Source: a virus
Reading direction: 5' to 3' (one strand)
Virus record (IMG/VR): IMGVR_UViG_3300014325_000035
Span: 1-32,372 of that record
DNA length: 32,372 bases
Shown: positions 1-32,372 of the stretch, in pieces
Layout of the letters: each line of letters opens with the position of its first letter
How positions within the stretch are numbered: position 1 is the first letter of the stretch
Program-made: the position numbers and the translations under genes
Notes under the pieces: generated by a model
Databases searched by the model: none
Told to the model about the DNA's origin: nothing
What the model saw: the letters and a program-made list of their open reading frames with translations, nothing else

Positions 1-135
1 CGTGCGAACCTTACCCGTGCGAACCTTACCCGTGCGAACCTTACCCGTGCGGACCTTACCGATGCGGACCTTACCGATGCGGACCTTACCGATGCGGACC
101 TTACCGATGCGGACCTTACCCGTGCGAACCTTACC
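1..135 (+). repeat. 15-bp tandem repeat coding for pentapeptides
   Basis: Nine consecutive 15-bp units fill 1-135 and may extend left of the window. Two unit types occur: CGTGCGAACCTTACC (units 1-3 and 9) and GATGCGGACCTTACC (units 5-8), with unit 4 a hybrid. Units of one type are identical even at third codon positions, which indicates recent expansion by slippage or unequal exchange. The repeat is in frame with the protein. Confidence 0.95.
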
Positions 136-441
136 GTATTTAAGAATGATTTATGGGCAAAACTGTTAATTCAAAAGAATGAGATAGCAGGGCTAAAGGA
201 AAAATTATTAGCGGGTCAAATTGATGGTTCTTGTTACGAAGGTTCGTGCTGTTGCTTCGTTGGCACCCTAGCCAAAGTAAAGGGAGTAAAATATAATGAA
301 TTGGATGTTGTGGCAAATTCAACTTCTCCAGTTGAAAGATGGTTTACACAAATAAGCCCAGGAATGACTCCCGAAAATTCGGGTGTATCCAAATTAACTT
401 TTGAGTGGATTGAAGAATTTGAATTGCACCTGAGTAAGTAA
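1..441 (+). CDS. Pentapeptide-repeat protein, 5' end outside window
   Basis: The frame is open from base 1 to a TAA at 439-441, so the start lies upstream of the window. The first 45 residues are nine pentapeptides of the form R/D-A-N/D-L-T, the A(D/N)LxX pattern of right-handed quadrilateral beta-helix proteins. After them come about 100 residues of ordinary sequence with a Cys-rich patch (SCYEGSCCCF) at about residues 77-86. The non-repeat part looks like a separate C-terminal domain that I do not recognise. Pentapeptide-repeat proteins are known as DNA mimics and gyrase protectors, but phage copies are mostly uncharacterised, so no function is assigned. The stop codon abuts the ATG of the next gene at 442, which suggests one transcript. 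Confidence 0.85.
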   Translation, partial: RANLTRANLTRANLTRADLTDADLTDADLTDADLTDADLTRANLTVFKNDLWAKLLIQKNEIAGLKEKLLAGQIDGSCYEGSCCCFVGTLAKVKGVKYNELDVVANSTSPVERWFTQISPGMTPENSGVSKLTFEWIEEFELHLSK

Positions 442-750
442 ATGCTTCGACAGACCGACATATTCCAGGACTTTGTGCACGACACCGAGAAGTTGCCAGA
501 AACGCAAAAGATACTGGACGACTACAGGTTTGAGTTGGCAGAATCAACGAAAAGAGTGTACGACTTTCTTATGAGCGGAAACGAGGGTACTGTACACGAT
601 ATGAAGGCGGATCGCTCACGCTTGTCGGATCTAAAAAGGGCTGGCTTCCAGTTTTCATTCAAGATGCAAGGGAGATTTAAGGTTTGGTTCTGCACCCCTG
701 CTCAGGTAGAGTTCAATAAAAAAAGGATGGAGGAGTTAAAACAAAAATGA
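442..750 (+). CDS. Small winged-helix-like phage protein
   Basis: A 102-residue protein that starts directly after the preceding stop and overlaps the methyltransferase by four bases (ATGA). The C-terminal half has a basic helix with the segment DRSRLSDLKRAGF at about residues 57-69, followed by a beta-rich stretch ending WFCTP. That pattern resembles small phage helix-turn-helix proteins in which a helix reading RLxDLKxxG precedes a wing. The N-terminal half is acidic and helical. Function is not established. Tight coupling to the methyltransferase suggests co-expression, perhaps as a regulator. Confidence 0.75.
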   Translation: MLRQTDIFQDFVHDTEKLPETQKILDDYRFELAESTKRVYDFLMSGNEGTVHDMKADRSRLSDLKRAGFQFSFKMQGRFKVWFCTPAQVEFNKKRMEELKQK

Positions 751-1640
751 GGCACGGCAGTGTGTTTACTGGGATAGGTGGATTTGATCTAGCCGCTGAA
801 TGGATGGGGTGGGAGAACGTATTTAACTGCGAAATAAACGCAAAAAGCAGAGAAAAATTAAAATATTATTGGCCAAATGCCATAAGCTATGAAGACATCA
901 AAAAGACAGATTTCACTATTTGGAGAGGAAAACTTGACCTTATTACAGGAGGGGATCCATGCCAGCCAAGCTCAATTGCTGGCCTGGGAAAGGGCACAAA
1001 AGATGACCGTTACCTCTGGCCAGAGATGTTTCGAGCGGCTACCGAATCGCAGTGTCCTTGGATCGTTAACGAAAATGTTATTGGAACAGTTTCCAACGGC
1101 ATCCTTGACATCAAGATTAATGACTTGGAAAATAGTGGCTACTCCTGGCAGGCGTTTAATATACCAGCTGAAGCGGTCGGGGCACTACATCAACGGGAGC
1201 GAATATGGCTTATCGGTTATAACCCCAACTTCAACCGAAATAATAAAATCTCCGGAGAAGTACAAACTTCAAAAACAGAAGAACGATCATTGGCGACCAA
1301 ACAACACCAAATTTACAAGTTTAGGGAGCCAGTTAATTTATGGTCTTTTGATACCAACTCCAACGCACCACGATGGCAAGAACACAACGACGACGCCGAG
1401 TATGGAACATTACCGAACAATGATTGGGAAAGCTCCTACTTTGGTTTCGGCCCTAATCCACATGGGAATATCACCAGGTACTCTATTGAATCCGGAATTA
1501 TGGGAGTGCTTAATGGGCTACCCGAGGGGATGGACTATACCGAACGGAACCAACGTATCAAAGAGCTTGGTAACTCCATCGTCCCGCAAGTAGCCTTGCA
1601 AATATTTAAAGCAATATCTCAATACGAACTCAACCAATAA
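747..1640 (+). CDS. dcm: DNA (cytosine-5-)-methyltransferase
   Basis: A 297-residue C5-cytosine DNA methyltransferase. Motif I (VFTGIGGFDLA) is at residues 6-16, motif IV with the catalytic cysteine (GGDPCQPSS, Cys72) at 68-76, motif VI ENV at 109-111, motif VIII QRER at 149-152, and motif X (ELGNSIVPQVALQIF) near 271-285. The protein is short for the family because the target-recognition region (about 160-255) is compact. The expected role is to methylate phage DNA with SAM and so protect it from host restriction. It overlaps the preceding gene by ATGA and lies 6 nt before a second methyltransferase. A long second ORF occupies another frame of the same DNA (889-1593). The catalytic assignment is secure; the recognised sequence cannot be read from the gene. 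Confidence 0.95.
   Translation: MRHGSVFTGIGGFDLAAEWMGWENVFNCEINAKSREKLKYYWPNAISYEDIKKTDFTIWRGKLDLITGGDPCQPSSIAGLGKGTKDDRYLWPEMFRAATESQCPWIVNENVIGTVSNGILDIKINDLENSGYSWQAFNIPAEAVGALHQRERIWLIGYNPNFNRNNKISGEVQTSKTEERSLATKQHQIYKFREPVNLWSFDTNSNAPRWQEHNDDAEYGTLPNNDWESSYFGFGPNPHGNITRYSIESGIMGVLNGLPEGMDYTERNQRIKELGNSIVPQVALQIFKAISQYELNQ
889..1593 (+). CDS. Overlapping +1-frame ORF inside the methyltransferase gene
   Basis: A 234-codon ORF starts at ATG 889 and runs without a stop through most of the methyltransferase gene in another frame. The product does not look like a random shadow. It begins MKTSKRQISLFGEE, has a central TWKIVATPGRRLIYQL, and ends with LNPELWECLMGYPRGWT near residues 200-216. 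I recall these patterns from many Bacteroidota and phage database proteins lying in the same relation to dcm-type genes, but I could not check this. The DNA for MGYPRGWT also encodes NGLPEGMD of the methyltransferase, so both frames carry conserved-looking motifs. No catalytic motif is visible and no function is known. Either it is a true overlapping gene or a frame kept open by constraints on the main one. Confidence 0.45.
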   Translation: MKTSKRQISLFGEENLTLLQEGIHASQAQLLAWERAQKMTVTSGQRCFERLPNRSVLGSLTKMLLEQFPTASLTSRLMTWKIVATPGRRLIYQLKRSGHYINGSEYGLSVITPTSTEIIKSPEKYKLQKQKNDHWRPNNTKFTSLGSQLIYGLLIPTPTHHDGKNTTTTPSMEHYRTMIGKAPTLVSALIHMGISPGTLLNPELWECLMGYPRGWTIPNGTNVSKSLVTPSSRK

Positions 1641-1646
1641 ACAGCA

Positions 1647-2126
1647 ATGGCAAGAGAGAAAGCAATACTAGACCCATGCTGTGGAAGCAAAATGATGTGG
1701 TTTGATAAAAATAACGATTCGGTTCTTTTCTGCGACAAGAGAAAGGAGCGCCACACGCTTTGCGACAACCGGGTACTTGAAATTAAGCCGGATTTAGTTA
1801 TTGACTTCACAAATATGCCTTTCAAAAACGAATCATTCCACCTTGTTGTATTTGACCCGCCGCACCTTAATAAACTCGGTAAAAACAGTTGGATGGCTAA
1901 AAAATACGGCGTGCTGCTGCCAACCTGGGAAACAGATATTAAAGCCGGTTTTGACGAATGTATGCGCGTTTTAAAGCCCAATGGCACTTTGATATTTAAG
2001 TGGAACGAAAATCAAATTAAGATCAACAGAATTATCGATTTAATAGGTTACAAGCCGCTTTTTGGTCACCCTTCAGGAAAGCATGGGCAAACCATCTGGA
2101 TGACATTTTTTAAACAAGAGCAATGA
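1647..2126 (+). CDS. Class I SAM-dependent methyltransferase
   Basis: A 159-residue single-domain methyltransferase. The SAM-binding motif ILDPCCGS is at residues 7-14 and a catalytic-type FDPPH at 69-73, followed by a VLKPNGTLIFKW strand typical of Rossmann-fold methyltransferases. The DPPH motif resembles the (D/N)PP(Y/F/W) motif of N6-adenine and N4-cytosine DNA methyltransferases, so an amino-methyltransferase acting on nucleic acid is plausible but unproven. It lies 6 nt after the C5 methyltransferase and overlaps the following XRE gene by ATGA. The protein is short and has no obvious target-recognition domain. Confidence 0.85.
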   Translation: MAREKAILDPCCGSKMMWFDKNNDSVLFCDKRKERHTLCDNRVLEIKPDLVIDFTNMPFKNESFHLVVFDPPHLNKLGKNSWMAKKYGVLLPTWETDIKAGFDECMRVLKPNGTLIFKWNENQIKINRIIDLIGYKPLFGHPSGKHGQTIWMTFFKQEQ

Positions 2127-2323
2127 CAAAAAACAAGTTTAAGACCAACCTAAAGGCCCTTAGAGAAATTCGGGGGTTCACGCAAGAAAAGCTGGCTTCA
2201 AAAACCAAGTTAACCCGAGGCCAGGTAGCCTCCTACGAGGAAGGCCGCGCCGAGCCCAGCTTCGACAAGTTAAAAGCCCTTTGCAAGGCACTAGATACTC
2301 ACCCTTCAGTTCTTATTGGATAA
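2123..2323 (+). CDS. XRE/Cro-type HTH regulator
   Basis: A 66-residue protein that is almost entirely one helix-turn-helix of the Cro/C1/XRE family. LREIRGFTQEKLASKTKLTRGQVASYEEGRAEPSFDKL is the helix 1 to helix 4 core, here given as consecutive shorter parts: LREIRGFTQEKLA, SKTKLTRGQVAS, YEEGRAEPSFDKL. There is no extra dimerisation domain, as in Cro-sized proteins. A Gln follows Thr at the start of helix 2 (TQ), as in the 434 repressor. It overlaps its upstream neighbour by ATGA and its downstream neighbour by one base (TAATG). It is one of three XRE proteins here that could bind the palindromic operators at the virion promoters, but nothing in the sequence links it to them directly. Confidence 0.9.
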   Translation: MTKNKFKTNLKALREIRGFTQEKLASKTKLTRGQVASYEEGRAEPSFDKLKALCKALDTHPSVLIG

Positions 2324-3102
2324 TGGCCAAAAGATTCACGGATACAAGCAAATATAAGAAGCCATTTTTTAGGTCGCTTCCAGGGGCTTACAAGTTGCTA
2401 TGGGACTTTATGTACCACGACTGCGATCACACGGGGGTTTGGATAGTTGACTTCGAGGCGGCACAAATGTATTTGGGCAAGGACATGCCTGTAACAAAGG
2501 ATCAGTCGCTTGAATTATTCAACTCAGACGAAACAAGGATCGTTATTTTGGACGGAGGGAAAAGGTGGTTTATTCCGGGGTTCGTGGAGTTTCAATACGG
2601 CAGGCTTTCGGCAAAAAACCGCGTCCATGCGGCTGTTATTTCAACACTACAAAGGTACGGGCTGTTAGATGAAGACCTTAACCTTAAAATCGAAATTAAG
2701 GATCATATAAGCCCCTTGCAAGGGGTTAAATACAAGGATAAAGAGAAGGATAAAGAGAAGGATAAGGAAAAGGAGAAAGAAAAAGAGGGGGTGCAGGGGG
2801 AGAAATTGTACTACTTCAAAATTCGAGGATCAATAGTAAAAAAGAAAATTTCCGAGTACTTCCCTGCCAATTATGAAATATTCATGGATAACTGGCGTAG
2901 GGGCAAGCCTCCCGATTTAGAAGCTCGAGTGTTGGCAGAGATGGATAAATCGTACGTATGCCACGACTTCGATGACGAAAATCACCTAAGAAAAGCATTT
3001 TTATACACACAAAAAATAATAGAAAATGGAACAGGAACTTTTAAAAAAGATAACGCAACAACTGCTATCGTCGGACAAAAAAATTACACTAGAGGATGGT
3101 AA
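2323..3102 (+). CDS. Phage replication-organiser-like protein
   Basis: The ATG at 2323 overlaps the previous stop by one base and gives 259 residues. The N-terminal 110 residues (FFRSLPGAYKLLWDFMYHDCDHTG onward, in part) look like the winged-helix start of phage replication initiator or replisome-organiser proteins, which bind origin DNA. A low-complexity KDKEKDKEKEKE linker at about residues 138-156 separates it from a C-terminal domain. The gene directly downstream encodes a DnaC-type ATPase, the usual partner in an initiator plus helicase-loader pair. The 3' end overlaps that gene by 77 nt in another frame, an unusually long overlap. The replication role is inferred from context and domain style. 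Confidence 0.7.
   Translation: MAKRFTDTSKYKKPFFRSLPGAYKLLWDFMYHDCDHTGVWIVDFEAAQMYLGKDMPVTKDQSLELFNSDETRIVILDGGKRWFIPGFVEFQYGRLSAKNRVHAAVISTLQRYGLLDEDLNLKIEIKDHISPLQGVKYKDKEKDKEKDKEKEKEKEGVQGEKLYYFKIRGSIVKKKISEYFPANYEIFMDNWRRGKPPDLEARVLAEMDKSYVCHDFDDENHLRKAFLYTQKIIENGTGTFKKDNATTAIVGQKNYTRGW
2734..2787 (+). repeat. Purine-rich KDKE/KEKE linker repeat
   Basis: A degenerate tandem repeat of AAGGATAAAGAG-like units inside the replication-organiser gene. It codes for the charged KDKE linker between the two domains and is a likely site of length variation between relatives. Confidence 0.85.
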
Positions 3103-3862
3103 GGAATGGGCCGATACTGTAGAGGTAGAAATAGGGGTTGGAATAGAAGGGGCTAAACAGGCCATTATAAAGCATAGGAAAAAAAGGGAATCAGACCATA
3201 AGGCTAGAACTTATTACGCCAAAATACAGGCCGGAATGCAGTTTCCAAAATACTCCTTTGAGGAGTTGTATAGCGCGAAAAAAAGGCAATATCCAAACTT
3301 CGTTTTAGATCAATACAGCGAGCCAAACTTCTCCTTGCTATGCATGTACTTCTCTGGTAGCGAAAAGATGCTGGAAGCAGGCTATTCACTAAACAAGGGT
3401 CTTTGTCTTATGGGCGGCGTGGGTGTAGGAAAAACTACGCTGATGAGGATGTTTGTTTCAAACCAGGTTCAAAGCTTTTTAATTCGTTCATCCAGGGAAT
3501 TAGCGAACGATTTTGCGAAACATGGATACGCTGAAATAGAAAAATATTACGGCACCCTAACGTGTGAAAATTTCTTCTTTGACCCATATAATTTCAATGG
3601 GCATAAAGAGCTAGGTATATGCTTCGATGATTTGGGAAGCGAAAACACCACGAAAAATTACGGCAATGAAACAAGCGTTGTTTCCGAGATCATTTTAAGC
3701 CGGTACGACAAGCTGAATATGAACAGAAACATGACCCATATAACGACAAATTTATTGCCTGATGAGATAGAAAAAAAATACGGCACTAGGGTCATGGACA
3801 GAATAAAAGAAATGTTCAACTGCGTGGTTTATCCGGGAAACACCCCTAGCCGCAGAAAGTAA
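3026..3862 (+). CDS. DnaC-like AAA+ helicase-loader ATPase
   Basis: A 278-residue P-loop ATPase. Walker A GGVGVGKTT is at residues 130-138, Walker B ICFDDLG at 198-204 and a sensor-I-like THITTN at 237-242. The arrangement and size match DnaC/IstB-type helicase loaders, which place the replicative helicase on melted DNA. The N-terminal 100 residues would be the helicase-binding part. Its start lies 77 nt inside the preceding replication gene, and the two probably act together at the phage origin. No replicative helicase is in the window, so either the host helicase is recruited or the phage helicase gene lies elsewhere. Confidence 0.88.
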   Translation: MEQELLKKITQQLLSSDKKITLEDGKEWADTVEVEIGVGIEGAKQAIIKHRKKRESDHKARTYYAKIQAGMQFPKYSFEELYSAKKRQYPNFVLDQYSEPNFSLLCMYFSGSEKMLEAGYSLNKGLCLMGGVGVGKTTLMRMFVSNQVQSFLIRSSRELANDFAKHGYAEIEKYYGTLTCENFFFDPYNFNGHKELGICFDDLGSENTTKNYGNETSVVSEIILSRYDKLNMNRNMTHITTNLLPDEIEKKYGTRVMDRIKEMFNCVVYPGNTPSRRK

Positions 3863-3902
3863 TACAAAGACTACCTAAGTAAACTTTAAAAACAAGATAA
3901 AT

Positions 3903-4328
3903 ATGGCAATATTAAACTACACAACTTCCATTGAAAGCGAAAAGACTATAGGAGAAATTCAGAAATGCTTAGTGAAGCACGGGGCTCACAAGATAGTAAC
4001 TGATTACGCTAATGGGTTTCCGAGCGCGGTTACATTTTGCCTACAAATAAATGGAAACATAGCGGCCTTCTCGTTGCCAGCAAATTACTCGGGGGTTTTA
4101 AAAGCTATGAAGAATGATAGAAAGGTACAGAGAAGTAAATGCACGGAAGAACAAGCTCAGCGCGTTGCCTGGCGAATAGTGAAGGATTGGGTTGAGGCAC
4201 AGATGGCTATAGTAGAGGCCCAACTTGCGGACATGGCAGAAGTTTTTTTGCCCTATGCGATAACAAAGAACGGCACTACGCTTTACAAAGAAATACAAGG
4301 TAATGGAATGCTACTATTAACTCAATAA
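3903..4328 (+). CDS. Conserved phage protein of unknown function
   Basis: A 141-residue protein starting MAILNYTTSIESEKTIGEIQ, with QRVAWRIVKDWVEAQMAIVEAQ in the middle (split as QRVAWRIVKDW and VEAQMAIVEAQ) and a C-terminal LPYAI...TLYKEI. I recognise this as a widespread small phage family often found near replication and recombination genes, with no function known to me. It is 40 nt downstream of the helicase loader without a visible promoter or terminator between them. Confidence 0.8.
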   Translation: MAILNYTTSIESEKTIGEIQKCLVKHGAHKIVTDYANGFPSAVTFCLQINGNIAAFSLPANYSGVLKAMKNDRKVQRSKCTEEQAQRVAWRIVKDWVEAQMAIVEAQLADMAEVFLPYAITKNGTTLYKEIQGNGMLLLTQ

Positions 4329-4361
4329 TCGGCTAACCCCCTAAAGAGAGGAAAGAAAACA

Positions 4362-4739
4362 ATGCCTATAGATTACTCAAAATATCCGCCAAACTGGCTT
4401 ACAGAGATTCGGCCTCGTATTATGGATAGGGCCGAAAACAAATGCGAAGAGTGTGGTTTGGAGCATGGTTCTATCGTTTGGGCAATTAAGTTGAACGTAA
4501 AAGATGATTTTGGAAGATATAAATTAAAAAGCCTGTGGTTTACTCGAAAGCAATGTGCTGAAAGAGAGTCCGCAAATAGGGAGGTAAAGGAAGTAAAGGT
4601 TTGCCTCACGATAGCGCACTTAGATCACGACGAGGAAAACCATGAAGTTTCAGACGTTAGATTAAAAGCCCTTTGCCAAATCTGCCACTTGCGTTACGAT
4701 GCCAAAGAAAAATACAGAAGAAGTTTAATAAAATTTTAA
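4362..4739 (+). CDS. HNH-type zinc-binding protein
   Basis: A 125-residue protein with a treble-clef HNH arrangement. CEEC is at residues 28-31, TIAHLDHD at 83-90, and LCQICHLRYD at 104-113 supplies the second Cys pair and the final His. A stretch of about 50 residues between the first Cys pair and the His motif is longer than usual. Small phage HNH proteins can act in packaging, in replication or as free-standing nucleases. Its place far from the terminase gives no support for packaging. A purine-rich GAGAGGAAAG precedes the start, and the upstream GCTAACCCCCT at 4332-4342 is a weak match to the virion leader motif. Confidence 0.8.
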   Translation: MPIDYSKYPPNWLTEIRPRIMDRAENKCEECGLEHGSIVWAIKLNVKDDFGRYKLKSLWFTRKQCAERESANREVKEVKVCLTIAHLDHDEENHEVSDVRLKALCQICHLRYDAKEKYRRSLIKF

Positions 4740-4754
4740 ACAAAAACAACCCCT

Positions 4755-5318
4755 ATGGAAGAAAATAAAAAGCCGTTAACGGCAGAGGAAATATTAACTC
4801 TTGAATTGCCATCTATGACAATAGTAAAACTATTTTATTGCGGAGGGTTACATGACGATCAAGGATGTATTATTAGAGCAATGAAAATTTACGCAGGCCA
4901 GCAGGTAGAGCTTGAGCGGGAGAAGCACCGGCAGGAGCTGTCACAAAAAGCCTTGACGAAGGAGCGCCTGTGGGACATTTATAAACAACACGGAACAGTT
5001 ATTCATGATGCTAACGGTACGCCAATAACCGCAGTAACAACTATACGTTTCGCAAAAATGATCGACTCCCTCTCTGGCCTGATTCCCGCAGAAGAAAGCA
5101 AGTGGATAAGCGTTGATGATAGGCTGCCAGATAGGTTTGACAAATGTCTTTTTGTTGTAAAATCAACAGATCCAAATTATGACGGGCAAGTATATGTCGG
5201 CACCTATACCGGAGACCCAACGAACAACCGTAGTTATAATGAGTTTAGTCTCCCTGGGATCACTTTTGGAGCCTCGGACTGGCAGCCCTTACTACAATCA
5301 CCTCCTAATACCAAATAA
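4755..5318 (+). CDS. DUF551-type phage protein
   Basis: A 187-residue protein. The C-terminal 75 residues carry the signature WISVDDRLPD ... DWQPLLQSPP of DUF551, a small domain frequent in phage accessory proteins. The N-terminal part is predicted helical and charged, with a coiled-coil-like segment (VELEREKHRQELSQKAL) near residues 50-66. Biochemical function is unknown. It opens a run of small closely spaced accessory genes. Confidence 0.75.
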   Translation: MEENKKPLTAEEILTLELPSMTIVKLFYCGGLHDDQGCIIRAMKIYAGQQVELEREKHRQELSQKALTKERLWDIYKQHGTVIHDANGTPITAVTTIRFAKMIDSLSGLIPAEESKWISVDDRLPDRFDKCLFVVKSTDPNYDGQVYVGTYTGDPTNNRSYNEFSLPGITFGASDWQPLLQSPPNTK

Positions 5319-5319
5319 G

Positions 5320-5565
5320 ATGAAAGAAGAAGCAACCAAATTTGATAAATCTCTTTGCCAAAACTGCAAAAATCTAATCATTAAAAAGACTAAACTTTTT
5401 GAAGGCACAACGGAACATGTGTGCGGCATTACAAGCACATATTTTAAAATGAAAAATGGTACAGGCGATTATATTTCTGCATGCAATAGATATGAAGAAG
5501 GTCTTATTCCAATTTACGTATTGCAGAATGATGGAAAGATTACTCAACATAAAATAACCAAATAA
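5320..5565 (+). CDS. Small cysteine-containing phage protein
   Basis: The start at 5320 follows the preceding stop by one base and gives 81 residues. An earlier in-frame ATG at 5179 would overlap DUF551 coding by 140 nt and is less likely. CQNC is followed by single Cys residues at HVCGI and SACNRYEEG, so a small zinc site is possible. No family recognised. Confidence 0.7.
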   Translation: MKEEATKFDKSLCQNCKNLIIKKTKLFEGTTEHVCGITSTYFKMKNGTGDYISACNRYEEGLIPIYVLQNDGKITQHKITK

Positions 5566-5567
5566 GC

Positions 5568-5849
5568 ATGGAAAACAAACTCTATTTTTTAAACTCCCCC
5601 GATGTATTTAACATTCTTGAAGATTTAAGGCTTGGTAAAATAAGATCGGATGCAGCACAAGATAAGTTAGCCGAATTATTTCCGTCCCCCTCTCACCTCG
5701 CCGCCGAAATGCTCCCGAGCGATGAGGAGATAGACGAAATTTTCCCGTTAGATGGAGTCGGGCTAGGAAATATTCCAGAAAAATGCCAAAGAGATGGGGC
5801 GAAGAAAATAAGAGATTTAATTATAAAAAGACTATATGATGAAAAATAA
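5568..5849 (+). CDS. Small phage protein, unknown
   Basis: A 93-residue acidic protein with a helical N-terminal half, then a PSPSHLAAEMLPSDEEIDEIFP segment (as PSPSHLAAEML and PSDEEIDEIFP) that resembles short helix-rich accessory proteins in Bacteroidota phages. It lies 2 nt after the preceding gene and overlaps the next by 14 nt. No function can be assigned. Confidence 0.7.
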   Translation: MENKLYFLNSPDVFNILEDLRLGKIRSDAAQDKLAELFPSPSHLAAEMLPSDEEIDEIFPLDGVGLGNIPEKCQRDGAKKIRDLIIKRLYDEK

Positions 5850-6093
5850 TATTAGAGAAATACTCATAGATCATTTACCTATGGCAAGCGAGGAAATTAT
5901 TGTGAAATGTACAAAAGCCATATGTAAGTTAAACAACAAGGCGACCAAAGAAAAAGATGAGGAGATCAAAAGGCTAAGGGATATGTTAATACAATGTAGA
6001 CGATATTTTATTGACTTCAACGGATACAAGGAATCAAGCATATTGATAGAAGAAATTGACGGATGCCTTAACCCCACAAACACACAAGGATGA
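5836..6093 (+). CDS. Small helical phage protein, unknown
   Basis: An 85-residue, highly charged, mostly helical protein. ATG codons at 5836 and 5839 are both possible; either overlaps the previous gene by 11-14 nt. The middle (KATKEKDEEIKRLRDML) is coiled-coil-like, and the ending, DGCLNPTN, resembles short Bacteroidota phage accessory proteins. It overlaps the next gene by ATGA. Confidence 0.7.
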   Translation: MMKNNIREILIDHLPMASEEIIVKCTKAICKLNNKATKEKDEEIKRLRDMLIQCRRYFIDFNGYKESSILIEEIDGCLNPTNTQG

Positions 6094-6464
6094 AAGACAT
6101 AAACCAACATTTAAAATCTACTAATATATATGCCCTATATGAAGGCGGTGAATTTTCAACCACAAACAATCTGCAAGATGGATGGATAATGCTTATTGAC
6201 ATTGGAAGGCATAGACACACCCCGGTTAGTAATTATTCAACAAGCCATGATGCAATTGATTTTATGGGAGAGAAATGGCTAAAATCAAATGTCCCTTATG
6301 AGGGCGAATATTTGGTAATTGATGATGAATGGAATGTACACCAATCAGTAAAAGCATCAGAAGATTATTTCGGTGCGGTTTCAAAAGGCGAGTTTGGTGG
6401 AATAATGTGTATGACAAATAGGTGTTATTACAATAAAAAAGGAGAATTTAAATTTGTAAAGTAA
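6090..6464 (+). CDS. Phage protein, unknown
   Basis: A 124-residue protein translationally coupled to its neighbours (ATGA upstream, TAATG downstream). It has no Cys-pair, P-loop or membrane segment. The aromatic- and glycine-rich content suggests a small globular alpha/beta fold. Not recognised. Confidence 0.68.
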   Translation: MKDINQHLKSTNIYALYEGGEFSTTNNLQDGWIMLIDIGRHRHTPVSNYSTSHDAIDFMGEKWLKSNVPYEGEYLVIDDEWNVHQSVKASEDYFGAVSKGEFGGIMCMTNRCYYNKKGEFKFVK

Positions 6465-6670
6465 TGAACCACACAAGACAAACCATAGAAGCGGCGATCG
6501 ACATGCTGAAAGAATATAGTGACTTATATATACCAGTAGGCCTTAGACCCACATTTTCTGAATGGCTCGAAAGAAAGCTGGCGGAGGCCAAGGATGAAGA
6601 GATAAAGTTTTGCCAACCTTTAAAACATGGATATTTTAATTGCCAAGGAAAATATATTTGGCCAAAGTAA
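6464..6670 (+). CDS. Small phage protein, unknown
   Basis: A 68-residue protein whose ATG overlaps the preceding stop (TAATG). The first 45 residues are an amphipathic helix pair (AIDMLKEYSDLY, EWLERKLAEAKDEE), and the end (HGYFNCQGKYIWPK) is aromatic. No family recognised. Confidence 0.65.
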   Translation: MNHTRQTIEAAIDMLKEYSDLYIPVGLRPTFSEWLERKLAEAKDEEIKFCQPLKHGYFNCQGKYIWPK

Positions 6671-6689
6671 TGAACCTTTAAACTAATAG

Positions 6690-7004
6690 ATGATGAAAAT
6701 AAAAAGAGCACATTCCAAAGATGGCCTACCAACAAAGTATTTGTGTTTTTATTGCCCAGCTTGCGAAAAGGGCCACACTATTACTGACGACTGGGGATTT
6801 GATGGAAACTATAATAGTCCGACTATAAATTCGTCTATTGGTATAAACATGCCGAGCAACCCTCAATTTGTTCCAGAACTAGGGACTTGCCATTCTCATA
6901 TAAAAAATGGGATGGTTCATTATTGCGGCGATTGCACAGCGCATGGCATGTCCAATCAATCACTTCCATTACCTGAATTTCCAGAAGATTACGCATTTAA
7001 TTAA
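6690..7004 (+). CDS. DUF6527-like zinc-binding phage protein
   Basis: A 104-residue protein with FYCPACEKGHTITDDWGFDG near the N terminus (FYCPACEKGH, then WGFDG), a central SPTINSSI, and C-terminal CHSHIKNGMVHYCGDCTAH (as CHSHIKNG and YCGDCTAH). The CxxC...H, CHSxI and GDCxH pattern is that of a phage family often mislabelled ammonia monooxygenase and now DUF6527. The Cys and His residues probably bind a metal. Its role in the phage is unknown. ATG codons at 6690 and 6693 are both possible. Confidence 0.75.
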   Translation: MMKIKRAHSKDGLPTKYLCFYCPACEKGHTITDDWGFDGNYNSPTINSSIGINMPSNPQFVPELGTCHSHIKNGMVHYCGDCTAHGMSNQSLPLPEFPEDYAFN

Positions 7005-7107
7005 CTGAACAAATGATAAACCTGTCCCACAGCCCGCAGAAAATAAAACAATCAATTTGATTATCAGAAGGCTGCATGAATCCGTGGAAATAACTTGATT
7101 TACGTAT

Positions 7108-7138
7108 TACAAATATCAAAAATAGCCTTATATTTGTA
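7108..7138 (+). promoter_or_regulatory. Promoter -7 box with 9-bp inverted repeat
   Basis: TATATTTG at 7129-7136 matches the Bacteroidota -7 box TAnnTTTG. A perfect 9-bp inverted repeat (TACAAATAT at 7108-7116, ATATTTGTA at 7130-7138) has its right arm on this box. No good -33 TTTG is seen. It precedes the gene starting at 7158. The arm spacing differs from the 18-bp operator used elsewhere. The 90 nt upstream (7005-7094) hold only an open stretch without a start codon. Confidence 0.6.
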
Positions 7139-7157
7139 TCGACAAAAAACGATAGAC

Positions 7158-7634
7158 ATGCAAAAATTAGATCAGCTTAAAGCAGAGTTAATTCAAATCA
7201 ATTCCAAGATTGAAAAACTTACACGGGTTTCTGATTATACGGACCTTGTGGCAAAATCATTCCATCTGGGCATGGTTGGAGGTAGTGGTAAAAATATTGG
7301 GCATTTAAATAGAAAAAGGGCTGAATCATTGGACAGGACAATTTCAAATGCGGTAAAGATTACATCTCTTTTTAAAAAACAAGGAGATCTTGAACGTCAA
7401 ATAAAAGATATTGAGCAGAATGGCCCACAAAAAAGAGCTGCTGCAAAAAAAACCAGAAATGAAATATATGCCCAATACTGGAAAGATTTAAAGGTTGGGG
7501 ACGAGTTAAATTTGGGAAATCCAAATGGAAATCCAATAATCACAAAGAAAAACGCCAAATCATGTGAGACGTCAGGCGGGTGTAAATGGATGGCTTGTGA
7601 GGTGATAGGCAAAGAGGCCGCAAAATTATTATAG
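7158..7634 (+). CDS. Phage protein with coiled-coil N terminus, unknown
   Basis: The start at 7158 was chosen because it lies 21 nt after the TATATTTG box; an in-frame ATG at 7095 would lie upstream of that promoter. The product has 158 residues. The first 30 form a helical hairpin or coiled coil (LDQLKAELIQINSKIEKL), and the rest is basic with many Lys. The last third reads like a small beta domain (GDELNLGNPNGNPIITKK). Not recognised. It heads a new run of genes that continues to 8440. Confidence 0.7.
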   Translation: MQKLDQLKAELIQINSKIEKLTRVSDYTDLVAKSFHLGMVGGSGKNIGHLNRKRAESLDRTISNAVKITSLFKKQGDLERQIKDIEQNGPQKRAAAKKTRNEIYAQYWKDLKVGDELNLGNPNGNPIITKKNAKSCETSGGCKWMACEVIGKEAAKLL

Positions 7635-7635
7635 A

Positions 7636-7788
7636 ATGAAAAAGAAAACCCATGGTGGCAAGCGCCTAGGATCGGGCCGGCCCAAAGGAGAGGAAACGGT
7701 GGTTATAACGTTCCGGGTTCCGAAGAAAAAAAAGAAGGTGCTGAAAGCCTTAATTAAACAATATCTAAAAAAGCTACTTAACCCATGA
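7636..7788 (+). CDS. Small basic protein, ribbon-helix-helix-like
   Basis: A 50-codon ORF found by eye. It starts two bases after the preceding stop and overlaps the next start by ATGA (7785-7788). The product reads KKTHGGKRLGSGRPKGEE, then VVITFRVPKK, then a Lys-rich amphipathic helix to the end. GSGRPKG followed by a beta strand ITFRVP and a helix is the layout of many small phage and plasmid Arc/CopG-like DNA-binding proteins. The precise fit between two genes supports it as real. Function as a repressor or nucleoid-type protein is only inferred. Confidence 0.7.
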   Translation: MKKKTHGGKRLGSGRPKGEETVVITFRVPKKKKKVLKALIKQYLKKLLNP

Positions 7789-8042
7789 ACCTAACCCAAT
7801 CCCCCCAGCAGATCAAGGAGGAGTTGATAAGAGAGATATTCTCATTACAACACGCTGATGATTCAGCTAAAATGATATGCCTTTCTACTATCCCAATATG
7901 CATAAAGTGCGTAGAGGCCATGCTAAGCGTTTGCCCGGAAGGTGCAGATATAATAGAAGGAGATAAATGCACTGGATACGTGGCCAACCCCGACCACGTA
8001 AAATTAACCGAGGTGTTAGAACTACTTAAAGAGGAGATATGA
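7785..8042 (+). CDS. Small phage protein, unknown
   Basis: An 85-residue mostly helical protein with five Cys residues (ICLSTIPICIKC and others), coupled by ATGA overlaps on both sides. The C-terminal TEVLELLKEEI is an acidic helix. Not recognised. Confidence 0.65.
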   Translation: MNLTQSPQQIKEELIREIFSLQHADDSAKMICLSTIPICIKCVEAMLSVCPEGADIIEGDKCTGYVANPDHVKLTEVLELLKEEI

Positions 8043-8440
8043 CAGGAAATTACATGGATTACAAAACGCCCAGCTTCATAAACGAGATAATTATGGAGCA
8101 AACAAGGAAAATTGCCGCCCAAAAAGAAGAGTTGATATCTGTCGCCATTGTTGAAAAGGTAATCAAAACCGGATTAGCAGAAGGGGTTATAAATCTCCAG
8201 GAAGAAGCCATAAGGCGGTTTCCCAGAATCATGAGCCAGCGCTTGTTCGACGGATCGGAGCATTGGTACTGGAACGACGGAAGCAAGGAAGGGCTTCATC
8301 TGATTTCATTCTACCAAACGGAACCGAAGTATAACTTTTTGGATGGAACTTTTACCGGCGAAATCGGCATTAAATACAGCTTTGATGCGCCCGCCCATGA
8401 CCTACAAGACAACCTGTTTTTCAATGACCCCCACCTCTAA
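8039..8440 (+). CDS. Phage protein, unknown
   Basis: A 133-residue protein starting in an ATGA overlap. A helical N-terminal part is followed by an aromatic beta-rich region (SEHWYWNDGS, TGEIGIKYSFDAP). No motif or family recognised. It ends the run that begins at 7158. Confidence 0.65.
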   Translation: MTGNYMDYKTPSFINEIIMEQTRKIAAQKEELISVAIVEKVIKTGLAEGVINLQEEAIRRFPRIMSQRLFDGSEHWYWNDGSKEGLHLISFYQTEPKYNFLDGTFTGEIGIKYSFDAPAHDLQDNLFFNDPHL

Positions 8441-8478
8441 ATACAAAGAGGCGAACAGCAGTTAACAAAATTAATAAC

Positions 8479-8874
8479 ATGGTAGAAGAAAAAGAAATAA
8501 GGATAGGTAACTGGTTTCGGCACAAAGCCGTTTGGAGCTACAGGAACGATTCGGATAATCCCGTTGAGTTTGATTTCCAATGGGAGAGTCGGGATTGGTT
8601 CGCGTTAGGTGAATGTACTCTATCCCTGGAAAGCGTTGAGCCAATCCCAATAAGCGAGGAGCGGCTAACAAAGCTTGGGCTCGTTAAAGAAGGCCTGGAC
8701 GACGATTCGCCCTATGAATGGTGGGTTAACAAAAAGGTTGATGATTACATTAGATTTTGGGACTTTAACCAAACCGGTGAATGGATAGCTTCTATTGGGG
8801 CGGATTATGAACTTACGGGGCTAAGGTATGTTCATCAAATCCAAAACGTTTATTACTCACTTACGGGCGCATAG
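8479..8874 (+). CDS. Conserved Bacteroidota phage protein, unknown
   Basis: A 131-residue protein with an RIGNWF start, a central PIPISEERLTKLGL and a C-terminal VHQIQNVYYSLTGA. I recognise this three-part pattern (RxGNxV, PIPLTEEWLxKxGF, VHxLQNLYFALTG) as a protein type very common in Bacteroidota phages and prophages. It has no known function that I can name. It is followed by 251 nt without a gene. Confidence 0.78.
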   Translation: MVEEKEIRIGNWFRHKAVWSYRNDSDNPVEFDFQWESRDWFALGECTLSLESVEPIPISEERLTKLGLVKEGLDDDSPYEWWVNKKVDDYIRFWDFNQTGEWIASIGADYELTGLRYVHQIQNVYYSLTGA

Positions 8875-9125
8875 AGTTATTATTAAGCAAAGGTTATATT
8901 TCTAAATGCCAGAACTCAGCCAATGTCGACCTACTAACCAAAAACAACACATAAAATCATCAACACGCCCGAGTAGCTAAATTTTTTTCACTTCACTTTT
9001 TGCGAAAACACTACCAATCTAAAACACAATCAATCAATTAACCGCTGTTTATAAGTTTTAGCAAGTGAAAAATATCGATTACAATAAACTTTGTAACTTT
9101 ACCAAAATAAATTGAAACAATTTTT
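8875..9125 (+). promoter_or_regulatory. Intergenic region with operator and promoter
   Basis: The operator-type palindrome TTACAATAAACTTTGTAA is at 9079-9096, and the -7-like TAACTTTA at 9094-9101 overlaps its right arm. The predicted transcript start is about 18 nt before the ATG at 9126. A 10-bp inverted repeat (TTTTTCACTT at 8985-8994, AAGTGAAAAA at 9063-9072) lies just upstream. The rest is AT-rich with no gene or clear terminator. Confidence 0.65.
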
Positions 9126-9455
9126 ATGTACGTAGAAGGCACTTTAGAAGAAGTTTTCGAAACCCTTTTTAAGGGAAACCTGAAGATCAAGAAGTTCGTA
9201 ATCAAGACGCAAGACCGTTACCCGCAGTTCTTACTAATCGAGCTAACCAACGACCGGATAGGGATGATCGACCAGTTCAAAAAGACCGATTTGGTGAAAG
9301 TGGCGTTTAACCTTAAGGGCCGCCAGGTAACCCACCCCGAAGGAGGGTTTAAATACTTCAACTCAACCGAGGCTTACAGGATCGACAAGGTAGTAGTCCA
9401 GCAAGCGGGTGATGAAGCGCCGGTGCAATCAAGGTACGATGAAGGTAATTTCTAA
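9126..9455 (+). CDS. DUF3127 OB-fold single-strand-binding-like protein
   Basis: A 109-residue protein with the DUF3127 pattern: FVIKTQDRYPQFLLIELTNDRIGMID (as FVIKTQDRYPQ and IELTNDRIGMID), then VKVAFNLKGRQVTHPEGGFKYFNS (as VKVAFNLKGR and GGFKYFNS) and a final RIDKV strand. DUF3127 is nearly confined to Bacteroidota and their phages, and is taken to be an OB-fold, SSB-like DNA-binding protein. The acidic tail (DEAPVQSRYDEGNF) is like the protein-binding tail of SSBs. The gene sits behind its own operator-bearing promoter, which fits a replication gene under repressor control. Confidence 0.85.
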   Translation: MYVEGTLEEVFETLFKGNLKIKKFVIKTQDRYPQFLLIELTNDRIGMIDQFKKTDLVKVAFNLKGRQVTHPEGGFKYFNSTEAYRIDKVVVQQAGDEAPVQSRYDEGNF

Positions 9456-9606
9456 AATAAGGCAGCTTTTGTGCGCTCACGGATCCAAAAAGTTCGTGAA
9501 GAACCTAAGTCCATGGAATGAGCGCGAGCTTTACAATCAGGGCTTTAGGGTAGAGTACGAGTGTGGGAAATGTGGTAAGAAACAACGATATTCAGGTCAT
9601 ATATGA
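9439..9606 (+). CDS. Small zinc-ribbon-like protein
   Basis: A 55-residue protein starting at ATG 9439, 17 nt inside the DUF3127 gene. In-frame ATGs at 9409 and 9412 would lengthen the overlap. It is basic, with a C-terminal CGKCGKK and an upstream LLCAHGSKKF, giving a possible zinc knuckle. It ends in an ATGA overlap with the lipoprotein gene. Function unknown. Confidence 0.65.
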   Translation: MKVISKIRQLLCAHGSKKFVKNLSPWNERELYNQGFRVEYECGKCGKKQRYSGHI

Positions 9607-9911
9607 AAAAAATACTTTTAGCCTTAATGGCTATTATTGCGCTAAGTTCGTGTACCGATAACAGTATGGCCAGTAGCTTTGGTGGCACCGAACGCATCAA
9701 TCTATTACAGGGCGAGAAACTTATCTCCATGACGTGGAAGGGTGATAATTTGTGGCTATTGACTGTTGATGGTGGGGGCACTTATCATTTCCGCGAGAAG
9801 TCATCCATGGGTTTTATGGACGGAGAGGTTATAGTTAATGAAATAGGCGTATCTAAATCGGAAAAGGCTGTGAAATTAATTGTTCCCGACTCTATAAAGG
9901 CACCTAAATAA
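9603..9911 (+). CDS. Phage lipoprotein
   Basis: A 102-residue protein with a classic lipoprotein signal: two Lys, a hydrophobic stretch and the lipobox ALSSC with Cys17 as the lipidation site. The mature part carries SSFGGTERINLLQGEKL, then TWKGDNLWLLT and YHFREKSSMGFMDGEV. I recognise this from other phage-encoded lipoproteins (SFGGTExVNLPxGQKL, TWKxxxLWYLT, TFKEKS). The predicted location is the host membrane. Roles such as superinfection exclusion are known for some phage lipoproteins but not shown for this family. Confidence 0.85.
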   Translation: MKKILLALMAIIALSSCTDNSMASSFGGTERINLLQGEKLISMTWKGDNLWLLTVDGGGTYHFREKSSMGFMDGEVIVNEIGVSKSEKAVKLIVPDSIKAPK

Positions 9912-9938
9912 GTGCAAAAGTTCGGTAAAATCGAAGAA

Positions 9939-10193
9939 ATGATCAAAAACAACCACTTAGCCACGAACCTCGAATACCTTCGGGAGAACAAGGGAGTCAC
10001 TCTTGCTGATATGGCGAAGCTCTGCGGACTTTCTGGCCGGTCGTCCTACGCAGCCTATGAACACGGAGCCGCTGAGCCTAAAATCGACGTTTTAATCAAG
10101 CTCGCGGACTATTTTGGGGTAACCCTACATCATTTGGTTTTAGTGGACATGGCCGAGGCCCAAATTACTCCAGATGAATTAATGAAACTTTAG
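9939..10193 (+). CDS. XRE-family HTH regulator
   Basis: An 84-residue protein with a full HTH: LEYLRENKGVTLADMAKLCGL, given as LEYLRENKG and VTLADMAKLCGL, then SGRSSYAAYEHGAAEPKIDVL. A C-terminal DELMKL tail follows. I start it at ATG 9939; a GTG at 9912, directly after the lipoprotein stop, would add nine residues. The helix-2 position that is Gln in 434 repressor is Leu here, so it is a weaker candidate than its neighbours for the 434-like operators. A long helix 3 (SGRSSYAAYE) is typical of phage HTH proteins resembling DUF-type repressors. Confidence 0.88.
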   Translation: MIKNNHLATNLEYLRENKGVTLADMAKLCGLSGRSSYAAYEHGAAEPKIDVLIKLADYFGVTLHHLVLVDMAEAQITPDELMKL

Positions 10194-10194
10194 G

Positions 10195-10464
10195 ATGTCA
10201 ATAAGCCAAGAGTTCATACACGAATGGGGGAAGAACGCAATAGAGGTAAAGGAAGCCTGCGGCACCATTCTGCGCAATATGGAGGCCAACACTACAATAG
10301 TTGAAAAGTACATCGAATTACACCAGGCGAAGGGAAAAACACCCGAAGTTGAAATACCGGAGTGCTCCGCCCCAAATAACACTGGATGGATAGCCTTTTC
10401 TATATGGGTTTTATACATAATAGCTTTATTTATAGGATATTTTGTGGGATTAAGCAGTAAATGA
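10195..10464 (+). CDS. Tail-anchored membrane protein
   Basis: An 89-residue protein with a helical cytosolic N-terminal part and one C-terminal transmembrane segment (about 64-85: WIAFSIWVLYIIALFIGYFVG, given as WIAFSIWVLYII and ALFIGYFVG). There is no signal peptide, so a tail-anchored topology is likely. It starts one base after the XRE stop and overlaps the next gene by ATGA. Small phage membrane proteins can act in exclusion or lysis timing, but nothing here decides the role. Confidence 0.72.
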   Translation: MSISQEFIHEWGKNAIEVKEACGTILRNMEANTTIVEKYIELHQAKGKTPEVEIPECSAPNNTGWIAFSIWVLYIIALFIGYFVGLSSK

Positions 10465-10769
10465 GCATGTTAATGGACTTGCGAGACGACATAAATTATT
10501 TTGAAGGTGAGCACCCTGAGGAAATAATGTACTTGGTTGCTTGTAGCCTTTCTAAGCAGCCAGTAGGCTCTTCGACATATCTTAAGGCACTTGAGAAGTA
10601 CCCAGAGTATTTCAAAAAAAAAGGCCAGATTTCAGAACGCACGGCGTACGGATATCCAAAGAAGGGCGCTCATCGTCCATTTAAGAAAGATTCTCGACAA
10701 GTTGAAAGGAACGCAATTTGCCCATGTGGATATGGCAAGAAGTATAAAAAGTGTTGTATTAACAAATAG
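10461..10769 (+). CDS. SEC-C metal-binding protein
   Basis: A 102-residue protein whose C terminus is a SEC-C motif, CPCGYGKKYKKCC at residues 87-99, the zinc-binding element also found at the end of SecA. The four Cys are all present. The N-terminal 70 residues are helical and not recognised. Free-standing SEC-C proteins are common in phages and in proteins acting on nucleic acids or chaperones. Start at the ATGA overlap. Confidence 0.75.
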   Translation: MSMLMDLRDDINYFEGEHPEEIMYLVACSLSKQPVGSSTYLKALEKYPEYFKKKGQISERTAYGYPKKGAHRPFKKDSRQVERNAICPCGYGKKYKKCCINK

Positions 10770-10774
10770 GTAAA

Positions 10775-10834
10775 ATGGCTGCGGGCTTTGCCCAACTATA
10801 TACTGAGATAAAAGACCTATTAAAAACAGCATGA
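10775..10834 (+). CDS. Possible 19-residue leader peptide
   Basis: A 20-codon ORF (MAAGFAQLYTEIKDLLKTA) fills the gap between the SEC-C gene and the cupin gene, ending in an ATGA overlap with the cupin start at 10831. The overlap style matches true genes nearby, and the peptide would be an amphipathic helix. It could be a coupling leader or chance. Confidence 0.35.
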   Translation: MAAGFAQLYTEIKDLLKTA

Positions 10835-11382
10835 AAAACCTCCTTAACTGCCACTCTATAGGGCTACACTCATTTCCGGTAAGCTTTGAGAACGGCCTAT
10901 ACACCAGGATATTCTTTGCGGCCATTAATCACAACCTTTGGAAACCAGGAGAATTGGCCATTCACCCACATCATGTTGACATCAAAATAACAGTATTGGA
11001 GGGCACCTTAATCAACCCCATCTATGAGATATCCGAAAACGGGGATGTTTTCAATAAATACCTATGGAACAGCCACATCCTGAACGGACAAGGAGGCTTT
11101 GAATACCTCGAAAAAGAAACCCTTAAGAAAGTGTCCCAAAATAAGTACGGCCCCGGCGAATCCATAACAATGAAAGCATGCGAACTTCACACCGTTAAAT
11201 TGGAAAAAGGAAAACGCTGCGTATGGGAAATACAGGAATCAAAGCCAACATGCGAATACCTACCTATCAACTACTCCAAGAGAGACCTTTCTAATTGGTC
11301 GCCAGAAGGGCTTTACATAGAAGTAAACAACGAAATTAAAAACCTATACATAGGCAAGTACTTATCACAACCAATACACTAA
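10831..11382 (+). CDS. Cupin-fold protein
   Basis: A 183-residue protein with cupin motif 1 features (WKPGELAIHPHHVDIKITVLEG as WKPGELAIHPHH and VDIKITVLEG; His45, His47, His48, Glu57) and a motif 2 strand (YGPGESITMKACELHTV, His120). These His and Glu residues would form the usual metal site inside a beta barrel. Single-domain cupins include sugar isomerases, dioxygenases and binding proteins, so the substrate cannot be named. Phage cupins are sometimes linked to sugar or nucleotide modification. Codon use is richer in C than in the earlier genes. Confidence 0.7.
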   Translation: MKNLLNCHSIGLHSFPVSFENGLYTRIFFAAINHNLWKPGELAIHPHHVDIKITVLEGTLINPIYEISENGDVFNKYLWNSHILNGQGGFEYLEKETLKKVSQNKYGPGESITMKACELHTVKLEKGKRCVWEIQESKPTCEYLPINYSKRDLSNWSPEGLYIEVNNEIKNLYIGKYLSQPIH

Positions 11383-11385
11383 CCC

Positions 11386-12093
11386 ATGCCCTCCCTCCTA
11401 AACTACCAAGTCCCTCCAGGCACCCCTGTAATACCAACCGAAAAATACCTAAAGACAATCCCAGCCAAAGCATTAACTCAAAACTTCTTCACTGTAGCCA
11501 CCACCCTCTCTCACCAGCAAAACCTCCTCCTCATCTTCCTTACCCTCAAAGCAAAGAACACCAACTACATAAAACTCTCTACCAACTTCATTAAGCTATT
11601 TGTTCTTGCCCACGCCAACTCTTCAATTGCAACCAAAAACCTTGAAAATGTGAAGATTAACACCTCTTACAGCAGGGTTTTGAAGGACATAACATTTCTG
11701 ATAGACAGGCGCATCCTGCTCAGAATCAGGCCGAAAACATCGCATTTCGTGATAAATCCAGCGTATTCGTATCCTAAACCGGCTTATAGGGTCGTAAGTG
11801 AGTCTAGGAGGTGGGCCGAAGAATGGGCAAATGCCTCAAAATCAGGCCAAATAAGCGAGGATTTTTGCAAAAGGTACGCCATGAGCTATTTTGTGGCCAT
11901 GCACCTGGCGGCAAGGAAAAACAGCACTGTGTGGCAACGTGGGGATAAGCTGCCTAGCACATGGGCAAACCAAGAATACACTAGGAAGGAGCGTATAGCG
12001 GAGGGAAAGCTGTTTAAATGGTGCGTAAAGGAGCTAAAATCAACTAATTTTCAAGATGTTAGGCCAGTTTCTGAGGACGTTAAGGCAGGCTAA
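11386..12093 (+). CDS. RepL-like winged-helix protein
   Basis: A 235-residue protein. Residues of about 90-127 (SYSRVLKDITFLIDRRILLRIRPKTSHFVINPAY, as SYSRVLKDITFLIDRR, ILLRIRPK and FVINPAY) match the winged-helix layout of RepL-type plasmid initiators: helix, LLxRxR, then a wing ending xVINP. The C-terminal half is not recognised. A second replication initiator or a transcription factor are both possible. The first 250 nt are strikingly poor in G on this strand (CCTCCC, CACCACCCTCTCTCACC), unlike the neighbours. It overlaps the next XRE gene by 38 nt. Confidence 0.6.
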   Translation: MPSLLNYQVPPGTPVIPTEKYLKTIPAKALTQNFFTVATTLSHQQNLLLIFLTLKAKNTNYIKLSTNFIKLFVLAHANSSIATKNLENVKINTSYSRVLKDITFLIDRRILLRIRPKTSHFVINPAYSYPKPAYRVVSESRRWAEEWANASKSGQISEDFCKRYAMSYFVAMHLAARKNSTVWQRGDKLPSTWANQEYTRKERIAEGKLFKWCVKELKSTNFQDVRPVSEDVKAG

Positions 12094-12277
12094 GGGGCTT
12101 ACGCAAAAGCAAGCTGGGGAGCGGGCTAAGCTCACGCAAGAGAGGGTGTGTGCTCTAGAGAAAACGGTCAATCCTTACGACTATGGTAGGCTTAAGGCGT
12201 ACGTTGAGGGCTTGGGGTACGACCTAGAGCTGCATGTTGTAGACCGGGAAAACAAGGCTAATAGGAGGGTTTTGTGA
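12056..12277 (+). CDS. XRE-family HTH protein, HipB-like
   Basis: A 73-residue protein with the HTH core FLRTLRQAKGLTQKQAGERA followed by KLTQERVCALEKTVNPYDY and a C-terminal GYDLELHVVDRE, the beta strand typical of HipB-type antitoxins. No HipA-like partner follows. Aligned to 434 repressor by the helix-3 Glu, it keeps Gln at the positions equal to Gln17 (TQKQ) and Gln28 (TQER), two operator-contacting residues, but has Glu where 434 has Gln29. That makes it the best candidate in the window for a protein binding ACAA-N6-TTGT operators, by inference only. Confidence 0.85.
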   Translation: MLGQFLRTLRQAKGLTQKQAGERAKLTQERVCALEKTVNPYDYGRLKAYVEGLGYDLELHVVDRENKANRRVL

Positions 12278-12375
12278 GGGCTAATCCGGCTATATCGGTA
12301 GTTTATCGAAGAAAAGGCTCTAAAAACGCGGCAAAACACCCAAAATGTCGTCGTTCGTCGAAATTGAAAACGATA

Positions 12376-12567
12376 TCATAGATAATGCCGTATCTCTATT
12401 GAGATTATAAGTACCCAACAAATCCAAACAACGTGTAATATTGCCTCTTCCGATAAGCTGGGTTTCTTCAAAAGCTTACGATAAATCAAGGTAGATAGAA
12501 CCGCGGTTGTTATAACAAAAGTTAAACACCGTAAAACTATATTTATAATTTCGGTATGACGCTCCAT
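12376..12567 (-). CDS. Small membrane protein, minus strand
   Basis: A 63-residue protein with two predicted transmembrane segments (about 8-27, IVLRCLTFVITTAVLSTLIY, and 44-60, ILHVVWICWVLIISIEI) separated by a basic loop. Its ATG directly follows the TAA of the gene at 12568-12915 on the same strand (TAAATG), so the two form an operon. It converges on the plus-strand XRE gene with 98 nt between, in which I see no gene or clear terminator. Function unknown. Confidence 0.6.
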   Translation of the reverse strand: MERHTEIINIVLRCLTFVITTAVLSTLIYRKLLKKPSLSEEAILHVVWICWVLIISIEIRHYL

Positions 12568-12915
12568 TTAACTGTGGTTATCTAAACGCCATCGGCGCAG
12601 CTCTTTTGATGCCCATGTGTACTTGGCGTTTCTTTTCGCTGATCGGTGGTTGTGCCGGTGAGTTTCGGATAAAATTAAGTAGTCCCGATTCACCCCTATC
12701 ATTATCCTACCATTTCGACCTTTGAGCATAATAAATTTGTCTCTGGCCTCTAAATAACGGGCTTTAAGAGCAGATACTATGGCAGATTTCCTTGCTTTGA
12801 GCACTACCTCTTTGCAGCTTCTTCTGGCGGCTATCCTATCAACAGAAAGTTTCCATCTGGCCGTAGTGCGCTGGTCTAAAAGAATATCGAAAGTCATTTC
12901 GTTTACCTTCCTCAT
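12568..12915 (-). CDS. Basic protein, unknown, minus strand
   Basis: A 115-residue, very basic protein, rich in Arg and Lys (RIAARRSCKEVVLKARKSA, RHNHRSAKRNAK). Such composition suggests nucleic-acid binding, but no family is recognised. ATGs at 12915 and 12897 are both possible. Upstream on the minus strand are a promoter (13035-13066) and then a terminator-like hairpin ending about 15 nt before the ATG. The promoter has no copy of the virion operator, so this gene may be expressed at a different time from its neighbours. Confidence 0.55.
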   Translation of the reverse strand: MRKVNEMTFDILLDQRTTARWKLSVDRIAARRSCKEVVLKARKSAIVSALKARYLEARDKFIMLKGRNGRIMIGVNRDYLILSETHRHNHRSAKRNAKYTWASKELRRWRLDNHS

Positions 12916-12929
12916 TTGGAATTTGTGTT

Positions 12930-12987
12930 AAAAAAGTAGGGCCAGAGAAGGCGTAAAGAACGTTCGTTTTATCCTTGCTCCGGCCCT
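12930..12987 (-). terminator. Terminator-like hairpin in leader of 12915 gene
   Basis: On the minus strand AGGGCCGGAG (12987-12978) pairs with CTCTGGCCCT (12947-12938), 10 bp with one G-U pair, followed by ACTTTTTTAAC. This is an intrinsic-terminator shape placed just upstream of a start codon, so it may act as an attenuator or end a short RNA begun at the promoter at 13035. Confidence 0.6.
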
Positions 12988-13034
12988 TGTGGTTTGGTTT
13001 ATCTAACCCCTCCAGGTCGTAAACTAAACTGGTA

Positions 13035-13066
13035 CAAATGTAACCTTTTTTCTCCCACTTTGCAAG
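13035..13066 (-). promoter_or_regulatory. Minus-strand promoter
   Basis: On the minus strand CTTG (13066-13063) and TACATTTG (13042-13035) are 20 nt apart, matching the Bacteroidota -33/-7 pattern. Transcription would start near 13028 and run through the hairpin at 12938-12987 to the gene at 12915. Confidence 0.5.
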
Positions 13067-13115
13067 TAAAATCTTCGCCACAGGGCCTATCTACATCATT
13101 ATCACGTTAATAAAA

Positions 13116-13159
13116 TTACTAACTTTATTGTAAATATTCCAACTTTTCTTGTAACTTTG
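13116..13159 (+). promoter_or_regulatory. Tandem operators and promoter
   Basis: Two copies of the 18-bp palindrome lie side by side: TTACTAACTTTATTGTAA (13116-13133) and TTCCAACTTTTCTTGTAA (13137-13154), 21 bp apart start to start, i.e. two helical turns. The -7 box TAACTTTG (13152-13159) overlaps the second copy, and ATTG of the first serves as -33 with 21 nt spacing. The ATG of the next gene is only five bases after the -7 box. Confidence 0.7.
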
Positions 13160-13163
13160 AACT

Positions 13164-13421
13164 ATGTATAAAGATAAAAACTACTGCGTTATTAGCTTAG
13201 AGGATTACGATAAGTTCAGGGCCAACGAAGCCGATTACGGAAAGAGACTGCTAGAAATCCGTCAATTGGCGGGTGAATTGATTTACCAGTTATCTAGAGA
13301 GCGATCTGGGCAAGCCGAATTATTCAAGGCTCTTGAAAAGATGGACGCCCATGTGGTATGTAATGGTCAAAAAATAGGCTTTGGAACCAGAGTAATTAAC
13401 ATAGATTCAGTTAAGGTATGA
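13164..13421 (+). CDS. Small phage protein, unknown, leaderless candidate
   Basis: An 85-residue protein beginning MYKDKNYCVISLEDYDKF, a start reminiscent of small phage proteins of the VISLEDYExL kind, then a helical middle (LLEIRQLAGELIYQLSRE) and a short beta end. No other in-frame ATG exists near the N terminus. Because the -7 box ends five bases before the ATG, the mRNA may be leaderless. It heads an operon running to about 15216. Confidence 0.65.
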   Translation: MYKDKNYCVISLEDYDKFRANEADYGKRLLEIRQLAGELIYQLSRERSGQAELFKALEKMDAHVVCNGQKIGFGTRVINIDSVKV

Positions 13422-13660
13422 TAACAGAATCAACAAAAGAACATCTTATTTATCAAATAGTTCTGGCTGATAAGGAATTGAACGCGGCGTGCAGTGACTA
13501 TCACAGAACTAGGCTTGACCACATGCACGCCCAAGAAAGGTTTCAAAGCGCCACTTGTAAAAAATTCGAGTTAGAGATTGAATTGCGTGAACTAACAAAT
13601 AAGGAGAATGGCATAACCCGCGATCGTGCAGAGTATTTTTATACGATAAACCAAAAATAG
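13418..13660 (+). CDS. Coiled-coil small protein
   Basis: An 80-residue helical protein predicted to be largely coiled coil (IVLADKELNAACSDY, FELEIELRELTNKE), starting in an ATGA overlap. It is similar in style to the next gene, which suggests paired or paralogous helical proteins. No function assigned. Confidence 0.65.
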   Translation: MITESTKEHLIYQIVLADKELNAACSDYHRTRLDHMHAQERFQSATCKKFELEIELRELTNKENGITRDRAEYFYTINQK

Positions 13661-13670
13661 AAAAGTAATC

Positions 13671-13892
13671 ATGGATGATATAGTTGAACAACGCAAGGAA
13701 GAGCTTGTCAACCAGTTGTGGGAAGCTAGATTTAAAGCTGCCAATTGTGCGGATCTAATAAGAGAAGTTCAAGGGATCGACGATTCGGCTCGGCTAATTC
13801 AATCGGTAACACATCAGCTAAATTACTTTCGAGCCAAGATAGCAGTGCTTGAGCACGACCTACAAAAATTGACAAACAACGAAACAGCATGA
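13671..13892 (+). CDS. Coiled-coil small protein
   Basis: A 73-residue helical protein with two coiled-coil stretches (EELVNQLWEARFKAAN and YFRAKIAVLEHDLQKL). Like the gene before it, it has the shape of a helical hairpin. It overlaps the following membrane mini-gene by ATGA. Not recognised. Confidence 0.65.
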   Translation: MDDIVEQRKEELVNQLWEARFKAANCADLIREVQGIDDSARLIQSVTHQLNYFRAKIAVLEHDLQKLTNNETA

Positions 13893-14038
13893 TAACAGCC
13901 AACATATTACTAGCCGCAATCAACACCTTATTGTTCTTCAGGTGGCGAATTACGGGGCAGATGCCAGCCTTGGCGTATGAATTTATTAAAGCTTGGTTTA
14001 TCATTATCATTATAACCATAGCCTTGTGCTTGCCTTAA
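13889..14038 (+). CDS. Membrane mini-protein
   Basis: A 49-residue ORF found by eye, starting in an ATGA overlap. It has two hydrophobic segments, ITANILLAAINTLLFF (2-17) and AWFIIIIITIALCLP (35-49), joined by a short basic loop, so a two-pass inner-membrane protein is likely. The precise overlap supports it as real. The layout would suit a small holin-like or exclusion protein, but no lysis partner is nearby. Confidence 0.65.
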   Translation: MITANILLAAINTLLFFRWRITGQMPALAYEFIKAWFIIIIITIALCLP

Positions 14039-14048
14039 GCAACCTATA

Positions 14049-14198
14049 ATGAATGGCATCTCATCAATGCAAATTAAAAGAAATGTAGGAATGCAAAAAG
14101 AATGCTTTCCCAGGAAAACAGAGGCCCCCGGGTGCGGCAGCCCACCCCCACCAAATCCGAATAGGGGTATATTACTTCGTGAGCACACTTACAAATAA
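14049..14198 (+). CDS. Possible small Cys/Pro-rich protein
   Basis: A 49-codon ORF between the membrane mini-gene and the HNH gene. It has internal Met codons at positions 7 and 15, and a C-terminal PGCGSPPPPNPNRGILL. The Pro-rich NRGILL ending looks like a designed tail rather than random sequence, and no other feature explains these 160 nt. Which ATG is used is unclear. Confidence 0.45.
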   Translation: MNGISSMQIKRNVGMQKECFPRKTEAPGCGSPPPPNPNRGILLREHTYK

Positions 14199-14210
14199 AA
14201 TTTACTAGTC

Positions 14211-14852
14211 ATGGAAAATGAAGAATGGAGGTCGGTAAAAGAATTTGAAAACTATATAATTAGTAGCCATGGCCGGGTTGCAAGATTAATAATTAGCCCT
14301 AAAGTTAAACGGGGTGGCCACCTTGTTGTAAAGCTATATAGCGGAAATAAAACGTATAAGAACTTTTTTATTCATAGGCTAGTCATGCAAGCATTTGTCG
14401 AAAACATATATAATAAGCCCTTCGTGAACCACATAGATAACAACCCGTCCAATAATTATGTTGGCAATTTGGAGTGGTGTACTTCAAAGGAGAATTACAC
14501 ACATTCGAAAATACAAGGTAGGTCTAAGTTAGGAAAGAAGCAATCAAAGAAAGTGTTTAATTATGTGACCATGAAAGTTTTTGACACCATTGCATTAGCG
14601 GCAAAATCAATAAATTGTTCTCCAAGCACTTTAAGAAAAAAGCTTGATGGGAAAGCGCATAATTGCACCTATTTTTGCTATTATGATAAGTCAATTCATT
14701 ACAGGGATGATTTGAGGAGGATACTGGTTAATCGAGACTTCTTTACTACAGCTAAATGGGAAGCTACTTTTAAAATGGAAAAAGATTTAGAAAATACCGT
14801 TTGGGCCGGAAGCACCAGGAACTTTACTAAAAAAGTACAATATGGGATGTAA
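14211..14852 (+). CDS. HNH homing endonuclease (NUMOD4-HNH-NUMOD1)
   Basis: A 213-residue free-standing homing endonuclease. The N-terminal NUMOD4-like part EWRSVKEFENYIISSHGRV leads into an HNH core with HRLVMQAF (55-62), NHIDNNPSNN (73-82) and NLEWCTSKEN (86-95). A NUMOD1-like DNA-binding element (KVFNYVTMKVFDTIALAAKS and CSPSTLRKKLDGK) follows at about 113-150. Such genes spread by cutting uninserted alleles. The 3' end overlaps the start of the next gene by 11 nt, so the insertion has been fitted into an existing operon without breaking it. Confidence 0.92.
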   Translation: MENEEWRSVKEFENYIISSHGRVARLIISPKVKRGGHLVVKLYSGNKTYKNFFIHRLVMQAFVENIYNKPFVNHIDNNPSNNYVGNLEWCTSKENYTHSKIQGRSKLGKKQSKKVFNYVTMKVFDTIALAAKSINCSPSTLRKKLDGKAHNCTYFCYYDKSIHYRDDLRRILVNRDFFTTAKWEATFKMEKDLENTVWAGSTRNFTKKVQYGM

Positions 14853-15216
14853 CTATTACGTAATACCAAGGCTTACCGCTGAATTAAAGGATAAGATGCT
14901 TCATGCGTTACAAAATGATGACATAGCGCATCTAAGTAATTTAATCCCCAAGGAGCTACACATAGGAAAATCATCAGCTGGATACCCATTTGTATTTGAT
15001 CACAATAATTGGCTTTACTATAAAAGCCCAGAAGAATTATTTGATTTTATAAAAGGCTGTGAGATATACGACGACGATCAAGAAGAGATGGAATACGAAG
15101 ATTTTATGCGTATTATTGAATACAAGCAAAAATATCTAACCGAATTTTATTTTGAAAAATCGCACTATTTCATACAGGACGGATATATGTTCAGCACCAT
15201 GACCCAATTCAGCTAA
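14842..15216 (+). CDS. Conserved phage protein of unknown function
   Basis: A 124-residue protein beginning MGCNYYVI and carrying HIGKSSAGYPFVFDH at about residues 42-56, an acidic middle and a final FIQDGYMFS. I recognise the MGxNYY ... HIGKSSxGWxF pattern as a widespread phage family with no known function. Its start lies inside the end of the HNH gene. Confidence 0.78.
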   Translation: MGCNYYVIPRLTAELKDKMLHALQNDDIAHLSNLIPKELHIGKSSAGYPFVFDHNNWLYYKSPEELFDFIKGCEIYDDDQEEMEYEDFMRIIEYKQKYLTEFYFEKSHYFIQDGYMFSTMTQFS

Positions 15217-15522
15217 TTACTGAACCACGTTCAGAATAGAGAATATGTGGCTGAAAGTCTTGGGTGCTCTTTTTGCCCGGGCAGCCATCTTGCCGGCTCG
15301 TTTTCGCTGGGTCTTGTTTAGCTTCCTTTTGTACTTCTTTTTGTCGTTTAGATCCCCTACGTAAAAATCCCCCAGTCCTTTAACTGAAACTACGCATGAA
15401 TTAGTTATCCCTTGGTGCCTTTTCTTTAACTTGAACGCTAGGGCCCGATACTGGAAGTTCAGTATTATAGAAAGCACGTTCTCGGGTACGTGCGGGAACG
15501 CTTCTTTTAACCGGTCGATCAA
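15217..15522 (-). CDS. Basic protein, last gene of minus-strand operon
   Basis: A 101-residue protein with a helical N terminus (MIDRLKEAFPHVPENVLSIIL), a short LGDFYV strand and a very basic tail (KYKRKLNKTQRKRAGKMAAR). The layout, helices then a GDFxV strand then Lys/Arg-rich, resembles small DNA-binding proteins, but no family is assigned. It overlaps its upstream neighbour by four bases and is convergent with the gene ending at 15216, with no gap between. Confidence 0.65.
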   Translation of the reverse strand: MIDRLKEAFPHVPENVLSIILNFQYRALAFKLKKRHQGITNSCVVSVKGLGDFYVGDLNDKKKYKRKLNKTQRKRAGKMAARAKRAPKTFSHIFSILNVVQ

Positions 15523-15830
15523 AATATAAATGGGTTGTGGGGGTATCTAACCATAATCTCTCTTTTAGTTAACATCTCCACCCTAGTAAAAGAGTCGTCG
15601 GGTTCATTGGCCTTTCGTATTTTTTCGTCTAAACTAAGTAAATCTAATCGAGTAATTTCACCTTGTTCAGAAAAGTGAACGCCCCCTTTTCCGTATAGGA
15701 ATGTATCAGAATCAACTTTGCCCATTTCTTCTTTAAGAAGGGTAAGAATTTGCTGGGTAGCAATATCGTAGCACCTTTCGGTCTCTTCGTCCCTTGGCTC
15801 TGGCGGGTATGGTATTCGTCCTGATTTCAT
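15519..15830 (-). CDS. Minus-strand phage protein, unknown
   Basis: The ATG at 15830 is chosen because it lies 8 nt after the upstream stop and gives a typical start (MKSGRIPYPPEPRDEETERC); an in-frame ATG at 15887 would overlap that gene by 49 nt. The product has 103 residues with an acidic helical middle and a C-terminal REIMVRYPHNPFIF. Not recognised. Confidence 0.65.
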   Translation of the reverse strand: MKSGRIPYPPEPRDEETERCYDIATQQILTLLKEEMGKVDSDTFLYGKGGVHFSEQGEITRLDLLSLDEKIRKANEPDDSFTRVEMLTKREIMVRYPHNPFIF

Positions 15831-15838
15831 TATAACCT

Positions 15839-16057
15839 CTATCCTATATAATTTTCGGCTATCCGCTTTAATTGTAGTGCAGCCCACACCGGGTTAGCCG
15901 TTTTTGGGAACAAGTTGCCACTTTTTGCCATTGCCCCTAGTTCAGCGTAAAGAACCTGGTCTACGTCCTTGGTTGAATCGAATACGGTTCTTACGTACTC
16001 CTCGTTTTCCTTCAGGAAATCGGCCCTTAGTTTCTTTTTTAGATCGGATTTAAGCAT
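15839..16057 (-). CDS. Small minus-strand phage protein, unknown
   Basis: A 72-residue protein started at ATG 16057, preceded by GAGGTG, one of the few SD-like sequences in the window; an ATG at 16096 would overlap the upstream gene. It is helical and basic at the N terminus (LKSDLKKKLRADFLKENEEY) and ends with a helix AALQLKRIAENYIG. Not recognised. Confidence 0.65.
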   Translation of the reverse strand: MLKSDLKKKLRADFLKENEEYVRTVFDSTKDVDQVLYAELGAMAKSGNLFPKTANPVWAALQLKRIAENYIG

Positions 16058-16070
16058 TTTTACACCTCGC

Positions 16071-16352
16071 TTATTTTCTAATAAAGCTATCATCAAAGTA
16101 TCCTAGCCTAGATATGGGTATTCTATTAACTATCCTTGCAATATCGCCGGAAACCGAAGTAACCACATACACATTCCCTTCCGAATCAGATATTAGGCTT
16201 CCATCTATTAGAGAATCCCCACGCGTATCAATTTCTATAGTATAATAGAACGCATTAGGCAGCTTTTTGTAGAGAATGAGCCACGCTATTTTTTCGACCC
16301 AATTCAATTTACGTACTGGACGTTTTTCAACAATTCTTGAAACTATTCTCAT
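16071..16352 (-). CDS. First gene of minus-strand operon, unknown
   Basis: A 93-residue protein with a basic helical start (RIVSRIVEKRPVRKLNWVEK), a hydrophobic stretch (IAWLILYKKLP), and a beta-rich C-terminal half (DSEGNVYVVTSVSGDIARI). It is read from the minus-strand promoter at 16454-16485 after a leader of about 95 nt. Function unknown; the operon of four genes has no recognisable member. Confidence 0.65.
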   Translation of the reverse strand: MRIVSRIVEKRPVRKLNWVEKIAWLILYKKLPNAFYYTIEIDTRGDSLIDGSLISDSEGNVYVVTSVSGDIARIVNRIPISRLGYFDDSFIRK

Positions 16353-16453
16353 TTCTACTTGCTTGGTTTATACCCCTGCTTGACGCCCTCCCCGTACTGT
16401 ATGGGCGCTTTTGTGGGGAAACAGGAGCGGTCTGTATTGATTATTAAGGACTT

Positions 16454-16501
16454 CAAAAATAGTTATTAAATTTCATAATTACAAACTATTTTGTAACTTT
16501 G
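16454..16501. promoter_or_regulatory. Divergent promoters sharing one operator
   Basis: The perfect palindrome TTACAAACTATTTTGTAA is at 16479-16496. For the plus strand it overlaps the -7 box TAACTTTG (16494-16501), with TTTC at 16471-16474 as a -33 candidate 19 nt upstream. For the minus strand its arm supplies the -33 TTTG (16485-16482), 20 nt from the -7 box TATTTTTG (16461-16454). One bound protein could therefore affect both the minus-strand operon and the packaging genes. The plus leader holds a small hairpin (CCCC-GCAGGT-GGGG near 16541). Confidence 0.75.
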
Positions 16502-16570
16502 GCTACCGTTAAGAAAGAGTTGTACGCTGTAGTAAGGTGAGCCCCGCAGGTGGGGACATAAATAAACCTT

Positions 16571-17101
16571 ATGAGTTACCTCTTTCATATAGACAAGCAA
16601 AGCCGAAAAGTTTTAAACCCAGATGCCGTTAAGCTAGTGCCGGAATTAGGCGTGCTTGATGAGCAAGAAGTTGTTTGTTTGATCTTGGCCTACGACTACC
16701 ACTCCCCGTACAATCAATTTCCAGAGGAAGACCGCCAAAGGAAGGCTCTGCTGCATGTTTATGGCGGCAACGCCCCAGAAAAATTCTTTGAGAAAAGCAA
16801 GATTTATACAGCCGTAGAGGCTTACAAGTCCTTGCAGTATAATCCCAAAATAGAGCTTATACGAAAGTACCACAACAAAATATCTACCCTTAACGATGCC
16901 CTTGACGATGCAATGGATGAAAAGGCCATCAAAGATATTACTATGAGTACTAGGGAGCTTAGGAAGTACCTCAATGAGCTGGAGGAGGAGGTTTTGGGTG
17001 ACAAGTTGGACGAGGGAGTTGTTATGGGGAATACGGAATTAAGCTGGCTTGAAAAGATGCAGCAAAACAGGGACTATTATTTATCAATATCAAAAAAATG
17101 A
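16571..17101 (+). CDS. Phage protein, small-terminase candidate by position
   Basis: A 176-residue protein in the first position of the packaging operon, three small genes before TerL. It is largely helical, with an aromatic N-terminal half and a C-terminal coiled coil (MSTRELRKYLNELEEEVLGD, about 125-144). Small terminase subunits are helical, oligomeric and usually encoded upstream of TerL, so this is the best candidate here. No HTH is evident, so this is a positional guess. Confidence 0.6.
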   Translation: MSYLFHIDKQSRKVLNPDAVKLVPELGVLDEQEVVCLILAYDYHSPYNQFPEEDRQRKALLHVYGGNAPEKFFEKSKIYTAVEAYKSLQYNPKIELIRKYHNKISTLNDALDDAMDEKAIKDITMSTRELRKYLNELEEEVLGDKLDEGVVMGNTELSWLEKMQQNRDYYLSISKK

Positions 17102-17352
17102 GTGGAGAATTTAAATTGAAAGTTCACAAAGACTTTTCTGGAAATTTCATAGAGCCAAAAGGCAAAAAAATAAAAAGACTATTGGAAAACTTTTTTCGGA
17201 AATACTTGGGTATATATAAGTCATGGGACTTTATGGTTCTAGGCTATCCATCTCAGGAATCGGATGGATATTCCTATCCTGTAAAACCAGTAAGAGAAGT
17301 ATACCATTGTTTTTCCTTTAGGATTTATACCAAGGAATGTAAATCAGAATAA
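17098..17352 (+). CDS. Small basic phage protein, unknown
   Basis: An 84-residue, basic and aromatic protein started in an ATGA overlap. The N-terminal KGKKIKRLLENFFRKYLG is an amphipathic basic helix. Not recognised. Confidence 0.6.
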   Translation: MSGEFKLKVHKDFSGNFIEPKGKKIKRLLENFFRKYLGIYKSWDFMVLGYPSQESDGYSYPVKPVREVYHCFSFRIYTKECKSE

Positions 17353-17378
17353 AACATACAATACTAATAAAAACAAGC

Positions 17379-17570
17379 ATGAGAGATTTATTTACAGTTA
17401 AGCTAGGAGTCTATAGACAATGGCATTACGTGTACCTGATTCCAACCATTCAGTTTTGCCATTTTAATTCGATACACCTTCCAGCTCACAAAAGCGCTGA
17501 TGCAAGTATTGTGGTTTATTTCCTAAACGTGTATTTAACACTTTACATAAACAAGAATAAAGCAATTTAA
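17379..17570 (+). CDS. Small hydrophobic phage protein, unknown
   Basis: A 63-residue protein rich in Tyr, His and aliphatic residues (VYLIPTIQFCHF, IVVYFLNVYLTLYI). It is too polar for confident membrane segments and could be a small beta protein. It ends one base into the next start (TAATG), which supports it as coding. Confidence 0.55.
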   Translation: MRDLFTVKLGVYRQWHYVYLIPTIQFCHFNSIHLPAHKSADASIVVYFLNVYLTLYINKNKAI

Positions 17571-17782
17571 TGAACGATATAGAGTGCAGATACTTTTGGG
17601 ATGAATTAGGCCCAGTACTTACCGATGTATTATTACATAAAATGAAAATCGGTGAAATTGATGTGGAAAAATTACTTCCATACCCCCACAAGCTAGAGTC
17701 TAATGAACAGCTATTGGGATTTTTGAATAAGGCACCGCAGCACCCCAATAACTTTCAAGGTATATATGAATTTAAGAAATGA
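17570..17782 (+). CDS. Small phage protein upstream of TerL
   Basis: A 70-residue protein with TAATG coupling upstream and an ATGA overlap with TerL. Helical N terminus, then PYPHKLESNEQLLGFLNKAP. No HTH or known motif. Being directly before TerL, a packaging accessory role is possible but not supported by sequence. Confidence 0.6.
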   Translation: MNDIECRYFWDELGPVLTDVLLHKMKIGEIDVEKLLPYPHKLESNEQLLGFLNKAPQHPNNFQGIYEFKK

Positions 17783-19746
17783 ACATCCCCCGGCCGCCAT
17801 ATAAAAAGAACAGGGCCTTTAAGCCTGCGCCAATTAGGGATAACGGTATTCCGAGGTATGCGGATGCCACGCTTAATCCTAAATGCGTAGGAACACCAGA
17901 CTATCAAAGATTCTGGGAGGAGGAACTACGCAGGATACTCTGCGGGTACACCACTGGCGGAATTACTATACCCGGTCGATATTACTACTACCTAAACTAC
18001 AAGAAGTTTAACGTTGTTTCCGGCGAAATGTACGCGGATATGTGCGACCTGCATTTAGAACTAGCGTACATGATAGACTGGTGTAAAGCAAACGGGAAAA
18101 ATTTTATATGCCCAAAAGGCCGAAGGAAAGGTTTGTCGGAAGCCGGTACGTGTATGATAGTTGACTATGGCTACAGGTTTCAGTTCGCCTACAACGCTGG
18201 TGTAGCAGCGGGTAGATCGGATTATATCGAGGACTTTATGAAAAAATGGACTGGGCTTGATTCCAGTATAGTGCCTGAATTTCGCCTTAAGAGTATCGAT
18301 AACAAGGAGATTAAAACAGCACAATATAAATTAAGAGAAGGTACGGGCTGGAAGAAGGGGGGTACCATGAATAACATATACATGCGTACTTGTTTTAATG
18401 ACCCGAATATATTTAAGGGACTTCACTTAAACGATATAATTGCCGAAGAGTGCGGGGAGTTTGACAAAATAAAACCATTTTACAGAGCTTCCGAGGAGGA
18501 CATGAAGCGCGGATCCAAACAGTACGGGAATTTCTGGGCGTGGGGAACTGGTGGCGAAATGGGTGGCGCGAGCAAGTTTTTTGAAGAGATGTGGCACGAA
18601 TACGAAACGTATAACATGGTTAGATTTTTCGTAGATGCCAGGAGATTTTATTTCCCATTCTACGGCGGGGCAAAAGAAAATGGGAAGATAGTAGAAAACG
18701 TGCCTAACCTACAGGATATGACCCCTGATGAGAGATATGGCGTTGAAGACCTAAATGCGGCAGAAGATTTTATTTTAAAAGAAAGAGAAAGACTTTTAGA
18801 GGCTGGGGATATAGAGGCTTACGTAGAATTTTGCCAAAACACGCCGTTAGATATAAAAGAGGTGTTTAGAAAAACAACCTCCAACCATTTCGACATTGAT
18901 AAACTAAACAATATTGGGTTCGACTTAGAATCAAATCCAAAGAAATATACTAAGTACAAGCTTGAGTTCAAAAAGAACGCAAAAGGAGAGTGTCTAACCC
19001 CTCTTGAAGTAGAGTTGATTCCGGCAGCAAATACAATTGACGAGAACGAATGTGTGCTCATAAGCGATGATGGGCATTACGTTAAAAATTCTCAAAGACT
19101 GTATTGCGCCGGGATTGACAGCTACGACCTGGATCAAAGCAAAACCAGCAAATCTTTAGGGGGCATGATTGTAATGATACGCGACAATGACTTTGCGGGT
19201 AAACCTAAAATGAAGCCAGTGGCAATGATTCGTTGCAGGCCCAAAAGCAAGGAAACGTTTTACGATATGTGCCTGAAACTATCGGTTTATTACAACTTGG
19301 TAGGCGCTACTTTGATAGACGTGAGGAACGGGGTAATTATAAAGCACTACGAGGAAAACAGATGCAAAAAGTACTTAGCTAAACGTCCAAAAAAGTTTGA
19401 GAGTGATAACTCGGAACAGGTGCACGAGTTTGGAGTGAGCTTAAATAAGTTCTCAAAGCCGAGGATGGTAAGCCTTATGCAAAGCTATATCAGCAAACAC
19501 GGCGAGAAAATACCCTTCGGGAAACTGATTGAGGAGTTAAAGAATTACGACGAGATAGAGGTAGGTAGTGACAACGACGCTGCGGATGCTTTGGGAATTT
19601 GCTTGATGCAAGACGCTAGTATGGATGCTAAGCCTTTGAACGACGAAGATTCAGAAAAAAGAGAAAGCCGGTTTAGGCTAAATGCTACCGAAACAGCAAG
19701 CGAGTGGAATTACGAAACTAGAGATCACGAACACTTTGGGCAATAA
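17779..19746 (+). CDS. terL: Terminase large subunit
   Basis: A 655-residue packaging motor subunit. The N terminus carries GYTTGGITIPGRYYYYLNY (57-75), a hallmark of Bacteroidota phage terminases. The P-loop region is PKGRRKGLSE (112-121), an Arg/Lys-rich variant Walker A. The Walker B segment is DIIAEECGEF (219-228). The nuclease domain has GIDSYDLD (445-452), LIDVRN (512-517) and SDNDAADALG (597-606), giving the Asp residues for metal binding. It cuts the genome and drives it into the prohead through the portal, which is encoded two genes downstream. The length is usual for crAss-like and related podoviruses. Confidence 0.93.
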   Translation: MNIPRPPYKKNRAFKPAPIRDNGIPRYADATLNPKCVGTPDYQRFWEEELRRILCGYTTGGITIPGRYYYYLNYKKFNVVSGEMYADMCDLHLELAYMIDWCKANGKNFICPKGRRKGLSEAGTCMIVDYGYRFQFAYNAGVAAGRSDYIEDFMKKWTGLDSSIVPEFRLKSIDNKEIKTAQYKLREGTGWKKGGTMNNIYMRTCFNDPNIFKGLHLNDIIAEECGEFDKIKPFYRASEEDMKRGSKQYGNFWAWGTGGEMGGASKFFEEMWHEYETYNMVRFFVDARRFYFPFYGGAKENGKIVENVPNLQDMTPDERYGVEDLNAAEDFILKERERLLEAGDIEAYVEFCQNTPLDIKEVFRKTTSNHFDIDKLNNIGFDLESNPKKYTKYKLEFKKNAKGECLTPLEVELIPAANTIDENECVLISDDGHYVKNSQRLYCAGIDSYDLDQSKTSKSLGGMIVMIRDNDFAGKPKMKPVAMIRCRPKSKETFYDMCLKLSVYYNLVGATLIDVRNGVIIKHYEENRCKKYLAKRPKKFESDNSEQVHEFGVSLNKFSKPRMVSLMQSYISKHGEKIPFGKLIEELKNYDEIEVGSDNDAADALGICLMQDASMDAKPLNDEDSEKRESRFRLNATETASEWNYETRDHEHFGQ

Positions 19747-19749
19747 ATT

Positions 19750-19992
19750 ATGGAGTTTAAGTGGCTAAGTAGAATAAAGGTATATTCTGAAAATAGCTCG
19801 GGAGTTCCCGTGTATTATTCAGTTGACAGGGGAAAAATGGAAGACTTTGAGTACATATTAACTCAACCCATTAAGAAAATTGTTATTCCAGTTGAGCGAA
19901 AAACAGAAACCGGTCGAATTTCAGAGGAAATAGAGGTAACTATTGATCAATCTATTGAGCATATAAAAAATCAACAATTAAACCTAAAATAA
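19750..19992 (+). CDS. Small phage protein between TerL and GroES-like gene
   Basis: An 80-residue protein with a beta-rich first half (RIKVYSENSSGVPVYYSVD) and a helix at the end. It lies 3 nt after TerL and 2 nt before the next gene. Not recognised; by position it may act in packaging or assembly. Confidence 0.65.
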   Translation: MEFKWLSRIKVYSENSSGVPVYYSVDRGKMEDFEYILTQPIKKIVIPVERKTETGRISEEIEVTIDQSIEHIKNQQLNLK

Positions 19993-19994
19993 AT

Positions 19995-20537
19995 ATGGAA
20001 AAAACACGAAAAGAAGAGCTTTATGAAGCTATTGAAAACTTCCCTTTAGTGGGAGACACACCAAACTTAATGGCCCACGTGATCCCTCGCGGCAAGTCGG
20101 TTATCATTAAGGAACGCCCCGATCTGCAATCATCGCATCAAACTCAAAGCGGTATTCAAATAGTAACTACACAAGATAGTAGCACGATGGCTCGTATTGG
20201 GGTTATTTGCGCAATTGGCCCCGATGTGGACGCAGACCTTGAAATAGGTCAACTAGTTTACTTTAACCAGTTTGCAAATCTTCAGGTTTTGATTGAAGGA
20301 AATTTGTACTTTAAAATGACCGACATGGATATTTACTTTCACGTTAATCCCGAAGGTAAATCAACTTACGTAGGCCAGGGAAAAACAGTAGAGGAAATCC
20401 GCAGGGATGAGGGATTGAAGCAAACCATAAAAATGGTTGAGAACTTCCATCAGGAAATAGCCGAGATACCCGACCGTATCAAAACAGAGAAGAAGAAAGG
20501 CAGCCGAATATTCATGCCAACTAAGGGAGAAGCATAG
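19995..20537 (+). CDS. GroES-like co-chaperonin
   Basis: A 180-residue protein with a cpn10 fold pattern at residues 27-116: AHVIPRGKSVIIKERPD (start strand), SGIQIVTTQDSST (the mobile-loop region), IGVICAIGPDVD, IGQLVYFNQFANLQVLIEGNLYFKM (as IGQLVYFNQFANLQV and IEGNLYFKM) and a final MTDMDIYFHV, parallel to GroES's GxVxAVGPG, VKVGDxVLF and EDI. A C-terminal tail of 60 helical, basic residues is extra. T4 gp31 and other phage GroES analogues help GroEL fold capsid protein, and this gene sits just before the portal and capsid genes. It is the last gene before the portal promoter. Confidence 0.78.
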   Translation: MEKTRKEELYEAIENFPLVGDTPNLMAHVIPRGKSVIIKERPDLQSSHQTQSGIQIVTTQDSSTMARIGVICAIGPDVDADLEIGQLVYFNQFANLQVLIEGNLYFKMTDMDIYFHVNPEGKSTYVGQGKTVEEIRRDEGLKQTIKMVENFHQEIAEIPDRIKTEKKKGSRIFMPTKGEA

Positions 20538-20589
20538 TTACAAGAAAGTTTGTAATTATTTCATACCTTTGTATTTATCTAACCCCTCA
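20538..20589 (+). promoter_or_regulatory. Operator, promoter and leader of portal gene
   Basis: TTACAAGAAAGTTTGTAA at 20538-20555 begins right after the GroES-like stop codon. Its inner 14 bp, ACAAGAAAGTTTGT, equals phage 434 OR1 as I recall it. The -7 box TACCTTTG is at 20564-20571. The leader element TCTAACCCCTCA follows at 20578-20589, 10 nt before the ATG. Confidence 0.75.
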
Positions 20590-20599
20590 CTAAACGAAG

Positions 20600-22876
20600 A
20601 TGTCAAAGTTCTTCCCATCTCAACTTGTACCCGAAAAGGACAAGAATAAGCCCGACTGGGGCCGTCTTCATTTGGACTACGCCGAAAACCTCCTCATAAT
20701 GAAAAACAATATGTTTTCTACTATGAGTAGGCTTTACCAATCTTACAACGGGGAGAAGTTCAATACAAGCAATGTAGACGGTTGGCTAAAAAGCTTCGGG
20801 TACACCGCCGGGCGCATCAATAAAGCCAAGATGGTTTCTTACCGGTGGTCGAGAAACAAACTTGACCTTCTTAACGGGGAATACCTGAAAAGGCCCATAA
20901 AAGCCACGGTTGAAACCGTTAACTCGGATTCCAAAACAGCGAAGTTAGAGCAAGCCTATTTTATGAGTGGGGCCATGAGCGCCCAGGAAGAAGGTGTTTT
21001 AGAAAAGCTCAAGGGTGTAGGCGTTGATGTAACCGAAGGGATGCAGATCCCGCAAAGCCCCGATGATCCGCTTTGGGAAAGGATGTCTTTTAAGGATAAG
21101 AACGAGGAGATCATGCAAATAATCCTCGATTCAGACGTGAAAGAGTTGGGGATTCTTTGGAAAACCGCTAAAAACTTTTTAGACGTGGAGATTGTTTCGG
21201 GATGTTGGGGTAAGGTTGACGTAACCGACGAAGGAAAGGTAGATTACCTGATTTTTGACCCAAGGGACGCTATTTATGTAGAGATAGAGAACGACCCGTT
21301 CTGCGAAAGAAGCCCATTAAAAGGCGCAAGGCATAGAATGACCTTATCGGAAATACTCTCGAGGTATCCACTGAACAACGAGCAAATAAAAGTTGTTCAG
21401 GCCGCACAAAACAACGTCACCCAATACATCAACGGAAAGAAGTTCAACACCTATCTGTGGAAAGGCGGCGATTTATGTGTGGACGTTATTCATATAGAGT
21501 GGAGGTCTGTAAGGCCCGAGTACTTTAAACTCAGCCCAAAGACTAATAACCAGATGCAGCTCGACCCTTCTACGCCTTATTACACACTTCCTTTAGGAGT
21601 AGATGTTTTTGAATCAGCGCCGGATAAATATTTTTTAATCGAGATCACGGATAAAACTAACTGGAACGACCTTTTTGAAACAGTCCCCGCAGGTAAGATA
21701 CCTGTTATCCGTAAGTATAAGGAGGATGTTTGGGAAGCTACCCGTATCGGTGGCTGCATGGACGTGCAGGTTAGGAGAAAGTACTTCCAGTTAAGGAAGA
21801 GTGATTCCAAAGCCTACGTTTTAGACCTTTCGTACTGCGGGTTCAATTTCCAAACCGTTGACGGGCTTAGAATTTCTTTACAAGAAAATTTAGGCAACTT
21901 CGGCAACATCCTGGATATTGTGATGTACCAAATTCTAAAGGAGTTAAACTCGGCAAAGGGCAGAGCTTTATTTATTGACCGGGGATTGCTTGGCCCGAAA
22001 CAGTCGGTAAAAGAAGTTGTTTACGATATAGTGAACGATGGATTTACAACCGTGGATTCAACTCAGGACGGGCAAAACCTTAACGGGGCTGATATAACTA
22101 AACTCATTCACCAGCAGGACTTAGGTTTTACACCTAACCTTCAAATGCTTTTCCAGTTAAAAGACCAGATGCTTGCCATGATGGACAGGATATCTGGAGT
22201 TAACGAAAACCGGGAAGGGTTTACACCCGCAAGCTCAACTGCAACTAACGCCACGAATTCAATCGCCGCCAGCAGGACTATAACAGAGCCTTTGTTTTAC
22301 CACTTCTCTCTATTCGTGGAGAAGCTTTTAATGAAGATTTGCGAAGTAAGGAAAGTTACTTACGCGTTCTACGAGGCTGAAAAAGGCCGCCAAATTCTAG
22401 GCGACAACAAGCAAGGTTTCCTGGAAGTTTTAAATAGCATTGGTTACCAAGACTACGACGTTACCCTCGATGACGGTAGGAGATACGCAGATTTACGTTC
22501 TAAACTGGACGTTTATATACCCGCAGCTCTTAACGCTAAAGAGATAACGGTGCTTGATGCTATTAACGCGGAAGTCGCAGAAACTTATGCTGAAATGAAG
22601 GTAGCGTTTAAATCTGCTTTGGAAAGAGTACAAAAAGTAGCTTCCGACCAAGCGGAAAGGGAACATCAGATGGCAATGGAGCAGAACCAGGCAAACCAAG
22701 CGGCTATGCAGCAGGCTAGTGATGCCATGCAAGACAAGAAAACCGTACATGATATAGATAAGATTCACGCAAAGGGCCAGTCTGCTATTGCTCTTGAAAA
22801 CCAAAAAAGTTTGAACAAATTGCATTTAGAAAACAATAACGCCAGCAATAAGATCATAGAAAAAGTTACAAAATAG
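20600..22876 (+). CDS. Portal protein
   Basis: A 758-residue protein, the long form of portal found in crAss-like phages and relatives. Recognisable parts are the N-terminal helical crown/wing region with RINKAKMVSYRWSRNKLDLL near 75-94, a central domain with DVEIVSGCWGKVDVTDEG and YLIFDPRDAIYV (about 200-230), and a C-terminal helical, Gln- and Ala-rich barrel region (HQMAMEQNQANQAAMQQASD). Twelve copies would form the ring through which DNA enters and leaves and to which the ring proteins attach. The last 11 nt, including the stop codon, overlap the operator for the next gene. Confidence 0.88.
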   Translation: MSKFFPSQLVPEKDKNKPDWGRLHLDYAENLLIMKNNMFSTMSRLYQSYNGEKFNTSNVDGWLKSFGYTAGRINKAKMVSYRWSRNKLDLLNGEYLKRPIKATVETVNSDSKTAKLEQAYFMSGAMSAQEEGVLEKLKGVGVDVTEGMQIPQSPDDPLWERMSFKDKNEEIMQIILDSDVKELGILWKTAKNFLDVEIVSGCWGKVDVTDEGKVDYLIFDPRDAIYVEIENDPFCERSPLKGARHRMTLSEILSRYPLNNEQIKVVQAAQNNVTQYINGKKFNTYLWKGGDLCVDVIHIEWRSVRPEYFKLSPKTNNQMQLDPSTPYYTLPLGVDVFESAPDKYFLIEITDKTNWNDLFETVPAGKIPVIRKYKEDVWEATRIGGCMDVQVRRKYFQLRKSDSKAYVLDLSYCGFNFQTVDGLRISLQENLGNFGNILDIVMYQILKELNSAKGRALFIDRGLLGPKQSVKEVVYDIVNDGFTTVDSTQDGQNLNGADITKLIHQQDLGFTPNLQMLFQLKDQMLAMMDRISGVNENREGFTPASSTATNATNSIAASRTITEPLFYHFSLFVEKLLMKICEVRKVTYAFYEAEKGRQILGDNKQGFLEVLNSIGYQDYDVTLDDGRRYADLRSKLDVYIPAALNAKEITVLDAINAEVAETYAEMKVAFKSALERVQKVASDQAEREHQMAMEQNQANQAAMQQASDAMQDKKTVHDIDKIHAKGQSAIALENQKSLNKLHLENNNASNKIIEKVTK

Positions 22877-22925
22877 TTTGTAATAATATAAATATTACTA
22901 ACTTTGCCTTAATTCTAACCCCTCA
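22866..22925 (+). promoter_or_regulatory. Operator, promoter and leader of scaffold gene
   Basis: TTACAAAATAGTTTGTAA (22866-22883) is the exact reverse complement of the copy at 16479 and overlaps the portal stop codon. Its TTTG (22877-22880) acts as -33, 18 nt before the -7 box TAACTTTG (22899-22906). The leader TCTAACCCCTCA is at 22914-22925, 5 nt before the ATG. Confidence 0.78.
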
Positions 22926-22930
22926 AAGAA

Positions 22931-24064
22931 ATGACTAAACTGCTTAGACAGCTTAGCCCTGAACCGGCTATACAGAACAATAGCGAGACTATTGTTGCCG
23001 AAGTTAAAAAACCGAGTGTTGATTACTCGGCGTTCGAAACCGAACAAAGACTCGAGCAAAACTTCAACCAAAACTACAAGCCAGAGGAAAAACCTCAGGA
23101 AAAGCCTGTAGAAACTCCACAAGAGAAAGTTGAGGAAAAGCCAGTCGAAAAGGAACCCGTAAAAATCCCTGAAGAAAAACCCGCAGAGCCCACGGAAGAA
23201 CCGGTATTGGGTTTTAAGGAGCATTTGACTTTAGGAAAAGAAGGTGAGTTAACGTTTGTATCCACAGCAAAAGAGCTGGGCATGGATATAACAGAAGACA
23301 ACCTTGGGGCATTCAAACAAGCCTACGAAAAGAAACTGGAAGCAGTTAAAAACGAGGCTTGGTCTGGGAACCTAATGGCGGAACTTGCAAAAGAACCGCC
23401 CGAAGTTCAGGAAGCGTACCTTTTAGCTAAAAGCGGCCAATCAGTAGCGGCTATCGAGCAGAAAATTTCACAAGTAAACAGCCTACTAGGTAAACAGAAT
23501 TACGACCTGGTAAAGCTTGACTTGGAAGAACGAGGTTATGACGAGGATCAGGTGGCGCAAAAACTCGAAGAACTTACCGAAAGCGGTAAAATAGATTCTT
23601 TGGGAGAACAGATTCGCCAAGACCTGATTCCCGTAAAAGAACAAATCGTTAAGTCGCGGGGCGAATTTCTCAACAAACTGAAGGAACAAGAGACCAACAG
23701 GATTGCTGAGAGCAACCAAAAAGTTCGAACCGACTTAGAGGCAGAACTAAAGACCACAAAAGAATTCTTGGGTTTAAAGCTACACGAATCAACGCCTGAT
23801 ACCATCCTGAAGAGATTCGGGGAAGGAAAGTACGACGATTTGCGTATGGCAAACCCCAAGATGTTTTTGCAGTCGATCCTTTTAAAGGAGTTTGGAGATA
23901 TGGCCGTTAACGAACTGCGCCAGAAAGCCCAAGCGAAAGTAATTCAAAAACAAGCCGAAGAACTTCACAACGTGCCAATAGTTAGGCAGGGTAATAACGG
24001 GAAACCGATAGACACTCAAACTAGCGCTATGGATAGACTCGAAGAGCAGTTCCGGCGAAAGTGA
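22931..24064 (+). CDS. Scaffold-like protein upstream of capsid
   Basis: A 377-residue protein between portal and major capsid protein, the usual place of a scaffold. Residues of about 50-90 are a Pro/Glu/Lys linker with repeated EKPxE units (PEEKPQEKPVETPQEKVEEK). The rest is long, charged, helical coiled coil (VKLDLEERGYDEDQVAQKLEEL, as VKLDLEERGYDE and DQVAQKLEEL). The last 40 residues are basic and end LEEQFRRK, a likely capsid-binding tail. This composition is typical of scaffolds that assemble the prohead and leave. No protease is seen nearby, so how it leaves is unknown. Confidence 0.75.
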   Translation: MTKLLRQLSPEPAIQNNSETIVAEVKKPSVDYSAFETEQRLEQNFNQNYKPEEKPQEKPVETPQEKVEEKPVEKEPVKIPEEKPAEPTEEPVLGFKEHLTLGKEGELTFVSTAKELGMDITEDNLGAFKQAYEKKLEAVKNEAWSGNLMAELAKEPPEVQEAYLLAKSGQSVAAIEQKISQVNSLLGKQNYDLVKLDLEERGYDEDQVAQKLEELTESGKIDSLGEQIRQDLIPVKEQIVKSRGEFLNKLKEQETNRIAESNQKVRTDLEAELKTTKEFLGLKLHESTPDTILKRFGEGKYDDLRMANPKMFLQSILLKEFGDMAVNELRQKAQAKVIQKQAEELHNVPIVRQGNNGKPIDTQTSAMDRLEEQFRRK

Positions 24065-24077
24065 AACTAAAAAAAAT

Positions 24078-24089
24078 TCTAACCCCTCA
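24078..24089 (+). promoter_or_regulatory. Leader element before capsid gene
   Basis: TCTAACCCCTCA, 15 nt before the capsid ATG. There is no operator or -7 box in the 40-nt gap after the scaffold gene, so here the leader element occurs without a promoter. That argues it acts in translation or RNA, not in initiation of transcription. Confidence 0.6.
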
Positions 24090-24104
24090 AAAAACTAAAT
24101 AACC

Positions 24105-25595
24105 ATGTCATTCAATCCCGGCCCCACTATAATTAACTCGGGCACATTCTCAAACTCGACCTGTACCACAGAAAACGACTTAATGCTAAACGCTATCAAG
24201 AAGCCCTGGATTCAGGACTGGCTTGATTTCGTTGACCAGCGTAAGTTAATGACCCTGTTAACCTCTGGCGTTATGACCCCTTATGGGCCTAAAGATTCCA
24301 GCAAGGTGCGTACAGAAATGCCCGTTATCGACGATTCTAAAAAGATTTCAGATAACGCCTACCGTTTTAACGTTATCGGTAGCATCAATCAACCCTCAGA
24401 GATTATTTCTCAATACGGATCAACGTCTGCGGATGGCACTTTCCAACTTTATTTAAAAGACAATCTGCTGTTCGAAGGTATGAATGCCCTGTTTCACGCC
24501 GGCGACTTCCAGGCTCGTGTAATGTCAAACCCGACAGGTGTAGCAGGCAACTTCCTGTACACCTTTAAGTCGGTTGATGGACGATTATTTGACTACACAA
24601 CAAACGTAGCTGGGCAGATTGGCGCTAAAACCTGTATTGGCGTTTATACCTCTTATGGAGAAGGTTCTCTACGCGGCTACGGACGCTCTACTTACCCCGA
24701 TACTTTCGTGGTTCATACCACAATCCAGCGTGCCGAGTGCGCAATCACCGGTGATGCCGGTTCTGATGTTCGTTGGTATCAATACGACGACATGCAGGGT
24801 GGCAAGATGGAAAAATGGATGTGGGACGAAGTTTACCAAGCCCGCGCCAAATTTTCTCAGCAAAACGAGTATATGAAATGGTTTGGCGTTTCTTCTATGA
24901 AAAATTCTGATGGAACCATTAAACCTGTTGCGCCCGTGGATTCTTATGGTATGCCCCTTATCACAGGTGATGGCGTTGTGCCTCAAATCGACGGCGGTAA
25001 CGCCCTTGTGGCTTCTGGCTCTGATGGTATGCCTACCTTGGATGATTTTGGCGACATGACACAAGCCGTTGTGCAGTCTGGTGATTTATACAACGGAATA
25101 ACCCTGGTTTGCGTAACCGGAATGTCTGGCTACCGCCATATACAAACAATCGCTCCTTTACTGATGGCCGCGCAGTCTACTACAATTTTTGTAGAAAAGG
25201 CTGATTCGGGCCGTGTAGGTGGAGAGAAAGTGAACGCCGGATTTGAGTTTACCACCATTAACTTCTTCGGCAACAAAGTTCACTTCATCATGCACCCGAT
25301 GTTTGACGATACACAAAAGTTCACTCTTTACAACTCGCAGGGCCGCCATGTTCAAGGAAGCACGTTCTATTTCCTTACTATTGAGGAAATGGGAGCTACC
25401 CACAAGAACATCGAAATCTTTGCTAAAGGTAAAGAAGGCATAGACCGATCTAATATCGTACAAGCGTTTGGCGGTATGACCGGTCGCGGAACCGCACTTT
25501 CTACTTCGGACGTGGATAAATACTCGTTCCTGAAGCAGGATTTGATCGTGGTTCGTAAGCCTCGCCTGTGCGGAATAATTCGTCCTGCCGCATAA
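24105..25595 (+). CDS. Major capsid protein, crAss-like HK97 fold
   Basis: A 496-residue protein of the size of crAss-like major capsid proteins. Recognised features are an N-terminal arm with KKPWIQDWLDFVDQRKLMTLL (as KKPWIQDWLDF and VDQRKLMTLL), a central helix WMWDEVYQARAKFSQQNEYMKWFG (as WMWDEVYQARAKF and QQNEYMKWFG), which is the spine-helix pattern, and a C-terminal beta-rich domain ending KQDLIVVRKPRLCGIIRP. It would form the icosahedral shell. It is followed by a strong bidirectional terminator, consistent with high expression. Base composition is more GC-rich than the accessory genes. Confidence 0.88.
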   Translation: MSFNPGPTIINSGTFSNSTCTTENDLMLNAIKKPWIQDWLDFVDQRKLMTLLTSGVMTPYGPKDSSKVRTEMPVIDDSKKISDNAYRFNVIGSINQPSEIISQYGSTSADGTFQLYLKDNLLFEGMNALFHAGDFQARVMSNPTGVAGNFLYTFKSVDGRLFDYTTNVAGQIGAKTCIGVYTSYGEGSLRGYGRSTYPDTFVVHTTIQRAECAITGDAGSDVRWYQYDDMQGGKMEKWMWDEVYQARAKFSQQNEYMKWFGVSSMKNSDGTIKPVAPVDSYGMPLITGDGVVPQIDGGNALVASGSDGMPTLDDFGDMTQAVVQSGDLYNGITLVCVTGMSGYRHIQTIAPLLMAAQSTTIFVEKADSGRVGGEKVNAGFEFTTINFFGNKVHFIMHPMFDDTQKFTLYNSQGRHVQGSTFYFLTIEEMGATHKNIEIFAKGKEGIDRSNIVQAFGGMTGRGTALSTSDVDKYSFLKQDLIVVRKPRLCGIIRPAA

Positions 25596-25611
25596 TAATA
25601 TAGATGCAAAC

Positions 25612-25644
25612 AAAAGCCCCCGCCTAAAAAGTGGGGGGCTTTTT
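25612..25644. terminator. Bidirectional intrinsic terminator
   Basis: AAAAGCCCCC pairs with GGGGGCTTTTT across a 12-nt loop. T-runs on either strand allow it to end both the capsid transcript and the minus-strand endonuclease gene, whose stop codon overlaps its edge. Confidence 0.9.
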
Positions 25645-26134
25645 ATTTAGGGAAATTAAACATTGCAAACTCTCCTTTATAGGATTTTATGACATTGTCA
25701 TAGGCTCTGGCCGCGGCCTCTTCAGTAGCAAAATGCCCTAACCTTATTTCCTTTCCATCGTGGAACAAACGCGCTCTCCATTTACCCGATGCCCTTATAT
25801 ATCCTACACCAAGATATTTTGAATAACTATCCTTGTGCTTAGACATATTTTTCATGTTGTCCTGATGAGAGCAATTTCTAAGGTTTGCCCTGGTATTGTT
25901 TAAAGTATTGTGATCAATATGATCGCAATCCATTTTGTCAGGCGTATTTAAAATTACTCTATGCATTAGGTAGTCTTTTCTATACCCTAATGCGTATGAT
26001 GTTCTGCAAGCGTAGCAATTATTTGAACTAATTTTAACGTGCCACTTCCATTGCATTAGGAATTCATAATCGGCATCATCAACTAACGCGAACCTGTCGC
26101 GCCCATTTTTACCAGACAAGGGTATTTTTTTCAT
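25643..26134 (-). CDS. HNH endonuclease with AP2 domain
   Basis: A 163-residue free-standing homing endonuclease read opposite to the virion genes. The HNH core has MHRVILNTP (57-65), CDHIDHNTLNN (70-80) and NLRNCSHQDN (84-93). An AP2/ERF DNA-binding domain at 106-158 carries YLGVGYIRASGKWRA, EIRLGHFATEEAAARAYD. HNH-AP2 fusions are common mobile genes in phages. It sits between the capsid gene and the next virion gene, after a terminator, with its own minus-strand promoter region and a hairpin just before its start codon. Confidence 0.92.
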   Translation of the reverse strand: MKKIPLSGKNGRDRFALVDDADYEFLMQWKWHVKISSNNCYACRTSYALGYRKDYLMHRVILNTPDKMDCDHIDHNTLNNTRANLRNCSHQDNMKNMSKHKDSYSKYLGVGYIRASGKWRARLFHDGKEIRLGHFATEEAAARAYDNVIKSYKGEFAMFNFPK

Positions 26135-26139
26135 GTGCT

Positions 26140-26181
26140 AAAAAAAGAGCCGATTAGATAGTAGGGCTATCCTCACGGCTC
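26140..26181 (-). terminator. Terminator-like hairpin before endonuclease start
   Basis: On the minus strand GAGCCG (26181-26176) pairs with CGGCTC (26152-26147), an inner GATAG/CTATC stem sits inside, and TTTTTTT (26146-26140) follows. The U-run ends 5 nt before the endonuclease ATG. It is an intrinsic-terminator shape in a 5' leader. Confidence 0.7.
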
Positions 26182-26224
26182 AGTTTAGCTTTTGGCTAAA
26201 AACTTTCGAACTTGCCCTACAAAT
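26140..26224 (-). ncRNA. Candidate structured small RNA or attenuated leader
   Basis: From a start predicted about 7 nt below the -7 box at 26231-26238 to the U-run at 26140 is about 85 nt. It has three possible hairpins in order: CTAC/GTAG near 26229-26216, TTTAGC/GCTAAA near 26200-26184, and the terminator stem. No ORF is inside. It could be a small RNA or an attenuator keeping the endonuclease low. Confidence 0.4.
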
Positions 26225-26230
26225 TCGTAG

Positions 26231-26279
26231 CAAATATATACAATGTGTATGGGATATTACAATAAACTTTGTAACTTTA
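26231..26279. promoter_or_regulatory. Second divergent operator-promoter
   Basis: TTACAATAAACTTTGTAA at 26257-26274 is identical to the copy at 9079. Plus strand: -7-like TAACTTTA at 26272-26279. Minus strand: ATTG (26263-26260) as -33 and TATATTTG (26238-26231) as -7, 21 nt apart. The layout repeats that at 16454-16501. Confidence 0.68.
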
Positions 26280-26284
26280 AAGTT

Positions 26285-26336
26285 TTTATCTAACCCTCCG
26301 GAAGGCCCTCTATCAGAAATGATAGGGGGCTTTTTG
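26285..26336 (+). ncRNA. Candidate ~50-nt RNA between promoter and terminator
   Basis: Plus-strand transcription from the TAACTTTA box would meet a strong terminator (GCCCTCTATCA, GAAA loop, TGATAGGGGGC, then TTTTT at 26331-26335) after about 50 nt. The short RNA would carry TCTAACCCTCC at 26289-26299, a near copy of the virion leader element, and no ORF. It may be a leader remnant of a lost gene or a small RNA that mimics the leader. Confidence 0.4.
26305..26335 (+). terminator. Intrinsic terminator with GAAA tetraloop
   Basis: An 11-bp stem (GCCCTCTATCA / TGATAGGGGGC, one T-G pair) with a GAAA loop and five Ts. It isolates the next promoter from upstream transcription. Confidence 0.88.
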
Positions 26337-26400
26337 TTCCAAACTATTTTGTAACTCAGATTTTTTGACTATTTTTACACTCTAATTTACTAACCCCTCA
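26337..26400 (+). promoter_or_regulatory. Operator, promoter and leader of 26412 gene
   Basis: TTCCAAACTATTTTGTAA (26337-26354) is a near-palindromic operator starting right after the terminator. Its TTTG (26348-26351) is 18 nt from a -7-like TATTTTTA (26370-26377). The leader ACTAACCCCTCA is at 26389-26400, 11 nt before the ATG. Confidence 0.65.
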
Positions 26401-26411
26401 AAACTAAATTA

Positions 26412-27632
26412 ATGGAAACAGCCAATGCCAAGACCGCGAGTCTTGAAGGGCCGTTCAAAGAAGGAGAGCATTATTTCCTCTTTAAAGACGGCCGTGGAAT
26501 CCCACACAAAGTAGCAAACTTAGATCACCCAATGTTTCACGCAAGAAATTTTGGAACAGTTACCCTGGAATCTTATCGGGTAGCCGCGAATCACCGAAAC
26601 GGCGAAAGGCCGGACATCGAAACAAAATCAATGTTCAGGGCAGTTAAAGATCGTGCGACCGGTTGGTGGTTTGGCATCCCAATTGGGATAAACGACCACG
26701 ACAAGCAGATTACTTGGGCGCAGTACCCTTTGCGGATGCAAAATACATTCGATTTGTCAAAGGTTGAAGATCGTAAGATGTTCGCCTGTTTGTCCAGAGA
26801 CCCGCGCGTAGAAGGCAGCCCCAATCAGTCGGGCAAACCTTTATACAAGGTAATTGACAGCCACAAGAAGAATATGGACTACATGGAGAACCGCTCTAAG
26901 CGTAAACGCTGCGAGGAGATCATTGAAGGCTTGAATTACGAGCAGCTTATCGAACTGGCTCCTTCGATTGGAATTAACCCCCGCGCCTACAATCAGCAGG
27001 ATATGCACGCCGAGTTCTTCAGGTACGCCGAAAACAATTTCACGAAGTTCCTGGAGCTTTGGGATAGCCCCAACCGCCAAATCACTACTACCTTTAAGAG
27101 AGCCCTTAACACAGGGGTTATCCAAAGGGTAATCGTAGAGGGCACAAACGGCATGATGCACGTTTACCAATTTGAAGGCCTTGCGCTAGGTTCTACGGAA
27201 AGTGAAGCCGTTGCGTTCCTTTCCTCAAACGACCGGGCATCCATGCTCACTTCTATACTTTTCAGAACATCAGAGGCAGAGAAGTCAATGAAGCAAAATA
27301 ACACCAAGGTTTTACAGGTTGATAAGGCCAGAGACCTGGAAAGAGAAGTTGCCGAATTAAGGGCACAACTTGCCGCGAAGCAGGAAAAATCAAAATCTAC
27401 GGTAACCTATGATACCAAAGACGTTGAAGTTATCCCGGGGATTATTCAGACCAAAGAAGGCCCAAAGGACGTAGATACGGTTGTTTTAAAACAAGATGCT
27501 GCCGCCGTCAAGTCCGAAAGCTACGACATGGCTAAATTGCTTGCCGAAGCAAAGGATTTAAAGATACGAGGAGCTCATTTCATAAAAGACCCCGAAAAGC
27601 TAGCTAAGAAAATAGCAGAAGCGAAACAATAA
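26412..27632 (+). CDS. Virion-region protein, unknown
   Basis: A 406-residue protein behind its own operator, promoter and leader in the virion block. The first 280 residues are a globular alpha/beta domain (GWWFGIPIGINDHDKQITWAQ as GWWFGIPIGIND and KQITWAQ). A coiled coil follows (KARDLEREVAELRAQLAAKQ, about 305-324). The last 30 residues (AKLLAEAKDLKIRGAHFIKD) resemble a small helix-extended-loop-helix DNA-binding end. Position and terminator-bounded expression suggest a structural, cargo or head-completion protein, but I do not recognise the family. Confidence 0.72.
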   Translation: METANAKTASLEGPFKEGEHYFLFKDGRGIPHKVANLDHPMFHARNFGTVTLESYRVAANHRNGERPDIETKSMFRAVKDRATGWWFGIPIGINDHDKQITWAQYPLRMQNTFDLSKVEDRKMFACLSRDPRVEGSPNQSGKPLYKVIDSHKKNMDYMENRSKRKRCEEIIEGLNYEQLIELAPSIGINPRAYNQQDMHAEFFRYAENNFTKFLELWDSPNRQITTTFKRALNTGVIQRVIVEGTNGMMHVYQFEGLALGSTESEAVAFLSSNDRASMLTSILFRTSEAEKSMKQNNTKVLQVDKARDLEREVAELRAQLAAKQEKSKSTVTYDTKDVEVIPGIIQTKEGPKDVDTVVLKQDAAAVKSESYDMAKLLAEAKDLKIRGAHFIKDPEKLAKKIAEAKQ

Positions 27633-27640
27633 CCACAAAA

Positions 27641-27666
27641 CCCCACTGTAAGAAGTGGAGCTTTTT
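27641..27666 (+). terminator. Intrinsic terminator
   Basis: CCCCACT pairs with AGTGGAG (one mismatch) around a 6-nt loop, then GC and five Ts. It is weaker than the two upstream terminators and is again followed directly by an operator. Confidence 0.7.
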
Positions 27667-27667
27667 G

Positions 27668-27707
27668 TTCCAAACTATTTTGTATATTTGTAAGGTCTAA
27701 CCCCTCA
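27668..27707 (+). promoter_or_regulatory. Operator, promoter and leader of 27721 gene
   Basis: TTCCAAACTATTTTGTAT (27668-27685) overlaps the -7 box TATATTTG (27683-27690). The leader TCTAACCCCTCA is at 27696-27707, 13 nt before the ATG. The segment 27660-27684 is an exact copy of 26329-26353. Confidence 0.7.
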
Positions 27708-27720
27708 AAGACTAAACACC

Positions 27721-28581
27721 ATGACTGGCGATGAGCTGTCGTATGACGTCATTAACTTATTGACCAAGTTTGGTTTTACTCAAGACCAGAGGTACGACAT
27801 CGACTGGATAAGAAACAAGCGGGATCAGATACGCGCCTACCTTATTCAGATGGAGTTTCAGAAGCGAGGGTTCGTCAACCCCGTTTGGATGCAAGACCTT
27901 AACGTTATTCAGTTCACTCCCGTAAAAGTTTCGGATATTGATTACGGAATTTGTGGAAGTTGCAACATTTCTAAAACCACTATCCCGCAACACATACCTC
28001 TTTACAACCCCGATAGCCAGAACGAGGACAACGGGTTAAAGATAATGTCGCCTTGCGGCACAAACAGCTTTTACTACCTGCCATTAGAAAGCATAAAACT
28101 TATCCCAAAAGAACACCCGAGGTCATTGTTCAACTACTACTTCAACATAAACAACCAGTACTACGTAAACAAGTATTACAACACCGGATTGCAGTTAAGG
28201 GTAATGGGTGTTTTCGAAAGACCCGCAGAGATTAATATTGTAAGTAACCTGGAAATTTCTAGCGGTAGCTTAATAGTGGGAACTGTTTACAAGGTTATCA
28301 ATTACCAAATCGTTCACAATGGTTTAGGGTATAATCCGGGACAGACTTTTACGGCGGTTAACACAACTTATACTGGAAGCGGATCTGTGGTTTTAAATAA
28401 CCCGGTTCAGCTATTTGATGAAGCTACCAGCACTTACCCGGTAACGAACTCTATGGCAAGGCTGATAGTTTACGAGATGCTCACTAAGGAATTTGGGGTA
28501 GAAAAAGAACAGGTTTCGGCCTACAAAAATGATATTGGAGATGATAACACCCAAGTTACAAATAGAGCGGCGCAAGTTTAA
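27721..28581 (+). CDS. Head-tail connector / ring protein
   Basis: A 286-residue protein. The N terminus (ELSYDVINLLTKFGFTQDQRYDIDWIRNKRDQIRAYLIQ as ELSYDVINLL, DIDWIRNKRDQIRAYLIQ) is the helical start I associate with crAss-like connector or ring proteins that sit below the portal. The C terminus (MARLIVYEMLTKEFGVE) is a helix of the same family. A beta module of about 50 residues (176-228, SGSLIVGTVYKVIN ... GYNPGQTFTAV) appears inserted and recurs in the tail protein at 30982. It is expressed from its own operator-promoter. Confidence 0.75.
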   Translation: MTGDELSYDVINLLTKFGFTQDQRYDIDWIRNKRDQIRAYLIQMEFQKRGFVNPVWMQDLNVIQFTPVKVSDIDYGICGSCNISKTTIPQHIPLYNPDSQNEDNGLKIMSPCGTNSFYYLPLESIKLIPKEHPRSLFNYYFNINNQYYVNKYYNTGLQLRVMGVFERPAEINIVSNLEISSGSLIVGTVYKVINYQIVHNGLGYNPGQTFTAVNTTYTGSGSVVLNNPVQLFDEATSTYPVTNSMARLIVYEMLTKEFGVEKEQVSAYKNDIGDDNTQVTNRAAQV

Positions 28582-28978
28582 CCCCGTTAAAAACTACCTC
28601 ACGGTAAAAAGAGAGGCTAAAAAGCGCGGGTACAAAACCAGTAAGGAAGAGTTAAAGAAAATTTGGGAAAAATCTTTGGAGATTATAAAGGAAAGATTGC
28701 TTGAAGGAGAGGAGATAAAGCTAAGGGGAAATATAGGAACCCTAGGAATTTATCAAAAGAACGTAAGTGATATGGGTGAAATGATTAAGCAAACGATAAT
28801 TAACAACACGAAGGAATTTAACCACAGGACCGGCAAGCATCATTTTTTCGGATTGCAACCAACTGAGAACATGCACGAGAAATTGAAGTTTAAGCCTAGC
28901 CCTGAATTAAAGAAAAGACTAAAAGAAAAATTAAAAACAGAAATTCAATACAAACCGGCGCCATTAAAATTTTACTAA
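28529..28978 (+). CDS. HU/IHF-like protein in virion block
   Basis: A 149-residue basic protein starting at ATG 28529 (or 28541), 53 nt inside the ring protein gene. Residues of about 38-72 (TSKEELKKIWEKSLEIIKERLLEG then EEIKLRGNIGTLGI, in parts) match the helix-helix-strand start of HU/IHF proteins, where LLEGExVxLxGxGTF is typical. The rest is longer than HU and ends with a Lys-rich tail. crAss-like phages carry IHF-like genes in this region, so a DNA-binding or virion-associated role is likely. Confidence 0.65.
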   Translation: MILEMITPKLQIERRKFNPVKNYLTVKREAKKRGYKTSKEELKKIWEKSLEIIKERLLEGEEIKLRGNIGTLGIYQKNVSDMGEMIKQTIINNTKEFNHRTGKHHFFGLQPTENMHEKLKFKPSPELKKRLKEKLKTEIQYKPAPLKFY

Positions 28979-28985
28979 CCCCTCA
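28974..28985 (+). promoter_or_regulatory. Leader element before head-fibre-like gene
   Basis: ACTAACCCCTCA, 11 nt before the ATG at 28997. It contains the TAA stop of the HU-like gene, and no promoter is present in the 18-nt gap. Confidence 0.6.
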
Positions 28986-28996
28986 AAACAAAAACC

Positions 28997-29728
28997 ATGC
29001 AAGACAACATGCAAAAATTAGGCATTAAACTAGCTAAGAACCCTTTTAAGGACGTGCTTATTGCCTCACAAAATGTGCAAGATGCCATTAACGCCTCTAG
29101 GGGCCCCAGCTCAGCGAACGCATTCGCAACCATAGCGGATATAGACGGAACTGGGGCGGCAATCACGCCGGCCACTATTGCCGCATCTGATACGACCGAC
29201 TCTACTTCCTCAACGACCGGAGCGGTTACTACCGCAGGCGGATTGGGTGTAGCTAAGGCAATCAATGCAGGTACAACTATTACCGCCGGTTCAGGTGTGG
29301 TTACGGATTCAATAACCGAGAAGACCGCGGGCAAGGGAATTACTCTTTCAAAAAATATTGTAAGGAAGAGTACGCTTGCCGCACTTAACTCAACTGGAAC
29401 CATCACTGCCGCCATGGTAAACAACGGCGGGATCACTTCGACTTCGGCAGCGGGAGTTACCGCTACGCTGGATTCTGTTGCAAATATCGTTGCTCAAACT
29501 GGCGCTACAGCCGGAACGATGATAGATTTTATAGTAGACAATACGGCTGGCGCAAGCACCGTAACTGTAGCGGTTCCTGCTGGCATAGTGGCGGCTAAAC
29601 AGGTTAGTAGTGGAGATACTGCCGTAGACGTGCTTTTGACTGTAGCTGCTAGCGCCACTGTTGGTGTTGGTTTGTTCAGGCTTTATTTCCAGTCTACGTC
29701 TGCTGCTGTTTTATTCCGTATCGGATAA
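28997..29728 (+). CDS. Head-fibre/decoration-like protein
   Basis: A 243-residue protein rich in Ala, Thr, Ser and Gly, with few charged residues after residue 50. It contains DSTSSTTGAVTTAGGLGVAK (about 66-85), a repeat-like segment frequent in phage fibre and decoration proteins, and a C-terminal beta domain (STGTITAAMVNNGGITSTSA ... VTVAVPAG). The first 50 residues share a motif with the next gene (LIASQNVQDAINASRGPSSAN), suggesting a common docking site. A surface protein of the head or tail is the likely role. Confidence 0.75.
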   Translation: MQDNMQKLGIKLAKNPFKDVLIASQNVQDAINASRGPSSANAFATIADIDGTGAAITPATIAASDTTDSTSSTTGAVTTAGGLGVAKAINAGTTITAGSGVVTDSITEKTAGKGITLSKNIVRKSTLAALNSTGTITAAMVNNGGITSTSAAGVTATLDSVANIVAQTGATAGTMIDFIVDNTAGASTVTVAVPAGIVAAKQVSSGDTAVDVLLTVAASATVGVGLFRLYFQSTSAAVLFRIG

Positions 29729-29747
29729 TTCATTAAAATAAGTTATA

Positions 29748-30218
29748 ATGAATGTGCCTAAAACAATACAATCGTTGGGAGCTTTATTGGCCAGTCTTAA
29801 CGGGCAGGAGTTGCTCATTGGCAAGCAGAGCATGCAAGATGCGTTAAGCGCAGCCAATAATCCTTCTTCAACAAATCCGTTTCTAACAAGGGCCGATGCT
29901 TCAAAAGCATACAATAGTTATGTAGCATTATTAACTCAGTCCGGAACTAGCGCCCCCACTACCGATATCATGCAAAACGAAATAGGAGATATTGTTTGGA
30001 CTAGGCTGGGGGCTGACAGGTATAAAGGAACGCTTGTCGGAGCATTTACCAGCCTTAAAACCTATGTAAGCATATCTGTTGTGGATGGTGCCAGCGGGTT
30101 TATAAGTTGCTACGCTGCCGATGAGGACACTATAGAGGTTGATACTCACAACAACTCTAGGGTTAGCGCAGATGATTTTTTAAATGGCAATGCTATTGAA
30201 ATAAGAGTTTATAACTAA
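29748..30218 (+). CDS. Second virion surface protein with shared N-terminal anchor
   Basis: A 156-residue protein. Residues 23-50 (LIGKQSMQDALSAANNPSST then NPFLTRAD) align closely with residues 21-48 of the preceding protein, while the C-terminal 100 residues are a different beta-rich domain (VSISVVDGASGFISCYAADE). The shared anchor with a changed outer domain points to a modular decoration or fibre pair. It overlaps the next gene by one base. Confidence 0.72.
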   Translation: MNVPKTIQSLGALLASLNGQELLIGKQSMQDALSAANNPSSTNPFLTRADASKAYNSYVALLTQSGTSAPTTDIMQNEIGDIVWTRLGADRYKGTLVGAFTSLKTYVSISVVDGASGFISCYAADEDTIEVDTHNNSRVSADDFLNGNAIEIRVYN

Positions 30219-30982
30219 TGTCAATCAACAGATTAATATCTATCCGAAACCCTATTATCAACGCCCTGGACATGGTTGGGGCAGATAGGGCCAAGGATCT
30301 TCCCTCGATAACCACCTGGGCAATACAGGCCGAGAAAGAGATCGGAAGCCATTATTCTTTAGTAAAAGAAAAGAAGGTTTTGGATATCATCGGCTGTAAG
30401 GCTGAATTACCATGTAACGCCGTTTATCTTCAGTTTGCAATACTGGGAGTACAGGATTGCTCGTGTAATGATCTGAGGTCGCTTTGCTCAGCTAACACCT
30501 TTGCCAGGGAAATAGCCGATAACACGGGAAGCATAAGGCTTGACTACAACAGCTTCTTAATAGTTGATCAGGTCGTTGGTGGGGGTTTGGGTTTGTGGAA
30601 TAATGTACAGTACGAGATACAGGGCAACTCGATTGTTTTCTACCAGAACTTAGACGGGCAGTCGGTTACCATTCAGTACCTAGGATACAAGCTGGATGAA
30701 GGAGGGTTCCCGATGATCTCTGAAAACCACGTTAGAGCAATTGAGGCGTATATACTTTATAAATACTATCAACGAAGCGCATTTTCTTCAAATCCCTTAC
30801 CCGCGAGTTCGATGATGGCTCAGCAGAGGGAATGGTTTAGGCTGTGTTCTCACGCACGGGCCGAGGACGCAATTCCTTCTCCTAGCGAAAGAGAGGATAT
30901 TGCTGCTACCCTTAACGACCCTTACGCGGGAAGAGGACTAGCTGTAGGAATGAGTTTAGTTGACTGGAACAGACTTTGGTAA
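30218..30982 (+). CDS. Ring / tail-tubular-like connector protein
   Basis: A 254-residue protein. The N terminus (RNPIINALDMVGADRAKDLP, then ITTWAIQAEKEIGSHYSL) and the middle (YEIQGNSIVFYQNLDGQSVTIQYLGYKLDEGGFPMI as YEIQGNSIVFYQNL, VTIQYLGYKLDEGGFPMI), followed by the helix NHVRAIEAYILYKYYQR, match head-tail adaptor or tubular proteins of the T7 gp11 / P22 gp4 type, as found in crAss-like phages. It would form the ring joining portal and tail. The stop overlaps the next ATG by one base (TAATG). Confidence 0.78.
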   Translation: MSINRLISIRNPIINALDMVGADRAKDLPSITTWAIQAEKEIGSHYSLVKEKKVLDIIGCKAELPCNAVYLQFAILGVQDCSCNDLRSLCSANTFAREIADNTGSIRLDYNSFLIVDQVVGGGLGLWNNVQYEIQGNSIVFYQNLDGQSVTIQYLGYKLDEGGFPMISENHVRAIEAYILYKYYQRSAFSSNPLPASSMMAQQREWFRLCSHARAEDAIPSPSEREDIAATLNDPYAGRGLAVGMSLVDWNRLW

Positions 30983-32372
30983 TGAAATTCACGAACACAT
31001 TTGAAAACGGTTTAAACCGGGACGTTAACGTAATCAACCAACCTAAAGGTTCCTATAGGGATTGCCAGAACGGGATGTTGGTTAGCAATGACGGGAACCA
31101 CTACGTTATGCAAACGGCGCAGGGCAACTCGGTTAACTTCACTATCCCCCCAAGGTACACGAATATTACTAAGTCGGGAGGTTTTTACATACCATCATTA
31201 GACGCGCCACCTTTACCTATAGGGTTTATTTCTTTTATAGATAGGCTGATTGTTTTTAGCACCAATGATACGAGTACCACCGGAGGTTACGGGGAGATTG
31301 GAATAGTTGAATTCAACAACGCTAATGTTGGAACGTACACTCCAATTTACCACGAGAATAATTTGCACTTTACAAGGCAGAATAAGATTTTCGGATTCAC
31401 CTACACGGAGAGTGATAAGATAGAAAGAGTTTACTGGACGGACGATTTGAACGAGATCAGGGTAATGAATGTTCAAGACCCGCTGTTAACCACGCCTATT
31501 GCTTCTGGAAATTTAGTCGCCGGAACTACGTACATGGTAACAGGGGGGGCAATAGAGTACCCTGCTGGCTCGGGGCAATATTTTGGGCCCGGGCTTCCAA
31601 GCACGAATATCTTCACAGCTAGCTCATCTAACACGTACACGCAGATAGATGGAAACCCCGTAGTTACTCAGTACCTTAGTATAAATCTCTTGACCTTCAA
31701 CCCTGATAGGGCAATGGGCTCTATTGACTTCAACGGGTGGCTAACGAACGGGAGCCTTAACGGGGGGTCAAATATGTACTTCTACAGGCTCAGGCTTTCG
31801 AACGAGGGGTACAACACGAGTTGGAGCTACGGGTCTTTCCCGATAAATATAAGTGGGATACCAACTACAGATTACCACCAGGTTGTCGGAGCAGGGCAGG
31901 GAGGTGTTTTAGAAAACTCTACAAGGGGTATAGAGATTAAGATCAGTAATATCGATACAACCTTCGACACAATTGAAGTAGCCGTAGCCGAGTTTAACCA
32001 AAAGGAAAATATACTAACGGATGCCAAGGTTATTTTTTCTCTACCTATTACTGGATCAACTATGCTTTTCAAGCACTTTGGGGGCGAGAATATCTCTGCT
32101 TTATCGGTTAATGATTTAACCATATTTCCTGTTTCTGTTTTGAGGTGCAAGGACATGTGTACGAATAAAAACTACATGGTCATAGCCAACTTAAAGGAGA
32201 GGGATGAACTTGAGTACAGCACGGCGGGAATAACGATAAGTGACACCATTCATTACATGCCCGCCGATCAGAGATTTTTAGACGCTTCCGATATGTCGCA
32301 GGGGTACGGGTACCAACCCGCAAGTGGTATAGGCAGCGGAGGAATAGTGCCCGATGGGCAGTACCAGGTTAG
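30982..32372 (+). CDS. Large tail/stabilisation-type protein, 3' end outside window
   Basis: An open frame of 463 complete codons running off the right edge. It starts MKFTNTFENGLNRDVNVINQ and PKGSYRDCQNG, then a beta-propeller-like repeat style (IGFISFIDRLIVFSTND) and RVYWTDDLNEIRVMN at about 149-163. I recognise this start and the YWTD-x-LN motif from the crAss-like stabilisation or muzzle-type tail proteins. At 174-225 it holds a beta module (SGNLVAGTTYMVTGG ... FTA) also present in the ring protein at 27721. The protein is expected to be much longer than the part seen. Confidence 0.78.
   Translation, partial: MKFTNTFENGLNRDVNVINQPKGSYRDCQNGMLVSNDGNHYVMQTAQGNSVNFTIPPRYTNITKSGGFYIPSLDAPPLPIGFISFIDRLIVFSTNDTSTTGGYGEIGIVEFNNANVGTYTPIYHENNLHFTRQNKIFGFTYTESDKIERVYWTDDLNEIRVMNVQDPLLTTPIASGNLVAGTTYMVTGGAIEYPAGSGQYFGPGLPSTNIFTASSSNTYTQIDGNPVVTQYLSINLLTFNPDRAMGSIDFNGWLTNGSLNGGSNMYFYRLRLSNEGYNTSWSYGSFPINISGIPTTDYHQVVGAGQGGVLENSTRGIEIKISNIDTTFDTIEVAVAEFNQKENILTDAKVIFSLPITGSTMLFKHFGGENISALSVNDLTIFPVSVLRCKDMCTNKNYMVIANLKERDELEYSTAGITISDTIHYMPADQRFLDASDMSQGYGYQPASGIGSGGIVPDGQYQV

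Follow-up and report, generated by a model that had tools for sequence, protein, structure and literature searches.

A tailed-phage locus that probably encodes a two-subunit C5-cytosine DNA methyltransferase in two overlapping reading frames

Described two-subunit enzymes and the anatomy of the phage locus

M.EcoHK31I is a bacterial methyltransferase that forms part of a restriction-modification system and has YGGCCR as its target. Its small subunit is reportedly read from a second frame inside the large-subunit gene. A 1995 paper by Lee, Kam and Shaw (Nucleic Acids Res 23:103) states in its title that two proteins are needed for M.EcoHK31I methylation in vitro. The large subunit of M.EcoHK31I carries motifs I-VIII and X and the small subunit motif IX; in M.AquI, motifs I-VIII are located in the large subunit and motifs IX-X in the small one (PMC3404938). 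A two-subunit enzyme in overlapping frames is already known, as a rare arrangement described for a bacterial enzyme. What is added here is how widely it occurs among phages, how the two frames are used reciprocally, and a series of single-chain, split and nested forms. A literature search limited to openly licensed papers revealed no previous description of the overlap for phages.

The stretch of DNA analysed, referred to as the window (32,372 nucleotides), is a tailed-phage contig carrying genes for terminase, portal and head proteins. Two overlapping genes within it, alpha and beta, very probably encode a two-subunit C5-cytosine DNA methyltransferase with the architecture of M.EcoHK31I. The features of the locus are as follows.

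747..1640, + strand: alpha, C5-cytosine methyltransferase large subunit of 297 aa, with motifs I-VIII and X and without motif IX
759..785, + strand: alpha motif I (SVFTGIGGF); columns F7, G9, G11 and G12 invariant in 73 homologues
948..974, + strand: alpha motif IV (GGDPCQPSS) with the catalytic Pro-Cys-Gln; P71, C72 and Q73 invariant in 73 homologues
1071..1079, + strand: alpha motif VI (ENV); E109 and N110 invariant in 73 homologues
1182..1208, + strand: alpha motif VIII (ALHQRERIW); H148, R150 and R152 invariant in 73 homologues
1257..1535, + strand: alpha residues 171-263, predicted to be disordered (AF2 pLDDT mostly 34-49), lying over the recognition half of beta
1566..1595, + strand: alpha motif X (LGNSIVPQVA); G275, N276 and P280 invariant in 73 homologues
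889..1593, + strand: beta, nested gene of 234 aa in the +1 frame of alpha, with an ATG start; assigned as recognition/motif IX subunit
889..891, + strand: beta start ATG, built from alpha Tyr(TAT)-Glu(GAA)
1123..1170, + strand: beta block TWKIVATPGRRLIYQL over the alpha catalytic domain; columns L78, W80 and L94 nearly invariant in the beta alignment
1486..1536, + strand: beta motif IX-like block LNPELWECLMGYPRGWT, the best-conserved part of beta, in-frame with motifs I-VIII in single-chain relatives

Alpha matched PF00145 (E=1.9e-30, confined to residues 2-206) and phrog_363 (E=6e-54), and motifs I, IV (Pro-Cys-Gln), VI (Glu-Asn-Val), VIII and X of the PF00145 family were all present. Motif IX and the recognition domain were absent from the alpha chain, which is therefore not a single-chain C5-methyltransferase. 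TIGR00675 (dcm) matched residues 5-182 only, with a score below the family cut-off. AF2 modelled the catalytic core and the motif X helices of alpha with confidence, and the model resembles the single-chain enzyme M.HhaI (Foldseek E of 5e-13 over about 165 columns). An alignment of alpha to M.HhaI ends after motif VIII. The predicted core is like that of M.HhaI, but alpha has neither recognition domain nor motif IX.

A sequence-only reading had noticed a 234-codon open reading frame without a stop in another frame of the C5-methyltransferase gene. We confirmed it as positions 889-1593 in the +1 frame of 747-1640, starting between motifs I and IV and ending inside motif X. The three peptide blocks that had been singled out are all there, namely MKTSKRQISLFGEE, which is the N-terminal peptide of beta from 889, and the two blocks listed above. 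The proposed dual coding of NGLPEGMD (1512-1535) and MGYPRGWT (1513-1536), one base apart, is exact. That reading had also stated that database proteins share these blocks inside dcm-type genes, and this proved correct: beta matched the PHROG family phrog_1008 (E=1.6e-12), as did all of the 74 beta sequences tested, and a nested CDS is already annotated in Paenibacillus phage Shelly (as 'g55 internal gene') and in Escherichia phage K1ind1. The family phrog_1008, termed 'DNA methyltransferase', includes g56 of Shelly and ORF28 of K1ind1; the members examined were labelled methyltransferase or hypothetical protein only, with no subunit role or overlap analysis.

By motif anatomy the locus is like M.EcoHK31I, since alpha carries motifs I-VIII and X without IX, beta carries an IX-like block, and beta is nested in the +1 frame of alpha, as the small subunit of M.EcoHK31I is said to be in an alternative frame. 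It differs in that M.EcoHK31I is bacterial whereas alpha and beta lie in a tailed phage, and in that the recognition domain of M.EcoHK31I has been predicted in its large subunit, whereas here both selection and single-chain relatives put it in beta. M.AquI shares with the locus that it is a naturally split C5-methyltransferase with motif IX and part of the recognition region outside the catalytic subunit; motif X, however, lies in its small subunit and here in alpha, so that the locus is not of M.AquI type.

Two features underlie the motif IX assignment in beta, namely the location of the block, which stands after motif VIII and before motif X, and its pattern L.P...E.L.G.P..W. When beta, or the beta half of single-chain relatives, was compared with Pfam and PDB profiles, no relative was recognised, and the N-terminal half of beta has no known relative outside its own family. 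The AF2 model of beta alone was of low confidence (mean pLDDT of 57.5) and gave no match in a fold search. Such a poor model would be expected for a subunit whose folding depends on its partner, yet it is no proof of this.

Conservation and selection in the two frames

In order to analyse the second frame, we assembled 84 homologous loci, of which 80 viral loci were collected by alpha alone, whereas three phage records and one contig were found with beta. The +1 frame was open over the same region in all 84 (174-326 codons), and the +2 frame of the same homologues contained 13-34 stops. The window +1 frame is open for 235 codons, whereas none of 1000 synonymous shuffles reached this length (mean of 79, maximum of 214). 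When codons were shuffled gene by gene, the length of the +1 frame had P<=0.001 in 75 of 85 genes, the window included; this null leaves each gene's protein and codon usage intact but does not retain the preferences of neighbouring codons. With the alpha alignment held fixed, similarity in the beta frame exceeded the synonymous-shuffle null by 3.5-11 s.d., even at alpha identities of 33-37%. Similarity in the +2 frame also rose above its null, but by less, as expected because the +1 frame constrains the DNA.

Synonymous conservation was then determined in 42 non-overlapping homologue pairs. Conservation at alpha-silent third positions was 0.64-0.65 outside the overlap on both sides, 0.73 in the catalytic part of the overlap (P=1e-5) and 0.89 in its C-terminal part (P=3e-11), with a peak of 0.95 at the motif IX block and a value of 0.57 immediately past it. 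Beta-silent sites were conserved at 0.87 over the catalytic part and at 0.64, equal to background, over the C-terminal part, which identifies beta as the constrained protein there. Over the recognition half of beta, no amino-acid constraint on alpha was detectable beyond staying free of stops. In that C-terminal part, the alpha frame had no stop in any of the 85 genes (4.4 per gene expected when beta codons were shuffled), and over the catalytic part the beta frame had none in 84 of 85 (2.4 per gene expected); the missing stops in both parts indicate that selection keeps both frames open.

The window and its nearest relative (L085) gave the same picture, with identities of 0.54 for beta and 0.68 for alpha in the catalytic part and of 0.77 and 0.48, respectively, in the C-terminal part; over whole proteins, beta was 64.5% and alpha 57.5% identical. 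Comparative analysis thus showed that both frames are conserved and under selection, and, judged by where substitutions fall, alpha dominates the constraint in the catalytic part and beta in the TRD/IX part.

These data bear on the reading that the second frame is untranslated and only a by-product of how alpha is conserved, together with codon bias and composition. Some similarity does arise in this way, as alpha conservation alone yielded a null beta-frame identity of 0.17-0.29, and after shuffling the +1 frame still had fewer stops than the +2 frame. We nevertheless consider such a by-product extremely improbable, given the excess of beta similarity over the shuffle null, the C-terminal part where beta-silent sites change at the background rate and alpha-silent sites are frozen, and the single-chain relatives, in which the +1 frame is mostly not kept open. 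Openness of the second frame in relatives, depressed synonymous change and protein conservation above the null all went the way the sequence-only reading had proposed for a widespread overlapping gene.

A pseudogene or a sequencing error was rejected, both frames being intact and constrained. In the shortened copy at L098 (2501-2968; Flavobacteriaceae) both genes are truncated, alpha to 156 codons and beta to 82, which suggests joint decay. At L110 (1297-2222; uncultured phage Deep1-GF2-KM23-C739) the N-terminus of alpha is out of frame with the remaining alpha, by a real frameshift or an assembly error, and the annotation covers beta and no more than a short piece of alpha.

Start of the nested gene and arrangements in relatives

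An ATG in the beta frame at offset 120-190 was found in 85 of 85 genes, compared with 63% expected. Where alpha has Tyr-Glu or Tyr-Ala at the beta start, Tyr was encoded by TAT in 30 of 32 counted cases, producing an ATG at offset 142 (P=5e-8 against 48% TAT overall), and where it has Tyr-Asn/Asp/His-Asp, the middle codon was nearly always xAT before G, producing an ATG at offset 145; these counts are somewhat inflated by kinship among the sequences. Shine-Dalgarno-like sequences precede the beta start in several phages of hosts that use them (GGAG in K1ind1, 6 nt upstream of the start, AAGG in C72C1 and AGGA in Firecracker). No obvious Shine-Dalgarno sequence was observed upstream of the window beta start. 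Bacteroidota are known to use such sequences rarely, and this absence fits the host that we infer for the window phage from its relatives, a member of the Bacteroidota.

We also searched all loci with profiles built from the catalytic part of alpha, from its motif X, from beta and from the LNPxFVxEMMGFPxxW block. This yielded 136 nested, 6 split and 7 single-frame loci (6 distinct), numbers that do not amount to a census, the loci being partly redundant and gathered by similarity. In the single-frame loci (L123, L124, L125, L128, L129 and L148/L149) the beta-type block lies in the open reading frame of motifs I-VIII; L148 encodes one chain of 401 aa in the order I-VIII, IX-like block, X. In the split enzymes of mycobacteriophages Shaka (gp77/gp76) and Firecracker (gp6/gp5), which are M.AquI-like in appearance, alpha stops after motif VIII and the beta frame (gp76 and gp5) continues via the block into motif X (IIGNGV). 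From the block being in-frame in single-chain relatives and running into motif X in the mycobacteriophages, the C-terminal half of beta was shown, at the level of sequence comparison, to correspond to the recognition and motif IX (TRD/IX) half of single-chain relatives. Two mycobacteriophage pairs (L113, 1149-2244; L114, 898-1843) are annotated as two DNA methylases, with beta starting inside alpha, and resemble split enzymes of M.AquI type.

Every nested (136) and split (6) locus had its two frames offset by +1, and in the split forms a single +1 shift would rebuild the full enzyme. Both observations agree with programmed +1 ribosomal frameshifting, by which the catalytic part of alpha would be fused to the TRD/IX part in the beta frame as one long chain, with no separate beta start. 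This seems very unlikely to us, since the beta frame already runs open for some 110 codons ahead of any point where a shift would help, its ATG is preserved through compensating codon choices, Shine-Dalgarno-like sequences occur before it in several phages, and nested forms would require a second shift to get to motif X.

Beta might also be translated but regulate or inhibit the methyltransferase as a separate protein, or act as an anti-restriction factor, instead of being a catalytic subunit. Its N-terminal half stands apart from all other families searched, which would suit such a role. With the C-terminal half of beta sitting in-frame inside single-chain methyltransferases, and with alpha devoid of the recognition/motif IX half, we regard this role as very unlikely. 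The suggestion of the sequence-only reading that the second frame encodes a partner of the methyltransferase is thus supported. Its function, which had been called unknown, is another matter, as beta is the counterpart of the enzyme's own recognition/motif IX half, and M.EcoHK31I divides its motifs alike.

For the two-subunit enzyme we infer separate translation of beta, heterodimer formation, recognition by beta and a protective role. Alpha would fold as the catalytic large domain, with cofactor binding, the Pro-Cys-Gln nucleophile and the motif X helix. The part of alpha that overlies the recognition region would serve as a stop-free linker that takes the chain to motif X. Beta, initiated at its own ATG within alpha, would provide the small domain with target recognition and motif IX. 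The two would associate and methylate a specific site, and this methylation would probably shield phage DNA from host restriction. What had appeared as one annotated methyltransferase gene with a puzzling second frame would then become a two-subunit enzyme of phages of several bacterial phyla. Many of the records examined retain one frame only, so that half of the enzyme, by inference the target-choosing half, would be missing there.

In single-frame genes, openness of the +1 frame was not above the null, with the exceptions of L129 (GC of 0.72) and, weakly, L148. At 994-1395, L148 has a 134-codon +1 open reading frame that resembles the N-terminal half of beta (P about 0.01); it may be a remnant of a beta N-terminus inherited from a nested ancestor, or an intermediate on the way to nesting. 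We give an even chance to a history in which this lineage of phage C5-methyltransferases passed from single-chain through split to nested forms by reciprocal overprinting, the N-terminal half of beta having been created over the catalytic domain and the alpha linker over the recognition domain, where it would be retained only for being free of stops. If so, phages may generally resort to storing both halves compactly in a single gene, which would let the recognition half evolve as a protein of its own. The locus also offers a well-powered long same-strand overlap, for which the single-chain and split relatives are natural controls in studying the origin of overlapping genes.

Spread and neighbouring genes

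The nested layout was found in records of phages of Paenibacillus, Lacticaseibacillus, Bacteroides, Escherichia, Salmonella, Acinetobacter, Microbacterium and Sulfitobacter, and in contigs assigned to Bacteroidota, Bacillota and Nitrospirales. Matches to phrog_1008 turned up in only 2 of 198 Bacteroidota genomes, so the nested system is probably mostly phage-borne.

In the window, a second methyltransferase-like gene (1647-2126, + strand; phrog_954, motif DPPHL) lies directly downstream of alpha, so that two methyltransferases adjoin, and no restriction gene adjoining them was identified. Positions 1-441 (+ strand), where the window start truncates the gene, encode the C-terminal portion of a protein of pentapeptide repeats, with nine RANLT/DADLT-type units in 15-nt repeats.
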